From positions 496,001 to 560,000 of the forward strand of contig NZ_JABMJK010000002.1 of NCBI RefSeq assembly GCF_013376005.1: 64,000 bases of DNA. Direction: 5' to 3'. Shown in pieces: positions 1-64,000 of this stretch. The translations under genes and the position numbers were made by a program. The notes under the pieces were generated by a model, which was not told the origin of the DNA, made no database searches, and saw only the letters and a list, made by a program, of their open reading frames with translations. Within the stretch, counting starts at the first letter, position 1; the number at the start of each line of letters is the position of its first letter. This DNA comes from Duganella sp. SG902 (GTDB taxonomy: Bacteria > Pseudomonadota > Gammaproteobacteria > Burkholderiales > Burkholderiaceae_D).

Positions 1-2
1 TC

Positions 3-596
3 GCCAAGTTCGAGTTCCGCGGCAAGAGCGTGCTGCTGACCCTGATCGACCTGCCGTTCTCGGTGTCGCCGGTGATCTCGGGCCTGATCTACGTGCTGCT
101 GTTCGGCGCCCAGGGCTGGTTCGGCCCGTGGCTGCAGGAGCACGACATCAAGATCCTGTTCGCCGTGCCGGGCATCGTGCTGGCCACCATCTTCGTCACC
201 TTCCCCTTCGTGGCGCGCGAGCTGATCCCGCTGATGCAGGCGCAGGGCAGCGAGGAGGAGGAGGCCGCCATCGTGCTGGGCGCCTCGGGCTGGGACACCT
301 TCCGCCGCGTGACCCTGCCCAACATCAAGTGGGGCCTGCTGTACGGCGTGATCCTGTGTAACGCCCGCGCCATGGGCGAGTTCGGCGCGGTGTCGGTGGT
401 GTCCGGCCACATCCGCGGCGAGACCAACACCATGCCGCTGCAGGTGGAGATTCTCTACAACGAATACAACTTCGCCGCCGCCTTTGCCGTGGCGTCCCTG
501 CTGGCGCTGCTGGCGCTGGTGACGCTGGTCGTGAAAACCTTTATCGCCTGGCGCCTGAACGAATCCATCGCCGACGACGTGCGCACTTCGGAGTAA
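3..596 (+). CDS. cysW: Sulfate/thiosulfate ABC transporter permease CysW (5' truncated)
   Basis: Inner-membrane permease subunit of the sulfate/thiosulfate importer, which brings in sulfur for cysteine synthesis. The reading frame is open from the window edge, so the N-terminal part lies upstream; 197 residues are visible. Several hydrophobic segments are present, plus the EAA loop ([15 protein letters not shown], about residues 83-97 of the visible part) that contacts the ATPase. The ending ([10 protein letters not shown]) is cytoplasmic. The stop lies 4 bases before cysA, so the two are co-transcribed. A GTG at base 30 is internal and not a real start. Assignment to CysW rather than CysT rests on its position directly before cysA. 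Confidence 0.93.
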
Positions 597-600
597 TACC

Positions 601-1671
601 ATGACGATCCAAGTTAAAAACATCAACAAGCGTTTCGGCGATTTCGTCGCCCTCAACAACATCTCGCTGGACTTCCCGCAGGGCGAGCTGACCGCGCTGC
701 TCGGCCCCTCGGGCTGCGGCAAGACCACGCTGCTGCGCTGCATCGCCGGCCTCGAGCATCCGGACTCGGGCCAGGTGCTGCTCGACGGCGAGGACGCCTC
801 GGACCGCCACGTGCGCGAGCGCCAGGTCGGCTTCGTGTTCCAGCATTACGCGCTGTTCAAGCACATGACGGTGTTCGAGAACGTCGCCTTCGGCCTGCGC
901 GTGAAACCGCGCGGCGAGCGGCCGTCGGAAGACCAGATCCGCCGCAAGGTCAAGGACCTGCTGGAACTGGTGCAGCTGGACTGGCTGGCGGATCGCTATC
1001 CACCGCAGCTGTCGGGCGGCCAGCGTCAGCGTATCGCGCTGGCGCGCGCCCTGGCGGTCGAGCCGCGCGTGCTGCTGCTGGACGAGCCGTTCGGCGCCCT
1101 GGACGCCAAGGTGCGCAAGGAACTGCGCCGCTGGCTGCGCCGCCTGCATGACGAACTGCACGTCACGTCCATCTTCGTCACCCACGACCAGGAGGAGGCG
1201 CTGGAAGTGGCCGACCAGGTGGTGCTGATGAACAAGGGCAACGTCGAACAGATCGGCGCGCCGGACGAGGTGTACAACCATCCGGCCTCTCCGTTCGTGT
1301 ACGGCTTCCTCGGCAACGTCAACGTCTTCCATGGCCGCGTGCAGGATGGCGTGCTGGCCAGCGGCGAAGCCAGCTTCACCGTGCCGGGCCAGCCGGGGGC
1401 GGCGGGCAAGGGCACGGCCTATGTGCGCCCGCACGAGCTGGACGTGGACCGCTACACGCCGGGCGCGGAAGGCATCGTGGTCAAGCTGCGCCGCGCGCAC
1501 GCTATCGGCCCGCTGGCCCAGCTGGACCTGGAGCGTGGCGACAACAATGAATTGATCGAAGCAGTCATCCCCAACGAGCGCTTCAGCAGCCTCGGCCTGA
1601 AAGAGGGCGAGACGCTGGTGGTGCGACCAAAACGTCTGCGCGTGTTCGTGGACGAAGGAGCGTCCATATGA
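601..1671 (+). CDS. cysA: Sulfate/thiosulfate ABC transporter ATP-binding protein CysA
   Basis: ATPase of the sulfate/thiosulfate importer. It has Walker A (GPSGCGKT, residues 35-42), the signature LSGGQ (137-141), Walker B with LLLDEP (158-163) and the switch histidine in [10 protein letters not shown]. The 356-residue length fits CysA, with about 110 residues after the ATPase domain forming the TOBE-like regulatory tail typical of sulfate and molybdate importers. It sits 4 bases after cysW, and its stop overlaps the cysB start by 4 bases (ATGA), which points to translational coupling and one transcript. Confidence 0.96.
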
Positions 1672-2600
1672 ATTTTCAACAGCTGCGGTCCATCCGCGAA
1701 GCCGCCCGTCGCGGCTACAACCTGACCGAAGTGGCGAATGCCCTGTTCACCTCGCAGCCTGGCGTGTCGCGCCAGATCCGCGAACTGGAGGACGAGCTGG
1801 GCGTCGTCATCTTCGAGCGCAACGGCAAGCGCCTGACCGGCATGACCGAGCCCGGCAAAGGCATCCTGAAAATCATCGACCGCCTGCTGATCGAGGCCGA
1901 GAACCTGCAGCAGGCCAGCCTGGAATACACCGGCCAGCAAAGCGGCACGCTGAGCGTGGCGGCCACCCACACGCAGGCGCGCTACGCGCTGCCGAAGGTG
2001 GTGCAAAGCTTCCGCAGCGCGTATCCGGACGTGCGCATCGCCCTGCAGCAAAGCGCGCCCGAACACATCGCCGAGTGGATCTTGTCCGGCAAGACCGACA
2101 TCGGCATCGCCACCGAGGGCCTGTCGCAGTTCCCCGACCTGGTGTCCTTCCCGTGCTACCGCTGGAGCCACCTGATCGTGGTGCCGGACGGCCACCCGCT
2201 GCTCGCGCGCTCGCCGATCAGGCTGGAGGACCTGGCCGAGTTCCCGCTGATCACCTATGACGTCGGCTTCACCGGCCGCGGCCACATCGACGCCGCCTTC
2301 GAGCAGGCCGGCGTGCGCCCGGACATCGTGCTGACCGCCATGGATTCGGACGTGATCAAGCAGTACGTGTCGCTCGGCCTGGGCGTGGGCATCGTCGCCT
2401 CGATGGCGTTCGACCACGGCCGCGACAAGGGCATGCGCGCGGTGGAGGCCTCGCACCTGTTCGCGCAGAACACCACCCGGCTGGCGGTGCGCAAGGGCGC
2501 CTACCTGCGCTCGTACGCCTATCACTTCATCCAGCAATTCGCGCCGGACCTGAGCCGCGCCGATATCGACGCCGCCCTCAACGGCGGGGACGTGAACTGA
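1668..2600 (+). CDS. cysB: LysR-type regulator CysB (or Cbl-like), sulfur assimilation
   Basis: A LysR-family regulator of 310 residues. It has an N-terminal winged helix-turn-helix (about residues 1-60, with [23 protein letters not shown]) and a periplasmic-binding-protein-like effector domain (about 93-295). The strongly CysB-like N-terminus ([22 protein letters not shown]) and its place at the end of the sulfate transporter operon support control of sulfate uptake and cysteine biosynthesis, with N-acetylserine or sulfate as the expected effector. CysB and its paralogue Cbl are hard to separate by eye, so Cbl remains possible. The start overlaps the cysA stop. Confidence 0.9.
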
Positions 2601-2604
2601 TGGC

Positions 2605-2635
2605 GCCGCCGTCGCCACATGAGTGTGGCGGCGGC
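2605..2635 (+). terminator. GC-rich hairpin after cysB (possible terminator)
   Basis: GCCGCC-gtc-GCCACA pairs with TGTGGC-GGCGGC around a TGAG loop, giving a 12-bp stem with a 3-base bulge. It starts 5 bases after the cysB stop. No T run follows, so it may stop transcription inefficiently or only protect the 3' end. Confidence 0.45.
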
Positions 2636-2718
2636 AAAACATTCCGCGAATTTTTCCTATTTGCATTGTTCAAAGGCCCATATACTGAATCCCTGACACC
2701 AACTCAGGGGAGCTCATC

Positions 2719-4323
2719 ATGGGATTCGGCAATTGGAAAATCGGCTACCGTCTGGCGGCCGGTCTGGGCGTGGCCATCGTCTTCATGATCGGCATAGCGG
2801 TTGTAGGTATCGGCAATCTTGCCAAGCTCAATAACAATACCCACGATCTGGCCGTCGACAAAGTGCCCAAGGTCATACTGGCTTACGAAACGATAGGCGG
2901 GCTGAACGACATCGCCCGCGCCATGCGCAACGCCATGCTGTCCAACGATCCCGCCGTGGTCAAGGCCGAGCTGGAGCGTGTGGAAAAGCGCAAGGTCGAG
3001 AACGCCGAGCGTCTCGACAAGCTGTCCAAGCTGATGGCCGACGACCAGGACCCGCAAAGCAGGGCCAAGCTGCAAGCGGTGCTGGACGCGCGTGAAAAAT
3101 ACCTGGTGGTGCAAGGCAAGTTCATCGCCATGTCGGCCGATGACAGCCAGCGCGACGAGAACGTCAAGTATCTGCTGACCACGGTGCGCAAGGAACAGAC
3201 GGCTTACCTGAACGCGCTGACCGACCTGGTCAAGTTCCAGAACGCGGCGGTGGAGGAAGCCAGCGCGGTGGCCGCGCAATCGTATGCCAGTTCGCGCACC
3301 ACCATGGTGGTGTTGACGGTGGTGGCGGTGGCGCTGGCGGCCTGGGTGCTGCAGTGGATCACGCGCAGCATCACGCAGCCGCTCAACCGCGCGGTGGACA
3401 TGGCGCAGGCGGTGGCGGGCGGCGACCTGACCATGCGCATGGAGTGCAACACCACCGATGAAACCGGCCAGCTGCTGCGCGCGCTGATCGACATGAACGA
3501 GTCGCTGGCGCGCACGGTGGGCCAGGTGCGCTCGGGGACGGACACCATCACCAACGCCTCCAACGAGATCGCCAACGGCAACATGGATTTGTCCACGCGC
3601 ACCGAGCAGCAGGCCTCCAGCCTGGAGGAGACGGCCTCGTCGATGGAGGAGCTGACATCGACTGTGTCGCAGAACGCCGAGAATGCGCGTCAGGCCACCA
3701 GGCTGGTGGTGGCCGCCTCCGACTACGCCACCAAGGGCGGGCAGGTGGTGGGCGAGGTGGTGAGCACCATGGGCGCCATCAAGGAAAGCTCCAGCAAGAT
3801 TGTCGACATCATCAGCGTGATAGACGGCATCGCGTTCCAGACCAATATCCTGGCGTTGAACGCGGCGGTGGAGGCGGCGCGCGCGGGCGAGCAGGGCCGG
3901 GGCTTCGCGGTGGTGGCGTCGGAGGTGCGCAATCTGGCGCAGCGCTCGGCCTCGGCGGCCAAGGAGATCAAGGAGTTGATCGGCCGCTCGGTGGAAACGG
4001 TGGACGCCGGCGCCGCGCTGGTGGATCAGGCCGGCAGCACCATGCAAAACATCGTGCAATCGGTGCAACAGGTGGCCGACATCATGAAGCAGATCAGCGC
4101 CGCCAGCAGCGAGCAGAGCACGGGGATTGAGCAGGTCAACCAGGCCATCGTGTCGATCGACGATGTGACGCAGCAGAACGCCGCGCTGGTGGAGGAGGCC
4201 GCCGCGGCCGCGCAAAGCATGCGCGACCAGGCGGACTTGCTGGCGCAGGCCGTCAGCGTGTTCAAGCTGGCGGGCGGGCCGCCGCCGGCCAATCCGGCGC
4301 CGCGCCGGCTGGCCGTCATCTGA
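2719..4323 (+). CDS. Methyl-accepting chemotaxis protein
   Basis: A membrane chemoreceptor of 534 residues that would signal to CheA/CheW. It has TM1 (about residues 11-33), a periplasmic helical-bundle sensor of about 155 residues (four-helix-bundle type), TM2 (about 191-211), a HAMP segment (about 212-265), and a long methylated coiled-coil domain containing the conserved hairpin tip (FQTNILALNAAVEAARAGEQ). The ending lacks a clear CheR-docking pentapeptide. AGGGGAG, 7 bases before the ATG, is a good ribosome-binding site. It stands alone between cysB and a convergent receptor gene. The ligand cannot be told from the sequence. Confidence 0.93.
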   Translation: MGFGNWKIGYRLAAGLGVAIVFMIGIAVVGIGNLAKLNNNTHDLAVDKVPKVILAYETIGGLNDIARAMRNAMLSNDPAVVKAELERVEKRKVENAERLDKLSKLMADDQDPQSRAKLQAVLDAREKYLVVQGKFIAMSADDSQRDENVKYLLTTVRKEQTAYLNALTDLVKFQNAAVEEASAVAAQSYASSRTTMVVLTVVAVALAAWVLQWITRSITQPLNRAVDMAQAVAGGDLTMRMECNTTDETGQLLRALIDMNESLARTVGQVRSGTDTITNASNEIANGNMDLSTRTEQQASSLEETASSMEELTSTVSQNAENARQATRLVVAASDYATKGGQVVGEVVSTMGAIKESSSKIVDIISVIDGIAFQTNILALNAAVEAARAGEQGRGFAVVASEVRNLAQRSASAAKEIKELIGRSVETVDAGAALVDQAGSTMQNIVQSVQQVADIMKQISAASSEQSTGIEQVNQAIVSIDDVTQQNAALVEEAAAAAQSMRDQADLLAQAVSVFKLAGGPPPANPAPRRLAVI

Positions 4324-4329
4324 GCGGGC

Positions 4330-6672
4330 TTACCAGCTGTAGCCGGCCTTGGCGTAGTAGTAGCGGCCGTTGAAGCCGTTCGGCGCCCAGCCGCTGTACG
4401 GGTTGATGCCGTTGTTGTTGAGATTGCCGGCCGACGTGACCTGGTCCGGATAACGGTCGGTCACGTTGTCGATGCCCGCGCTCAGGCGCCAGTTCTTGCT
4501 CAGCTTGACGCTGGCCGACAAGTCCAGCACCCACTGCGGATCGTAGGTCTGGTCTAGCGCCGCGTTATTCTGCGGCACGGTGAAGCTGCCGTAGCGCGTG
4601 ACCACCGCGCGCGCGCCCCAATTCCCCTGCGTCCAGTCTGTCGCCAGGCTGAACTTGTCCTTGGGCGAGCCGACCGTGATGCGGTTGATGGACTGGCGGT
4701 CGATCAGGGTCAGGCCGTTCGCGGTCAGGATCGCCGGGTTGGCGTTCACATGCTCCAGCGAGGTCTTGTTGTGGTTGTAGGCGGCGGTGAAGTCGAAGCG
4801 GCCGGCCTTGCTGCTCTCCCAGCGATAGGTGCTCAGGATGTCGACGCCGGTGGTGCGGGTGTCGATGGCGTTGGTGAAGTAGCGGCCCGCGCCCACCAGC
4901 AGGCCCTGCCTGGCCAGCGTGTCCTTCAGCGCCTGGTTCAAGGTCATATTGGCCGACAGCGCGATGCGGTCGTCGATGTCGATGCGGTAGGCGTCGATGC
5001 TGGCGGTCCAGTTGCGGGTCGGCTGCAGCAGGACGCCGAGGCTGTAGTTGCGCGCCTTCTCGGCCTTGAGCGGCGTCGCGCCCAGCGCGGCGGCGGCGGC
5101 GCTGCCGACGGCGAAGGTGCCGGTCTCGATCGGCGTGTTGACGCCGTTCACCACCGAGAAGTTGGTGGTGGTGATGGTGTAGAACTGCTGCGCCAGCGAT
5201 GGCGCGCGGAAGCCGGACGAGGCGGTCGCGCGCAGCGACACCGCCTCGTTGAAGGCGTAGCGCGTCGACGCCTTGGCCGAGGTGGTGTTGCCGAAGTCGC
5301 TGTAGCGCTCGTGGCGCAGCGCGGCCGAGGCCGAGAACTGCTTGGTCACCTCCGCCTCGAAGTTGGCGTAGACCGACTCGTTGTGGCGGCTGTTGCTGCC
5401 CGCGTTCACCGCGCGGAAGCCGGAGAAACCCTGGGCGCCGGTGCCGCTGTAGGAGGCGACGTCGCCGGCGCCGATCTCGTATTCCTCGCGGCGGTATTCG
5501 GCGCCCAGCGCCACCGTCAGCGGGCCGGTGAACGCTTCCACCGGGTAATCGCGCGCCACGTCCACGTTCAGCAGCGACTGCGAGTTCTTCAGCTTGCCGG
5601 CGTAGAAGTGGGTCGGGCTGTTGGCGCCGAGGTCGAGGTTGACGGTGTTGTCGAGGTCGAGCTTGAATTCATTCTGGCCGTAGTTGAGGCTCACGTCCCA
5701 GCGCCAGCCCGAGGCCTCGCCGCGCAGGCCGGTGACCAGCGCGGCGTCGGTGGACTTGCTGTTCTCCAGCGGCAGGAAGCCTTCCGGGTAGAGCGGCGAG
5801 CGGCCGAAGGTGCGCCAGGTGGCCGCCGCCGACGTGTCGCGCTGGCCGTAGTTGGCGAAGGCGTACCAGTCGGTGTTCTCGCTCACGCGGTACTGGCCGT
5901 TGACGAACAGCACGCGCGGCTTGGTTTCCGGATCGCCGAAGCGCTGGTTGACCTTGCCGTAGCGCGGGTCGGCCGGATTGCGGAAATCGGCGCCGGCGCG
6001 GTTGGTCGGGTCGCGGTCGGCGGCGTCGATGGCGATGCGCACCCAGCCATCCTCGCCGAGGTTGAAGCCGGTTGAGCCGCGCAGCGAGACTTGCTTGCCG
6101 TCGCGCTCCTGGTACTCGCCAAAGCCGATCTCGGCTTCGCCGCCGGCCGCGCCTTTCTTCAGGATGATGTTGATGACGCCGGCGATCGCGTCCGAGCCGT
6201 ACTGCGCCGCCGCGCCGTCGCGCAGCACCTCGATGTGGTCGATGGCCGACAGCGGGATCGCGTTCAGGTCCACCGGCGCCGAGCCGCGGCCCTGGGTGCC
6301 GTTGACGTTGACCACGGCCGAGGCGTGACGGCGCTTGCCATTCACCAGCACCAGCACCTGGTCCGGCGACAGGCCGCGCAGTTGCGCCGGGCGCACCGCG
6401 TCGCTGGCGTCGGCGCCCGACGGACGCGGGAAGTTCAGCGACGGCAGCACGCGGCCCAGCACGGTGGCCAGCTCGGTCGAGCCGCTGGCCTGCAGCTCGC
6501 GCGTGCCGATGATGTCGACCGGCGATTCGGTGTCGACGGTGCGGCGGTTTTTGGCATAGGTGCCGGTGACAATGATGGACTGCAATTCGCCGTCAGCGGC
6601 TTGTTGCTGCGCGAAGGCGGGAATGACGATGGAGGAAATCAGGCTGGCAAGCAGAAGGGGACGTACGCGCAT
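4330..6672 (-). CDS. TonB-dependent outer-membrane receptor
   Basis: A TonB-dependent receptor of about 780 residues. The chosen start (MRVRPLLL, base 6672) gives a clean signal peptide ending at AFA-QQ; the frame stays open 20 codons further upstream but without signal character. After the signal comes a TonB-box-like SIIVTGTY. The plug domain follows (ESPVDIIGTRELQ to GVINIILKKG), with the typical LRGLSPDQVLVLVNGKRR and IEVLRDGAAAQYGSDAIAG motifs. The 22-strand barrel ends in aromatic YAKAGYSW, the outer-membrane insertion signal. The substrate is unknown; no neighbouring siderophore or sugar genes point to one. It converges on the chemoreceptor gene with a 6-base gap. Confidence 0.92.
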   Translation of the reverse strand: MRVRPLLLASLISSIVIPAFAQQQAADGELQSIIVTGTYAKNRRTVDTESPVDIIGTRELQASGSTELATVLGRVLPSLNFPRPSGADASDAVRPAQLRGLSPDQVLVLVNGKRRHASAVVNVNGTQGRGSAPVDLNAIPLSAIDHIEVLRDGAAAQYGSDAIAGVINIILKKGAAGGEAEIGFGEYQERDGKQVSLRGSTGFNLGEDGWVRIAIDAADRDPTNRAGADFRNPADPRYGKVNQRFGDPETKPRVLFVNGQYRVSENTDWYAFANYGQRDTSAAATWRTFGRSPLYPEGFLPLENSKSTDAALVTGLRGEASGWRWDVSLNYGQNEFKLDLDNTVNLDLGANSPTHFYAGKLKNSQSLLNVDVARDYPVEAFTGPLTVALGAEYRREEYEIGAGDVASYSGTGAQGFSGFRAVNAGSNSRHNESVYANFEAEVTKQFSASAALRHERYSDFGNTTSAKASTRYAFNEAVSLRATASSGFRAPSLAQQFYTITTTNFSVVNGVNTPIETGTFAVGSAAAAALGATPLKAEKARNYSLGVLLQPTRNWTASIDAYRIDIDDRIALSANMTLNQALKDTLARQGLLVGAGRYFTNAIDTRTTGVDILSTYRWESSKAGRFDFTAAYNHNKTSLEHVNANPAILTANGLTLIDRQSINRITVGSPKDKFSLATDWTQGNWGARAVVTRYGSFTVPQNNAALDQTYDPQWVLDLSASVKLSKNWRLSAGIDNVTDRYPDQVTSAGNLNNNGINPYSGWAPNGFNGRYYYAKAGYSW

Positions 6673-6784
6673 CGGTAAACTCGCTGTGGTATCAATAGCA
6701 AAAGGATAGCAGCGGGCAACTATGCTGCCCACTAATCGTTATGACTAATGATATTCAAGTTTTGGATAACGCGTCGCCAACGCC

Positions 6785-6848
6785 GTCATTCCGGCGAAGG
6801 CCGGAATCCATAGAACGCGTGGGCTGTGCTAACGCATGCGTTCTATGG
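6785..6848. repeat. Dispersed palindromic repeat, copy 1
   Basis: It begins GTCATTCCGGCGAAGGCCGG and continues into an inverted repeat, CCATAGAACGC (6808-6818) against GCGTTCTATGG (6838-6848). It lies between the divergently read upstream side of the receptor gene and the 3' end of the aldo-keto reductase gene. The same sequence family recurs near 18960, 30309 and 36307. Confidence 0.8.
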
Positions 6849-6859
6849 GGGGCCGGCGT

Positions 6860-7909
6860 TCACTGGCCCGGATTGGTGATCTCGGCGTGAATCTGGTCGA
6901 CTTGTTTGACGAGGTCCAGCGGCAGCTCAACATCATAGGCGTCGATATTCTGCCTGAGCTGCTCCAGGCTGGTGGCGCCGATGATGGTGGAGGCCACGAA
7001 CCAGCGCGAGTAGCACCACGCCAGCGCCAGTTGGGTCGGCGTCAGGCCATGGTCGCGCGCCAGCTGGGCGTAGCGCGTGGCCGCCGCCACCGTGGCCGGG
7101 CGCGCATAGCGCGGGCTCCAGTTCGGCGGAAAGATGTTCAGGCGCCCGTGCGCCTTCGGATCATCGATGTACTTGGCGGTCAGCTGCCCGAACGCCAGCG
7201 GGCTGTACGCCAGCAGGCTGACGTTCTCGCGGTAGCAGGTCTCGTCCAGCAGGCTGGTCTCGAAATGACGCGCGGTCAGGTTGTACAGGTTCTGGATGGT
7301 GGCGATGCGCGGCAGGCCTTTCATCTCGGACTGCTTGATGAACTCGTTCACGCCCCAGCACGACTCGTTGGACACGCCAATCGCGCCGATCTTGCCTTCC
7401 TTGACCAGCTCGCCCAATGCCGCCAGCGTGTCCTCGATCGGCACACAAGCGCGCTCATGCTTGGGATTGAACACGTTGTTGCCGAACACGGGCACGTTGC
7501 GGCTGGGCCAGTGCAATTGGTATAAATCGATATGCTCGACTTGCAGGCGCCGCAGGCTGGTCTCGACCGCAGCCTGCAGGTTGGCGGCGTCGAAATTGCG
7601 CGCGCGGCCGCCGCGCAGCCAGGTCACGCTGGCGTTGGGACCGGCGGCCTTGGTGGCGATCACCACCTTGTCGCGCCGGCCGGTCTTGCTCAGCCAGGTG
7701 CCGATGTAGCGCTCGGTCAGGCCCTGCGTTTCCGGGCGCGACATCACCGGGTACATTTCCGCCGTGTCGATGAAGTTGATGCCGCGCTCGAACGCGTAGT
7801 CGAGCTGGCTGTGCGCTTCCGCCTCGGTGTTCTGCTCGCCCCAGGTCATGCTGCCGAGGCAGATCTTGCTGACGTGCAGATGGCTGTTACCCAGTTGTAC
7901 CTGTTGCAT
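6860..7909 (-). CDS. Aldo/keto reductase (Tas/YhdN-like)
   Basis: An NAD(P)H-dependent aldo-keto reductase of 349 residues forming a (beta/alpha)8 barrel. The catalytic tetrad is visible: Asp in FIDTAEMYP, Tyr in the same segment, Lys in VIATKAAG and His in LYQLHWPSR. It matches the Tas-like subgroup by the AEMYPV segment and length. It is the last gene of a leftward run after pyrD (9-base gap). The physiological substrate is unknown; general carbonyl reduction is the safe call. Confidence 0.9.
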   Translation of the reverse strand: MQQVQLGNSHLHVSKICLGSMTWGEQNTEAEAHSQLDYAFERGINFIDTAEMYPVMSRPETQGLTERYIGTWLSKTGRRDKVVIATKAAGPNASVTWLRGGRARNFDAANLQAAVETSLRRLQVEHIDLYQLHWPSRNVPVFGNNVFNPKHERACVPIEDTLAALGELVKEGKIGAIGVSNESCWGVNEFIKQSEMKGLPRIATIQNLYNLTARHFETSLLDETCYRENVSLLAYSPLAFGQLTAKYIDDPKAHGRLNIFPPNWSPRYARPATVAAATRYAQLARDHGLTPTQLALAWCYSRWFVASTIIGATSLEQLRQNIDAYDVELPLDLVKQVDQIHAEITNPGQ

Positions 7910-7918
7910 ATGCAGTCC

Positions 7919-8956
7919 TTATTGACGTACCGCGTCGGCGCAATCCTTGATCAGGGCCGGGCCGGCGTAGATCAGGCCGCTGTACAGCTGCACCAGCTGC
8001 GCGCCGCATGCCATTTTCACGCGCGCGTCGGCGCCCTGCATGATGCCGCCCACGCCGATGATCGGCAGCGCGTCGCCCAGCTCGGCCTTGAGCAGGCGGA
8101 TCACGGTGTTCGAGAACTGGAACACCGGCGCGCCCGACAGGCCGCCCGCCTCGGCGCCGTGCAGCATGCCGGTGACGGCGTCGCGGTTGAGCGTCGTGTT
8201 GGTGGCGATGACGCCGTCGATCTTGTGGCGGAGCAGCGCGTCGGCGATGTTCTTGACCTGGTCGCCATCCATGTCCGGCGCGATCTTCAGGGCCAGCGGC
8301 ACATAGCGCTTGTGCTGGTCGGCCAGGCGCAGCTGGGCATCCTTCAAGGTCGACAGCAGGCCGTCCAGCTCCGAGCCGCCCTGCAGCTGGCGCAGATTCT
8401 TGGTGTTGGGCGAGGAAATGTTGACGGTGACGTAGCTGGCGTAGGGATAGACCTTCTCCAGGCAGTGCAGGTAATCGTCGGTGGCGCGCTCGATCGGGGT
8501 GTCGGCGTTCTTGCCGATGTTCAGGCCCAGCACGCCGGCCTTGTCCTGATAGAAGCGCGAGGACTGCACATTGGCCACGAAGGCGTCCACGCCGCCGTTG
8601 TTGAAGCCCATGCGGTTGATGATGGCGTGCGCCTCCGGCAGGCGGAACATGCGCGGCTTCGGGTTGCCCGGCTGCGCGCGCGGCGTCACCGTGCCCACCT
8701 CGATCGAGCCGAAGCCCAGGTCGGCCAGCGCGTCGATGTAGGCGCCGTCCTTGTCCAGGCCGGCGGCGAGGCCCACCGGATTCTTGAAGGTGATGCCCAT
8801 CACCGTGCGCGGATCGGCCTTGGGTTGCTGGATCAGCTTGGTCAGGCCCAGCGAGGCGGCGCGTTTCAGGGCGGGCAGGGTGAAGTGGTGGGCGGCTTCG
8901 GCGTCCATCGAGAACAGCAGCGGACGGGCCAGGGAGTACAGGAATTTGTTGGACAT
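7919..8956 (-). CDS. pyrD: Dihydroorotate dehydrogenase, quinone-linked (class 2)
   Basis: Membrane-associated FMN enzyme of pyrimidine synthesis that oxidises dihydroorotate to orotate and passes electrons to quinone. The N-terminal amphipathic helix ([21 protein letters not shown]) marks class 2. Conserved pieces are [22 protein letters not shown], the catalytic-serine region [12 protein letters not shown], and the FMN-binding GVGGI near the C-terminus. At 345 residues it has the usual length. It sits between bpt (33-base gap) and the aldo-keto reductase (9-base gap), consistent with one operon. Confidence 0.97.
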
Positions 8957-8989
8957 GGGGCGCTCTGGTTATAGTTCGCCCGTATTTTA

Positions 8990-9718
8990 TCAGGCGTCCA
9001 GCACGCTCCACACGCCTTTCACGCGGGCTTCCAGCGGTTTGAAGTTGGTTTTGTAAGACATTTTCGGGCTTTCCTTGATCCAGTAGCCCAGGTAGACATA
9101 CGGCAGTTTCAGCTCGCGCGCCTGCTCGATTTGCCACAGGACGTTGAAGGTGCCGTAGGAGGCGCCCTCCACGTCCGGGTCGAAGAAGGTGTACACCGAG
9201 GACAGGCCGTCCGACAGCACGTCGATGATGCTGACCATGCGCAGCGTGCCGCCCGGCTCGCGGAATTCCACCAGCCGCGTGTTGACGCGGCTTTGCAGCA
9301 GGAATTGGGCGTACTGGTCGCGGCTGTCCTGGTCCATGCCGCCGCCGGCGTGGCGCTTGCTCTGGTAGCGCAGGTAGAGCTCGTAATGCTCGTCGGAGAA
9401 CGACAGCGTGGCCACCCCCGCGATCAGCTCGCCGTGCTTCATCCACGCGCGCCGCTGGGTGCGGTTTGGGCGGAACTGGTCGGCCACCACGCGCACCGGG
9501 ATGCACGCCTGGCAGCCATCGCAATATGGACGGTAAGTAAAGATGCCGCTGCGGCGGAAGCCGTTCTTCACCAGCTCCGAGTAGACGTCGGCGTTGATCA
9601 AATGCGAAGGCGTGGCCACCTGCGAGCGAGCCTGACGGGCGTCAAGATAGCTGCAAGGGTAGGGCGCCGTCGTGTAAAACTGCAGCGTCGCGAAAGGCAG
9701 GTCGTTCAGGTGCGTCAT
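8990..9718 (-). CDS. bpt: Aspartate/glutamate leucyltransferase Bpt (N-end rule)
   Basis: Transfers leucine from Leu-tRNA to proteins with N-terminal Asp or Glu, marking them for ClpS/ClpAP degradation. The 242-residue protein has the N-terminal cysteine cluster of the ATE/Bpt family (YPCSYL, then [16 protein letters not shown]) and the C-terminal acetyltransferase-like fold ([13 protein letters not shown]...YVYLGYWI). It lies 41 bases downstream of aat, the other N-end-rule transferase, so the two probably share a transcript. Confidence 0.95.
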
Positions 9719-9759
9719 GCACGTCCTATCTGGCGTTTTGGTTGAGTCTTTATGCTAGC

Positions 9760-10488
9760 TTAACTGGCTGGCGCGAGTGGTGCAATTGGTTCCCATCCGG
9801 TGATCTGGGGCAATTCAATACTGTTGCGCAGATGCGCCAGGAATTGCGCGCGCGGCATCGGGCTGGCGCCGAGGGAGGCCAGGTGGCCGGTCTCCTGTTG
9901 GCAATCGATCATGCTTACGCCTTTGTCACGCAGGAAGCGCACCAGATAGGCCAAGGCGATCTTGGATGCGTCGGTGACGCGCGCGAACATCGACTCGCCG
10001 TAAAACATGCGGCCGATGCAGACGCCGTAGGCGCCGCCGACCAGCTCGCCGTCAAGCCAGACTTCCGACGAATGCGCATAGCCCATGCGGTGCAGTCCGG
10101 TGTAGCCGGCGATAATGTCTTCCGAGATCCAGGTGCCGGGGCCATCGCGGCGCGGCGCGGCGCAGGCGCGCATCACCTGTTCGAAGGCGCTGTCGAAGCG
10201 CACCTGCCAGCGGCCGTTTTCGGTGCGGCTGCGTTCGACCTTGCGCAGGGTTTTCTTGAGCGAATCGGAGACGCGGAAATTCGCCGTTTGCAGCACCATG
10301 CGCGGATCGGTGCTCCACCACAGGATAGGTTGCCCTTCCGAGAACCAGGGGAAGATGCCGTGCCTGTAGGCCATCAGCAGGCGCTGCGGCGACAGGTCGG
10401 CGCCGGCCGCCAGCAAGCCCGGCGCGTCCCTGGTCAGCGCCTCGGAGACGTCGGGGAACGGGGTGTCGGTATCGAGCCAGGGGATCAC
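9760..10488 (-). CDS. aat: Leucyl/phenylalanyl-tRNA-protein transferase Aat
   Basis: Adds Leu or Phe to proteins with N-terminal Lys or Arg, the other primary bacterial N-end-rule step. The 242-residue length is standard. Family landmarks are [26 protein letters not shown] near the N-terminus, then [48 protein letters not shown] and [15 protein letters not shown]. The start overlaps the Nudix gene stop by 4 bases, indicating coupling. Confidence 0.97.
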
Positions 10489-11072
10489 GTTGGTTCGATG
10501 TCAGAGCGCATATTGCGGTTGATGTCCTGGGTGTGGAAGCCGTAGCTGCCGCCTTCACGGATTTTGACGCGGTCGGCGAAGAACAGTTCCAGCGTGGTGC
10601 GGATGGTGGGGAAGGCCAGGTCGTCCCAGGGGATTTCCTTTTCCGTGAACATTTTGACGTCCAGGCTTTCCTCGCCGGGCGCGAATTCGAGGTCGAGCAG
10701 TTCGGCCAGGTAGAACATGTGGACCTGATGGACGCGCGCCACGTTGAGCAGCGTGAACAGGTTGCCAAGCTTGATATTGGCGCCGGCTTCCTCCTGGGTT
10801 TCGCGGATGGCGGCTTCGCTGGTGGTCTCGTTGTTTTCCATGAAACCGGCCGGCAGCGTCCAGTAGCCGTAGCGCGGCTCGATGGCGCGCTTGCACAGCA
10901 GCACTTTCAGTTCGCCGTCGCGCTCCCACACCGGGATCGAGCCCAGCACCATCTTTGGATTCTGGTAATGGATGGTGGCGCAGCTGCTGCACACATAGCG
11001 GGGACGGTTGTCGCCAGCCGGAATGGACAGGCTGACGGGGGAAGCGCATTCGGAACAGAATTTCATAAACAA
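10485..11072 (-). CDS. Nudix hydrolase with N-terminal zinc ribbon
   Basis: A 195-residue protein. Its N-terminal zinc ribbon has two Cys pairs (FCSECASP and YVCSSCATI), followed by a Nudix domain with a complete Nudix box ([23 protein letters not shown] is its region, about residues 77-99; the key residues are G, E, REtqEE and G). It resembles zinc-ribbon Nudix proteins of the NudC/ADP-ribose-pyrophosphatase type, but the NudC-specific SQPWPFPxS motif is absent. Substrate unknown; a nucleotide-sugar or dinucleotide is likely. It is the first gene of the aat-bpt-pyrD run. Confidence 0.88.
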
Positions 11073-11186
11073 TTGCTCAAGTCGATTTTATGCTTACTTT
11101 ACACCGATTGCCGTCCGCGCGGCATGTCGCGCGCGGCGCCGGCCGGGCATTTATTCGAACTATCGCGCCTGTTTTGGGGATTGATA

Positions 11187-11215
11187 TTGCCTAAACTCCA
11201 GATCTGCCCTATAAT
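11187..11215 (+). promoter_or_regulatory. Sigma-70 promoter of tRNA-fMet
   Basis: -35 TTGCCT (11187-11192), a 17-base spacer and a perfect -10 TATAAT (11210-11215). Transcription would start near 11222, about 6 bases before the mature tRNA. Confidence 0.85.
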
Positions 11216-11227
11216 AACGGCATCAGA

Positions 11228-11304
11228 CGCGGGGTGGAGCAGTCTGGCAGCTCGTCGGGCTCATAACCCGAAGGTCACAGGTTCAAATCCTGTCCCCGCA
11301 ACCA
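11228..11304 (+). tRNA. Initiator tRNA-fMet (CAT anticodon)
   Basis: A 77-base tRNA with encoded CCA. Acceptor strands are CGCGGGG and CCCCGCA, so C1 faces A72, the mismatch that marks bacterial initiator tRNAs. The anticodon arm GGGCTCATAACCC carries the three G-C pairs needed for P-site entry. The T arm holds GGTTCAAATCC. It has its own promoter upstream and a terminator hairpin just downstream, so it is a single-gene unit. Confidence 0.98.
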
Positions 11305-11310
11305 AATTCG

Positions 11311-11347
11311 AAGCCGTTGATACCGTCGGGGATCAGCGGCTTTTTCG
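11311..11347 (+). terminator. Intrinsic terminator of tRNA-fMet
   Basis: AAGCCG (11311-11316) pairs with CGGCTT (11337-11342), extended inward by TTGAT against ATCAG. A T run begins at 11341. It lies 6 bases after the tRNA. Confidence 0.8.
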
Positions 11348-11356
11348 TTTTGGCCC

Positions 11357-11824
11357 TCAGGGGCGAACGTCCTTTTCATCATCTTCTGGGAAAAAATTTT
11401 CGTTAAGAAGCTGATCTAATGAATATGGATTCTCTTGCGGGAAAAGTGCTGGGCTCATGTGCGTTTCGTTTGCCACAGCCATCAGAGCTCTGGGATAGTT
11501 ATGCTTTACGTAGTCGTCCAGCTGGGGGCGCAGACTAGGCATGCGTTCAAGGATGTCCAGAATCCGGCTGCGATGTTCGATGATTGTGCTGACCCAGCTC
11601 CGTGAGCGCCGTAGAGGCTGAAATTGATACTTCAGCAAATGCGTCATCAAGCCACGCAAACGGCTTGCGATCTCGTTCTTGTCCTTGCGCACTTGATGCC
11701 CCAGCTCTGAGATGATGTTTTCCACATCCAGCTGATCGAATTTGCCGGCGCGGAGCAGGGCGATCTGGGTTTCGGTCCAGATCAATGTGTCGGCTTCGTA
11801 GAGGTTGTTGAGATGATCGTCCAT
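11357..11824 (-). CDS. DUF29 family protein
   Basis: A 155-residue protein of the DUF29 family, recognisable by LYEADTLIWTETQIALLRAGKFDQLDVENIISELG near the N-terminus and the basic middle (LMTHLLKYQFQP...SWVSTIIEHRSRI). It is all-helical by appearance, with no signal peptide or membrane segment. The molecular function of DUF29 is not established; family members are often multicopy and patchily distributed. It sits just after the tRNA-fMet unit on the opposite strand, next to a regulator remnant, in a small accessory pocket. Confidence 0.82.
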   Translation of the reverse strand: MDDHLNNLYEADTLIWTETQIALLRAGKFDQLDVENIISELGHQVRKDKNEIASRLRGLMTHLLKYQFQPLRRSRSWVSTIIEHRSRILDILERMPSLRPQLDDYVKHNYPRALMAVANETHMSPALFPQENPYSLDQLLNENFFPEDDEKDVRP

Positions 11825-11870
11825 GGGGCACCATCTTAGAACGGTGAGTGAATATCCAATTTATGCTGGA

Positions 11871-12104
11871 TCAAATAGGGCTGCAAGCAGCCACGGCTTG
11901 GCGGATGTAGGTCACCATCGTCTGGCTGATCCAGGTCCCCTTCAGGAGCTCAGGCTCGTTGTCGTGGGCGAGGTCGAGGCGGGCTTGGAGGTCCGGGCTG
12001 TCGCCAATGCGGTCGCGTATTAATTGCTGCCACTCGCGTGCCAAGGCCTGGGATACCGGGTCTTCCGGCGGAACGCCGTTGTCCATTTGGCGTTGCAGCC
12101 TAAG
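11871..12104 (-). pseudogene. Remnant of a MerR-type regulator: C-terminal TipAS domain fragment
   Basis: The ORF from the ATG at 12086 encodes only 71 residues (MDNGVPPEDPVSQALAREWQ...). These resemble the C-terminal half of the TipAS drug-recognition domain of MerR-family regulators (pattern PPxDPxVQALARRW near its start). The frame reads back six more codons (LRLQRQ) in a way that still fits the family, until an in-frame TAA at 12105-12107. No MerR DNA-binding domain exists in the 80 bases before alkA. I read it as a degraded leftover rather than a working gene. A short stand-alone protein cannot be excluded. Confidence 0.6.
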
Positions 12105-12186
12105 TTAGAGTGCCGTTGACTCCTCTGCGGGTTTATTGCTGCCGGCGCGCAGTAAGCCCTGAAGTTACGTCAGGTTCAAGGGGAAT

Positions 12187-13074
12187 TTAGTCACGTGGAT
12201 GCAGGCTGGCCCACAGGTGGGCGGCAGCCATGGTGCGATGCGGAGCGTAAGCGGCCAGGATGGCCTCGGTGCGTTTGATGTCCGGCTTGGCGTCCTCGCC
12301 CAGCAGGGTTTGCAGTGCGGCGCGTACGGCCACGTCGCCGTGCAGCGAGCAGTCGGCGTAACCGTAACCGCGCAGCAGACCGTAGTTGACGGTCCAGGGG
12401 CCGATGCCTTTGACGGCCAGCAGGGCGGCGGAGATGTGTTCGATGGTGTTGTCGTCCGCGAGCTCCAGCCGCAGCTCACCATTGGCCACCAGGGCGGCGA
12501 GGCGCAGCAGGGTTTCGGCCTTGGCGCGCGAGAATTTGCGGCTGGTGAGGTCTTCCACCGACAGCGCCGCCGCGCCGCGCGCGTCCGGGTAGCACCACAA
12601 GCCGCTGCTGTGCTGGCGGCCGGCCAGCAGGATGAAGGTGCGGCGCAGGGCGATGGCGAACGACAGGTTGATCTGCTGGCCGATGATGGCCCAGGTCAGC
12701 GCCTCGAACACGGTGGCCGACTGCACGATGCGCAGGCCGGGCTGCCGGCGTACGAGGGCGCCGAATAGTTTGTCCTTCTTCACGAAGGCGCTGAACGGCG
12801 CGGGATCGATGCGCAGGCCAAGGATGTTCAGCACGGCCTCGCGCGCTTGCTCGCGGCCGTCCGCGCTCAGGGCGCCGTCCGCGCGGACGGTGATGCTGGC
12901 GCTGGCCGGCCGCAGCGCGATGTCCAGCACCACCGGCACGCCATCCAGCAGCACGCCCTTGCGCAGGCGTTCGTCGCTGACTTCTTCCGCCACGCTTTCG
13001 GCGTCGCGGCGGTGGAAGGCCAGCACGTCTTGCAGGCGATAGTCGGCCGGCAGTTCCAGCGTGTAGGGCTTCAT
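12187..13074 (-). CDS. alkA: DNA-3-methyladenine glycosylase II (AlkA-like)
   Basis: Base-excision repair glycosylase that removes alkylated purines. The 295-residue protein has the AlkA N-terminal domain (LPADYRLQDVLAFHRRDAESVAEE), the helical core (TWAIIGQQINLSFAIALRR) and the helix-hairpin-helix motif GIGPWTVNYGLLRG. The following HGDVAVRAAL supplies the catalytic Asp, equivalent to AlkA Asp238. The start overlaps the upstream EamA exporter stop by 4 bases. No Ada domain is fused. Confidence 0.92.
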   Translation of the reverse strand: MKPYTLELPADYRLQDVLAFHRRDAESVAEEVSDERLRKGVLLDGVPVVLDIALRPASASITVRADGALSADGREQAREAVLNILGLRIDPAPFSAFVKKDKLFGALVRRQPGLRIVQSATVFEALTWAIIGQQINLSFAIALRRTFILLAGRQHSSGLWCYPDARGAAALSVEDLTSRKFSRAKAETLLRLAALVANGELRLELADDNTIEHISAALLAVKGIGPWTVNYGLLRGYGYADCSLHGDVAVRAALQTLLGEDAKPDIKRTEAILAAYAPHRTMAAAHLWASLHPRD

Positions 13075-13955
13075 GCGGAACGTGGCTTGACGCCGAAGCT
13101 GGGCCGGAAGCCCGTCACCAGCGCGGTGCCGGCGATGACGATGGCGGCACCGGCGAAGGTGTACCAGCCCACCGTCTCGCCCAGGAACAGCACGCCCCAG
13201 AGGATGCCGAACAACGGGCTAAGGAAGGTCACGGTCAGCGCCGACGACGGGCCGACGTCTTGGATCAGGCGGAAGTAGATCAGGTAGGCCACGCCGCTGC
13301 ACAACACGCCCAGCGCGATCACCGCGCCCATGATGCCGACGGTCGGCTCGCCCGGCGCGGGGAAGAACGGCACCACCGGCAGCACCAGCAGCGCCGAGGT
13401 CCACATCGAGCCATGCGCGTTGGCGAACGGCTCCACCGCCTTGGCCTGCTTGGCGTAGTTGCTGGCGATGCCGTAGTTGAAGGACGCGAACAGCACCGCC
13501 GCGATGGCGATGCCGGCGCCCGGCTTGGAACTGACGTGGTCAAAGCCCACCAGCAGCGCCACGCCGGCCGTGCCCAGCGCGAGGCCGAGCAGCACCTTGC
13601 CGCTGACCATGGTGCGCGACCATACGGCGGCGATCAGCGTGCCCCACAGCGGCGTGGTGGCGTTCAGCACCGCCAGCACGGAGGCCGACAGCGTGCGCGC
13701 GGCGAACGCGAACATCAGGAAGGGCAGGGCGGAGTTGAACAGGCCGAGGATGAAGTAGTGCTTCCAGTGCTGTTTCAGGTCCAGCGATTTTTTCAGGAAC
13801 ACGCCGATCACCGCCAGGAACAGCGCCGCGAACAGCACGCGGTATTCGATCAGCACCGCGGCGCCCAGCACCGGCGCGGCGATCCGCATGAACAGGAAGG
13901 AACCGCCCCAGATGGCGGCCAGCAGGATAAGGCGGAGTAGGTTGGCGGTGCTCAT
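13071..13955 (-). CDS. EamA/DMT-family transporter
   Basis: A 294-residue inner-membrane protein with ten hydrophobic segments arranged as two EamA repeats (start LLRLILLAAIWGGSFLFMR, second repeat from about residue 155). Members export amino acids and other metabolites; the substrate here is unknown. It precedes alkA on the same transcript (4-base overlap), and nothing in this neighbourhood suggests a shared pathway. Confidence 0.9.
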   Translation of the reverse strand: MSTANLLRLILLAAIWGGSFLFMRIAAPVLGAAVLIEYRVLFAALFLAVIGVFLKKSLDLKQHWKHYFILGLFNSALPFLMFAFAARTLSASVLAVLNATTPLWGTLIAAVWSRTMVSGKVLLGLALGTAGVALLVGFDHVSSKPGAGIAIAAVLFASFNYGIASNYAKQAKAVEPFANAHGSMWTSALLVLPVVPFFPAPGEPTVGIMGAVIALGVLCSGVAYLIYFRLIQDVGPSSALTVTFLSPLFGILWGVLFLGETVGWYTFAGAAIVIAGTALVTGFRPSFGVKPRSA

Positions 13956-14024
13956 GCGGATTCCAGAAAAAGACGTATTCTCCGGCCAGCGCGCCGATCA
14001 CGCCAGTCGTTTCTTGCTTTTGAA

Positions 14025-15047
14025 TTAAACCGCGCCGCTGTCGGCCACGCACACCGCGTCGCCGGCCTTGGTCGGCGCGGCGGCGTGCGGCACGATCAAG
14101 TTGGTCGGCACGCCGTTTTTGATCGCGGTCATTTCAGCCAATATCGAGATGGCGATTTCGGACGGCGTCTTGCTGCCGATGTATAGCCCGATCGGCCCAT
14201 GCAGGCGGGCCAGCTGTTCCGGCGTCAGGTCGAATTCCAGCAGCCGTTCGCGGCGCTTGCTGTTGTTCAGGCGCGAGCCGATGGCGCCGACGTAGAAGGC
14301 GTCCGACTTCAAGGCCTCCATCAGCGCCAGGTCGTCCAGTTTCGGATCATGGGTCAGCGCCACCACGGCGCTGCGGTGGTCCAGCTTCATGTCGATCACC
14401 ACGTCGTCCGGCATCTCGTGCACCAGCTGCACGCCATCGACGTGCCAGCCGGCCCGGTATTCCTCGCGCGGATCGCAGACGGTCACGCTGTAATCCATGG
14501 CCAGCGCGATCTGCGCCAGGAAGCGCGACAACTGCCCGGCGCCGATGATCAGCAAGCGCCAGCGCGGACCGTGCAGCGTGACCATGGCCTGTTCGCTGAC
14601 CTGCATCTGCGCGCCCGGCGTGGCCTTGGACAGTTCCACTTCGCCGCTGCGCAGGTCGAGGCGGCGCTGCACCAGTTCATGGCGTTCCAGCCGCTCCAGC
14701 AGCTCGGCAATGCGGCTGCGCCCGGACAGCGGCTCGATCGACAGCTCGATGGTGCCGCCGCAAGGCAGGCCGAAACGGTGCGCCTCGTCGGCCGTGATGC
14801 CGTAGCTGACGATTTCCGGCACGGTGCGGCTGATGCCCTCGTTGCGCACGCGCGCGATCAGGTCGTCCTCGATGCAGCCGCCCGAGACGGAGCCGATCAC
14901 CGTGCCGTCCTCGCGGATGGCCAGCGTGGCGCCGATGGGGCGCGGGCTGGAGCCCCAGGTCTTGATGACGGTGATCAGCTCGCAGCGGCTCCCGGCGGCG
15001 ATCCACGCGGCGCTGGTTTTCAGTACTTCGAGGTCGATAGAGTCCAT
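14025..15047 (-). CDS. XdhC/CoxI-family protein
   Basis: A 340-residue protein with the N-terminal XdhC/CoxI domain (ELITVIKTWGSSPRPIGATLAI, SVSGGCIEDDLI) and a C-terminal Rossmann domain (LLIIGAGQLSRFLAQIALAMDYSVTVCDPR, ending with VGAIGSRLNNSKRRERL). The family helps insert sulfurated molybdenum cofactor into xanthine-dehydrogenase-type enzymes. No xdhA/xdhB gene lies in the window, so its client is elsewhere. Moco synthesis genes (moaA, mobA-moeA) lie about 30 kb away. Confidence 0.9.
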   Translation of the reverse strand: MDSIDLEVLKTSAAWIAAGSRCELITVIKTWGSSPRPIGATLAIREDGTVIGSVSGGCIEDDLIARVRNEGISRTVPEIVSYGITADEAHRFGLPCGGTIELSIEPLSGRSRIAELLERLERHELVQRRLDLRSGEVELSKATPGAQMQVSEQAMVTLHGPRWRLLIIGAGQLSRFLAQIALAMDYSVTVCDPREEYRAGWHVDGVQLVHEMPDDVVIDMKLDHRSAVVALTHDPKLDDLALMEALKSDAFYVGAIGSRLNNSKRRERLLEFDLTPEQLARLHGPIGLYIGSKTPSEIAISILAEMTAIKNGVPTNLIVPHAAAPTKAGDAVCVADSGAV

Positions 15048-15091
15048 GGATGGAATATACTACGCCGGTGCCAATCTTGCAGGGAACGGAT

Positions 15092-15220
15092 ATGCCTCAA
15101 AAGGAAGACGACGGTTCGCCCAAATTCGGCCGCCTGCTGGTGGTGCTGATTTTCGCCGTGCTGGTTTGCGCCGGCCTGACCTGGCTGATGGCGACGGTCT
15201 TCCCCAACTTCCCGAACTAG
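15092..15220 (+). CDS. Small single-span membrane protein, 42 residues
   Basis: A short ORF starting at ATG 15092 with a strong ribosome-binding site (AGGGAAC, 15081-15087). The protein has a charged head (MPQKEDDGSPKFGR), one hydrophobic helix (LLVVLIFAVLVCAGLTWLM) and a short tail (ATVFPNFPN). The charge pattern suggests the N-terminus stays inside. Its last four bases overlap the end of the convergent secreted-protein gene. Function unknown. It is below the usual annotation length cut-off and easy to miss. Confidence 0.65.
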   Translation: MPQKEDDGSPKFGRLLVVLIFAVLVCAGLTWLMATVFPNFPN

Positions 15221-15618
15221 ATCTTGCAGGCCGCGGCCAGCGCGCTGTCGAACGCGCTGTCCGGCACGATGTCTTCCGGGTTGAATTTCTCGAACTTGTA
15301 ATTCTCGATCGGCTCGCCCTTGCCCATCGCCTCGGGGTAGTAGACCTGCGCCAGCAGGGTGGTGGTGTGCTCCTCGCACGCGTACACGTGCAGCATCTTC
15401 ACCGAGCGATACAGCTTGCCCTCGGGCGTTTTCTGCGGGCGTCCGTAGCTTTGCATGGACCAGACCTTGCGCGTCTTCTCGGCCTTGATCACGCTGGCCT
15501 TGTCGATGTAGAAGACGTTGCCGCCGCTGCCGCCCACCTTCATCCACTGGGCCGCCTGCGCCCAGCCGGCCGTGAGCATCAATGCGACCGCTGTTGCGGC
15601 CAGGCCTGGCTTGCGCAT
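15217..15618 (-). CDS. Secreted protein, surface-adhesin-E-like
   Basis: A 133-residue exported protein with a signal peptide (MRKPGLAATAVALMLTAGWAQA, cut after AQA). The mature part (WMKVGGSGGNVFYIDKASVIKAEKTRKVWSM, then LYRSVKMLHVYACEEHTTTLLAQVYY) resembles the surface-adhesin E-like domain found in many small beta-proteobacterial periplasmic proteins. Two cysteines (in YACEE and AACKI) may form a disulfide. It lies 10 bases after the M48-like lipoprotein gene, in the same direction. Confidence 0.72.
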   Translation of the reverse strand: MRKPGLAATAVALMLTAGWAQAAQWMKVGGSGGNVFYIDKASVIKAEKTRKVWSMQSYGRPQKTPEGKLYRSVKMLHVYACEEHTTTLLAQVYYPEAMGKGEPIENYKFEKFNPEDIVPDSAFDSALAAACKI

Positions 15619-15628
15619 GGCGTTCTCC

Positions 15629-16714
15629 TTATGGAACCAGCGGCCGCTTGGCCGCTTGCTTGCCGCGGATTTCGGCGACGGTCTTGTCGATCACCGCCAG
15701 GCGATGCGACACGGCCGGGTGATTGGCGGTATAGCCGTTCAGCACCGTGGCCGGATACTGGTTGGCGAGGCGTTGCCAGAAGGCGCGCGCGCCCTCCACG
15801 CTGTAGCCGGCGCGGGCCACCATGTACAGCGACAGGTAGTCGGCGGCGCCATCGAGATCCTGCGGCATCGGCTTGACGCCGGCGGTGCCGATCAACATCG
15901 ACAGGTCGGGGCGCACGGCCACCAGGTTGTCGATGATGCTGCCCACGGTGTAGGCCTGCTTGGTGATGGCCGCGTGCCCCAGCACATTGTGGGCGATGTC
16001 CTTGGCCAGCACATAGGCGATGGCCTCGTCGCTCTGCGCGAAGTTGACCATGCCGCGCGTGATCATCACGCGCTGGCCGTCGGAATAGGCGTTGATGTTG
16101 TCCGAATTGCCGATGTCGATCTTGAAGGCGCAGGCGCGCGTCACCGGCACCTTGAGCTGCTGGTTGTTGCCGCCGCGCGCCACCGTCAGGTCGAGCGACT
16201 GGCTGCTGCCGGCCAGCGGGCCGAGGATGGCGGCGGCCTGCGTTTCGGCGTTGGCGCCGACCGGCAGCACCTTGCCGTTGGCGGCCACCAGCGCGTCGCC
16301 CTTGCGCAGGCCGGCGCGCGCGGCGCCGCTGCCGGACAGCACGCTGGCCACTTCCAGGCGGTCGCCGTAGTTGAGCACCGCCTGCGCGGCGTCGACGAAT
16401 TCGCCGGTGTAGGAATATTTGTTCTTGGCGGTGAAGCCGAGCAGGTTGCGGGCCTGCGTGCGGCACAGGTCCGCGTTGTTGATCAGCAGGGGACCGGCGA
16501 TGCGGTACAGGCGGTCCTGCAGGGCCACCATCTGGCTCAGTTGCTGCCGGGCGGCGGCCATCTTGGCGGTAACCACCGGCGGCGCCTCGGTCACGCTGCT
16601 GACGACCGCCGGCGCGGGCTCCGGCGCTGCCGGCCGCGATTGGAAGGAGGAGCAGCCGGAGAGCAGCGCCGCCGCCGCAAGGGATAATGTGCCGAATTTA
16701 CGCGTCTTGTTCAT
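15629..16714 (-). CDS. M48-like lipoprotein with PDZ domain; metalloprotease site lost
   Basis: A 361-residue lipoprotein with lipobox LLSGC (Cys21). A PDZ-like segment follows (about 115-190, with SVLSGSGAARAGLRKGDALVAANGK), then an M48-type peptidase domain (about 200-350). Where M48 enzymes have HExxH this protein reads KDIAH (238-242), and the third zinc ligand of the EAD motif reads AAD (290-292). Two of three zinc ligands and the general base are therefore changed. The surrounding fold motifs (VLGHAA, LYMVARAGY, HPAVSHRLAVI) are intact, so it looks like a maintained pseudo-protease, perhaps a chaperone or adaptor in the envelope. It follows dut by 23 bases. Confidence 0.85.
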   Translation of the reverse strand: MNKTRKFGTLSLAAAALLSGCSSFQSRPAAPEPAPAVVSSVTEAPPVVTAKMAAARQQLSQMVALQDRLYRIAGPLLINNADLCRTQARNLLGFTAKNKYSYTGEFVDAAQAVLNYGDRLEVASVLSGSGAARAGLRKGDALVAANGKVLPVGANAETQAAAILGPLAGSSQSLDLTVARGGNNQQLKVPVTRACAFKIDIGNSDNINAYSDGQRVMITRGMVNFAQSDEAIAYVLAKDIAHNVLGHAAITKQAYTVGSIIDNLVAVRPDLSMLIGTAGVKPMPQDLDGAADYLSLYMVARAGYSVEGARAFWQRLANQYPATVLNGYTANHPAVSHRLAVIDKTVAEIRGKQAAKRPLVP

Positions 16715-16737
16715 CCCTGTGCTCCGTCTCCATGTTA

Positions 16738-17187
16738 TTAGTGTTTGCCAGTGCTGCCGAAACCGCCGGCGCCGCGTTCGCTGGTGTCGAATTCTTCAAC
16801 TACATTAAAACCGACCTGCAGGACCGGCACGATGATCAGCTGCGCCAGGCGTTCCATCGGCTGCAGCGTGAAGGCGCTGTGGCCGCGGTTCCAGGTCGAC
16901 ACCATCAACTGGCCCTGGTAGTCGGAGTCGATCAAGCCTACCAGATTACCCAGCACGATGCCGTTTTTATGGCCCATGCCGCTGCGCGGCAGGATCATGG
17001 CGGCGTAACCCGGATCGGCGATGTGGATCGCCAGGCCGGTGGGAATCAGCACGGTCTGGCCGGCTTCGATCACCATCGGCGCGTCGATGCAGGCGCGCAG
17101 GTCCAGGCCCGCCGAGCCGGGCGTCGCGTACGCCGGCAGTTGGTCCTTCATGCGCGGGTCCAGGATTTTAACGTCTACGTTTTTCAT
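16738..17187 (-). CDS. dut: dUTP diphosphatase (dUTPase)
   Basis: Hydrolyses dUTP to dUMP, keeping uracil out of DNA and feeding thymidylate synthesis. The 149-residue trimeric-type enzyme shows all five motifs: [35 protein letters not shown] and the C-terminal [10 protein letters not shown] arm. It starts directly after the coaBC stop. The dut-coaBC pairing is common in proteobacteria. Confidence 0.98.
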
Positions 17188-18414
17188 TTATTTAGCGAAC
17201 AAAGAGTGTTGCGAGATCCGTTTGGAGATCTCCGAAATCAGTTGGCGCGCCAGCGTCAGTTTGTCGGCGCGCGGCAGGATGGTGTGGCCGTTCTCGTCGA
17301 ACAGGATGATGGTGTTGTCGTCCTGGCCGAAGGTGTGGTGGCCGATGTTCCCGACCAGCAGCGGGATGCCTTTTTTCTCGCGCTTGTCGGCGCCGAACTG
17401 CACCAGGTTCTCCGACTCGGCGGCGAAGCCCACGCAGTAGGGATGGCCGGCCAGGTTGGTGCGCGCCGCCACGGTGGCCAGGATGTCCGGGTTCTGCTCG
17501 AACTTGAGGTCGGGCGCGGTGCCGTCCGGGTTTTTCTTGAGCTTTTGCTCGCTGGCGTTGGCGATGCGCCAGTCGGCCACCGCCGCCACCGCGATGAAGA
17601 TGTGCTGTTGCTCGACGTCGGCCATCACCGCGTCGTACATCTGCTGCGCGCTCTGCACGCTGATGCGCTGCACGCCGAACGGCACCGGCAGCGTGACGGG
17701 GCCGGACACCAGCACCACCTCGGCCCCGGCCTCGCGCGCGGCGCGCGCCACGGCGTAGCCCATCTTGCCCGAGGACAGATTGGTGATGCCGCGCACCGGG
17801 TCGATCGGCTCGAAGGTCGGGCCGGCGGTGATCATGATGCGTTTGCCCGCCAGGACTTTCGGCTGGAACGAGGCGATCACTTCCTCCAGCAGCTGCTCCG
17901 GCTCCAGCATGCGGCCCAGGCCCACTTCGCCGCAGGCCTGGTCGCCGGCGGCGGGGCCGAACAGGGTGATGCCGTCGTCGCGCAGCGTCTGCACGTTGCG
18001 CTGGGTGGCGGGGTTCTGCCACATCTCCACGTTCATGGCCGGCGCTATCAGCAGCGGCACGTTGCGCGGACGGGCCACGCACATGGTCGAGAGCAGGTCG
18101 TCGCAGGCGCCGTGCGCCAGCTTGCGGATGAAGTCCGCCGAGCAGGGCGCGATGACGATGGCGTCGGCGTCGCGCGTGACGTCGATGTGGGCCATGTTGT
18201 TGTTGACGCGCGGGTCCCACTGGTCGGTGTACACCGGGCGGCCGGACAGCGCCTGCATGGTGACGGCCGTGATGAAGTGGGTGGCCGCCTCGGTCATCAC
18301 CACCTGCACCGAGGCGCCGGCCTTGGTGAAGGCGCGGCACAGTTCCGCCGCCTTGTAGCAGGCCACGCCGCCGGACAGGCCGAGGACGATTTTCTTACCA
18401 GTCAATTCCATCAT
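17188..18414 (-). CDS. coaBC: Bifunctional phosphopantothenoylcysteine decarboxylase / phosphopantothenate-cysteine ligase
   Basis: Two steps of coenzyme A synthesis in one 408-residue protein. The N-terminal CoaC flavoprotein half has GKKIVLGLSGGVACYKAAEL, the catalytic-His region and the PAMNVEMW loop. The C-terminal CoaB half (from about residue 190) has ITAGPTFEPIDPVRGITNLSSGKMG and the KKNPDGTAPDL region. It lies between lspA (13-base gap) and dut. Confidence 0.97.
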   Translation of the reverse strand: MMELTGKKIVLGLSGGVACYKAAELCRAFTKAGASVQVVMTEAATHFITAVTMQALSGRPVYTDQWDPRVNNNMAHIDVTRDADAIVIAPCSADFIRKLAHGACDDLLSTMCVARPRNVPLLIAPAMNVEMWQNPATQRNVQTLRDDGITLFGPAAGDQACGEVGLGRMLEPEQLLEEVIASFQPKVLAGKRIMITAGPTFEPIDPVRGITNLSSGKMGYAVARAAREAGAEVVLVSGPVTLPVPFGVQRISVQSAQQMYDAVMADVEQQHIFIAVAAVADWRIANASEQKLKKNPDGTAPDLKFEQNPDILATVAARTNLAGHPYCVGFAAESENLVQFGADKREKKGIPLLVGNIGHHTFGQDDNTIILFDENGHTILPRADKLTLARQLISEISKRISQHSLFAK

Positions 18415-18427
18415 GATGCTGCTCCGC

Positions 18428-18931
18428 TTATTTATTCACCCGGCGCAGTTCGTCGAGGATGAACAGGCCGGCGCCGATGCAGATGGCCGAATCGGCGACG
18501 TTGAACGCCGGGAAATGGCCGATGCCGGGCCAGTGGAAATCGAGGAAGTCGACCACGTGGCCGTAGGCGATGCGGTCGATGACGTTGCCGACGGCGCCGC
18601 CCAGGATCAGCGACAGCGCCCACGAGAACATGCGCTGGCTGCCGTTCTTCTTCAGCAGGTAGACGATGAACACCGCCGCGGCGATGCCGATGCCGGTGAA
18701 GAAGTAACGCTGCCAGCCGCCGCTGTTGCTCAGGAAGCTGAAGGCCGCGCCCTTGTTATAGGCCAGCACCAGGTTGAAGAACGAGGTGATGATTTTTTCT
18801 TCGCCCAGCTGGAAGGTCTTGGTGATGGTGATCTTGGTCAGCTGGTCGATCAGGATGACCAGGGCGGCGATGCACAGCCAAGGCGTGAGGCTCGACGAGG
18901 ATTTGGTCGGGAAGATTTTTTTGGTGGCCAT
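18428..18931 (-). CDS. lspA: Lipoprotein signal peptidase LspA
   Basis: Inner-membrane aspartic protease that removes lipoprotein signal peptides. With the start at 18931 (MATKKIF) it has 167 residues and four membrane helices. The catalytic aspartates are in [10 protein letters not shown] and FNVADSAI. The frame stays open for 55 codons upstream, but that stretch ([12 protein letters not shown]...) is translated palindromic repeat and not protein. It follows ileS and precedes coaBC. Confidence 0.96.
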
Positions 18932-18959
18932 GTTGATCAATTTACGTAGCGGTAGCTCC

Positions 18960-19053
18960 GTCATTCCGGCGCCGGCGGACGGTCCGCCGGCGCGGTCCAT
19001 AGAACGCTTGACTGCATGCGAAGTATGGATCCCGGCCTTCGCCGGGATGACGA
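18960..19053. repeat. Dispersed palindromic repeat, copy 2
   Basis: Runs from GTCATTCCGGCGCCGGCGGA through CCATAGAACGC to the inverted arm ending CTTCGCCGGGATGAC. It fills the ileS-lspA interval on the transcript, so it would fold in the mRNA. In one frame it reads VIPAKAGIH, which extends both flanking ORFs artificially. Confidence 0.82.
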
Positions 19054-19064
19054 TGGGCGTCATA

Positions 19065-21932
19065 TTAAGCGAACTTGCGTTTTTCGCCCGCACCAAACAG
19101 GTTGCTGTGGCAGCGGCCGCACAGGGTCGGATGGTCGGCGTGGGCGCCGACGTCGGCGCGGTAATGCCAGCAACGCTCGCACTTCTCCGCCTTCGACGGC
19201 GCCACCGCCACCGCTTCCTCCGCCTCGCCCGCCACTTCGCTCACCGACGCCAGCGAGGTGATGAAGATGAACTTCAAATCATCTTCCAGGCTCGCCAGCG
19301 CCTTGAACTTGTCGCCGGCGGCCTTGATGCTCAGTTCCGCCTGCAGCGACGAACCGATCGCGCCGGAAGCGCGCAGGTCTTCCAGCTGCTTGGTCACGTC
19401 CGCGCGCACGGTGCGCAGGGTGGCGTACTTGGCCAGCAGGGCATCCGCATCCTCCAGCGCCGGCAGCTGCCACCAGGTCTGGGTGAAGATGGTTTCGTCG
19501 CTGGCTTTCCAGCCTTCCGGACCGGCGAAGATCTCCCACGCCTCCTCGGCGGTGAAGGACAGCGCGGGCGCCATCAGGCGCAGCAGGCTTTGCGTCAGGT
19601 GGTACAGCGCGGTCTGCGCAGAGCGGCGCGACACCGACGTTACGCCGGTGGTGTACAGGCGATCCTTCAGGATGTCGAGGTAGAAGCCGCCCAGGTCTTC
19701 CGAGCAGTAGTTCTGCAGCTTGGACATCACCGGTTGGAATTCATACTGCAGGTAGTGCGCTTCGATCTCCTTCTGCAGCGCCGCCATGTTGACGATGGCG
19801 TAGCGGTCGATCTCCAGCAGCTCGGCCACCGGCACGGCATCCTTGGCGTAATCGAAGTCCGACAGGTTGGCCAGCAGGAAGCGCAGGGTGTTGCGGATGC
19901 GGCGATACGACTCGGTCACGCGCTTGAGGATCTCGTCCGAGATCGACAGCTCGCCGGTGTAGTCGGTCGAGGCCACCCACAGGCGCAGCATGTCGGCGCC
20001 CAGCTTGTTCCACACGTCCTGCGGCGCGACCGTGTTGCCGATCGACTTGGACATCTTCTTGCCTTCGCCGTCCACCACGAAGCCGTGGGTCAGCAGCGCC
20101 TTGTACGGCGGTGCGCCGTTCAGCATGGAGGAGGTCAGCAGCGAGGAGTGGAACCAGCCGCGGTGCTGGTCCGAACCTTCCAGGTACAGGTCGGCCGGGA
20201 ACGCCGATTGTTCCTTGTGCGAGCCGCGCAGCACGGTCTGGTGGGTGGTCCCGGAATCGAACCACACGTCCAGCGTGTCCTTGTTCTTCTCGTATTGCGA
20301 GGCCTCGTCGCCGATCAGGTCCTTCAGGTCGAGCGACTGCCAGGCGGCGATGCCGTCCTTTTCGATCAGCTGCGCCACCTGCTCCAGCAACTCCGGGGTG
20401 TGCGGGTGCAGCGCGCCGGTTTCCTTGTGGACCACGAAGGCCATCGGCACGCCCCATTGGCGCTGGCGCGACAGGGTCCAGTCGGGACGGTTGGCGATCA
20501 TGCCGTGCAGGCGCGCCTTGCCCCAGTCCGGGAAGAACTGGGTGTCCTCGATGCCTTGCAGCGCGGTCTGGCGCAGGGTCGGGCCGCCGTCCTTCGGATG
20601 CGCGTCCATGCCGGCGAACCACTGCGAGGTGGCGCGGTAGATGATCGGCGACTTATGGCGCCAGCAGTGCATGTAGCTGTGATCGAACATCTTCAGTTCG
20701 AACAGGGCGCCGGCCTCCTTCAGCGCGTTGCAGATCGGTTTCGAGGCGTCCCAGATGGTCATGCCGCCGAACAGCGGCAGGGTGGAGGCGTATTTGCCGT
20801 CGCCCATCACCGGGGTCAGGATCTTGTCGTCCTTCATGCCGTGCGCGCGGCACGAGATGAAGTCGTCCAGGCCGTAGGCGGGCGCCGAGTGCACGATGCC
20901 GGTGCCGCTGTCGGTGGTCACATAGTCGGCCATGTAGACCGGCGACAGGCGGTCGTAGAACGGATCGGCCGCGTACAGCGGATGGCGGAAGCTGACGCCG
21001 TCGAAGGCCGCGCCGTGGCAGGTGCCGATGGTGGTGCCTTCCAGCTTGTAGCGCGCCAGGCAGGATTCCACCAGATCTTGCGCCAGGATCAGCAGCAGCG
21101 GCTGGCCATCGCGCTCGGTCTGCACCAGCGAGTAGATCACTTCCGGATGCACGTTCAGCGCCTGGTTGGACGGGATGGTCCACGGGGTGGTGGTCCAGAT
21201 CACCAGGAAGCCGTTATCGGTCGGCAGCTTGTCCAGGCCGAAGATCTGCGCCAGCTTGGCGGTGTCGGCGAACTTGAAGCCGACGTCGATGGCCGGATCG
21301 CGCTTGTCCTTGTACTCCACTTCCGCCTCGGCCAGCGCCGACTGGCAGTCGAAGCACCAGTTGACCGGCTTCAGGCCGCGATAGACATAGCCTTTTTCCA
21401 GCAGCTTGCCGAGGGCGCGCAGTTCGTCGGCCTCGTTGGAGTAGTTCATGGTCAGATAAGGGTTCTGCCATTCGCCCAGCACGCCCAGGCGGATGAAGTC
21501 CTTGCGCTGGCGCTCGACCTGCTCGTGCGCATAGGCGCGCGCCTTGGTCAGCACCTCGGCGGTCGGCAGGTTCTTGCCGTATTGTTTCTCGATCTGGATC
21601 TCGATCGGCATGCCGTGGCAATCCCAGCCCGGCACGTAGGGCGCGTCGTAGCCGGCCAGGGTGCGGGCCTTGACCACCATGTCCTTCAGGATCTTGTTGA
21701 CGGCGTGGCCGATGTGGATGTCGCCGTTGGCGTACGGCGGACCGTCGTGCAGAATGAATTTGGGACGGCCGGCGGCCGCCTTGCGCACGCGCTCGTAGAT
21801 TTTCTTGTCTTGCCATTGCTTGACCCAGTTCGGCTCGCGCTTGGCCATATCGCCGCGCATCGGGAACGGGGTTTCGGTCATGTTGACCGGGTATTTACTC
21901 TCTGGCTTCTTTGCTGGTTTGTTATCGGACAT
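19065..21932 (-). CDS. ileS: Isoleucyl-tRNA synthetase
   Basis: Class I aminoacyl-tRNA synthetase of 955 residues. It shows the HIGH motif ([16 protein letters not shown]), a large editing domain, the KMSKS motif (KKMSKSIGN) and a C-terminal zinc finger ([12 protein letters not shown]...LCGRCHSNL). These mark the usual bacterial IleRS of proteobacteria. The ribF-ileS-lspA order is widely conserved in proteobacteria. Confidence 0.98.
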
Positions 21933-21995
21933 GGTATGCGTTCAGTGATTTATTCGGGTGTTCTGTGTAGCCGGCGCTCGTAGCTGATCGCGCGG

Positions 21996-22952
21996 TCAAA
22001 TTCGGTCGGTGGCGCGCTTGGCGAAGAAGGCGCGGGCGATGTCGGCGTCGCGGTGTATCGCGGCCGTCAGGGTCGGCAGGTCGACGTATTTTTCCTCGTC
22101 GCGAATCTTTTGCAGGAATTCGACGCGCACCTGCTTGCCGTAGCAGTTCTGCGCGAAGTCGAACACGTGCACCTCCAGCAGCACGCGGCCGCTGTCGTCG
22201 ACGGTGGGGCGCACGCCCAGGCTGGCCACGGCGGGCAGCGGCTGTTCGCCCAGGCCGTGCACCTGCACGATGAAGATGCCCGACAGCGCCGGGCGGTGCG
22301 GCACGCGCAGGTTCAGGGTCGGGAAGCCCAGCGTGCGGCCCAGTTTCTGGCCGTGGATCACATGGCCGGAGATGGCGTAGGGGTGGCCCAGCAGCGCCTC
22401 GGCGTGCGGGAAATCGCCTTCGCTCAGCGCGGCGCGCACGGCGGAGGAGGAGATGCGGGTGCTGCCGTTCATCACGGTCGGCAGGGTCTCGACGTGGAAG
22501 CCGTATCGCTGGCCGGCCTCCAGCAGCATCTGCACATTGCCGGCGCGGCGGGCGCCGTAGCAGAAATCGTCGCCCACCATCAGCCACTTCACGTGCAGGC
22601 CCTCGACCAGCACTTTCTCGGTGAACTCCTGCGGCGTCAGGGCGGCGAAGGACGAGGAGAAGTGCTCGACGATGACGCGGTCGATGCCGTTGTCGGACAG
22701 CGATTGCAGCTTGTCGCGCAGGTTGGCGATGCGGGCAGGGGCCTTGGACAGGTCGCCGGATTTCTGCGCGAAGAATTCGCGCGGGTGCGGTTCGAAGGTC
22801 ATCACGGCCGCTTCCAGGCCCAGGCGGTCGGCGGCGGCGCGCACGCGGGCCAGCAGGGCCTGGTGGCCGAGGTGGACGCCGTCAAAATTGCCGATCGTGA
22901 GCGCGCAGGGCGCACGCGCCGCTGCATTGGGTAGACCTCGAAATACCTTCAT
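21996..22952 (-). CDS. ribF: Bifunctional riboflavin kinase / FAD synthetase
   Basis: Makes FMN and FAD from riboflavin. The N-terminal FAD-synthetase domain has LTIGNFDGVHLGHQALL and FEPHPREFF; the C-terminal kinase domain has GRTLGFPTLNLRVPHRPALSGIF and LEVHVFDF. At 318 residues it has normal length. It lies upstream of ileS with a 63-base gap and opens the ribF-ileS-lspA-coaBC-dut run. Confidence 0.96.
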   Translation of the reverse strand: MKVFRGLPNAAARAPCALTIGNFDGVHLGHQALLARVRAAADRLGLEAAVMTFEPHPREFFAQKSGDLSKAPARIANLRDKLQSLSDNGIDRVIVEHFSSSFAALTPQEFTEKVLVEGLHVKWLMVGDDFCYGARRAGNVQMLLEAGQRYGFHVETLPTVMNGSTRISSSAVRAALSEGDFPHAEALLGHPYAISGHVIHGQKLGRTLGFPTLNLRVPHRPALSGIFIVQVHGLGEQPLPAVASLGVRPTVDDSGRVLLEVHVFDFAQNCYGKQVRVEFLQKIRDEEKYVDLPTLTAAIHRDADIARAFFAKRATDRI

Positions 22953-23009
22953 GGGAATCTGGGGAAAACTATCGCAAATAAGGGATTATACGGGCAAACC
23001 CTCAAAGCG

Positions 23010-23045
23010 AAAAAAAAGCGCCGCCGGCGGGCCGGACAGCGCTTT
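23010..23045 (-). terminator. Intrinsic terminator after the TPR protein gene
   Basis: AAAGCGC (23015-23021) pairs with GCGCTTT (23039-23045), with a further GC-rich inner stem. Read leftward, the hairpin is followed by eight T (plus-strand A run 23010-23017). It separates the TPR gene from ribF. Confidence 0.85.
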
Positions 23046-23064
23046 CGGTATCAGCCTGGCCGAA

Positions 23065-24288
23065 TTACATCGGACGGTTGATGTTCAGGGTCCAGTAGCG
23101 GGCGAGGTCGGCGGTGCCGTCCGTGCCTTTCACCGATTTCAGGGTGTTCAGCGCGGCCGCTTTCTTGCCGGCAATGTTCTGAGCGATGCCCAGGTGCAGC
23201 TTGATGGCTTCAGGATTCTTGCCGGTGCCCAGCTTCACAGCCTGTTCCATCAGCGGCAGGCCCTTGTCGGCCTTACCCTCGGAGACCAGGGCGAAGCCCA
23301 GGTTGGCCAGGGCGTCGGCGTCCTTGGCCTTCTCGGCCTCGGCTTGCGCGGTGGCGACCTTGGCGTCGAACTCGGTCTGGGTCTTGGCGGCCAGGTCTTT
23401 CAGGCGCTGGTGACGGGCGGCGTCGCTGCCGGTGCCCAGGGCGCCCTTCTTGTAACCCTGGTCGATGATCTTGATGGCTTCGGCCGGGTTGCCGGCCTGC
23501 AGGGCCAGCTGGCTCATTTCCATGTAGTCGGCCGGCTTGGTCAGCAGGCCGTTGACCAGGCGCAGCCGCAGCACGTCCAGCGACAGGGTCGAGGAGAAGC
23601 CCGGCTTGCCCGACACGCGGTTCAGCAGGTCGGTCCAGTAGCTGGCTTTCGGGTAGGAGCCGGCCAGTTTTTCCAGGGTCTGCACATAGCCGGCCTTGTC
23701 GTTCTGCTTGAGCTGGATGTTGGCCAGCATGCCCAGTTGGCTTTCGCTCAGGTTCTTCGAGCTTTGCAGTTCCTTGGCGGCCTCGGCGTACTTGCCGGAG
23801 GTGTAGTAGATCTGGATCAGGTATTCGTGCGCCTGGGTGTTGCCCGGGTTGTCCTTCAGCACGCGCTGGAAGGCGGTGATGGCTTTGGGGTAGTCCTTGG
23901 CGCGGTAGTAGATGCCGGCCAGGGCTTCAGCGAATTTGGGGGTTTCGGCAGCGGACAGCTTGCCGGAGTTCAGCACCGATTCAAAGGCCTTGGCGGCGGC
24001 GTCGTTGTCGCCTGCGGCAGCCGCGGCCGATGCGCGGGTGCGCTCGATCAGATAAGTTTCGTTGGCGGTTTTGCCGCCGACAGCGTCGGTTTCCTTCAGT
24101 TTTGCCAGCGCTTCCTTGTTCTTGCCGGCGGCGGCCAGTTTCTGTGCTTCTTGCAGTGGCTTGCCGATTTCAGCGCGTACCGACTCGGCGGCGTACGCTA
24201 CCGACGACAGGCCGGCGAGAGGGGCTGCTGCGGTAAAACCAATGGCGGCCATTACCAGGCCGAGATGAGCGAGACGAAACTTGGTCAT
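23065..24288 (-). CDS. Secreted tetratricopeptide-repeat protein
   Basis: A 407-residue exported protein. The start at 24288 (MTKFRLAHLG) gives a signal peptide ending near GLSSVAYA; an alternative start lies 7 codons upstream. The mature protein is Ala/Lys-rich and made of degenerate TPR-type helices (for example AKDYPKAITAFQRVLKDNPGNTQAHEYLIQIYYTSGKYAEAAKEL). It is likely a periplasmic scaffold. It lies after the tonB-exbB-exbD-exbD operon but is separated by a terminator, so it may support that machinery or be independent. The specific role is unknown. Confidence 0.8.
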   Translation of the reverse strand: MTKFRLAHLGLVMAAIGFTAAAPLAGLSSVAYAAESVRAEIGKPLQEAQKLAAAGKNKEALAKLKETDAVGGKTANETYLIERTRASAAAAAGDNDAAAKAFESVLNSGKLSAAETPKFAEALAGIYYRAKDYPKAITAFQRVLKDNPGNTQAHEYLIQIYYTSGKYAEAAKELQSSKNLSESQLGMLANIQLKQNDKAGYVQTLEKLAGSYPKASYWTDLLNRVSGKPGFSSTLSLDVLRLRLVNGLLTKPADYMEMSQLALQAGNPAEAIKIIDQGYKKGALGTGSDAARHQRLKDLAAKTQTEFDAKVATAQAEAEKAKDADALANLGFALVSEGKADKGLPLMEQAVKLGTGKNPEAIKLHLGIAQNIAGKKAAALNTLKSVKGTDGTADLARYWTLNINRPM

Positions 24289-24308
24289 GGGTGAGTTTTC
24301 TTTCATCA

Positions 24309-24341
24309 AAAAACGAAAATAGGCAGGAAGAGGTCCTGCCT
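24309..24341 (-). terminator. Intrinsic terminator of the tonB-exbBDD operon
   Basis: AGGCAGGA (24321-24328) pairs perfectly with TCCTGCCT (24334-24341) around a 5-base loop. Leftward it runs into ATTTTCGTTTTTTG. It lies 20 bases after the second exbD stop. Confidence 0.85.
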
Positions 24342-24361
24342 ATCATTGTACATGGGACGGA

Positions 24362-24793
24362 TTACTGGAACTGTTCGTTACCGACCAGACCAATCTTGGT
24401 CACGCCCAGACGCTGAGCCGAAGCCATCACGCCTGCGACTACTTTGTACGAAACCAGCTTGTTCGGACGCAGATGCACTTCCGGCTGGTCAGCTTGCGCT
24501 GCGACATCGGTCAGTTTCGCTTCCAGGGTGCCGCGGTCGGGAACGACCACGTTATCCCACAGAATCGTACCGTCGAAGTCGACGTCAATCGTGATCACCA
24601 CTGGTTCCTTGGTAGGCGGCGGCGGGGTGCCGACCGGCATATTCAAGTTCACCGAGTGGTTGGCCTTAGGAATCGTAATGATCATCATGATAATCAGCAC
24701 CAGCATCACGTCGATGAGGGGCGTCATATTCATTTCCATCATTGGTTCCGGATCCGAACCACCGCTCGATGGGGAGCCGACATTCATACTCAT
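24362..24793 (-). CDS. exbD: ExbD/TolR-family protein, second copy
   Basis: Inner-membrane component of the TonB energiser. The 143-residue protein has a short cytoplasmic head, one membrane helix (MNMTPLIDVMLVLIIMMIITIP, with the essential Asp in PLIDVMLVL) and a periplasmic domain (VVITIDVDFDGTILWDN...LRPNKLVSYKVVAGVMASAQRLGVTKIGLVG). It is the second of two non-identical exbD genes, as in the tonB-exbB-exbD1-exbD2 arrangement of Xanthomonas, and the last gene before the terminator. Confidence 0.93.
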   Translation of the reverse strand: MSMNVGSPSSGGSDPEPMMEMNMTPLIDVMLVLIIMMIITIPKANHSVNLNMPVGTPPPPTKEPVVITIDVDFDGTILWDNVVVPDRGTLEAKLTDVAAQADQPEVHLRPNKLVSYKVVAGVMASAQRLGVTKIGLVGNEQFQ

Positions 24794-24814
24794 GGGTTGT
24801 TTCCTTTTAAGAAG

Positions 24815-24838
24815 GCAGACCTGGCACGCCAGGCCTGC
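24815..24838 (-). other. Hairpin between the two exbD genes
   Basis: GCAG-a-CCTGGC pairs with GCCAGG-c-CTGC around a 2-base centre, a 10-bp stem with one mismatch. It lies in the 64-base gap between exbD1 and exbD2. It may stabilise or process the message and set subunit ratios; no T run makes it a terminator. Confidence 0.55.
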
Positions 24839-24857
24839 GGTGCACTAGCCGGTGAGC

Positions 24858-25286
24858 TTAGCTCTTATCAGGCGGTTCGGTGATGAAGCCGACCTTCTGA
24901 ATACCAGCGCGCTGGGTAGTGTAAATAACCTTGCCGATAGCTTCGTACTTGGTTTCTTGGTCACCACGTACGTGTACTTCCGGCTGCGGCAGCTTCACAG
25001 CTTCCACCTTCAGAAAATCGAACAGCTCATTGGCGTCGCGCATTTTCTTCTGATTCCAGTAGATGTCGCCATCCTTGCTCACAACGATGTTGACGTCTTC
25101 CGGCTTGGTCTGAATAACCTGGTTGATTTCCTCTGGCAGCTGGATCTTGATCAGCTTCAGAACAACCGGGCTCGTGATCAGGAAGATAATCAGCAGAACC
25201 AACATGATGTCCACGAGGGGCGTCGTGTTGATTTCCGACATGACGGTATCTTCGTCTCCGGTATCGGAGCCTACGGACATGGACAT
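24858..25286 (-). CDS. exbD: ExbD/TolR-family protein, first copy
   Basis: A 142-residue proton-channel partner of ExbB. The membrane helix carries the proton-relay Asp (NTTPLVDIMLVLLIIFLI). The periplasmic domain contains EDVNIVVSKDGDIYWNQKKM and ends in TQRAGIQKVGFITEPPDKS. It starts 6 bases after exbB, so coupling is tight. It differs clearly from the second copy, so the two probably have separate roles. Confidence 0.94.
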   Translation of the reverse strand: MSMSVGSDTGDEDTVMSEINTTPLVDIMLVLLIIFLITSPVVLKLIKIQLPEEINQVIQTKPEDVNIVVSKDGDIYWNQKKMRDANELFDFLKVEAVKLPQPEVHVRGDQETKYEAIGKVIYTTQRAGIQKVGFITEPPDKS

Positions 25287-25292
25287 GATTAA

Positions 25293-26204
25293 TTAGCCTA
25301 CTTTTTTGGAGCCGGTTGCGGTCGACATGGCGCCCGAGATCAGTACCGAGTGTACGTCAGCCGAGAAAGCGCGCACGTCTTCCATGGCCGACTTGTTACG
25401 ACGGACCAGCCAGTTGTAACCCAGAACGGCTGGAACTGCCACGAACAGACCGAAGGCGGTCATGATCAGTGCCTCACCCACCGGACCTGCCACTTTGTCG
25501 ATCGAGGCGTTACCCGACATGCCGATGGCGATCAGCGCATTGTAAATACCCCAAACGGTACCGAACAGACCGATGAACGGCGAGGTCGAACCCACGGTTG
25601 CCAGGAACGACAGGCCGTCTTGCAGACGCGACTGCACTTTGTCCACGGCGCGCTGGATCGACATGGTCACCCAGGTCGACAGGTCGATTTGTTCCAGCAG
25701 GGCGCCGTCGTGGTGCGCGGTGGCCTTGGTGCCGGTTTCAGCGATGAAGCGGAATGGCGAACCTTCGGTCAGGGTAGCCGAACCAGCGGCGATCGACGAT
25801 GCTTTCCAGAACTTGGCCGAGGTTTCTTTCGACTGTTTGAAGATCTTGGTCTGGTCGATCAGCTTGGTGATGATGATGTACCACGAGCCCATCGACATCA
25901 GCGACAGGATGATCAGGGTGGCGCGCGAGACGAAACCGGCTTCCCACACCGCCTTGAAGCCGTATGGGTTTTCCACTTCTTCCGCGCCACCGTGGGCGGC
26001 GGGAGCCGATGCCGCTGGTGCTGGAGCAGCAGCGTCAGCTGCTGGTGCCGCTGCCGCATCCGCTGCTGGCGCAGCTGCTGGGGCCGAAGCGGCGGCCGAG
26101 GCTTGCTCTTGCGCGAAGGCAGGGGCGCTCACCAGGGCGGTGGCTGCGGTCACCGAGAACAGCACAGCGGCCAGTACAGCGGACAAACGGGTATTCTTAA
26201 ACAT
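25293..26204 (-). CDS. exbB: ExbB/TolQ-family proton channel protein
   Basis: A 303-residue inner-membrane channel subunit that uses proton motive force to energise TonB. It begins with a signal-like segment (VLAAVLFSVTAATALVSAPAFA), then an unusual Ala/Pro-rich periplasmic stretch of about 45 residues. Three membrane helices follow, with the MotA/ExbB core (LSFLATVGSTSPFIGLFGTVWGIYNAL and KVAGPVGEALIMTAFGLFVAVPAVLGYNWL). The long N-terminal extension is of the type seen in larger ExbB variants. It lies between tonB and exbD1. Confidence 0.94.
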   Translation of the reverse strand: MFKNTRLSAVLAAVLFSVTAATALVSAPAFAQEQASAAASAPAAAPAADAAAAPAADAAAPAPAASAPAAHGGAEEVENPYGFKAVWEAGFVSRATLIILSLMSMGSWYIIITKLIDQTKIFKQSKETSAKFWKASSIAAGSATLTEGSPFRFIAETGTKATAHHDGALLEQIDLSTWVTMSIQRAVDKVQSRLQDGLSFLATVGSTSPFIGLFGTVWGIYNALIAIGMSGNASIDKVAGPVGEALIMTAFGLFVAVPAVLGYNWLVRRNKSAMEDVRAFSADVHSVLISGAMSTATGSKKVG

Positions 26205-26288
26205 GCTTCCTCCAAATTGATAAAATAATCAGATCGCTGGCGTAATGACAACGAAAATTACTAATTGAGACGGTGAGTTGTCTCGGTT

Positions 26289-26951
26289 TTACTCCAGCGT
26301 CCAGACGTATTGCATCTGCTGCCAGCCTTCTTGTGGAACGCCGTCCACGGTTGCCGGTTTGAAGCGGCACTTCGTGATACCGGCGACAGCGGCTTTATCC
26401 AGATCCCTAAAGCCACTCGATTTCACAACCTTCGAATCCGCCACGCGACCGTCGGCGGCGATCAGGAACGACAGCTGAACGGTGCCGGTTTCCTCATTAC
26501 GCAGCGACGACTTCGGCCATTCCGGCTTGGCGCAAGTGCTGAAGTCAACCACAGCGGCAGTGCGCACACCGGTTTTGGCCGGACCCGGTGGCGCTGCCGG
26601 TGGTGCTGGCGGTGCCTTCTGGATCTCGGTGGTGGCCGGCTTCACGTTGGTCGCGTTAGCGATCGTGTTGTTCGGCGGTGGTGGCTGCTGCACGTTCACC
26701 TCAACTGGCGGGATGAAAGGCGGTGGGGGAGCCTTCATCTCTGGCGGAGGTGGCGGTGGTGGGAGCTCTTTCGGTGGAGGAGGCTTCACCTCCTCGATGA
26801 TCTTGGTCTCCACTGGTGCGATCATCTTATGCACCAGTCGCGTTCCCAAGCCCGTCACGATCCCATAAGCGACCAGCAAGTGCAACAAAACGACAATTGT
26901 TATGCCTGTAAAGTTCTTCCCGGTGCTTTTCTCGTTGTGCGTGAAATTCAT
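26289..26951 (-). CDS. tonB: TonB energy-transducing protein
   Basis: A 220-residue protein with an N-terminal membrane anchor (GITIVVLLHLLVAYGIVTGLG), a proline-rich periplasmic spacer (EVKPPPPKELPPPPPPPEMK and onward) and the C-terminal TonB domain (PEWPKSSLRNEETGTVQLSFLIAADGRVADSKVVKSSG). It couples ExbB/ExbD to outer-membrane receptors such as the one at 4.3-6.7 kb. The start at 26951 has GGAG upstream (GGAGAAAGCAGGC); a TTG 7 codons upstream is less likely. It is the first gene of the operon. Confidence 0.94.
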   Translation of the reverse strand: MNFTHNEKSTGKNFTGITIVVLLHLLVAYGIVTGLGTRLVHKMIAPVETKIIEEVKPPPPKELPPPPPPPEMKAPPPPFIPPVEVNVQQPPPPNNTIANATNVKPATTEIQKAPPAPPAAPPGPAKTGVRTAAVVDFSTCAKPEWPKSSLRNEETGTVQLSFLIAADGRVADSKVVKSSGFRDLDKAAVAGITKCRFKPATVDGVPQEGWQQMQYVWTLE

Positions 26952-27041
26952 GCCTGCTTTCTCCAATACCAACTCTCTTTGGTGCTACTTAAACCCCAAA
27001 ATGGCGACACAAAACAACAGCCGCATCCGGGACGTCGGCGA

Positions 27042-27076
27042 ATTATACATACGAATTCTTGATTTTACATAGAATT
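27042..27076 (-). promoter_or_regulatory. Likely tonB promoter with overlapping inverted repeat
   Basis: A perfect -10 TATAAT on the minus strand (27042-27047) lies about 90 bases before tonB. No good -35 exists at the right distance. Instead the -35 region is covered by an inverted repeat AATTCT (27054-27059), 11 bases, AGAATT (27071-27076). The arrangement suggests control by a DNA-binding regulator; it does not clearly match a Fur box. Confidence 0.5.
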
Positions 27077-27365
27077 TTCATCCCTAAAACCGGTTTAATT
27101 TCATAGGGTTTTCCTATATGGTAGCGCTCACTTTGCACCGTTCTGGCTCAAACGGCAACACCGTTTGGCGCATTTTTGGGCGCCAGCGCACCATGACATT
27201 ACTTAGTTTTCCCTTAAGGCCAAAAACGGAATTTTATGAGCGTAATTTTACTACGAACAGTTGATAATTTGGCCGCAGATGTTTCTTTCGCGAAATTCTT
27301 GCGGGCGCTTCTATACAAGTAGCCGTAGAAAAATGTTGACTTCCGGCTTGGCTCGTGCATTCCGC
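27077..27365. other. Gene-free interval upstream of tonB
   Basis: An AT-richer stretch between the tonB promoter and the spoVR terminator. I see small hairpins (CAAACGG/CCGTTTG near 27149-27168; GGCGC/GCGCC near 27168-27185) but no convincing ORF, RNA gene or repeat. Confidence 0.6.
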
Positions 27366-27404
27366 AAAAAAAACCGGGGTCAGCACGCCGTCGCTGGCCC
27401 CGGT
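27366..27404 (-). terminator. Intrinsic terminator of the prkA-yeaH-spoVR operon
   Basis: ACCGGGGTCAGC (27373-27384) pairs with GCTGGCCCCGGT (27393-27404), a 12-bp stem with one G-T pair. Read leftward it is followed by eight T (27366-27373). It lies 64 bases after the spoVR stop. Confidence 0.88.
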
Positions 27405-27468
27405 ATCGACCTTGCAAGAGCCGTGCCCGCTATCGGGACGGCTGCCCAAAGCCTTATATATATGTTGG

Positions 27469-29010
27469 TCAGGCAATCCGGCCGCGCTTCTCGCGCTTCA
27501 CCTCCAGCGTGCTGACCACCTCGCCGCCCGGCCCCACGGTTTCCAGGTGCACGTCGAAGCCCCACAGCCGCGCCACGTGCTTGAGCACCTCGCCGGCCTG
27601 CTGGTTGAGCGGGCGGCGCTGGAACTGGCTGTGGCGCAGGGTCAGCGCGCGGTCGTCCTGGGTGTTGACCGACCAGACCTGGATGTTGGGCTCGCGGTTG
27701 CCCAGGTTGTATTGCTCGGCCAGCTGCTGGCGCACGTAGCGGTAGCCGAGGTCGTCGTGGATGGCCGAGACGCTGAGCTTTTCGTTGTTGTCGTCGTCCA
27801 GCACGGCGAAGAAGTGGAACTCGCGGATCAGCTTGGGCGACAGGTACTGGGCGATGAAGCTCTCGTCCTTGAAGTTGCGCATGGCGAAATCGAGCGTCTT
27901 GCGCCAGTCGCTGCCGGCGATGTCCGGGAACCACTCGCGGTCCTCGTCGGTCGGGTTCTCGCAGATGCGGCGGATGTCGGTCATCATGGCGAAGCCCAGC
28001 GCGTACGGATTGATGCCGCTGTAGTAGGGACTGTTGACCGGCGGCTGGTACACCACGTTGGTGTGGCTCTTGAGGAATTCCATCATGAAGCCGTCGCCCA
28101 CCACACCCTCGTCGTACAACTGGTTGAGGATGGTGTAGTGCCAGAACGTGGCCCAGCCCTCGTTCATCACCTGGGTCTGGCGCTGCGGGTAGAAGTACTG
28201 GGAAATCTTGCGCACGATGCGCACCATCTCGCGCTGCCATGGCTCCAGCAGCGGCGCGTACTTCTCGATGAAGTACAGCAGGTTCTCCTCCGGCTCGGGC
28301 GGGAAGCGCTTGACCACGCGCTCGGCCTCCTCCTCCTCGCGCCGCGGCAGGGTGCGCCACAGTTCGTTGATCTGCGACTGCGCGTAGGCTTCGCGCTCCT
28401 TCTGGCGCGCGCGCTCCTGCGCCATCGACAGCTTGGCCGGCCGCTTGTAGCGGTCGACGCCGTAGTTCTGGATCGCGTGGCAGGAGTCGAGCAGCAGCTC
28501 GACCGCGTCGATGCCGTGGCGCTGCTCGCACTCGGCGATGTAATTCTTGGCGAACACCATGTAGTCGACGATGGCGTCGGCGTCGGTCCAGGTGCGGAAC
28601 AGGTAGTTGCCCTTGAAGAAGGAGTTATGGCCATAGGCCGCGTGCGCGATCACCAGCGCCTGCATGGTCAGGCTGTTCTCCTCCATCAGATAGGCGATGC
28701 AGGGATTGGAGTTGATGACGATCTCGTAGGCCAGGCCCATCTGCCCGCGCTTGTAGCCCTTCTCGGTGGTCAGGAAGTGCTTGCCGAACGACCAGTGGTT
28801 GTACGACACCGGCATGCCGACCGAGGTGTAGGCGTCCATCATCTGCTCGGCGGTGATGATTTCCAGCTGGTTGGGGTAGGTGTCCAGCCCGAAGCCCTCG
28901 GCCACGCGGCGGATTTCCTGGTGAATCTGCTCGATCAGCTCGAAGGTCCATTCGGATTGCTCCGGCAGGGCGTTCGGGTGCTTCGGCTTGGGCGTGGTCA
29001 TGTCGTTCAT
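27469..29010 (-). CDS. SpoVR/YcgB family protein
   Basis: A 513-residue cytoplasmic protein of the SpoVR family (YcgB in E. coli). Landmarks are WTFELIEQIHQEIRRVAEGFGLDTYPNQLEIITAEQMMDAY, IVINSNPCIAYLMEENSLTMQALVIAHAAYGHNSFFKGNYLF and MNEGWATFWHYTILNQLYDEG. In Bacillus the family is tied to spore cortex formation; in proteobacteria the biochemical role is unknown, but the gene goes with prkA and yeaH. Its start overlaps the yeaH stop by 4 bases. Confidence 0.94.
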   Translation of the reverse strand: MNDMTTPKPKHPNALPEQSEWTFELIEQIHQEIRRVAEGFGLDTYPNQLEIITAEQMMDAYTSVGMPVSYNHWSFGKHFLTTEKGYKRGQMGLAYEIVINSNPCIAYLMEENSLTMQALVIAHAAYGHNSFFKGNYLFRTWTDADAIVDYMVFAKNYIAECEQRHGIDAVELLLDSCHAIQNYGVDRYKRPAKLSMAQERARQKEREAYAQSQINELWRTLPRREEEEAERVVKRFPPEPEENLLYFIEKYAPLLEPWQREMVRIVRKISQYFYPQRQTQVMNEGWATFWHYTILNQLYDEGVVGDGFMMEFLKSHTNVVYQPPVNSPYYSGINPYALGFAMMTDIRRICENPTDEDREWFPDIAGSDWRKTLDFAMRNFKDESFIAQYLSPKLIREFHFFAVLDDDNNEKLSVSAIHDDLGYRYVRQQLAEQYNLGNREPNIQVWSVNTQDDRALTLRHSQFQRRPLNQQAGEVLKHVARLWGFDVHLETVGPGGEVVSTLEVKREKRGRIA

Positions 29011-30275
29011 TTGGGTTGCTTCTTGAACAGTTCACGGAAGACCGGATAGATATCGGCCGGCGTCACAATCTTTTGCATGGCGAAATGCGGGTGGTGGTCC
29101 GGCACCTGCGAATACTGCTCCCACAGGTTTTGCGGCGGGCCATCGGTGATCTCGACATAGGTGTAGTACTGCACCTTGGGCATGATGGTGTTGACCAGCA
29201 GCTGGCGGCACAGCACCGAGTCGTTGTCCCAGTTGTCGCCGTCCGAGGCCTGGGCCACGTAGGCGTTCCAGCTGCCGGCGCCGTAGCGCTCGTCGATGAT
29301 CTTGTCCAGCAGGTGCAGCGCCGACGACACCACCGTGCCGCCCGACTCGCGCGAGTGGAAGAATTCCTCCTCGTCCACCTCGGCCGCGGCCGTGTGATGG
29401 CGGATGAACACCACCTCGATCTTGTCGTACACGCGCTTGAGGAACAGGTACAGCAGGATGAAGAAGCGCTTGGCGGTGTCCTTGCGGGTTTCGTCCATGG
29501 AGCCGGACACGTCCATGATGCAGAACATCACCGCCTGCGTCATCGGCTTGGGCACCTTGACGCGGTTGGTGTAGCGCAGGTCGAACGGGTCGATGAAGGG
29601 GATGGCCAGCAGGCGCGTGTGCAGGTGGTGGATCAGCTTTTTCAGCTCGACCACGCGGGCGTCCTGCAGCGGCACGCCCTCGAGCAGCAGTTCCTCGAGC
29701 TCGCGCTCGGCCTCGATGACGCGCTTGCGCGAGTTGCCGCCGACCGCGATGCGGCGGCCCAGCGCGCCGCGCAGCGAGCGCAGCACGTGGATGTTGGACG
29801 GCGTGCCGGACATGTTGTAGCCGGCGCGCTGGTTCTTGAAATCGGTGGTGGCGGTCAGCTGGGTCTTGACCATGTGCGGCAATTCCAGGTCCTCGAAGAA
29901 GTAGTTCATGAACTCTTCGCGCGACAGTTCGAAGATGAAGTCGTCCTCGGTGGTCTGGTCGCTGTTGCCGGCCTTGCCGCGGCCGGAGCCGCCGCCGCCC
30001 TTGGGCCGGTTGATCTGGTCGCCCTTGAGGTATTCCTGGTTGCCGGGGTTGACCACTTCCCACACGCCGCCATGGGCGTGGCCAAAAGAGGGTTCGCTCA
30101 CATCCTTGACCGGGATGGAGACCTTTTCGCCGTTTTCAACGTCGGTGATGGAACGGCCCTTGATGGCGCGGCCCACCGCGTCCTTGATCTGGGCCTTGTA
30201 ACGCCGCAAGAAGCGTTCGCGGTTGACGGCGGACTTGTTCTTGCCTTGCAAACGTCGGTCGATGAGGTAAGTCAA
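29007..30275 (-). CDS. yeaH: YeaH/YhbH family protein (DUF444), TTG start
   Basis: A 422-residue protein of the DUF444 family, with a von Willebrand A-like fold (FCIMDVSGSMDETRKDTAKRFF is the metal-site region). It partners the PrkA kinase and SpoVR in stress and stationary phase. I place the start at TTG 30275 because AGGAGG lies 6 bases upstream (plus-strand cctcct 30282-30287) and the protein then begins at the conserved TYLIDRRLQGKNKSA. The longer frame to 30335 (MDSGFRRND...) is translated palindromic repeat. It overlaps spoVR by 4 bases. Confidence 0.92.
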   Translation of the reverse strand: MTYLIDRRLQGKNKSAVNRERFLRRYKAQIKDAVGRAIKGRSITDVENGEKVSIPVKDVSEPSFGHAHGGVWEVVNPGNQEYLKGDQINRPKGGGGSGRGKAGNSDQTTEDDFIFELSREEFMNYFFEDLELPHMVKTQLTATTDFKNQRAGYNMSGTPSNIHVLRSLRGALGRRIAVGGNSRKRVIEAERELEELLLEGVPLQDARVVELKKLIHHLHTRLLAIPFIDPFDLRYTNRVKVPKPMTQAVMFCIMDVSGSMDETRKDTAKRFFILLYLFLKRVYDKIEVVFIRHHTAAAEVDEEEFFHSRESGGTVVSSALHLLDKIIDERYGAGSWNAYVAQASDGDNWDNDSVLCRQLLVNTIMPKVQYYTYVEITDGPPQNLWEQYSQVPDHHPHFAMQKIVTPADIYPVFRELFKKQPK

Positions 30276-30308
30276 AAGATGCCTCCTGCTAATTGCCCCG
30301 CTCGTCAC

Positions 30309-30388
30309 GTCATTCCGGCGAAAGCCGGAATCCATACTGAGTATGCAATCACGCGTTCTATGGATTCCGGCCTGCGCCGGAATGACGA
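30309..30388. repeat. Dispersed palindromic repeat, copy 3
   Basis: The most complete copy. GTCATTCCGGCGAAAGCCGG plus AATCCATA on the left pairs with TATGGATT plus CCGGCCTGCGCCGGAATGAC on the right, a long inverted repeat filling the prkA-yeaH gap. In the mRNA it would form a large hairpin. Confidence 0.85.
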
Positions 30389-30394
30389 TTCATG

Positions 30395-32317
30395 CTACGA
30401 CGACTTCCTCACACGCAGATACCATTCGCACAGCAGGCGCACCTGCTTGGCCGTGTAGCCTTTCTCCACCATGCGCGCGACAAAGTCGGCGTGCTTGTTG
30501 GCGTCCTCCGCGCTGGCCTTGGCGTTGAACGAGATCACCGGCAGCAGTTCCTCCGTATTGGAGAACATCTTCTTCTCGATCACGGTGCGGAACTTCTCAT
30601 AACTGGTCCACGCGGGATTCTTGCCGCCATTGTTGGCGCGCGCGCGCAGGCCGAAGTTGACGATCTCGTTGCGGAAGTCCTTCGGATTCGAGATGCCGGC
30701 CGGCTTCTCGATTTTTTCCAGCTCGTTGTTCAGCGACTCGCGGTCGAAGCTTTCGCCGGTGTCCGGATCGCGGTATTCCTGATCCTGGATCCAGAAGTCG
30801 GCAAAGGTCACGTAGCGGTCGAAGATGTTCTGGCCGTACTCGGAATACGATTCCAGGTAGGCGGTCTGGATCTCCTTGCCGATGAACTCGACGTAGCGCT
30901 GCGCCAGGTGCTCCTTGATATAGGAGAAGTACTTCTGTTCCAGCTCGGGCGGGAACTGCTCGCGCTCGACCTGCTGCTCCAGCACGTACAGCAGGTGCAC
31001 CGGATTGGCCGCCACCTCGGTGTTGTCGAAGTTGAAGACCTTGGACAGGATCTTGAACGCGAAGCGCGTCGACAGCCCGTTCATGCCCTCGTCGACGCCG
31101 GCGTAATCCACATACTCGTGGATGGACTTGGCCTTGGGATCGGTGTCCTTGAGGTTTTCACCGTCGTACACCAGCATCTTGCTGAAGATGCTGGAGTTTT
31201 CCGGATCCTTCAGGCGCGACAGGATGGCGAACTGCGCCATCATGCGCAGCGTGCCCGGCGCGCACGGCGCGGCCGACAGCGAGGAGTTGAACAGCAGCTT
31301 GTCGTAGATCTTGATCTCATCGGTCACGCGCAGGCAGTACGGCACTTTGACGATGTAGATACGGTCGAGGAAGGCCTCGTTGTTGCGGTTGTTCTTGAAC
31401 GACTTCCATTCCGATTCGTTCGAGTGCGCCAACACGATGCCATCAAACGGGATCGCGCCGAAGCCTTCCGTGCCCTTGTAGTTGCCTTCCTGGGTGGCGG
31501 TCAGCAGCGGGTGCAGCACCTTGATCGGCGCCTTGAACATCTCGACGAATTCCATCAGGCCCTGGTTGGCCAGGCACAGGCCGCCCGAGTAGCTGTAGGC
31601 GTCCGGATCGTCCTGCGAATAATCCTCCAGCTTGCGGATGTCGACCTTGCCGACCAGCGAGGAGATGTCCTGGTTGTTCTCGTCGCCCGGCTCGGTCTTG
31701 GAGATGGCCACCTGTTTCAGCACCGAGGGATAGCGCTTGACCACGCGGAACTGGTTGATGTCGCCATTGAATTCGTGCAGGCGCTTGACCGCCCACGGCG
31801 AGGGAATGTTGCGCAGGTAGCGGCGCGGGATGCCGAAGTCTTCCTCGAGGATGGCGCCGTCCTCCTCCTCGTTGAACAGGCCCAGCGGCGACTCGTTCAC
31901 CGGCGAACCCTTCAGGCAATAGAAGGGCACATGTTCCATCAGGGACTTCAGCTTTTCCGCGATCGACGATTTGCCGCCGCCCACCGGACCCAGCAAATAA
32001 AGGATTTGCTTGCGTTCTTCCAGGCCCTGGGCGGCGTGACGGAAGTAGGACACGACCTGCTCGATCACTTCCTCGGTGCCGTAGAACTCGCGGAACGCGG
32101 GATAAATCTTGATGACCTTGTTCGCGAAGATACGCGAGAGCCGGGTGTCATTGCGCGTGTCGACCAGGGTCGGTTCGCCAATGGCGGCCAGCATGCGTTC
32201 GGCGGCGCTGGCATAGGTCAGCCGGTCTTTCTTGCACAGTTCGAGATACTCCTTCATGGACATCTCTTCTTCTTTAGTGCGTTCGTATCGTGCGGCGTAG
32301 TTGTCAAAAATGGTCAT
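30395..32317 (-). CDS. prkA: PrkA serine protein kinase (YeaG)
   Basis: A 640-residue AAA-type serine kinase linked to starvation and stress. The start at 32317 (MTIFDNYAARYERTKEEEMSMKEYL) has AAAGGA 7 bases upstream; the frame extends 12 codons further without support. It has Walker A (GPVGGGKSSIAEKL), an AAA core with ETQEGNYKGTEGFGAIPFDGIVLAHSNE-type segments (about residues 270-310), and the C-terminal PrkA kinase-like domain. In E. coli yeaGH are RpoS-controlled. It is the first gene of the prkA-yeaH-spoVR operon. Confidence 0.96.
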   Translation of the reverse strand: MTIFDNYAARYERTKEEEMSMKEYLELCKKDRLTYASAAERMLAAIGEPTLVDTRNDTRLSRIFANKVIKIYPAFREFYGTEEVIEQVVSYFRHAAQGLEERKQILYLLGPVGGGKSSIAEKLKSLMEHVPFYCLKGSPVNESPLGLFNEEEDGAILEEDFGIPRRYLRNIPSPWAVKRLHEFNGDINQFRVVKRYPSVLKQVAISKTEPGDENNQDISSLVGKVDIRKLEDYSQDDPDAYSYSGGLCLANQGLMEFVEMFKAPIKVLHPLLTATQEGNYKGTEGFGAIPFDGIVLAHSNESEWKSFKNNRNNEAFLDRIYIVKVPYCLRVTDEIKIYDKLLFNSSLSAAPCAPGTLRMMAQFAILSRLKDPENSSIFSKMLVYDGENLKDTDPKAKSIHEYVDYAGVDEGMNGLSTRFAFKILSKVFNFDNTEVAANPVHLLYVLEQQVEREQFPPELEQKYFSYIKEHLAQRYVEFIGKEIQTAYLESYSEYGQNIFDRYVTFADFWIQDQEYRDPDTGESFDRESLNNELEKIEKPAGISNPKDFRNEIVNFGLRARANNGGKNPAWTSYEKFRTVIEKKMFSNTEELLPVISFNAKASAEDANKHADFVARMVEKGYTAKQVRLLCEWYLRVRKSS

Positions 32318-33768
<1,451 letters not shown>

Positions 33769-36303
33769 ATGTTCAAACTCGCCCTGAAAATGACGGCGCG
33801 CGACTGGCGCGCCGGCCAACTGCGCTTTCTGCTGATCGCGCTGACGGTGGCCGTGGCCGCGCTGTCGGCCACCGGCTTCTTCATCGACCGCCTGCGCAGC
33901 GGGCTCGATCGCGACGCCCACCAGCTGCTGGGCGCCGACGTCGCCGTCAGCGCCGACTTGCCGGTGCGGGCCGAGTGGCGCGCCGCCGCGCAGGCGCGCG
34001 GGCTGGTGGTGACCGACGCCATCACCTTCCCCAGCATGGCGCAGGCGGGCGAGGGCGAGCAATCCTCCTCCATGCTGGCGGCGCTGAAGGCGGTCGGCCC
34101 CGGCTACCCGCTGCGCGGCAAGGTCAAGACCACCACCGACGCCGCCCAGGCGGAGCAAAGCATCGGCACCCCGGCCGACGGCGCGCCCGCCGCCGGCACC
34201 GTGTGGGTGGAGCCGGGCCTGCTGGGCAGCCTGAAAACCAGGGTGGGCGACCAGCTCAAGCTGGGCGACAAGAGTTTCACCATCGCGCGGCTGATCGCCG
34301 CCGAGCCGGATCGCGGCGCCAACTTCCTCGCCTTCGCGCCGCGCGTGATGTTCGCGCTGGAAGACCTGGAGGCCACCAACCTGATCCAGCCCGGCTCGCG
34401 CGTCAATTACCGCCTGCTGGTGGGGGCGCCGCCATCGCTGAAAAATGGCGCGGCGGTGGCCAAGGCGTATCAGCAGTGGGTGGAGGCGCAAATCAAGGAC
34501 AACAACATCAAGGGCGTGCGCGTGGAATCGCTCGACGGCCGCCCTGAAATGCAAACCACGCTGGAACGCGCCGACCGCTTCCTGTCGCTGGTCGGCCTGC
34601 TGTCGGCCATGCTGGCCGCCGTGGCGGTGGCGATGGCCGCGCGCCGCTTCATGCAGCGCCACCTGGACGCCTGCGCCATGCTGCGCTGCCTGGGCCTGAC
34701 GCAGAATCAGGTCACGGTGATGTATCTGATTGAATTCCTGCTGGTCGGACTGCTGGGCAGCGCGGCCGGGGTGGTGGTCGGTTTCGCCGGCCACTATGTG
34801 CTGCTGGAAGTGCTGGGCGCGCTGGTCTCCAGCGAACTGCCGGCGCCGACCATTTACCCGGCGCTGCAGGGGTTGGCGATCGGCATCCTGCTGCTGGCCG
34901 CGTTCGCGCTGCCGCCCATCCTGCAATTGCGCAAGGTGCCGCACAACCGTGTGATCCGCCGCGAGCAGGACCCGCCGCAAGTAGGCGCGCTGGCCACCTA
35001 TGGCTTCGGCATGGCCGGCTTTGTGGCGCTGCTGCTGTGGCAGGCCGGCGATCCGAAGATGGCGCTGTACACGGCGCTGGGCTTCTTCGGCGCGTTCGCG
35101 CTGTTTGGCCTGGTGGGCTGGCTGGGGTTGAAGTCGCTGCGCTCCCTGCGCGGCGCGATCGACCATCAAAGCTGGCGTTTCGCGATCACCTCGCTGCAGC
35201 GCCGTCCGGGCGCCACCATCGTGCAGATCGTTTCGCTGGCGCTGGGCATGATGGCGCTGCTGGTGCTGACCGTGGTGCGCGGCGACCTGATGACCGCGTG
35301 GCGCAACGCCACCCCGGCCGATGCGCCGAACCGCTTCATCATCAACATCCAGCCGGAGCAGCGGCAAGAGATTGCGCAACGCCTGAAGGCGGCCGGCGTG
35401 GTGTATGCGCCGCAGTATCCGATGATACGCGGCCGCCTGACGCAGGTGAACGGCAAGCCGGTCACCGCCGAGACCTACACCGAGGACCGTGCGCGCGGCC
35501 TGGCGGACCGCGAATTCAATCTGTCCACCATGGCGCAAATGCAGGCGGAGAACAAGATCGTCGAAGGCAAGTGGTTCGAGGACAAGCCGGGCTTCCCGGA
35601 GGTGTCGGTGGAGCAGGGCATCGCCAAGACGCTCAACTGGAAGCTGGGCGACAAGCTGCGCTTCGAGATCGCCGGCTCGCCGGTGGACGTGACCATCACC
35701 AGCATCCGCAAGCTCGATTGGGGCTCGATGCGGGTGAACTTCTTCGCCATCATCAATCCGGCGGCGATGACGGAGGTGTCGCAGAGCTGGATCACGGCTT
35801 TCCACCTGCCGCAAGGGCAGGGCGCGGTGATGAATGCGTTGACGCGCGACTTCCCCAACCTGACCATCGTCGATGTCGGCGGCATCCTGCGGCAGGTGCA
35901 GGCGGTGCTGGATCAGGTGATTACGGCGGTGGAGTTCCTGTTCATCTTTACGCTGGCGTCGGGTGTGCTGGTGCTGTATGCGGCGCTGATGGGATCGCAG
36001 GATGAGCGCACCCGCGAAGCCGGCCTGCTGCGCGCGCTGGGGGCGACCCGCAGGCAGCTGTCGCAGGCGCAGCTGATCGAGTTTACGCTGGTGGGCGCCT
36101 TGTCCGGTGTGCTGGCGGCCAGCGGCGCGGCGGCCATGGGCTGGGCGCTGGCGACTTATCAGTTCAAGTTCGCCTGGAGCTTCAGCCCGATGGTGTGGGT
36201 GGTGGGACTGGTGGCCGGGGCCTTGTGCGCCATTGCCGGCGGCTGGCTGGGGCTGCGCAACGTGCTGCGCCAGCCGCCGCTGCAAACGCTGCGCGAAGCC
36301 TGA
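33769..36303 (+). CDS. FtsX-like ABC permease (YbbP type), no ATPase nearby
   Basis: An 844-residue membrane protein with the YbbP layout: TM1 (about 15-37), a large periplasmic domain, FtsX core helices (about 265-400), further helices (about 415-455), TM at about 485-507, a second periplasmic domain and a second FtsX core at the C-terminus (FIFTLASGVLVLYAALMGSQDERTREAGLLRALGATRRQL). Such proteins work with a LolD/YbbA-type ATPase in lipid or lipoprotein handling. No ATPase gene is adjacent, and the gene begins directly after the deaminase stop. Confidence 0.9.
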   Translation: MFKLALKMTARDWRAGQLRFLLIALTVAVAALSATGFFIDRLRSGLDRDAHQLLGADVAVSADLPVRAEWRAAAQARGLVVTDAITFPSMAQAGEGEQSSSMLAALKAVGPGYPLRGKVKTTTDAAQAEQSIGTPADGAPAAGTVWVEPGLLGSLKTRVGDQLKLGDKSFTIARLIAAEPDRGANFLAFAPRVMFALEDLEATNLIQPGSRVNYRLLVGAPPSLKNGAAVAKAYQQWVEAQIKDNNIKGVRVESLDGRPEMQTTLERADRFLSLVGLLSAMLAAVAVAMAARRFMQRHLDACAMLRCLGLTQNQVTVMYLIEFLLVGLLGSAAGVVVGFAGHYVLLEVLGALVSSELPAPTIYPALQGLAIGILLLAAFALPPILQLRKVPHNRVIRREQDPPQVGALATYGFGMAGFVALLLWQAGDPKMALYTALGFFGAFALFGLVGWLGLKSLRSLRGAIDHQSWRFAITSLQRRPGATIVQIVSLALGMMALLVLTVVRGDLMTAWRNATPADAPNRFIINIQPEQRQEIAQRLKAAGVVYAPQYPMIRGRLTQVNGKPVTAETYTEDRARGLADREFNLSTMAQMQAENKIVEGKWFEDKPGFPEVSVEQGIAKTLNWKLGDKLRFEIAGSPVDVTITSIRKLDWGSMRVNFFAIINPAAMTEVSQSWITAFHLPQGQGAVMNALTRDFPNLTIVDVGGILRQVQAVLDQVITAVEFLFIFTLASGVLVLYAALMGSQDERTREAGLLRALGATRRQLSQAQLIEFTLVGALSGVLAASGAAAMGWALATYQFKFAWSFSPMVWVVGLVAGALCAIAGGWLGLRNVLRQPPLQTLREA

Positions 36304-36306
36304 CCT

Positions 36307-36332
36307 GTCATTCCCGCGCAGGCGGGAATGAC
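36307..36332. repeat. Dispersed palindromic repeat, short copy 4
   Basis: GTCATTCCCGC (36307-36317), GCAG, GCGGGAATGAC (36322-36332): a perfect 11-bp inverted repeat between two convergent genes. It may serve as a bidirectional terminator, although no T run is present. Confidence 0.8.
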
Positions 36333-36338
36333 GGCGGG

Positions 36339-37346
36339 TTAGGCGGCTACCGCTTCGGGCTGCAGCTCCCGCACGAACTGCGCGTAGGTGTGCGGCCGCT
36401 GATCGAAGTAGTGCGGCGGCAGGTCGAACAGCGCCCAGTAATAGGTCTCCTTGCCCTGGCAGACGCGCGGCGCGGCGCAGTAGCGGTGCCAGTTCTCGGC
36501 CATGCCGCTGTGGTACATGCCGTCGCCGAACGGATCGCTGAAGAAGGTCAGCACACGCCGCTCCAGCAGCGCGTGCAGCAGCGAGCGCGGGGCGTCGCTG
36601 TCGCGGGCGATCTCGTACTGGGCATACATGCTCTGCTCCGTTTCGATCACCATCAGCGTGGCCTTGCCATGCTGGTCGAGGAACAGGATGCCGGTCGGAT
36701 TCGGGAAGATGTAATGCTCGACGAAGCCCAGCGTGCGCTTGAGTTCCCGCACCACCTCCGCCAGCGCCGGATCAGTCAGGAAGCGGTAGTCGTGCAGGGC
36801 CACCATCTCGCGCAGGGTGTCGGAGCGGTGGTCGAAATAACGGTCCTGCAGCGCCGCCACCTCCATCTCCAGGATGTCCAGCGCATGGTCGTCGCTCTTC
36901 TTGATGTAGCGGTCGATCAGCCCGCGGTTGAAGGCGCTGACGGCGATCTTCTCGTCGGCGGCGCCGGTGAACAGGATCTTCTTGCACGGCAGGTGCGCCA
37001 CCGCCGCGCAGAATTCCAGCCCGTTCATCTGCGGCATCGAGTAATCCACCACCAGCACCGACGGCGTGGCGAAGCGTTGCCGCTGCTCGGCGATGCGGTA
37101 GACGCGCTCCAGGTCCAGCGCCACGTTGCACTGGTCGGCCGGCAGGTTCTGCATGTCGAAGTTGACGTGCAGCGGCACCCCGCTGTCGGGCGCGCTGTTG
37201 CGCAGCCAGTGCAGCGCCTCGGTGGTGTCGTGGAAGGTTTTATTGGCCAGCATGGGATCGAGCTGGAACGACAGGCTGCGCAGGAACGAGTCGCTGTCGT
37301 CGACCAGCACGGTCAGCGTGGGATGGGCGTAGACGGGTAGATGCAT
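36339..37346 (-). CDS. jqsR: LqsR/JqsR-type response regulator
   Basis: A 335-residue response regulator next to a CqsS/LqsS-type kinase. The receiver has acidic residues in VLVDDSDS (Asp16, Asp17), the likely phospho-acceptor Asp101 in VLVVDYSMP, Thr127 in ILFTGAA and Lys149/150 in DRYIKKSD. The gap between the acidic pair and the acceptor is about 84 residues, roughly twice normal, so the domain carries an insert. The C-terminal half (from about 165) has no recognisable DNA-binding motif, as reported for Legionella LqsR. The gene ends 3 bases before the kinase start region on the same strand, i.e. kinase and regulator are co-transcribed. Confidence 0.82.
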   Translation of the reverse strand: MHLPVYAHPTLTVLVDDSDSFLRSLSFQLDPMLANKTFHDTTEALHWLRNSAPDSGVPLHVNFDMQNLPADQCNVALDLERVYRIAEQRQRFATPSVLVVDYSMPQMNGLEFCAAVAHLPCKKILFTGAADEKIAVSAFNRGLIDRYIKKSDDHALDILEMEVAALQDRYFDHRSDTLREMVALHDYRFLTDPALAEVVRELKRTLGFVEHYIFPNPTGILFLDQHGKATLMVIETEQSMYAQYEIARDSDAPRSLLHALLERRVLTFFSDPFGDGMYHSGMAENWHRYCAAPRVCQGKETYYWALFDLPPHYFDQRPHTYAQFVRELQPEAVAA

Positions 37347-37349
37347 GAT

Positions 37350-38615
37350 TCACCTCGCGGGGAATTCCAGGATGAAGATGGCGTAGGCGCTCTCGCGCGA
37401 GACGCAGCGGATGTGGGCACGCCAGGCTTCCATGATTTCCTGGCACAGCGCCAGCCCGATGCCGGCGCCGTTGTGCGGCGGGTGCGAATAAAAACGGCGG
37501 AAGATCAAGGACATGTTCTGCGCGGCGATGCCGCAGCCGGTGTCGATGAACAGCAGGCGCGGCGGCTGGTGCGCGCCGTCGATGATGATGCGCACACGGC
37601 CCTTGCCGGCGCGCTGCACGGCGCGCAGCGCGTTGCGCATCAGGTTGAGCAGCACCACCACCGCCAGCTCGCTCTGGCCGGCGAAATGGAAGTTGTGGCG
37701 CAGCTCCAGGCGCACCATCTTTTGCTGCTTCTGCGTGGCGAAGGGATAGCGCTTGAGCACCTCCTCCACCACCGACTCCATCGATACCGTCTCCACCGGA
37801 TTCAGGTTCTGCCGCACCGCCGTGGCGCTCAGCAGGAACAGGTCGATCATGTGGTTCATGTGGCGCACCTCGAACTGGATGCGGGCCAGCGCGTCCATGA
37901 TGGTGAGGCGGTCCTCCTTGCTCTGCACCTGGGCGTCGGACAGCATGCGCAGCAGGCCGCGCACGTTGGCGTCGACGCTGGTGAGGGGCGTGCGCAGCTC
38001 GTGCGCCACGGTGGCCAGGCCGGCGCCCATGCCGGCCAGCTTTTCCTGCGCCAGCACGTGGCGGCTGATCTTGGCCGCCGACAGCACGGCGATGGTGAAC
38101 CAGTGGATCGGCACCTGCTGCAGCACCTGGCGGCTCAGCAGGGTGTCGCCTTCGCCCAGCGCGGCCGCCACCGCGCACGCCAGCAGGGTGCCGATCAGGT
38201 AGGCGCGCAAGGCCAGCCCGGTGTCGAAGTGGAACAGCACCACCAAACCGATCAGCAGCGATTCGCCCCACACGCCGGACGCGTGGTTCATCAGGAACAT
38301 CAGCGTGAAGAAGAACGGGAAGATGTAGCTGAGCGTGACCAGCAGGTACAGGTTCAGCATCGCCCGGCTGAACTGGCGCGCGAACAGGCCGATGGTGCAC
38401 AGCAGGATGCCCAGCATGCGCAGCGGCAGCGACTCGTACTGCTGCGGGAAAAAGTGCTGCCAGATCACGTAGTACAACGGCATGCCCACCGTGCCGATGC
38501 ACGCCAGCAGCAGAACGCGCACGGTCGCGTGGTCTTCGCGGCCGTGATACTGCAGCAGCGACTGCAACAGTCCGTGCTGCCAGCGTTTCCAGCGTTCGTG
38601 CAGGGGAGGGCTCAT
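37350..38615 (-). CDS. jqsS: CqsS/LqsS/JqsS-type autoinducer sensor histidine kinase
   Basis: A 421-residue membrane kinase from ATG 38615; the frame stays open another 29 codons, and a start near 38699 with GGAG upstream is possible. The N-terminal six-helix domain has the CqsS signature (GMPLYYVIWQHFFPQQYESLPLR and FPFFFTLMFLMNH), which in Vibrio CqsS binds the alpha-hydroxyketone signal. The kinase part has H-box VAHELRTPL (His205), N-box NLMRNALRAV, DTGCGI and GAGIGLALC. There is no C-terminal receiver, unlike Vibrio CqsS and like Legionella LqsS. It is followed by jqsR. Confidence 0.87.
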   Translation of the reverse strand: MSPPLHERWKRWQHGLLQSLLQYHGREDHATVRVLLLACIGTVGMPLYYVIWQHFFPQQYESLPLRMLGILLCTIGLFARQFSRAMLNLYLLVTLSYIFPFFFTLMFLMNHASGVWGESLLIGLVVLFHFDTGLALRAYLIGTLLACAVAAALGEGDTLLSRQVLQQVPIHWFTIAVLSAAKISRHVLAQEKLAGMGAGLATVAHELRTPLTSVDANVRGLLRMLSDAQVQSKEDRLTIMDALARIQFEVRHMNHMIDLFLLSATAVRQNLNPVETVSMESVVEEVLKRYPFATQKQQKMVRLELRHNFHFAGQSELAVVVLLNLMRNALRAVQRAGKGRVRIIIDGAHQPPRLLFIDTGCGIAAQNMSLIFRRFYSHPPHNGAGIGLALCQEIMEAWRAHIRCVSRESAYAIFILEFPAR

Positions 38616-38682
38616 GGTGGCTTTGATTTTTGTCAAGTTGCCATCATCGCCGGGATTTGCAACGGATTCAGCAATATCAAAA

Positions 38683-38764
38683 CGGATATTGATCCGCATC
38701 AATCTCCGTGAGTTTTTTTAGCCGCATGGTGGCGTCTGTAGTTCACAAAAAAACAATTTGTTTT
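38683..38764. promoter_or_regulatory. Inverted repeats in the jqsS-jqsA divergent promoter region
   Basis: Two overlapping perfect inverted repeats, CGGAT-attg-ATCCG (38683-38696) and ATTGAT-ccgc-ATCAAT (38688-38703), lie about 70 bases upstream of jqsS. A third, AAAACAA-t-TTGTTTT (38750-38764), lies 26 bases before jqsA. AACGGAT also occurs as a direct repeat 20 bases apart (38661 and 38681). These are plausible operators for a density-dependent regulator; no known consensus is matched. Confidence 0.5.
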
Positions 38765-38789
38765 GTCCAAAACCAAATGGAGATGCGCC

Positions 38790-40022
38790 ATGACCCACGC
38801 TATTGCCCACCATCACATTCCTGCCGCGCTGCCGGATTTCGTCACCCGCCGCATGGATGCGCACTATGTCACCCGCATCGAACAACTGCTGGGCGGCGAG
38901 CACCCGCACGCCTGGCAGCCGACGCCGGCGGGCGCGGTGTTTTTAGCAGGTAACGATTACCTGTGCCTGGCCGGCGAGCCGGCGCTGGTCGCGGCGCAGG
39001 TGGCCGCCCTGCGCAACAGCCATGGGGAGTTGCTGATGTCCGCCGTCTACCTGCAGGAGGGCAGCCCGCAGCACCGGCTGGAGCGCAAGCTGGCGCGCTT
39101 CATGGACGCGGAGGACGGCATCCTGGCGCAATCCGGCTGGGCCGCCAACGTCGGGCTGGTGCAGACGCTGGCCGCGCCGGGCATACCGGTCTACCTCGAC
39201 ATGCAGGCGCACGCCTCGTTGTGGGAAGGCGTGCAGTCGGCCGGCGCCTTGCCGGTCTCGTTTTTGCACAACGACATGGAGCATTTGCAAAAGCAGTTGC
39301 AGCGCCATGGGCGTGGCCTGATCGTGGTGGATGCGCTGTACAGCACCAATGGCAGCGTCGCGCCGCTGGCGGAACTGGTGGAGATCGCGGAGCGCGGCGG
39401 CTGCATGCTGATTGTCGACGAGTCGCACTCGCTGGGCACGCACGGCCCGCGCGGCGCCGGCATGGTGGCGGCGCTCGGCTTGAACGAGCGGGTGCACTTC
39501 CGAACGGCCTCGCTGGCCAAGGCGTTCGCCGGGCGGGCTGGATTCATCACCTGCTCCAGCCGTTTCAAGGGCTACTTCCTGTCCGAGTCGCGCCCTGCGA
39601 TTTTCAGTTCCTGCCTGCTGGGGCACGAGCTGGCATGGTTCGACGCCGCCATCGACTTCATCGCCGCCGCCGACGGGCGTCGCGCCGCGCTGCGTGCGCA
39701 CACCCGCATGCTGCGCGCGGAGTTGAGCGCGCTGGGTTACAACGTCGGCGACGGCAGCGAGCAAATCATTGCGCTGGAGCCGGGGCCGGAACCGAAGACG
39801 CTGGCCCTGCGCAAACTGCTGGAGCGGCACGGTGTGTACGGCGCCATGTTCTGCGCGCCGGCCACGCCGAAAAACCGTTCGCTGGTGCGGCTGACGCTCA
39901 ATTCGGGCCTTGACGGCGCGCAGCTGGCGCACATCGTCCGCGCCTGCGACGAGATCCGCGCGCAGGCCGATCTGGAGAGCTGGTCGTCCACGCGCCGCCT
40001 GCGCAAGCTGGCCTTGGTATAG
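38790..40022 (+). CDS. jqsA: CqsA/LqsA/JqsA-type alpha-hydroxyketone autoinducer synthase
   Basis: A PLP-dependent alpha-oxoamine-synthase-fold enzyme of 410 residues. The start at 38790 has GGAG 7 bases upstream; the frame runs 9 codons further. Key parts are AGNDYLCLAGEP, the PLP-site region IVDESHSLGTHGPRGAG (Asp210, His213) and the Schiff-base Lys244 in TASLAKAFAGRAGF. CqsA in Vibrio and LqsA in Legionella make long-chain alpha-hydroxyketone-type signals from acyl donors and amino acids. Divergence from the matching sensor kinase makes this role much more likely than KBL or BioF. A haemoglobin gene follows after 6 bases. Confidence 0.88.
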   Translation: MTHAIAHHHIPAALPDFVTRRMDAHYVTRIEQLLGGEHPHAWQPTPAGAVFLAGNDYLCLAGEPALVAAQVAALRNSHGELLMSAVYLQEGSPQHRLERKLARFMDAEDGILAQSGWAANVGLVQTLAAPGIPVYLDMQAHASLWEGVQSAGALPVSFLHNDMEHLQKQLQRHGRGLIVVDALYSTNGSVAPLAELVEIAERGGCMLIVDESHSLGTHGPRGAGMVAALGLNERVHFRTASLAKAFAGRAGFITCSSRFKGYFLSESRPAIFSSCLLGHELAWFDAAIDFIAAADGRRAALRAHTRMLRAELSALGYNVGDGSEQIIALEPGPEPKTLALRKLLERHGVYGAMFCAPATPKNRSLVRLTLNSGLDGAQLAHIVRACDEIRAQADLESWSSTRRLRKLALV

Positions 40023-40028
40023 GCTATC

Positions 40029-40430
40029 ATGGCGGGTATGACTGAAGAATCCCGCACCCTCTATGAAGTAATTGGTGGCGAATCGACCATCCGTGCGATG
40101 GTCGATCGCTTTTATGATTTGATGGAGCTCGAACCCGAGTTCCAACTGCTGCGCTCCGTGCACGGCCCCTCGCTGGAGAACGCCAACCAGCGCTTGTTCA
40201 TGTTCCTCAGCGGCTGGATGGGCGGCCCGGACCTGTACCAGCAGGCGCACGGCCATCCGCGCCTGCGCATGCGTCACATGCCGTTCGCCATCGGCACGCA
40301 GGAACGCGACCAATGGCTGCGCTGCATGGCGTGGGCGATGGAAGACGTCGGCATCGACACCGAACTGCGCGTGCGCCTGATGAATTCCTTCTTCCAGACC
40401 GCCGACTGGATGCGCAACAAGCCGGATTGA
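40029..40430 (+). CDS. Group II truncated haemoglobin
   Basis: A 133-residue haem protein of the trHbO group, with TLYEVIGGESTIRAMVDRFYDLMELEPEF at the N-terminus and LFMFLSGWMGGPDLYQQAHGHPRLRMRHMPFAIG. The proximal His is in RMRHMPF, Trp in DQWLRCM is the conserved group II Trp, and Tyr in DRFYDLM is the B10 position. It probably binds O2 or NO. Translation may start at base 40029 or three codons later. Very short gaps to jqsA (6 bases) and rmuC (4 bases) suggest one transcript. Confidence 0.92.
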   Translation: MAGMTEESRTLYEVIGGESTIRAMVDRFYDLMELEPEFQLLRSVHGPSLENANQRLFMFLSGWMGGPDLYQQAHGHPRLRMRHMPFAIGTQERDQWLRCMAWAMEDVGIDTELRVRLMNSFFQTADWMRNKPD

Positions 40431-40434
40431 TGCC

Positions 40435-41709
40435 ATGACCTCGATCGAGTTTTTCGTCCTGCTGGCGGCGCTGGCCGCGATTATCGTGCTGCAGGTGCTC
40501 GCGCTGCTGCGGGCCAAGGGCGGCGCGGCCGGCGATCTGGCCGAACGCATCGAACGCGTCGAGCGCGAGGTGCGCATGCAGCTGCAAACCACCGCGCAGA
40601 CCAGCAACGCCGCCAACGTGCAGCAGTTTGAAGCCATGCGCCGCCAACTGGAGGAGCAGGGCGTCAGCAGCCGCCACGAGCAGACCCGCAATCTCAAGCT
40701 GTTCGCCGACACCATGAACCAGCGCATGCTGGAGGTGCGCGTGATGTTGGAGACCAAGATCAAGGATCTGCAGAACGACAATGGCGCCCGCCTTGAAGAG
40801 ATGCGCAAGACGGTGGACGAGAAACTGCACGCCACGCTGGAGTCGCGGCTCAACGCCTCGTTCCAGCAGGTGTCCGAGCGGCTGGAGCGCGTGCACCAGG
40901 GCTTGGGCGAGATGCAGCAGCTGGCGCTGGGCGTGGGCGATCTGAAGCGCGTCCTGACCAATGTGAAGACACGCGGCACCTGGGGCGAGGTGCAACTGGA
41001 GATGCTGCTGGAGCAGGTGCTGACGCCGGACCAGTATGCGAAGAACGTCGAGACCATCGCCGGCACTGGCGCGCGCGTGGAGTTCGCGCTCAAGCTGCCG
41101 GGCCAGACGGAAGGCGGCGCGCCGGTATGGATGCCGATCGACGCCAAGTTCCCGAAGGAGCAGTACGAACGCCTGCTGGAAGCGGCCGACAGCGCCGATG
41201 CCGACGGCGTGGCGCTGGCCGGCCGCGAGCTGGAACGCGCGGTGCGGGTCGAGGCCAAGACCATCTCCGAGAAGTACGTCTCGCCGCCGCACACCACCGA
41301 CTTTGCCATCCTGTTCCTGCCGACCGAAGGGCTGTATGCGGAAGTGATGCGCCGTCCCGGCCTGGCCGATGAGCTGCAGCGGGTGAACCGCATCAGCATC
41401 GCCGGCCCGTCCACGCTGACCGCGCTGCTCAACAGCCTGCAAATGGGCTTCCGCACGCTGGCGCTGGAGAAGCGCTCGTCGGAGGTGTGGCAGGTGCTGG
41501 GCGCGGTGAAGACGGAATTCGCCAAGTTCGGCGACGTGCTGGCGGCGACCAAGCTGACGTTGGAGCGCGCCGCCAAGAATATCGAATCGGCCGAGACGCG
41601 CAGCCGCGCCATGGCGCGCAAGCTGAAAACCGTGGAAGCCCTGCCGAGCGAGCAGGCGCAGTTGCTGATGGGCGCTGAATCGGACAAAGGCGAGCTCGAT
41701 AACGAATAA
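40435..41709 (+). CDS. rmuC: DNA recombination protein RmuC
   Basis: A 424-residue RmuC-family protein with an N-terminal membrane helix (FFVLLAALAAIIVLQVLALL), a coiled coil (about 35-180) and the RmuC nuclease-like domain (about 180-380; RGTWGEVQLEMLLEQVLTPDQYAKN, WMPIDAKFPKEQYERL, YVSPPHTTDFAILFLPTEGLYAE). RmuC limits inversions at short inverted repeats and has been tied to phage and plasmid defence. It is the last gene of the jqsA-haemoglobin-rmuC run. Confidence 0.94.
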   Translation: MTSIEFFVLLAALAAIIVLQVLALLRAKGGAAGDLAERIERVEREVRMQLQTTAQTSNAANVQQFEAMRRQLEEQGVSSRHEQTRNLKLFADTMNQRMLEVRVMLETKIKDLQNDNGARLEEMRKTVDEKLHATLESRLNASFQQVSERLERVHQGLGEMQQLALGVGDLKRVLTNVKTRGTWGEVQLEMLLEQVLTPDQYAKNVETIAGTGARVEFALKLPGQTEGGAPVWMPIDAKFPKEQYERLLEAADSADADGVALAGRELERAVRVEAKTISEKYVSPPHTTDFAILFLPTEGLYAEVMRRPGLADELQRVNRISIAGPSTLTALLNSLQMGFRTLALEKRSSEVWQVLGAVKTEFAKFGDVLAATKLTLERAAKNIESAETRSRAMARKLKTVEALPSEQAQLLMGAESDKGELDNE

Positions 41710-41754
41710 GGTGCGTGGCGGGGGCGCATCTGGTTGCTCCGTAGTTTTGCGTGT

Positions 41755-41791
41755 TTGTGCGCGTTTATCCGTATTTGTGTACAATGCGTGC
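41755..41791 (+). promoter_or_regulatory. Candidate promoter giving a near-leaderless DeoR transcript
   Basis: -10 TACAAT (41780-41785) lies only 6 bases before the ATG of the DeoR gene; a weak -35 TTGTGC (41755-41760) is 19 bases upstream. No Shine-Dalgarno sequence is seen before this ATG. Repeated TTTGTG/TTTGCG words here could be an autoregulatory operator. Confidence 0.45.
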
Positions 41792-42571
41792 ATGAAAACC
41801 GAATCCCTCCTGCTGCCCGAGCGGCACGCATTAATACTTAAGCAACTGAACAACGAAGGCCGTGTGCTGGCCACCGCATTGGCGCGCGAATTGAACGTGA
41901 CCGAGGACACCATCCGCCGCGACCTGCGCGACCTGGCCGCCGCAGGCTTGTGCCAGAAGGTGTATGGCGGCGCCGTGCGCGTGGCGCCGGGGCCTGAAGG
42001 CGGCACGCTGGTGCAGCGCATGGAGCGCCAGCAGGACGACAAATCGCGCCTGGCTGCCGTGGCCGCGAAGTTGGTGACGCCCGGTGGCACCATTTTCCTC
42101 GATGCCGGCAGCAGCAACCTGGCGATCGCTGAGGCGCTGCCGGTCGTTCCGGTGACGGTGCTGTCCAACGCGCCATCGATCGCGGCGCGGCTGCTCGACA
42201 AGCCGCATGTGGACCTGATCATGATCGGCGGCCGCGTCAAGCAGAGCCTGGGCGGCAGCGTGGGCGCGACCGCGCTGCGCGAGCTGGAGCTGGTGCGTCC
42301 CGACCTGTATTTCATCGGCGCTTGCGGCGTCGACGTGCAGGCCGGCGTCACCGCGGTCGATTACGAAGAGGCGGAATTCAAGCGTCGTCTGGCGGCGCAA
42401 AGCAAGGCCACCGCGGTCGTTGCCACTGCCAGCAAGATCGGTGCTGTGGCGTCGTACAGCGTACTGCCGATTTCCCAATTAACCCATTTGATCGTCGAAG
42501 CCGCAACCAGCGCGGAAGTGGTGGAGGCTTACGCCGCCGCCGGCACCCGCCTGCTGCGCGCCGACGCATAA
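41792..42571 (+). CDS. DeoR-family transcriptional regulator
   Basis: A 259-residue regulator. The start at 41792 (MKTESLLLPERHALILKQL) matches the family; the longer frame does not. The N-terminal helix-turn-helix (RVLATALARELNVTEDTIRRDLRDLAAAG) is followed by the DeoR sugar-phosphate-sensing domain (GGTIFLDAGSSNLAIAEAL, TVLSNAPSIA, GGRVKQSLGGSVGATALREL, FIGACGVDVQAGVTAVDYEEAEFKRRL). It probably controls the MFS gene that starts 4 bases later. The ligand is likely a phosphorylated sugar or related metabolite. Confidence 0.92.
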   Translation: MKTESLLLPERHALILKQLNNEGRVLATALARELNVTEDTIRRDLRDLAAAGLCQKVYGGAVRVAPGPEGGTLVQRMERQQDDKSRLAAVAAKLVTPGGTIFLDAGSSNLAIAEALPVVPVTVLSNAPSIAARLLDKPHVDLIMIGGRVKQSLGGSVGATALRELELVRPDLYFIGACGVDVQAGVTAVDYEEAEFKRRLAAQSKATAVVATASKIGAVASYSVLPISQLTHLIVEAATSAEVVEAYAAAGTRLLRADA

Positions 42572-42575
42572 ACTT

Positions 42576-43703
42576 ATGAACAACTACGGATTGAAACAGC
42601 GCGTGTCGACGCGTTTAGCTTTTCTGGCGGCCGGCATGGCCATGTCCGCGTGGGCGCCGCTGGTGCCTTTCGCGAAGGTACGCACAGGCGTGGAGGCCGC
42701 GCAACTGGGCTTGCTGCTGCTGTGCCTTGGCATCGGCTCGCTGCTCGCGATGCCGGTGACCGGCGTGCTGGCCGCGCGCTTCGGCTGCCGCCGCGTAATC
42801 ATGTGGTCCGGTCTTGGTTGTGCTGTGGTGTTTCCATTCCAGGCGATCGCGCCGAGCGCGCCCTTGCTGGCGTTGACCTTGTTCCTGTTCGGCGCCACCA
42901 TCGGCACGCTGGATGTGTCGATGAATGTGCAGGCGGTGATCGTGGAGAAGGACTATGGCGGCGCGCTGATGTCCGGCTTCCACGGCATGTTCAGCGTGGG
43001 CGGCATCGTTGGCGCGGGCGCCATGAGCGCGATGCTGTGGCTGGGCATGGACATCGTCGGCGCATCGGTGGTCATGACGGTTGCGGTGGCGCTGGTGTTG
43101 CTGGGCGCCGCGCCGAACCTGTTGCGCGAAGCGCCGGCGGCGGAACGTGATGCGCCTTTGCTGGTGGTGCCGCGCGGCGCGGTGATCTTGATCGGCTTGC
43201 TGTGCATGTTCGTGTTCCTGGCGGAAGGCGCGGTGCTCGACTGGAGCGCGGTGATGCTGACCAACAGCGGCATGAGCAGCGCGCAGGGCGGCCTTGGTTA
43301 CGCGGCGTTCGCGGTGGCGATGACCATCGGCCGCCTGAACGGCGACAAGATCGTGCAGCGCTGGGGCGGCCGCCGCATCCTGCTGCTGGGCGGCCTGGCA
43401 GCGGCGGCGGGCTTCTTTATCGTGGTGCTGGCGCCGTCGGCGTGGCTGGCGCTGGCGGGCTTTTTGCTGATCGGCTTTGGCGCTTCCAACATCGTGCCGG
43501 TGCTGTTCACGGCAGCCGGCAGCCAAAAGGACATGCCGGCCAGCCTGGCGGTGAGCGCGATTTCCACCATCGGCTACGCCGGCATCCTGGCCGGTCCCGG
43601 CCTGATCGGCTTCGTGGCGCACGCGGTCGGCCTGCAGTGGGCCTTCGCGGCGCTGGCGTGCGGCATGCTGCTGGTGGCTACACAAGCCCGTCGAACAGCA
43701 TAA
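42576..43703 (+). CDS. MFS transporter (YbjJ-like)
   Basis: A 375-residue major facilitator with twelve hydrophobic segments. The N-terminus (RVSTRLAFLAAGMAMSAWAPLVPFAK) and GTLDVSMNVQAV resemble the YbjJ/fucose-permease-like branch. Substrate unknown; the DeoR neighbour suggests a sugar or nucleoside. Its last 26 bases overlap the 3' end of the convergent mobA-moeA gene. Confidence 0.88.
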   Translation: MNNYGLKQRVSTRLAFLAAGMAMSAWAPLVPFAKVRTGVEAAQLGLLLLCLGIGSLLAMPVTGVLAARFGCRRVIMWSGLGCAVVFPFQAIAPSAPLLALTLFLFGATIGTLDVSMNVQAVIVEKDYGGALMSGFHGMFSVGGIVGAGAMSAMLWLGMDIVGASVVMTVAVALVLLGAAPNLLREAPAAERDAPLLVVPRGAVILIGLLCMFVFLAEGAVLDWSAVMLTNSGMSSAQGGLGYAAFAVAMTIGRLNGDKIVQRWGGRRILLLGGLAAAAGFFIVVLAPSAWLALAGFLLIGFGASNIVPVLFTAAGSQKDMPASLAVSAISTIGYAGILAGPGLIGFVAHAVGLQWAFAALACGMLLVATQARRTA

Positions 43704-45591
43704 GCTCCACCATTTCGCCGGCGGCGACGTTGGCCTGGTCGTGATGCAGCACGACGATGCAGTTTGCCTCGCTCATGGAGCGCAGGATGCCGGAGCCCTG
43801 GGCGCCGGTCAGGCGTACCTGCGGCACGCCGTCGCTGCCGGTGCTGAGGATGCCGCGCTGGTATTCGGTGCGGCCGGGGCGCTTGCGTATCGCTTCGGCG
43901 GCGCGGGCCTGAACGGTTTGCAGCGCGCTTTCGCCGCCCATCATGCGCAGCAGGGCGGGGCGGGCGAACATGTAGAACGACACCATCACCGCGACCGGAT
44001 TGCCCGGCAGGCCGAATAGCCAGGCGCTGTCTTGCCCGGCCTGGATTTTGCCGAAGGCCAGCGGCCGGCCGGGGCGCATGGCCAGCTTCCAGAAGGCGAC
44101 GTCGCCCAGCACGGCCATGATGTCGCGCGTGTAGTCGGCCGCGCCTTCGGAGACGCCGCCGGAGGTGATGATGGCGTCGGCCTGCCGCGCGGCGCCGCGC
44201 AGGGCGGCTTCCAGCGCTTGCGGGTCGTCCTTGACGACGCCCATGTCGATCACGTCGCAGCCGAGGCGCGTGAGCATGCCGAACAGGGTGTAGCGGTTGC
44301 TGTCGTAGACGCAGCCCTCATCGAGCTTGTCGCCCAGCGAGCGCAGTTCGTCGCCGGTGGAGAAGAAGGCGACCTTGAGTCTGCGCCTGACGCCGACCTG
44401 GCCGATGCCGAGCGAGGCGATCAGGCCCATGTCGGCGGGGCGCAGGCGTTTGCCGGCTGGGATGGCGACGCCGCCGGCTTGCAGGTCTTCGCCGGCGCGG
44501 CGCAGGTTGGCGCCGGCGCGGATGGCGTGGGCGGCAATGGTGACGGTATCGCCGTCAATCGCGGTGGCCAGTTCCTGCGGCAGTACGGTGTCGCAGCCGG
44601 GCGGGATGCTGGCGCCGGTCATGATGCGCACGCATTCGTTGGCCTGCGGCGCCTGCGCGAACGGATGGCCGGCGTAGGCGACGCCGATGGTCTTGAACGT
44701 GGCCGTCCCCTCGCCCGGCAGGTCGGCGCCGCGCAGCGCGTAGCCATCCATGGCCGAGTTGTCATGGGCGGGGACGTCGATCGGTGAGATGATGTCAGCG
44801 GCCAGCACGCGGTCGAGGGCGGCCAGCAGGGGCAGCGTTTCGGTGGCGTCCACCGGCACGATGCGCTCGCGGATCAGGCGCTGCGCCTCGGCCACCGGCA
44901 ACGCCGGCGGATCGCCGTCGCGCGGGGCGGCGCCAGCGTCGGCGGCGGGGAGGGCGGCCGGCGGCTGCGCGGGCGCGTTCCGTTCGTGGTGCTGGAGTTC
45001 TTCCAGCGTGTTGATGTTGCTGAAGGCCGCGCTGTCGTCGAACAGCACCTCGGCCACTTTCAGCGTGTTGAAGAAGCCTTCCATGCGGCGCGCGCCGGTG
45101 TCGAGGTAGGCGTCCAGTTGCGGCAGGGTGCTGGCCTTGATCAGGCTGAAGACGGGGTGCGGCTGGCGGTATGGGGCGCCATGCTCGTCGCGCTCCATGG
45201 TGACGGCCATCGCCATGTCGGCGTCTTGCTCCGTCATCGCCGCGTGCAGCCGCCGCGCCAGATCCAGCGGGAAGAATGGCGAGTCGCACGGCGCCGTCAG
45301 CAGCAATTCGGTCGGGCAGAACTGCAAGCCGATCTGCAGGCCGGCCAGCGGCCCGGCGAAGCCATCGAGGTAATCCGGCAGCACCGGCGACGCGCCGGCC
45401 AGCGCCTGATACTGGGGCAGGTTGCGGGTGGCGTTGATCGCCACGCTGGCCACCTGCGGCGCCAGGCGGTCCAGCACGTGCGCCACCAGCGTGGCGCCGC
45501 GAAACGGCTGCAAGCCCTTGTCCACGCGGCCCATGCGCGTGCCGCGTCCGCCCGCCAGTATCAGCCCGGTGACCTTGCTCTTCAAAGACAA
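43678..45591 (-). CDS. mobA-moeA: MobA-MoeA fusion protein (Moco guanylyltransferase / molybdenum insertase)
   Basis: One uninterrupted 637-residue ORF. Residues 1-203 are a full MobA (LILAGGRGTRMGRVDKGL GTP site, LLLTAPCDSPFFP, ending NINTLEEL). Residues 204-231 are an Ala/Pro-rich linker. Residues 232-637 are a full MoeA (VPAHDNSAMDGYALR, FSTGDEL, TSGGVSEGAADYTRD, GLPGNPVAVMVSF). MoeA inserts molybdate into molybdopterin-AMP; MobA attaches GMP. Fusing them would link consecutive steps of bis-MGD cofactor synthesis. It starts at TTG 45591 with GGGGGA 5 bases upstream, 2 bases after moaA. The frame was rechecked across the linker and no stop is present. Confidence 0.9.
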   Translation of the reverse strand: MSLKSKVTGLILAGGRGTRMGRVDKGLQPFRGATLVAHVLDRLAPQVASVAINATRNLPQYQALAGASPVLPDYLDGFAGPLAGLQIGLQFCPTELLLTAPCDSPFFPLDLARRLHAAMTEQDADMAMAVTMERDEHGAPYRQPHPVFSLIKASTLPQLDAYLDTGARRMEGFFNTLKVAEVLFDDSAAFSNINTLEELQHHERNAPAQPPAALPAADAGAAPRDGDPPALPVAEAQRLIRERIVPVDATETLPLLAALDRVLAADIISPIDVPAHDNSAMDGYALRGADLPGEGTATFKTIGVAYAGHPFAQAPQANECVRIMTGASIPPGCDTVLPQELATAIDGDTVTIAAHAIRAGANLRRAGEDLQAGGVAIPAGKRLRPADMGLIASLGIGQVGVRRRLKVAFFSTGDELRSLGDKLDEGCVYDSNRYTLFGMLTRLGCDVIDMGVVKDDPQALEAALRGAARQADAIITSGGVSEGAADYTRDIMAVLGDVAFWKLAMRPGRPLAFGKIQAGQDSAWLFGLPGNPVAVMVSFYMFARPALLRMMGGESALQTVQARAAEAIRKRPGRTEYQRGILSTGSDGVPQVRLTGAQGSGILRSMSEANCIVVLHHDQANVAAGEMVELMLFDGLV

Positions 45592-45593
45592 AA

Positions 45594-46724
45594 CTATCCC
45601 CCGATGTAAGACATTTCCACTTTATTGGCACCGCGGCGCAGTACCTCGGTCTGGCTGGTGCGCAGTTCCGAGTAGCGGTCGCCGCGCGCGCGCCACAGGT
45701 GCGCCAGCGCGGTGCTGATCTCGGCGTCGCTGCGGCCTTCGCGCAGCAGGGCGCGCAGATCGTGGCCGCTGGTGGCGAACAGACAGGTGTACAGTTTACC
45801 CTCTGTCGAGAGGCGCGCGCGAGTGCAGTCGGCGCAGAAGGCCTGCGATACCGACGAGATCACGCCCACTTCGCCGCTGCCGTCGGCGTAGCGCCAGCGC
45901 GCGGCCGTCTCGCCGGTGTAATTGGCGGCCACCGGTTCCAGCGGCATCTCGGCGCTGATGCGGCGGATCACCTCGGCCGACGGAATCACCTCGTCCATCT
46001 TCCAGCCGTTGGAGGCGCCCACGTCCATGTATTCGATGAAGCGCAGGATGTACGGGCTGCCGCGGAAATGGCGCGCCATCGGCACGATCTCCTGGTCGTT
46101 CATGCCGCCCTTGACCACCATGTTGATCTTGATCGGGCCGAGGCCGACCTGGTTGGCCACGTCTATGCCCTTCAGCACGTCGTCGACGGCGAAGTCGACA
46201 TCGTTCATGCGCTGGAACACCGTGTTGTCGAGCGCGTCCAGCGAGACCGTCACGCGGCGCAGGCCGGCGTCCTTCAGCGATTGCGCCTTGCGCGCCAGCA
46301 GGGAGGCGTTGGTGGTCAGCGTCAGGTCGAGCGGCTTGCCGCTGGCGGTTTTCAGCTCGGCCAGCATGGCGATCAGCTTTTCGATGTTCTTGCGCAGCAG
46401 CGGCTCGCCGCCGGTCAGGCGGATTTTCTCCACGCCGTGGGCGATGAACAACTGGGCGATGCGGGTGATTTCCTCGAACGACAGCAGCGCGGTGTGCGGC
46501 AGGTATTGGTAGTCGTTGTTGAACACCGCTTTCGGCATGCAGTACACGCAGCGGAAGTTGCAGCGGTCGGTGACCGAGATGCGCAGGTCGTGCAAAGGCC
46601 GCGCCAGGCGGTCGCTCAGCAGGCCGGTGGGCGTCTCCAGGACGGCGGGGACGACCGGCGCGGCGCCGCGCTGCTCGGCCATCATGATAATTTTTTCTGC
46701 CATATTGCTGTTTATGAAATGCAC
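45594..46724 (-). CDS. moaA: GTP 3',8-cyclase MoaA
   Basis: Radical-SAM enzyme for the first step of molybdopterin synthesis from GTP. The N-terminal cluster motif is [14 protein letters not shown] (CxxxCxxC); C-terminal cluster cysteines are in [10 protein letters not shown] and LYTCLF; the chain ends in the functional GG. The 376-residue frame uses GTG 46724; starts at ATG 46703 or 46682 are equally possible, and no strong ribosome-binding site decides. It is followed directly by mobA-moeA. Confidence 0.95.
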
Positions 46725-46758
46725 TTGCTAATGACTCAGACAGCTACGATAGCATGAT

Positions 46759-46789
46759 AAAAAAAGGGAAGCACGAGGCTTCCCTTTTT
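46759..46789 (-). terminator. Intrinsic terminator of rne
   Basis: AAAAAGGGAAGC (46761-46772) pairs perfectly with GCTTCCCTTTTT (46778-46789) around a 5-base loop, followed leftward by a T run (46759-46765). It lies 20 bases after the rne stop and separates rne from moaA. Confidence 0.92.
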
Positions 46790-46809
46790 CAGCTTGCGGC
46801 TGGCGCGGC

Positions 46810-49800
46810 TTAACGGCGGGTGTCGACCTGGATCAACGGCTCGTCAACCTGCGGTGGCAGCGGCTTGCGTTCGCGTGGCACGCGCACCGGTGGCACGACC
46901 TGTGCGGCGGCTTCCTGGGCGGCGCGCAGCTTGGCCGGGTCGGTCGCGGCCAGGGTCAGGCCGGCCGAGCTCAGCACGGCTTGCAGGTCGATCGGCGCCG
47001 ATGGCGCTGGCGCTGGCGCGGAGGCGACCGGTGCGGGTGCCGGCGCTGCCGCGACCGGAGCTACCGGTTCCGCGGCCAGCGGTGCGGCTGGCACAGGCTC
47101 GGCAGCCACGGACGCGGCCACTTCCGCCACCACGGCTGGCGTTTCCACTGCCGGGGCAGGGGCTTCCGCAGCGGCGGCGACCACCGGTTCCACGGCCAGC
47201 GGCGCTGCGGCCACTGGTGCGGCCACGGGAGTTGCTGGCGCGGCTTCGACCACTGGTGCGGCCGGTGCCGCGTCCGCTACCGGCGCGGCGGCCGGGACGG
47301 CTTCCGCCACTGGCGCTTCGGTTGCGGCTGGTGCTGCTTCCACTGCTGGAGCGGCTACGGGCGCTGGCGCCTCGGCCGCCACAGGCTCGGCGGCTGGTGC
47401 CGGCGCGGTTGCCAACGGGACAGGCGCTGCCACCGGCGCTGCGGCGACTTCAGCGGCTGGCGCTTCGGTCGCGGCCGGCGCGATGGCCGCGGTTGCGACC
47501 GCGGACGCAGCGGCGGCCTCGGCGGCTTCAGCGACTGGCGAGAAGCTCAGTTCAGCCTGTTCGCCGTTCTCGCCGGCGACGCCTTCCTGACCTTCCACGC
47601 CTTCGCGTTCACGGCGGTTGCGGTTGCGGCCGCCACGGCGGCGGCGGCGGCGTGGCTCGTCGCCTTCCGCCACCACGTCGTTTTCCTCACCCTCGGGACC
47701 GGCGCTCGGCGCCGCTTTCAGGATGTTGGCGGTGGCATCGACCACTGGACCGGTCGTTGGCGCCGCTGCGTTCAATGCCAATTCCTCGGCCTTGGCTTCC
47801 ACTGGCGCCTTGTCGGCGCGTGGCTGGCGTGGCGGACGCTCACCGCGCTCGGCGCGCTCGGCACGTTCCGGACGCTCGGCGCGCTCAGGGCGTTCAGCAC
47901 GCTCGCGCGCCTGGCCTTCCACTGCCTGTTCGCGCGGCTCGCGGGCCTCACGCGGCGGACGCGGCTGGCGTGGCGGACGGCCGTTGGCGTCCGCCGCCTT
48001 GCCTTCTTCCTTGGCTGCGCCTGGTTCTTTTTCCTCACGCTCGCCGCGGCCGCCTTTGCCGTTGCGGTTACGGCCGCGCGGACCACGGGCGTTGCGGTCG
48101 CCGCGCTCGCCGCCGGCTGGCGCCTTGACCACGATGGTCGGCTGCTGCGGCAGGACCGGCGCGGCCGGCTTGCCGGTGAAGAAGCCGATCAGCTTGGCGA
48201 AGAAGCCTTGCTCGGCCGGCGCCGGCGCTGGCGCCGGGGCCGGCTTGATGACGGTTTCGGTCGGCTTGCGGTCGACCATCGGCGCAGGCTGCTCGGGGGT
48301 GATGGTCTTGACCATGGCTTCCTGGCGCGGCTTGGCTTCTTCCTTCTGGCGCTTGCTGTAGGCCATGTCGGTTTCGGCCTGCTCGACCAGCGAGTAGCTG
48401 GCCTGGCTGTCTTCCAGGCGCGGATCGTCGTGCTTGATGCGTTCCAGCTTGTAGTGCGGGGTTTCCAGGTGCTTGTTCGGCACCAGGATGATGGTGATGC
48501 GGTGGCGGGTCTCGATCTTCAGCACCTCGCCGCGCTTCTCGTTCAGCAGGAAGGCCGCCACGTCCACCGGCACCTGCACGTGGATGGTGGCCGAGTTTTC
48601 CTTCATCGCCTCTTCCTGGATGATGCGCAGGACTTGCAGGGCCGACGATTCGGTGTCGCGGATGTGGCCGGTGCCCGAGCAGCGCGGGCAGGTCACGTGC
48701 GAGCCTTCCGACAGCGACGGACGCAGGCGCTGGCGCGACAGTTCCATCAGGCCGAAGCGCGAAATCTTGCCCATCTGGACGCGCGCGCGGTCGTGGTGCA
48801 GGGCGTCCTTCAGGCGCTGTTCCACTTCGCGCTGGTTCTTGGCCACTTCCATGTCGATGAAGTCGATCACGATCAGGCCGCCCAGGTCGCGCAGGCGCAG
48901 CTGGCGGGCCACCTCCTCGGCGGCCTCGCAGTTGGTGTGGAACGCGGTGGTTTCGATGTCGGAGCCGCGGGTGGCGCGGGCCGAGTTGACGTCGACCGAC
49001 ACCAGCGCTTCGGTGTGGTCGATCACGATGGCGCCGCCCGATGGCAGCGGCACGGTGCGCGAGTACGCGGTTTCAATCTGGTGTTCAATCTGGAAACGCG
49101 AGAACAGCGGCACGTCGTCGCTGTAGCGTTTGACACGGTGCACCATGTCGGGCATCACGTGGCTCATGAACTGGTGGGCCTGCTCGTAGATGTCGTCGGT
49201 ATCGATCAGGATCTCGCCGATATCGGGCTGGAAGTAGTCGCGAATCGCGCGGATCACCAGCGACGACTCCTGGTAGATCAGGAATGCGCCGGAGGCCGAC
49301 TTGCCGGCGCCCTCGATCGCGCGCCACAGTTGCATCAGGTAGTTCAAGTCCCACTGCAGCTCTTCGACGCTGCGGCCGATGCCGGCGGTGCGGGCAATCA
49401 CCGACATGCCCGGCGGCAGGTCCAGCTTGTCCATGGTTTCGCGCAGTTCCTGGCGCTCCTCGCCCTCGACCCGGCGCGAGACACCGCCGCCACGCGGGTT
49501 GTTCGGCATCAGCACCAGGTAGCGGCCGGCCAGCGAGACGAAGGAGGTCAGGGCGGCGCCTTTGTTGCCGCGCTCTTCCTTCTCCACCTGCACCATGATT
49601 TCCTGGCCTTCGCGCAGCGCTTCCTTGACGGAGGCGTTGCGGACATCCACCCCTTCCTTGAAGTAAGTGCGCGCAACTTCCTTGAACGGCAGGAAACCGT
49701 GGCGATCCTCGCCATAGCTGACGAAGCAGGCTTCCAGCGATGGTTCGATGCGGGTGATCACGCCTTTGTAGATGTTGGACTTGCGCTGTTCGCGTCCGGC

Positions 49801-49893
49801 GGTTTCGATGTCGATATCGATCAATTTCTGACCGTCGACAATGGCTACGCGCAGCTCTTCTTGCTGCGTAGCGTTAAACAACATGCGTTTCAT
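46810..49893 (-). CDS. rne: Ribonuclease E
   Basis: Essential endoribonuclease of mRNA decay and rRNA/tRNA processing, 1027 residues. The N-terminal half has an S1 domain (about 37-120), the 5'-sensor/RNase H-like region, catalytic aspartates in [12 protein letters not shown] and VIDFIDMEV, and the zinc link CPRCSGTGH. After about residue 510 it becomes disordered: Arg-rich RNA-binding stretches (about 590-700, [18 protein letters not shown] and similar) and a long Ala/Pro/Val tract (about 780-990), ending in a short conserved-looking basic tail. The tail is where degradosome partners would bind. Confidence 0.97.
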
Positions 49894-50561
49894 TTTTATT
49901 AACTCCGCGACCCTTGGGCCATGTATGCCGCCGGTTTCTTAGGACCGGTGCGGCAAGCTACAGGGATATACGCGAGAATCGGAACGATTGCGGTGGGTAT
50001 GCCCATCCTGTGCGGCGGCGCGGGGCAGCCGCAACTGGGCGCATGAGGTTGATCGACATGCCGAGTGCTCGCTTCATCTGTAGTTCTCCATGCGGCCCCA
50101 ACGGACGGCAGAAAAGAACAGACGGAGAGCAGTCTTGATGGCCAGATCTCGACCAGGCTAAGCAACTACAAGTATTACTACTTCTACAACCGGGCTGGTG
50201 TCAGCCGGCGGTCAGGCTTGCAGTGAGCATGGGGTCTGGCGAAAACGGCAAGCGTTATCAACTACTCATCAACCGGCCAGCCCAACTTATGATCTGGCTG
50301 ACCGGACTTTATCCTTACTATCCAATCATTCTTCTTCAGCACCCCTGTCGCCATCCGATTACAACTACGGTGCAACCCTGATTCCGGCAGGGATGGTGCG
50401 CATACATTTTTTCCTCTGAATTTGCAATTTGGCGAGGCCAGTGGAGACGCCCCTGTGTAAAATGTGCTTTTATTCTTACACTTGCCGCAGTGAGAACCGC
50501 AGCGAAACGATTATATATTCAAAATGAAGGACTTAGAGAGATTTCTGGGAAGACAGAGCAA
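49894..50561. other. Divergent rne / rluC intergenic region with long rne leader
   Basis: 668 bases without a convincing gene. It must carry both the rne 5' leader (leftward) and the rluC promoter. Near rne there is a bulged hairpin (CCGCCGGT against ACCGGTGCGG, about 49930-49955). Near rluC an inverted repeat GTGTAA (50455-50460) and TTACAC (50476-50481) is present. In E. coli rne autoregulates through structures in a long leader, so a similar role is plausible here. Confidence 0.55.
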
Positions 50562-51545
50562 ATGAAGATGCAAAAAGATGTTGTTCCCGCTTCAACGTCC
50601 GCCCCGCTGCAAGCCCAATTCGTCACCATCACTGAAGAAGAAGCCGGTCAACGGATCGATAACTACCTGTTGCGTGTTTGCAAAGGCGTGCCGAAAAGCC
50701 ACGTCTACCGTATCCTGCGCTCGGGGGAAGTGCGCGTTAACAAGGGTCGTATCGACCAGCTGTACCGTCTGGTACAAGGTGATGTGGTGCGCATTCCGCC
50801 CATCCGCCTGGCGGAAAAAGCCGACAATCACGTGCCGGCCGCCGAATTCACCATTATTTTCGAGGACAGCCACCTGCTGGTGATCGACAAGCCGGCCGGC
50901 GTGGCCGTGCATGGCGGTTCGGGCGTGTCGTTCGGCGTCATCGAGCAATTGCGCGCCGCGCGCCCGGACGCCAAGTTCCTGGAGCTGGTGCACCGCCTGG
51001 ACCGCGAGACCTCGGGGCTGCTGTTGTTGGCGAAGAAACGTTCTGCCCTGACCAGCCTGCACGAGCAGATGCGCGACGGCCTGACCGACAAGCGTTACCT
51101 GACCATGGTGGCGGGCGACTGGAAGAACGCGCGCCAGCACATCAAGCTGGCCCTGCACAAGTACACCACCGCCGATGGCGAGCGCCGCGTGACCGTCTCG
51201 GACGAGGGCGGGCAGCCATCGCACACGATTTTCTCGCTGCTCAAGAAGTTCGACGGGTACGCCCTGCTGGAAGCCGAGCTGAAGACCGGCCGCACCCACC
51301 AGATCCGCGTTCATCTGTCATCGTCGGGCTTCCCCATTCTGGGCGATGACAAATACGGCGATTTCACGCTGAACAAGGCCCTGCAAAAAGCCACGGAAAC
51401 GCGCGGCGCGCTCAAGCGCATGTTCCTGCACGCGCATCAAATTACGTTTACCCATCCTGAATCCGGCAAAAACATGACGCTGAACGCGCCATTGGCCGCC
51501 GAATGTGAACGATTCTTGGTAAGCTTGGGAAAACCTCTTAACTAA
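50562..51545 (+). CDS. rluC: 23S rRNA pseudouridine synthase RluC
   Basis: Isomerises uridines in 23S rRNA (955, 2504 and 2580 in E. coli). The 327-residue protein has an N-terminal S4 domain (GQRIDNYLLRVCKGVPKSHVYRILRSGEVRVNKGRI) and the RluA-family catalytic motif HRLDRETSGLLLLAKKR with the catalytic Asp, then AELKTGRTHQIRVHL. I start it at ATG 50562; a longer frame from 50490 lacks family support. Divergence from rne is a classic proteobacterial arrangement and supports RluC over RluD. Confidence 0.95.
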   Translation: MKMQKDVVPASTSAPLQAQFVTITEEEAGQRIDNYLLRVCKGVPKSHVYRILRSGEVRVNKGRIDQLYRLVQGDVVRIPPIRLAEKADNHVPAAEFTIIFEDSHLLVIDKPAGVAVHGGSGVSFGVIEQLRAARPDAKFLELVHRLDRETSGLLLLAKKRSALTSLHEQMRDGLTDKRYLTMVAGDWKNARQHIKLALHKYTTADGERRVTVSDEGGQPSHTIFSLLKKFDGYALLEAELKTGRTHQIRVHLSSSGFPILGDDKYGDFTLNKALQKATETRGALKRMFLHAHQITFTHPESGKNMTLNAPLAAECERFLVSLGKPLN

Positions 51546-51555
51546 TCGCAAACAC

Positions 51556-52215
51556 ATGGCAAGAAAGCAATTTGATCTGATCGTCTTCGATTGGGATGGC
51601 ACGCTGATGGATTCGACCTCCACCATCGTGAAATGCATCCAGGCCGCCGCGCGCGATCTGTCGCTGCCGGTGCCGCGCGACGACGCGGCCGCGCATGTGA
51701 TCGGGCTCGGCCTGCACGAGGCCATGCAGGCGGTGCTGCCGGACGTCGATCCGGCGTTCTATCCGCGCATGGTGGAGCGCTATCGCTACCATTTCCTGTC
51801 GCGCGATCACGAGATCAGCCTGTTCCCCGGCGTGCACGACATGCTGGAGGACTTGTCGCAGAACGGCTATTTCCTGGCCGTGGCCACCGGCAAGAGCCGG
51901 GTCGGCTTGAACCGCGCCATGAATGATGTCAAAGTATTGTCGCTGTTCGACGCCACACGCTGCGCCGACGAAACTTTTTCCAAGCCGCACCCGGCCATGC
52001 TGCAAGAGTTGACGCGGGAGTTGGGGCAAGATATGCGACGTACCGTGATGATCGGTGATACCACCCATGACCTGCTGATGGCCAACAACGCCGGCGCGGC
52101 CGGCATCGCGGTCGAGTATGGCGCCCATCCGGTCGACCAGCTGCAGGCCTGCAAGCCCTTGTATTCGGCCAGGACGGTGGCGGAGCTGCACCAGTGGCTG
52201 AGCGAGCACGCCTGA
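51556..52215 (+). CDS. HAD-superfamily hydrolase (phosphoglycolate-phosphatase-like)
   Basis: A 219-residue HAD phosphatase. Motif I is FDWDGTLMDS with the nucleophile Asp, motif II lies in VATGKSR, the motif III Lys in FSKPHPAM, and motif IV in MIGDTTHDLLMA. The helical cap between motifs I and II fits the Gph/PGPase branch, but the substrate is not certain. It follows rluC by 10 bases, and its stop overlaps the Rieske gene start (TGATG). Confidence 0.9.
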   Translation: MARKQFDLIVFDWDGTLMDSTSTIVKCIQAAARDLSLPVPRDDAAAHVIGLGLHEAMQAVLPDVDPAFYPRMVERYRYHFLSRDHEISLFPGVHDMLEDLSQNGYFLAVATGKSRVGLNRAMNDVKVLSLFDATRCADETFSKPHPAMLQELTRELGQDMRRTVMIGDTTHDLLMANNAGAAGIAVEYGAHPVDQLQACKPLYSARTVAELHQWLSEHA

Positions 52216-52580
52216 TGGACGAGATCCTGATCTGCGCGGCGGACGCGCTGGCGGAGGGCGGCAAGGGCGTGCGCTTCGCGCTCACGGCCGGCGGCGAGGA
52301 CGCCACCGGTTTCGTCGTGCGCCATCGCGGCAAGGCCTACGGCTACCTGAACCGCTGCGCCCACGTGCCGATCGAGCTGGACTGGAACGAGGGTGAGTTT
52401 TTCGATTCCAGCAAGCTGTACCTCATGTGCTCGACCCATGGCGCGATTTATGTGCCGGAAAACGGGCAATGCGCTGGCGGCCCGTGCCGCGGCGGCCGGT
52501 TGCGGCCGATCGCCGTGGTCGAGCACGACCAGCGGATCTACTGGCAGCCCGACGACTACGTGCGCCCCGCGCGCGCCTGA
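52215..52580 (+). CDS. Rieske [2Fe-2S] domain protein
   Basis: A 121-residue stand-alone Rieske protein. The cluster ligands are visible as CAH (NRCAHVPIEL) and CxxH (LMCSTHGAIY); GGPCRGG follows where many Rieske proteins have GxxP. It resembles ferredoxin components of dioxygenases, but no oxygenase is nearby. The start at 52215 overlaps the HAD gene stop, and the S49 protease gene follows after 19 bases; the HAD-Rieske-S49 order is common in Burkholderiales. Confidence 0.9.
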   Translation: MDEILICAADALAEGGKGVRFALTAGGEDATGFVVRHRGKAYGYLNRCAHVPIELDWNEGEFFDSSKLYLMCSTHGAIYVPENGQCAGGPCRGGRLRPIAVVEHDQRIYWQPDDYVRPARA

Positions 52581-52599
52581 TTAACCACTAAAGTATTCC

Positions 52600-53607
52600 A
52601 TGAGCGACAACCTCGACCAGAACACCCCGCCGGCAGCGCCGGCCCCGCAGCCGGCCAAGGCCGCCCCGTCCAATTGGGAGCGCGAGGTGCTGGAAAAACT
52701 GGTGTTTGCCACGCTGAAAGAACAAAAGGCCTCACGCCGCTGGGGGATTTTCTTCAAGGCCACCACCCTGCTGGTGGTGGTGTTCGCGCTGAGCGCCTAC
52801 TTCGATTTCAGCTGGACCGGCTCGGACGGCGAGACGCTGGGCCGGCATACCGCCCTGATCGAGGTCGAGGGTTCGATCGAATCCGAGGGCAGCGGCTCGG
52901 CCGCGGTGGTGATTCCGGCGCTGAACAAGGCGTTTTCCGACAGCGGTTCGGTGGCCGTGGTGCTGCACATCAATAGCCCGGGCGGCAGTCCGGTGCAGGC
53001 CGGCATGATCGTCGACGAGATGATCCGCCTGCGCAAGGGCTATCCGGGCAAGCCGCTGTACGTGGTGGTGGACGAGATTTGCGCTTCCGGCTGCTATTAC
53101 ATCGCGGCCGGCGCCGACCGCATCTATGTCAACAAGGCCAGCATCATCGGCTCGATCGGCGTGCTGATGGATGGCTTCGGCTTTACCGGCGTGATGGAAA
53201 AGGTCGGGGTCGAGCGGCGGCTGTTGACCGCCGGCGAAAACAAGGGTTTCATGGACCCGTTCAGCCCGCTGACGGAAAAGCATAAGCAGCATGCGCAAGC
53301 CATGCTCAACGAAATCCACCAGCAATTCATCCAGGTGGTGCGCAACGGCCGCGGCAAGCGCCTGAAGGAAACGCCGGACATGTTCTCGGGCCTGTTCTGG
53401 ACCGGCGCCAAGTCGATCGACCTCGGCCTGGCGGACGCCTACGGCACGGTGGACAGCGTGGCGCGCGACGTCGTCAAGGCCGAAGATATCGTCGATTACA
53501 CCCAGCATGAGGGCTTGCCGGAGCGCGTGCTGAAGAAATTTGGCGCCGCCATGGGCGCCGGCGCCATGAAGTCGGCGGTCGACACGGTCAAACCCAGCTT
53601 GCGTTAG
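52600..53607 (+). CDS. sppA: S49-family signal peptide peptidase (SppA-like)
   Basis: A 335-residue membrane-bound serine protease of the short SppA type. It has a cytoplasmic head rich in Pro/Ala, one membrane helix (FFKATTLLVVVFALSAYFDF, about residues 50-69), then the ClpP-like domain. LHINSPGGSPVQAG is the oxyanion region, the nucleophile Ser is in EICASGCYYIAAGAD and the general-base Lys in VNKASIIGSIGV. It degrades leftover signal peptides in the membrane. Confidence 0.93.
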   Translation: MSDNLDQNTPPAAPAPQPAKAAPSNWEREVLEKLVFATLKEQKASRRWGIFFKATTLLVVVFALSAYFDFSWTGSDGETLGRHTALIEVEGSIESEGSGSAAVVIPALNKAFSDSGSVAVVLHINSPGGSPVQAGMIVDEMIRLRKGYPGKPLYVVVDEICASGCYYIAAGADRIYVNKASIIGSIGVLMDGFGFTGVMEKVGVERRLLTAGENKGFMDPFSPLTEKHKQHAQAMLNEIHQQFIQVVRNGRGKRLKETPDMFSGLFWTGAKSIDLGLADAYGTVDSVARDVVKAEDIVDYTQHEGLPERVLKKFGAAMGAGAMKSAVDTVKPSLR

Positions 53608-53666
53608 GCACGGTTGTAGGATGACTGGCCGACCGATTAATATTATCAATACAGTCTTATTTTCGC

Positions 53667-53694
53667 TTGCGGATCCCCTTTGGTGAACTATATT
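53667..53694 (+). promoter_or_regulatory. Sigma-70 promoter of the candidate small RNA
   Basis: -35 TTGCGG (53667-53672), a 16-base spacer and -10 TATATT (53689-53694). The predicted start near 53701 coincides with the first base of the first RNA stem. Confidence 0.65.
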
Positions 53695-53700
53695 GGTGTT

Positions 53701-53866
53701 GTAGTTCTTACCTAGGGGGGCCAACATCATTACATTCCAGTTGTGCAGTACAACGTAGAGAACTACTCAACCGCATCGTTGATGCGGAGTAGAGTGAATT
53801 TCGATTCCTCATGCAAGTCCCTTTGTGGGGCTGAAAACAGCGGCGCCATGCCGCTGTTTTCTTTTG
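53701..53866 (+). ncRNA. Candidate structured small RNA, no family recognised
   Basis: About 166 bases between a good promoter and a strong terminator, with no reading frame of note. Stems, all read directly: GTAGTTCT (53701-53708) with AGAACTAC (53759-53766), enclosing GTTGT/ACAAC (53740-53754); CCGCATC-gtt-GATGCGG (53771-53787), extendable by CTACT/AGTAG (53763-53767 with 53788-53792); GAGtGAAT-TTCG-ATTCCTC (53792-53810); AGTCCC-tttgt-GGGGCT (53816-53832); and the terminator hairpin. The first stem and the extension of the second use the same bases (53763-53766), so the RNA could switch. A G6 run (53715-53720) lies in the first loop. It does not look like 6S, tmRNA, SRP or RNase P RNA. Confidence 0.65.
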
Positions 53867-54035
53867 TAAAGCCCCCCGCGTCCAGCCAGGCGAGAAAGCC
53901 CGCTTGCCGCGCGGCGCGCCACGCGGTCGCGGCATGGTCGAGTGGCGCGTGGCCGTGGCTGCAGCGCTCCAGCAGCAAGTCGGTACGGAGATTGGCGGCC
54001 TGGGCTTGCGCCACTGGGTTGGCTATGTGGGGCAT
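53763..54035 (-). CDS. Hypothetical 90-residue protein, partly antisense to the small RNA
   Basis: An ORF with a reasonable ribosome-binding site (AGGA, 6 bases before the ATG). The first 60 residues (MPHIANPVAQAQAANLRTDLLLERCSH...) look like a real helical protein. The last 30 are read through the complement of the small-RNA terminator and hairpins and look non-protein-like. Function unknown. It may be a gene whose 3' end has run into the RNA locus, or a chance ORF. Confidence 0.45.
   Translation of the reverse strand: MPHIANPVAQAQAANLRTDLLLERCSHGHAPLDHAATAWRAARQAGFLAWLDAGGFTKENSGMAPLFSAPQRDLHEESKFTLLRINDAVE
53834..53866 (+). terminator. Intrinsic terminator of the candidate small RNA
   Basis: AAAACAGCGGC (53834-53844) pairs perfectly with GCCGCTGTTTT (53850-53860) around GCCAT, followed by CTTTTG. 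It is an 11-bp stem; its A/T arms would also allow leftward termination. Confidence 0.88.
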
Positions 54036-54158
54036 GATTGTCCTGCTGAGATTTCCTAGCGCAGTAGGCGAATTCCTAATGCTGTTTCAGTCTAACAATA
54101 GAATCGGAGCATGGTTTGATATGCGTCAATGAAGCGCGCATCCTGTAAAATCGCGGCC

Positions 54159-54875
54159 ATGAGCAAATTATCCCTGGACCGCATCCTGCAATCGCAGGGC
54201 TATGGCACCCGCAAATTCTGCCGCACCCTGATCGAGGACGGCGAAGTCACCATCGACGGCGTGGTGCACGACAACTATAAAGAAACCCTGGAAACCGACG
54301 GGCTGGTGTTCCGCCTGTTTGACGAGGACGTGGTGTACCGTGAACACGTCTACATCGCCCTGCATAAACCCGCCAACTACGAATGTTCGCGCAAGCCCAG
54401 CCATCATCCGGGCGTGCTGACCCTGCTGGCCGAGGAGCTGACCTGGCGCGATGTGCAGCCGGTCGGCCGGCTCGATCACGACACCACTGGCATGCTGCTG
54501 ATGTCGGACGATGGCGCGTTTATCCATGCACAATCGTCGCCGAAGCGTCACGTTCCGAAGATTTACCAAGCCACCACGGCCGAGCCTGTCACCGACGAGC
54601 TGATCGCGCAAATGCTGGCCGGCGTCCAGTTGCACGACGAGCCGGCGCCGCTGGCGGCGCAAACCTGCGTCAAGCGCGGCGAGCACCAGCTGGAAATCGT
54701 GCTGGAGCAGGGGAAATATCACCAGGTCAAGCGCATGCTGGCGGCGGCCGGCAACCACTGCGCGGCCTTGCACCGCTCGGCCATCGGCAAGCTGGAGCTG
54801 GCTGCGCTGGATCTGAACGAGGGCGAATGGTGCTACCTCACTCCTGAACAACTCGCTTTGCTGACACCCGAATGA
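54159..54875 (+). CDS. RsuA-family pseudouridine synthase
   Basis: A 238-residue enzyme. The S4 domain (LDRILQSQGYGTRKFCRTLIEDGEVTIDG) precedes the catalytic domain with PVGRLDHDTTGMLLMSDDG (catalytic Asp) and the C-terminal EGKYHQVKRML-type motif, here EQGKYHQVKRMLAAAGNH. The start at 54159 matches the family; a frame from 54129 is less likely. TAAAAT (54146-54151) lies 7 bases before the ATG, so the mRNA may be leaderless. RsuA (16S U516) or RluE/RluF-like activity cannot be separated here. It overlaps the FAH-family gene by 4 bases. Confidence 0.88.
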   Translation: MSKLSLDRILQSQGYGTRKFCRTLIEDGEVTIDGVVHDNYKETLETDGLVFRLFDEDVVYREHVYIALHKPANYECSRKPSHHPGVLTLLAEELTWRDVQPVGRLDHDTTGMLLMSDDGAFIHAQSSPKRHVPKIYQATTAEPVTDELIAQMLAGVQLHDEPAPLAAQTCVKRGEHQLEIVLEQGKYHQVKRMLAAAGNHCAALHRSAIGKLELAALDLNEGEWCYLTPEQLALLTPE

Positions 54876-55849
54876 AACTCGCTACCCTGAAAGACGGCAC
54901 CCGCGATGGCCAGCTGATGGTGGTCTCGCGCGACCTGAAAAGCGCGCAACTGGCCGACGGCGTGGCCCGCACCTTGCAGCGCGCCCTCGACGATTGGACC
55001 TTCATCTCCCCGCAACTCGATGCCATCTACCAGGAACTGAACCGTGGCGGCGGCCGCCGCAGCTTCGATTTCGACCCCGCCAACTGCATGGCGCCGCTGC
55101 CGCGCGCGTTCCAGTGGGCCGACGGTTCGGCCTACGTCAACCACGTCGAGCTGGTGCGCAAGGCGCGCGGCGCCGAGATGCCGGCCTCGTTCTGGGAGGA
55201 GCCGTTGATGTACCAGGGCGGCAGCGACGATTTCCTTGGCCCGACCGATGACATCGTGCTGGCGCGCGAAGAATGGGGCATCGATTTCGAAGCGGAAGTG
55301 TGCGTGATCACCGACGATGTGCCCATGGGCGCCACCGCCGACCAGGCCCACCAGCGCATCCGCCTGCTGATGCTGGCGAATGACGTGTCGCTGCGCAATC
55401 TGATTCCGGAGGAGCTGGCCAAGGGCTTTGGCTTCCTGCAGTCCAAGCCCGCCACCAGCTTTTCGCCGGTGGCGGTCACGCCGGACGAGCTGGGCGACGC
55501 CTGGAAGGGCGGCAAGGTGCACCTGCCGCTGCTGTCGACCTGGAACGACAAGCTGGTCGGCAAGCCGCAGGCCGGCGTCGACATGGTGTTCAATTTCCCG
55601 CAACTGATCGCCCACCTGGCCAAGACCCGCAATGTGCGCGCCGGTTCCATCGTCGGTTCCGGCACCGTGTCCAACAAGGACAGCAAAAAGGGTTATTCCT
55701 GCATCGCCGAGCAGCGCTGCCTGGAAATGATCGCCGGCGGCGAGCCGGTCACGCCGTTCATGGCGTTCGGCGACACCATCCGCATTGAGATGCTGGATGA
55801 CGGCAAATCGGTATTTGGCGCGATTGCCCAAACCATCAAGCAAGCCTGA
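54872..55849 (+). CDS. Fumarylacetoacetate-hydrolase family protein
   Basis: A 325-residue member of the FAH family with the metal-site pattern: Glu residues in GIDFEAEVCVITDDV, Asp in LMLANDVSLRNL, and Lys/Thr in FLQSKPATSFSPVAV and SGTVSN. It could cleave a C-C bond in aromatic or tyrosine breakdown, but no catabolic genes adjoin it and the family includes many enzymes of unknown substrate. It is translationally coupled to the pseudouridine synthase gene. Confidence 0.88.
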   Translation: MKLATLKDGTRDGQLMVVSRDLKSAQLADGVARTLQRALDDWTFISPQLDAIYQELNRGGGRRSFDFDPANCMAPLPRAFQWADGSAYVNHVELVRKARGAEMPASFWEEPLMYQGGSDDFLGPTDDIVLAREEWGIDFEAEVCVITDDVPMGATADQAHQRIRLLMLANDVSLRNLIPEELAKGFGFLQSKPATSFSPVAVTPDELGDAWKGGKVHLPLLSTWNDKLVGKPQAGVDMVFNFPQLIAHLAKTRNVRAGSIVGSGTVSNKDSKKGYSCIAEQRCLEMIAGGEPVTPFMAFGDTIRIEMLDDGKSVFGAIAQTIKQA

Positions 55850-55879
55850 GTTTCCTGCCGTATTCAATCGATGATCTTT

Positions 55880-55905
55880 CCCTGCCGCAATCCATAATGG
55901 CAGGG
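55880..55905 (+). other. Hairpin in the flhB leader / promoter region
   Basis: CCCTGCC (55880-55886) pairs with GGCAGGG (55899-55905). CATAAT inside the loop could be a -10 element. The word ATAATGG followed by an AG two bases later recurs upstream of flhF (60302 onward), so both sites may be bound by the same regulator. Confidence 0.4.
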
Positions 55906-55936
55906 TCGAGATCAACTTTAGCAGCAGGCAGACCCC

Positions 55937-57124
55937 ATGGCAGAAGACAGCGACGCCGAAAAGACCGAACCCGCGTCAGCGAAGCGCCTCGAGCAGGCGC
56001 GCGAGGAAGGCGACGTTCCCCGATCGCGGGAAGTGGCGACGTTTACCGTGCTGATGGCGGCGGGCGCCGGCCTGTGGGCCACCGGCGACGGCCTGATCCG
56101 CCAGTTGCAGGCGGTGCTGGTGTCCGGCCTCAAGCTGGACCAGGAGCAAATCTTCAACGCCGACGTGCTGTTCCACCGCATCGCGCTGGACGTGGTGCAG
56201 GTGCTGCTCGCCTGTCTGCCGCTGGGTGTCGCGGTGATGATCGTGGCGCTGGCCTCGCCGATGCTGGTCGGCGGCTGGCTGTTCAGCGGCAAGGCGTTCA
56301 TGCCCAACTTTAACAAGCTCAATCCCGTCAACGGCATCGGCAATATGTTCTCGACCAATGCGCTGGTCGAGCTGGTGAAAGCCATCCTGAAAACCATCGT
56401 GGTCGGTTTTGTGACCTGGCTGGTGGTGCTCAAATACAAGGACGCGGTGATCGGCCTGTCGGTCGAGCCGCTCAAGCTGGGCATCGGCCACACGCTCAAC
56501 ATGCTGGCCTCCAGCTTCATGTTCATCGTCGGCGCGCTGGGCCTGATCGCCGCCATCGACGGGCCGTACCAGATGTGGCATTACGCGAACAAGCTTAAGA
56601 TGACCCGTCAGGAGCTGATCCAGGAATCCAAGGAATCCGACGGTAATCCCCAGATCAAGGGCAAGATTCGCCAGCTGCAGCGCGAGATGGCCAAGCGCCG
56701 CATGATGGCCGACGTGCCGACCGCCGACGTGGTGGTGACCAACCCGACCCACTACGCGGTCGCGCTCAAGTACAACGATGGCATGCGCGGCGCCCCCAAG
56801 GTCGTGGCCAAGGGCACCGACGAGGTGGCCGCCAAGATCCGCGAAATCGCCAAGGAGCACAAGGTCACGCTGCTGGAGGCGCCGGCGCTGGCGCGGGCGC
56901 TGCACAAGCACACCGAGATCGGCGACGAGATTCCGGAACAGCTGTACGCGGCCGTGGCCGAGGTGCTGGCCTACGTCTTCCAGCTGCGCCTGTTCAGCAG
57001 CGGCAAGGGCAAGTATCCGGACAAGCCGCAAAAACTCGACGTGCCGCCAACCATGGACCCGCTCGATCCGGCCTTCATCCCCAAGCATGGCAACCCAGAT
57101 TTGAATAACGGAGCATCCGCATGA
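55937..57124 (+). CDS. flhB: Flagellar export switch protein FlhB
   Basis: Membrane component of the flagellar type III export gate that switches substrate class after self-cleavage. The 395-residue protein has four membrane helices (between about 30 and 210) and a cytoplasmic domain with the autocleavage site NPTH in VVVTNPTHYAVALKY. The N-terminus (AEDSDAEKTEPASAKRLEQAREEGDVPRSRE) is typical. Its stop overlaps the flhA start by 4 bases. Confidence 0.98.
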   Translation: MAEDSDAEKTEPASAKRLEQAREEGDVPRSREVATFTVLMAAGAGLWATGDGLIRQLQAVLVSGLKLDQEQIFNADVLFHRIALDVVQVLLACLPLGVAVMIVALASPMLVGGWLFSGKAFMPNFNKLNPVNGIGNMFSTNALVELVKAILKTIVVGFVTWLVVLKYKDAVIGLSVEPLKLGIGHTLNMLASSFMFIVGALGLIAAIDGPYQMWHYANKLKMTRQELIQESKESDGNPQIKGKIRQLQREMAKRRMMADVPTADVVVTNPTHYAVALKYNDGMRGAPKVVAKGTDEVAAKIREIAKEHKVTLLEAPALARALHKHTEIGDEIPEQLYAAVAEVLAYVFQLRLFSSGKGKYPDKPQKLDVPPTMDPLDPAFIPKHGNPDLNNGASA

Positions 57125-59244
57125 ACGCCCTCAGCAACGTGAAACTGCCGCCATGGCTGCAAGGCCTGGCCACCGCGCAGAACAAGGCCAGCCTGGCGGC
57201 GCCGATCCTGATCATCATGCTGCTGGCGATGATGATCCTGCCGCTGCCGGCCTTCGTGCTGGACTTGTTCTTCAGCTTCAATATCGCGCTGTCCATCATC
57301 GTGCTGCTGACCGCGCTGTACACGGTCAAGCCGCTGGACTTCATGGCCTTCCCGACCATTCTGCTGTTGTCGACCATGCTGCGGCTGGCGCTGAACGTCG
57401 GCTCGACCCGCGTGGTGCTGACCGAGGGCCATACCGGCGCCGACGCGGCCGGCAAGGTGATTGAAGCGTTTGGCCACTTCCTGATCGGCGGTAACTACAC
57501 GGTTGGTATCGTGGTGTTCATCATCCTGACCATCATCAACTTCGTGGTGGTGACCAAGGGCGCCGGCCGCATCGCCGAGGTGGGCGCGCGTTTCGCCCTG
57601 GACGCGATGCCGGGCAAGCAGATGGCGATCGACGCCGACCTCAACGCCGGCCTGATCGGCGAGGCCGAGGCCAAGAAGCGCCGCAGCGAGGTGTCGATGG
57701 AGGCCGAGTTCTACGGCGCCATGGACGGTGCCTCGAAATATGTGCGCGGCGACGCCATCGCCGGTATTCTGGTGACGGTGATTAACGTGGTGGGCGGCCT
57801 GCTGGTGGGCGTGATCCAGCACGACATGCCGTTCGCCGACGCCATCAAGAACTACACGCTGCTGGCCATCGGCGACGGCCTGGTGGCGCAGATTCCCTCG
57901 CTGGTGATTTCGATCGCTGCCGGTATCGTGGTGTCGCGCGTGGCCAGCGACCAGGACATCGGTTCGCAACTGATGGGGCAATTGTTCGCCAAGCCGCAGG
58001 TCATGTATATCACCGGCGCCATCATCGGTGGCATGGGCCTGATTCCGGGCATGCCCAACCTGGTGTTCCTGCTGCTGGGCGCGACGCTGGGCGGCGCCGG
58101 CTACCTGATGGGCAAGCGCGCGGTCGAGAAAACCACGGCCGAAGTCGCCGCGGCCGAGGCCGCGGCGCCGGCCGCCGCCGCCGCGGCCGAGCAGGAGGAG
58201 GCCAGCTGGCAGGACGTGATGCCGGTCGACACGCTGGGCCTGGAAGTGGGTTACCGCCTGATTCCCTTGGTGGACAAGACCCAGGGTGGCGAGCTGCTCA
58301 AGCGCATCAAGGGCATCCGCAAGAAGTTCGCGCAGGAGGTCGGCTTCCTGGCGCCGCCGGTGCACATCCGCGACAACCTGGAGTTGAAGCCGTCGGCCTA
58401 CCGCATCGCGCTCAAGGGCGTGGAGGTGGGCACCGGCGAGGCCTACAACGGCCAGTTCCTGGCCATCAATCCGGGCATGGCGACCGGCACGCTGCAGGGC
58501 ATGGTGACCACCGATCCGGCGTTTGGCCTGCCGGCGGTGTGGATCGACGCCAACCTGCGCGACCAGGCGCAGGGCATGGGGTATACCGTGGTGGACGCCG
58601 GCACGGTGGTGGCCACGCACCTGAATCACCTGATCACCACCCACGCGTCCGAGCTGCTGGGCCGCGCCGAGGTGCAGGCCTTGCTGGATCACCTGGGCAA
58701 GGAGGCGCCCAAGCTGGTGGAGGATCTGGTGCCGAAGCTGATACCGCTGTCGACGCTGCAGAAGGTGTTGCAGAATCTGCTGGCCGAGGGGGTGCACATC
58801 CGCGACATGCGCAGCATCATCGAGACGCTGGCCGAGCACGCGGCGTACACGCAGGACGCCGGCGACCTGACCGCGCTGGTGCGCATCGCGCTGGGCCGGG
58901 CCATCGTGCAGCAGCTGTTCCCGGGCGCGGGCGAGCTGTCGGTGATGACGCTGGACAATCGCCTGGAGCGTTTGCTGATGCAGGCGCTGGCGGCCAGCGG
59001 CCCGGACGGCGCCGGCATCGAGCCGGGCCTGGCCGACACCATCGCCCAGCAGGCGCAGCAGGCGGCGGCGCAGCAGGAGGCGCTGGGCCTGACGCCGGTG
59101 CTGCTGGTGCCGGGGCCGTTGCGGGCCTTGCTGTCGCGCTTCCTGCGCCGCGCCTTGCCGCAGCTGAAAGTGCTGTCGCACGCCGAGATCCCGGAAAGTA
59201 AGACCATCCGCGTCACCGCGCTGGTGGGCCAGCAACCGGCCTGA
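57121..59244 (+). CDS. flhA: Flagellar export gate protein FlhA
   Basis: The largest export-gate protein, 707 residues. About eight membrane helices fill the first 330 residues, including the FHIPEP signature region (PTILLLSTMLRLALNVGSTR and the AGRIAEVGARFALDAMPGKQMAID loop). The cytoplasmic domain (about 365-700) binds chaperone-substrate complexes. An Ala/Glu-rich linker (about 340-360) joins the two. The next flagellar gene, flhF, is displaced by an inserted nuclease gene. Confidence 0.98.
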   Translation: MNALSNVKLPPWLQGLATAQNKASLAAPILIIMLLAMMILPLPAFVLDLFFSFNIALSIIVLLTALYTVKPLDFMAFPTILLLSTMLRLALNVGSTRVVLTEGHTGADAAGKVIEAFGHFLIGGNYTVGIVVFIILTIINFVVVTKGAGRIAEVGARFALDAMPGKQMAIDADLNAGLIGEAEAKKRRSEVSMEAEFYGAMDGASKYVRGDAIAGILVTVINVVGGLLVGVIQHDMPFADAIKNYTLLAIGDGLVAQIPSLVISIAAGIVVSRVASDQDIGSQLMGQLFAKPQVMYITGAIIGGMGLIPGMPNLVFLLLGATLGGAGYLMGKRAVEKTTAEVAAAEAAAPAAAAAAEQEEASWQDVMPVDTLGLEVGYRLIPLVDKTQGGELLKRIKGIRKKFAQEVGFLAPPVHIRDNLELKPSAYRIALKGVEVGTGEAYNGQFLAINPGMATGTLQGMVTTDPAFGLPAVWIDANLRDQAQGMGYTVVDAGTVVATHLNHLITTHASELLGRAEVQALLDHLGKEAPKLVEDLVPKLIPLSTLQKVLQNLLAEGVHIRDMRSIIETLAEHAAYTQDAGDLTALVRIALGRAIVQQLFPGAGELSVMTLDNRLERLLMQALAASGPDGAGIEPGLADTIAQQAQQAAAQQEALGLTPVLLVPGPLRALLSRFLRRALPQLKVLSHAEIPESKTIRVTALVGQQPA

Positions 59245-59293
59245 GTTTGATCCAGCGCGCGGCGCGGCCATACGGGCAGCTTAGACTGCCTGC

Positions 59294-60247
59294 ATGGATG
59301 ACGACTACGACACGCCATGGAAGGAAGTGGTCACACGCTACTTCCCCGAATTCATGGCCTTTTATTTTCCCGACGCACACGCGCTGATCGACTGGTCGCG
59401 CCCGTATGATTTTCTCGATCAGGAGCTGGCCTCACTATCGCGCGGTGCGGCGGTCGGCAAGCGCCTGCTCGACAAGCTGGCGCGTGTGCATGTGTTGGAC
59501 GGTGGCGAACAATGGGTGCTGCTGCACCTGGAGGTGCAAGGCTGGCGCGACAGCGCCTTTGCCGAGCGCATCTTTATTTACCACTACCGTGTGTACGACC
59601 GCTACCGCAAACCGTTGGCCAGCATGGCGGTGCTGGCGGACAGTGGCAAGGAATGGCGCCCATCCACGTTTGCGTATGCCCAGTTGGGCTGCGAGATGCG
59701 CTTGATTTTTCCGATCGTGAAGCTGCGGGATCATGCAGATCGCTTGCCGGAATTGCTGGCGCATCCAAGTCCGTTTGCACTAGTGACGGCGGCGCATTTG
59801 CTGACACAGCAAACCCGCCGCAATGCCGGGCAGCGCCGCGCAGCCAAGTGGTGCCTGACCAAGCTTCTGTACAGACGCCGCTGGGAGAAGCGGCGTATCA
59901 TCGATTTCTATCATGCGATCGACTGGATGATGCGCTTGCCTGAAGCACTCGATGCGCAATTCAGGGACGATGTCCATGCCTTGGAAAGGAGTGAAGCTAT
60001 GCCTTACATAAATAACTTTGAACGTGCCGGAAGGAAGATCGGCAGGCGGGAAGGGTTGCAAGAAGGGCGGCAAGAAGGGCGGCAAGAAGGGCGTTCCACC
60101 TTGCTTGCCGCCATGCTGACCAAGCGCTTCGGCGCGCTGGATGCGGTGGTGATGGCGCGGTTGGCGACGGCGGATGCGGAGCGGCTGTCCACATGGGCGT
60201 TGAATATGCTCGATGCCCGCACGCTGGACGAGGTTTTCCGCGACTGA
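59294..60247 (+). CDS. Rpn-family (PDDEXK) nuclease / putative transposase-like protein
   Basis: A 317-residue protein of the Rpn/YhgA-like family. The nuclease core is near the N-terminus: DWSRPYDFLDQEL, then QWVLLHLEVQGWRDSAFAERIFIYHYRVYDRY with the E-x-Q catalytic pattern. The C-terminal part contains a run of EGRQ repeats encoded by tandem 12-base units and then a DUF4351-like end (LLAAMLTKRFGAL...LSTWALNMLDARTLDEVF). Rpn proteins promote recombination and are linked to defence or selfish spread. It lies between flhA and flhF, which are normally adjacent, so it is an insertion. Confidence 0.87.
   Translation: MDDDYDTPWKEVVTRYFPEFMAFYFPDAHALIDWSRPYDFLDQELASLSRGAAVGKRLLDKLARVHVLDGGEQWVLLHLEVQGWRDSAFAERIFIYHYRVYDRYRKPLASMAVLADSGKEWRPSTFAYAQLGCEMRLIFPIVKLRDHADRLPELLAHPSPFALVTAAHLLTQQTRRNAGQRRAAKWCLTKLLYRRRWEKRRIIDFYHAIDWMMRLPEALDAQFRDDVHALERSEAMPYINNFERAGRKIGRREGLQEGRQEGRQEGRSTLLAAMLTKRFGALDAVVMARLATADAERLSTWALNMLDARTLDEVFRD
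60050..60093 (+). repeat. 12-base tandem repeat inside the Rpn-like gene
   Basis: Units GAAGGGTTGCAA, GAAGGGCGGCAA, GAAGGGCGGCAA and a partial GAAGGGCG, encoding EGLQ/EGRQ/EGRQ/EGR. Copy number could change by slippage without shifting the frame. Confidence 0.85.
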
Positions 60248-60355
60248 ATTGCGGCCCATTTCCGGCCTTGTTCGTCAGATCGTTTCCAGATTGCATCGTC
60301 AATAATGGAAGCATAGGAGTGAAGCTGCTCCATTTGCTTTCCACGAGAGACGGTC

Positions 60356-61795
60356 ATGAACGTTAAAAAATTTACCGCGTCGACTTCCCGCGAAGCGCTG
60401 CGCAAAGTCCGCGAATCGCTCGGCCCCGACGCCGTGATCCTGTCCAACCGCCAGGCCGACGGCGTGGTTGAAATCCTCGCCCTCGCCAACGACGATGCCG
60501 CCTCGCTGGCCATGCCGGCGCCGCACTCGCCGATGGCGGAACCGGCGCCGTCGCTGGACCTCGGCATCAACGCCATCGCCGCTCCCCCCGCCGGCCGCGT
60601 CGAACCGCGCTTTGAGGACGAGTTGCCGCACATGTCGCCGCCGGTGGCGGCCAAGCCGGCCAGCCTGCCGCAGCAGCCGCAACGCCGCGTGGTCGCCTCG
60701 CATTCCTCGCTGGCCACCAAGGTCGCCGCCGCCGCGCCGGCGCAGCCACAACCCAAGGCCGCGCCGTCGATCGACGCCGACCAGATCGCCGCCATGGTCA
60801 GCGCCGCCGTCGCCAGCGCCAAGGAATCGGCCGCCGCCGAAATGAGCGGCATGATGAGCGAGCTGCGCGCCATGCGCGGCATGATGGAAACCCAGCTGGC
60901 CGAGCTGTCGTGGGGCGCCACCCAGGCGCGCGAGCCGCACAAGACCGCCGTGCTGCGCTCGATGCTGGCGGCCGGCTTCTCGGCCAGCCTGGCGCGCTAC
61001 CTGATCGAAAAACTGCCGGCCAATCAGCGCGACGCCGCCGACAGCCTGCGCTGGATGAAGACCGTCCTGGCGCGCAATCTGCAAACCATGGCCAATGAGG
61101 ACGCGCTGATCGACCAGGGCGGCGTGTTCGCGCTGGTCGGCCCGACCGGCGTCGGCAAGACCACCAGCACCGCCAAACTGGCCGCGCGTTGCGTGATGCG
61201 CCACGGCCCCGACAAGCTGGCCTTGATCACCACCGACGCCTACCGTATCGGCGCCCACGAACAGCTGCGCATCTACGGCAAGATCCTGGGCGTGATGGTG
61301 CATTCGGTCAAGGACGAGGCCGACCTGCGCATCGCCCTCAAGGAACTGAAGAACAAGCACACGGTGCTGATCGACACCGTCGGCGTCAGCCAGCGCGACC
61401 AGATGGTGACCGAGCAAGTCTCCATGCTGCAAGGCGCGGACGCCAACGTCAAACGCCTGCTGTGCCTGAACGCCACCGCCACCCAGGACACCCTGAGCGA
61501 GGTGGTGCGCGCCTACCAGGGCAGCGGCCTGGCCGGCTGCATCATGACCAAGCTGGACGAGGCGGCCGCCATCGGCAACGTGCTGGACGTGGTGATCCGC
61601 CACAAGCTCAACCTGTTCTACGTGTCGAACGGCCAGCGCGTGCCGGAAGACCTGCACCTGGCCGACCCGGCCTACCTGATCGACCGCGCTTTCAAGTTGA
61701 AACGCGAGCTCGTCAACACCCAGTACCAGGACGCCGAACTGCCGCTGTTGATGAGCAACGATCACAAAGCACTGCGCGAGGTGCACCTTGGCTAA
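60356..61795 (+). CDS. flhF: Flagellar SRP-type GTPase FlhF
   Basis: GTPase that fixes the site and number of (usually polar) flagella, 479 residues. The N-terminal B domain (MNVKKFTASTSREALRKVRESLGPDAVILSN) is followed by a long Ala/Pro linker (about 50-150), then the N and G domains with P-loop GPTGVGKTTSTAKL (about 261), TTDAYRIGAHEQLRIY, DTVGVSQRD and TKLDEAAAIGNVLD. It overlaps the fleN start by 8 bases. Confidence 0.97.
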   Translation: MNVKKFTASTSREALRKVRESLGPDAVILSNRQADGVVEILALANDDAASLAMPAPHSPMAEPAPSLDLGINAIAAPPAGRVEPRFEDELPHMSPPVAAKPASLPQQPQRRVVASHSSLATKVAAAAPAQPQPKAAPSIDADQIAAMVSAAVASAKESAAAEMSGMMSELRAMRGMMETQLAELSWGATQAREPHKTAVLRSMLAAGFSASLARYLIEKLPANQRDAADSLRWMKTVLARNLQTMANEDALIDQGGVFALVGPTGVGKTTSTAKLAARCVMRHGPDKLALITTDAYRIGAHEQLRIYGKILGVMVHSVKDEADLRIALKELKNKHTVLIDTVGVSQRDQMVTEQVSMLQGADANVKRLLCLNATATQDTLSEVVRAYQGSGLAGCIMTKLDEAAAIGNVLDVVIRHKLNLFYVSNGQRVPEDLHLADPAYLIDRAFKLKRELVNTQYQDAELPLLMSNDHKALREVHLG

Positions 61796-62588
61796 CTTCA
61801 ACTTCGACCAGGCGGAGGGACTGCGCCGCATGCTGGCGGGGCCGCGGCCCCGCATCGTCACCTTCCTGTCGGCCGCGCCGCAGGACGACAAGGGGTCCAT
61901 GCTGGTCAACCTGGGCGCCTCGCTGGCGCGCGCCGGCAACGACGTGCTGATCGTCGACGCCTGCGCCAGCGCCCACGGCGTGGCCTCGCGGCTCGGCGTC
62001 GACGGCGGCCACAGCCTGTTGAACGTGGCGCGCCAGGAGTGCGGTCTGAATCAGGTGATCCACCAGCTGCCGCAAGGTTTCGCTGTGGCGTCCATGACAC
62101 GCGGCGCGGCGCGCTCCGGCCCCGACGAGACGCGCCGCCTGGCCAAGGCGTTCGACGTGATGGCCAAGCAAACCGGCATGGTGCTGGTCGACGGCGAATT
62201 CGACGGCGAGGCGTTCCCGGTGCCGGTCATGGCCAGCTCGGAAATCGTGGTGCAGGTGTCGAATAGCGCTACCTCGATCAAGGCCGCCTACAGTATGATT
62301 AAGCGCCTGAACCAGGAACTGGGCCGGCGCCCGTTCGGGATTCTGGTCACCGGGGCTTCCGAATCGGAGGCAAAGGTGGTATACGATAATATGGCACAGG
62401 CGGCCAGCCGTTACCTGGCGGTCAACCTGGTTTCCATGGGCTCGGTGCCGGCGGACGAATACCTGCAACGCGCGGCGCGCTTGGGGCGCGCGGTGGTGGA
62501 CGCGTTTCCGCTGGCCGGGGCTTCAGTCGCGTTCCGTCAACTGGCGGGGCGCTTCGCGCTGGGGGGGAACAGCCAACTCAGCGCTTAA
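61788..62588 (+). CDS. fleN: FleN/FlhG-type MinD-like protein with eroded P-loop
   Basis: A 266-residue MinD-family regulator of flagellar number. The N-terminal helix FDQAEGLRRML matches the FlhF-activating DQAxGLR motif. The ATP site is altered: where family members have KGGxGKT, this reads APQDDKGS (about residues 30-37), keeping one Lys but losing the glycines, the signature Lys and the Thr. The later Asp-containing segment is DACASAHG, not the usual DADLGLAN. Either ATP binding is lost or greatly changed, while FlhF stimulation may persist. It starts inside the 3' end of flhF. Confidence 0.88.
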   Translation: MANFNFDQAEGLRRMLAGPRPRIVTFLSAAPQDDKGSMLVNLGASLARAGNDVLIVDACASAHGVASRLGVDGGHSLLNVARQECGLNQVIHQLPQGFAVASMTRGAARSGPDETRRLAKAFDVMAKQTGMVLVDGEFDGEAFPVPVMASSEIVVQVSNSATSIKAAYSMIKRLNQELGRRPFGILVTGASESEAKVVYDNMAQAASRYLAVNLVSMGSVPADEYLQRAARLGRAVVDAFPLAGASVAFRQLAGRFALGGNSQLSA

Positions 62589-62607
62589 TTAATATAAAAA
62601 TATTCGA

Positions 62608-63339
62608 ATGTACACGGTAAAAGGGAAAGCGGACAAGGACACCTTGCTGACGGAGCACATGCCGTTGGTCAAGCGCCTGGCCCACCACATGAAGGCGAAA
62701 CTGCCGCCCAGCGTCGAAGTCGACGATCTGGTGCAAGCCGGAATGATCGGCCTGTTGGACGCCATCAGCCGTTACGAAGAAACCCATGGCGCGCAATTTG
62801 AAACCTACGCGGTGCTGCGCATCCGCGGCGCCATGCTGGATGAATTGCGCAACAGCGATTGGCTGCCGCGCTCGCTGCGGCAGAACATGCGCAAGGTCGA
62901 GGCCGCGATGTCGACGCTGCAGCAGCGCCTGGGCCGGCCGCCTAGCGAATCGGAAGTGGCCAAGTCGCTCAAGCTGTCGCTGGCCGACTACCAGGAGATG
63001 CTGTCGGACGGCGGCGGCCACCAGCTGGTGTATTACGAGGATTTCCATGACGACGACGGCAACGACAGTTTCCTCGACCGTTACGCCTCGGACGACGAGG
63101 CCGACCCGCTGCGCTCGCTGCTGGACGGCGACTTCCGCCAGGCCGTGATCGACGCCATCGACGCCTTGCCGGAGCGCGAAAAAATGCTGATGGGCCTGTA
63201 TTACGAAGAGGAGCTCAACTTGAAAGAAATCGGCGCCGTGATGGGTGTCTCCGAATCGCGCGTATCGCAGTTGCATACGCAAGCCGTGGCGCGCCTGCGC
63301 GCCTCACTCCGGGAGCGGTCTTGGACTGGGCCAGCGTAG
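62608..63339 (+). CDS. fliA: Flagellar sigma factor FliA (sigma-28)
   Basis: A 243-residue sigma factor for late flagellar and chemotaxis genes. It shows region 2 (LVKRLAHHMKAKLPPSVEVDDLVQAGMIGLLDAISRYE, AVLRIRGAMLDELR), region 3 and region 4 (EREKMLMGLYYEEELNLKEIGAVMGVSESRVSQLHTQAVARLR). It follows fleN by 19 bases and its 3' end overlaps the motC start by 19 bases. Confidence 0.97.
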   Translation: MYTVKGKADKDTLLTEHMPLVKRLAHHMKAKLPPSVEVDDLVQAGMIGLLDAISRYEETHGAQFETYAVLRIRGAMLDELRNSDWLPRSLRQNMRKVEAAMSTLQQRLGRPPSESEVAKSLKLSLADYQEMLSDGGGHQLVYYEDFHDDDGNDSFLDRYASDDEADPLRSLLDGDFRQAVIDAIDALPEREKMLMGLYYEEELNLKEIGAVMGVSESRVSQLHTQAVARLRASLRERSWTGPA

Positions 63340-64000
63340 CCGGGGTCCTGATCGCGCTGGCCGGCATCGTCATCGGCCAGGGCATGGAGGGCGGCAAGAT
63401 CACCTCGCTGCTGCAGCCGGCCGCGTTCGCGATCGTGGTGGTCGGCACCTTCGGCGCCGTGCTGTTGCAGACGCGGCCGAAGACCTTCATGCGCGGCCTG
63501 CGCATGCTGCGGCTGGTGTTCGCGCCGCCGCCCGACACCCGCGCCGCGCTGGCGCGCGACATCAACGCCTGGAACCTGGCGGCGCGCCGCGACGGCCTGC
63601 TGTCGCTGGAGCGCTACATGCTGGCGTCCAAGGACAAGTTCAACACCAAGGGCCTGCGCCTGATCGTCGACGGCATCGCGCCCGACAAGCTGCGTCAGCT
63701 GCTGGACACCGAGATCACCGCCTATGAAACGGAGGAGCGCCAGGCCGTGCGCATCTGGGAGTCGGCGGCCGGCTATTCGCCCACCATCGGCATCCTGGGC
63801 GCGGTGCTGGGCCTGATCCACGTGATGGAAAACCTCACCGATCCGAGCAAGCTCGGCTCCGGCATCGCGGTGGCCTTCGTGTCCACGATTTACGGCGTCG
63901 GCCTGGCCAATCTGTTCTTCTACCCGATCGCCAACAAGCTCAAGGCCATCGTCACCCAGGCCGTGCACCAGCAGGAGATCGCGGCGGCGGTGTTCTACGA
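63321..64000 (+). CDS. motC: MotA-family flagellar motor protein MotC (3' truncated by window)
   Basis: A MotA/ExbB-family stator protein starting at TTG 63321 (LDWASVAGVLIALAGIVIGQ) with GGGAG 5 bases upstream. The frame is open to the window end (226 codons visible). Features are membrane helices at about 5-22 and 32-48, a cytoplasmic loop (LARDINAWNLAARRDGLLSLE), and the conserved core GILGAVLGLIHVMENLTDPSKLGSGIAVAFVSTIYGVGLANLFFYPIANKLK, which includes the fourth-helix region. Position after fliA, where motCD-type genes commonly lie, supports MotC rather than the main MotA; motD is expected next. It overlaps fliA by 19 bases. Confidence 0.92.
   Translation, partial: MDWASVAGVLIALAGIVIGQGMEGGKITSLLQPAAFAIVVVGTFGAVLLQTRPKTFMRGLRMLRLVFAPPPDTRAALARDINAWNLAARRDGLLSLERYMLASKDKFNTKGLRLIVDGIAPDKLRQLLDTEITAYETEERQAVRIWESAAGYSPTIGILGAVLGLIHVMENLTDPSKLGSGIAVAFVSTIYGVGLANLFFYPIANKLKAIVTQAVHQQEIAAAVFY

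Follow-up and report, generated by a model that had tools for sequence, protein, structure and literature searches.

The window analysed here is a stretch of 64,000 nucleotides from Duganella sp. SG902, and between its sppA gene and a gene for a pseudouridine synthase lies a segment for which a free-standing structured RNA with its own promoter, alternative pairings and a terminator had been predicted from the letters of the DNA. This raises the question whether the segment is a genuine RNA gene, whether it belongs to a known family, and what the RNA might do. On balance, we lean towards reading it as a stand-alone gene, carried by much of the Oxalobacteraceae, for a structured non-coding RNA with a predicted length of about 166 nt; a sigma-70 type promoter of its own likely drives transcription, and the product likely acts in trans as a regulatory small RNA. 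The sequence of the window places the predicted RNA at 53701-53866 on the plus strand, between the two genes, and the features of the locus are as follows.

52600-53607, plus strand: upstream neighbour sppA, peptidase family S49 (PF01343, E 3.4e-37)
53667-53694, plus strand: predicted promoter, with a -35 element TTGCGG at 53667-53672, a 16-base spacer and a -10 element TATATT at 53689-53694
53701-53866, plus strand: structured RNA (predicted transcript), with a fold z-score of -5.0, a conserved family and covariation
53701-53766, plus strand: 5' arm closed by helix P1, 53701-53708 pairing with 53759-53766 (GUAGUUCU/AGAACUAC)
53713-53720, plus strand: purine-rich element, UAGGGGGG in the window and AAGGRGG in many relatives
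53771-53787, plus strand: hairpin P2, CCGCAUC GUU GAUGCGG
53792-53810, plus strand: hairpin P3 with a UUCG loop, GAG-U-GAAU UUCG AUUC-CUC
53816-53832, plus strand: hairpin P4, with 95.9% of cells paired in the genus
53833-53867, plus strand: intrinsic terminator, with its stem at 53833-53861 and a short T run behind it
54159-54875, plus strand: downstream neighbour, pseudouridine synthase (PF00849, E 2.8e-19)

The predicted chain of hairpins can be read directly from the sequence, in which P1 to P4 and the terminator are all present. The segment GTAGTTCT, which starts at 53701, is able to pair with AGAACTAC at 53759-53766 over 8 bp, and the inner part of the 5' arm that is enclosed in this way is variable. 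The whole RNA folds at -63.6 kcal/mol compared with a mean of -43.7 for dinucleotide shuffles (z -5.0), a value reached by 0 of 200 shuffles. Two details of the original prediction need adjustment. The terminator hairpin is there, with a stem of 12-13 bp (13 pairs by scan) instead of the 11 bp first given, and the T run behind it is short and interrupted. Likewise, the TTCG tetraloop is found in P3 of the window, but the loop varies in relatives.

The predicted promoter, TTGCGG and TATATT separated by 16 bases, is also present. Taken alone it is weak, with 8 of 12 consensus bases against a scanner cut-off of 9, and a scan of 53000-54500 at this cut-off found no promoter. The layout TTG-N3-16-TATAnT is conserved: among 43 diverse loci, a simple promoter picker returned a spacer of 16 bases 39 times, with one plainly misplaced pick (L119), whereas 100 dinucleotide shuffles averaged 3.3 such loci and never exceeded 9. 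In the remaining four loci the picked spacer was 17 bases (L127), 18 bases (L077), 18 bases at the wrong place (L007) or absent (L121). The window promoter is therefore credible, because its layout is conserved across loci. Among 21 loci of the genus, identity amounts to 72% in the RNA, 67% in the 40 bases before it, 61% in the preceding 20 and 44% in the 40 before those, and over the 150 bases that follow the aligned RNA it is 37%. Further upstream, about 60 bases ahead of the predicted start, a conserved GATTAAYATTATCAAT was noticed (53637-53660 in the window). It is flanked by GACTGG and a CCAGTC-like sequence and, in many genus loci, followed by T-rich sequence, and it may serve to terminate sppA or to bind a regulator.

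Within the genus the RNA is almost always found. A DNA search of 60 genomes, including the genome of the window, matched 34 of them: this genome itself and 33 of the 35 other genus members. None of the 24 genomes from other families was matched. Genus sequences were also used to build a covariance model (R1), which matched 54 of 55 genus genomes, again counting that of the window; the single exception, G414, gave no model match with laxer filters either. In all 30 genus loci that were fetched, the RNA lies between sppA and the synthase gene in identical orientation. For structure counts 25 of the 30 loci were aligned (alignment A1); L010 and L013 were dropped as near copies, L018 and L020 since the regular expression missed their terminator, and L028 for a long insertion in the arm. 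The consensus structure pairs in 98.2% of cells of these 25 sequences, compared with 42-57% for slid structures, and double changes occur at 6 of 38 pairs (shuffle mean 2.1, equalled by 1 of 500 shuffles). P2 and P3 are paired in 99.3% and 100% of cells in the genus. P1 is paired in 96.0% of cells in the 25 sequences and in 96.7% in a set of 31 distinct sequences, and its double changes fall at the innermost pair only; P1 is thus supported by conservation and not by covariation. The insertion in L028 (L028:1306-1606) is made of repeated TATGCAGT/CATGCAGT units, and therefore the 5' arm tolerates large inserts.

It was further predicted that the RNA adopts two mutually exclusive functional folds, with bases 53763-53766 pairing either in P1 or with 53789-53792. 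The alternative helix is complete in the window but is not conserved in the 25 genus sequences: two of its four pairs are broken in 11 of them and a third in 5, 73% of its cells pair, and no double change is seen, compared with 96% of cells paired for its competitor P1. The structure that was counted for this comparison included P2. As a whole it pairs in 88.8% of cells versus 21-48% for slid versions, its only double changes are those in P2, and between 42 and 281 of 500 shuffles attained its whole-structure measures. Judged by these alignments, the switch is rejected as a conserved feature.

Beyond the genus, model R1 matched 220 of 392 genomes of the family at E<=1e-3, a count that includes some matches to the terminator alone; 216 of the 220 matched genomes have a single match. 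We inspected 29 matched genomes from 23 other genera (one to four per genus). The hairpin chain is present in 25 of them, among them L081, which is without P2, and the other four match in the terminator only. These terminator-only calls (behind L086, L088, L089 and L090/L091) were made by eye, and for L090/L091 from the match positions. The RNA is thus assigned to 21 of 44 genera of the family, and not to 24, because terminator-only matches removed three genera. Carriers include Duganella, Janthinobacterium, Massilia, Collimonas, Noviherbaspirillum and Undibacterium. In two loci, L081 and L123, P3, P4 and the terminator are kept and P2 is apparently lost.

Checking relatives for compensatory changes had been proposed with the original prediction, and such changes are found family-wide. 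Of the 28 loci L062-L089, 18 were aligned with MAFFT without a structure model (alignment A4); it omits L062-L066 and L069, which have the bulged P3 of the genus type, L081 with its lost P2, and L086, L088 and L089 with their terminator-only match. From these 18 distant members RNAalifold found P2, P3 and the terminator unaided; of their 24 pairs, 19 show double changes. Counting was done on 31 pairs, that is, the RNAalifold pairs together with P4 and two more pairs that were added by hand. Double changes occur at 22 of the 31 pairs and in 55 cells (shuffle means 12.5 and 18.6), neither value being reached by any of 500 shuffles; with slid structures, the count of doubly changed pairs is 9-15. 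In the distant members P2 is paired in 93.3% of cells with double changes at 4 of 6 pairs, P3 in 91.5% with double changes at 6 of 8, and the terminator has double changes at 9 of 12 pairs; P4 likewise has compensatory changes and is the weakest helix, with 68.7% of cells paired. The turnover of letters is best illustrated by P3, in which GAGNGAAU...AUUCCUC of the genus is replaced by GAGAAGUC...GACUUCUC, GGGAAGCC...GGCUUCCC and others in distant genera.

An order-wide search of 399 genomes matched 10 genomes of the family and, weakly, 11 of other families (E 2.2e-4 to 9.7e-4), compared with a nominal 0.4 expected by chance. Ten of these 11 outside matches (L182-L191) were inspected; they show a strong terminator, with P2 and P3 poor or absent, and were not counted as members. 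Neither sppA nor the synthase gene was found near these ten.

The distant regions in A4 had been found by a model that includes the structure, whereas a second survey, anchored on sppA, collects loci without reference to structure. Named genomes were scanned with an SppA alignment, the best 80 loci were kept, and all were searched with both RNA models, R1 and R2. Shortly 3' of sppA and on its strand, the RNA was found in 29 loci among the 41 ranked highest (L092-L132), 28 of them by R2 at E<=1e-3 and one, L110, with E-values of 0.0012 by R2 and 3e-10 by R1. In the 39 lower-ranked sppA loci (L133-L171; Burkholderia, Pandoraea, Ralstonia, Rhodocyclaceae and others) it was found in none; the division of the 80 loci into 41 and 39 by rank was our choice. 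Among the 12 misses, the contig ends 19 bases (L098) or 269 bases (L118) past sppA in two cases, and the others are seven Herbaspirillum loci, L129 (a weak R2 match, E 0.14), L131 and Paucimonas (L132). Since seven Herbaspirillum loci are without it, the RNA is dispensable for the family.

The association with sppA is close. The gene adjoins the RNA in 30/30 genus loci and in 23/28 loci of other genera, whereas the synthase gene lies within about 1.5 kb in 30/30 genus loci versus 5/28 of the others. In two loci from two genera (L075 and L077) the RNA is kept with no sppA in place; there it follows genes for a Rieske protein and a HAD hydrolase, which precede sppA in the window. On the minus strand a convergent open reading frame of 90 codons (53763-54035), for which Pfam gave no match, terminates within the RNA. 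The upstream part of this frame (around FLAWLDAGGF) is conserved in many genus loci and its end is variable; in L016, L017 and L019 the frame runs into stops inside the RNA. It is mostly missing in L002 and L004, in which the RNA is intact. The RNA is thus independent of its neighbours, because it is kept where sppA is absent in place and where the convergent frame is mostly missing, and in this sense the prediction of a free-standing element holds.

No Rfam 15 family accounts for the RNA, in line with the original prediction. At gathering scores, Rfam 15 matched only a tRNA elsewhere in the whole window, and it gave no match at threshold in ten loci of other genera. Below threshold the matches are weak and unrelated, and the best one differs by member: ctRNA_p42d for the window (18.4 of 50 bits), STnc250 for L072 (24.5 of 42, E 0.006), SpF25 for L113 (22.7 of 48) and STnc380 for L009 (23 of 60, E 0.015). 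6S RNA (RF00013) was considered and rejected. It is likewise structured, of similar length (model of 187 positions) and has one match in the genome, but it has no match at this locus, and the 6S RNA of the genome was found at G000:C2:413308-413488 with 63.5 bits. The shape of 6S RNA is a single long rod with a central bubble, unlike the chain of separate hairpins of the present RNA.

The RNA shares with CsrB/RsmZ-type sponges a purine-rich, GGA-like element in a stem-closed arm, which is found in part of the family. Such sponges carry several GGA motifs in hairpin loops, whereas inspection of the alignment showed a single purine-rich element here, with GGA missing in about half of the genus sequences; by these features the RNA does not fit the class. 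Nor does it fit a riboswitch or leader, given its own terminator and a downstream gene that changes between genera. The RNA also resembles the Hfq- or ProQ-associated trans-encoded small RNAs of Proteobacteria, with which it shares a predicted promoter of its own, an intrinsic terminator, an intergenic position and one match in 216/220 genomes. It differs from them in being predicted to be mostly paired, in its short and interrupted T run and in having no Rfam family at threshold. In enteric Hfq RNAs the T run is typically neither short nor interrupted.

A candidate structured RNA of the same order, the Burkholderiales-1 motif, was listed in a table row without Rfam accession (Weinberg and others 2010, PMC2864571). 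Our comparison with this motif is by its table row, and the two could be identical; beyond the family, the present RNA has terminator-like matches only. As far as it was covered, the literature found, including PMC6337395, PMC7011215 and PMC2864571, does not describe the present RNA, which may have been mentioned in a table before. In the literature found on small RNAs in Duganella, Janthinobacterium, Massilia, Collimonas and their kin, as far as it was covered, there were Herbaspirillum studies only. It therefore appears that the RNA family is new, with Burkholderiales-1 compared by its table row only, and that its kind, a stand-alone structured small RNA, is known.

The 5' arm differs in behaviour from the hairpins behind it. 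From Duganella to Janthinobacterium its letters are largely kept in the segments GUAGUUC, AAGGRGG, CGAUAUA and GUUGUCAG. For the inner arm a hand-chosen alignment (A6; 32 rows, 31 distinct sequences) was used: the 31 distinct sequences give 86.7% paired cells and double changes at 9 pairs (4.4 on average in shuffles), and the same structure slid by one column has 10 such pairs. RNAalifold predicted P1 alone on this alignment. These comparative data lend the inner arm structure modest support. Of 42 loci, 23 have the motif GG[AG]GG within their first 60 bases, against 5.2 on average and at most 12 in shuffles, a comparison that overstates independence because many of the 42 loci are closely related. 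The motif starts mostly at +15 to +19, also in Undibacterium (L119, L127) and Collimonas (L113), and the purine-rich element is missing in several carriers, e.g. Noviherbaspirillum L122 and L125.

The purine-rich element resembles a Shine-Dalgarno sequence. A small peptide translated behind it was considered for the genus and rejected, since ATG, GTG or TTG is absent 3-12 bases after the element in 25/25 genus sequences. In distant genera short frames from TTG or ATA are visible by eye. RNA lengths of all three classes modulo 3 occur. An open G-rich seed is unsupported as well: the element is predicted to be mostly paired in ensemble folding, with a mean unpaired probability of 0.07-0.58 that is below the mean of its own RNA in 13 of 25 sequences. 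Overall, 61-72% of the bases are paired in model ensembles. On average, the 5' arm pairs more strongly with the anti-Shine-Dalgarno end than shuffles do (mean z -1.2 over 42 loci); this pairing is absent in some loci and not significant in the window (z -1.07, 13 of 100 shuffles). A search of 15 genus genomes with two patterns returned 18 exact 12-base complements of the arm, of which 13 are the RNA gene itself and five lie elsewhere, two of these (G002 and G009) in related sequence. No exact 12-base target is common to more than two of the 15 genomes, in a search that shorter seeds with G-U pairs escape.

By sequence and conservation, the locus has its own promoter and its own terminator in an intergenic region, as is the case for the gene of a trans-encoded small RNA. 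The genome encodes Hfq and a ProQ-domain protein. Together with the data on the arm, the lack of a start codon, the pairing and the target search, these genes are the reason why a trans-acting or protein-binding small RNA is predicted as the most likely identity of the product. P2 to P4 and the terminator, in which the letters turn over and the shape is kept, would then form a stable body for an RNA-binding protein, and the effector role, contact with a target RNA or a target protein, would fall to the 5' arm.

Within this range, the RNA might mainly bind and hold a protein, as 6S and CsrB RNAs do, with the hairpin chain and the inner 5' arm as the protein site. We regard this as possible, if clearly the weaker proposal: stem letters that change freely while the shape stays, the high share of paired bases, which takes in most of the conserved 5' element, and an exact 12-base search without a target shared by more than two genomes all fit such a role, but there is no repeated motif of the kind found in CsrB-type RNAs, and about half of the genus sequences have no GGA in the purine-rich element. 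It is tempting to speculate about a Shine-Dalgarno mimic without a message, in which an untranslated, stem-presented AAGGRGG at about +15, found from Duganella to Undibacterium and Collimonas, would bind the 16S anti-Shine-Dalgarno end or CU-rich regulatory RNAs once a partner opens the arm. This is a long shot; if true, it would make the RNA a free-standing regulator of the ribosome or of translation initiation.

Three further explanations do without a separate trans-acting RNA. The segment could be a structured 3' end of the sppA transcript that acts in cis by terminating or stabilising the sppA mRNA, with no gene of its own, and its position next to sppA, in the same direction in every fetched genus locus and also adjacent in most loci of other genera, closed by a strong terminator, is what this would predict. 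A promoter of fixed layout stands ahead of the RNA in most loci, however, the RNA directly follows the Rieske gene with no sppA between in L075 and L077, and Herbaspirillum has sppA without the RNA, which makes such a 3' end unlikely. That the RNA serves the downstream gene as a leader or riboswitch-like element is very improbable: the pseudouridine synthase gene comes next and shares the direction in the genus, but the RNA ends at its own terminator about 300 bases ahead of that gene in the window, a convergent frame often intervenes, and the synthase gene is missing from 23/28 loci of other genera. Least credible of all is that the conservation stems from a protein frame on either strand and not from an RNA. 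The 90-residue minus-strand frame does overlap the RNA and has a conserved upstream part in many genus loci, yet it is mostly missing or interrupted in the five loci named above, its match is lost in further loci in which the RNA is intact, the RNA lengths fall into all three classes modulo 3, and the double changes follow base pairs.

Judged from its fold, covariation, conserved promoter layout and fixed locus, the RNA family is real. With it, Duganella, Janthinobacterium, Massilia, Collimonas and their kin gain an RNA family that is strongly supported by covariation. Because it is conserved in shape, stays in place even without sppA and carries a purine-rich element that no start codon follows, it offers a concrete gene for study, and the loci and alignments assembled here would allow its annotation across hundreds of genomes.
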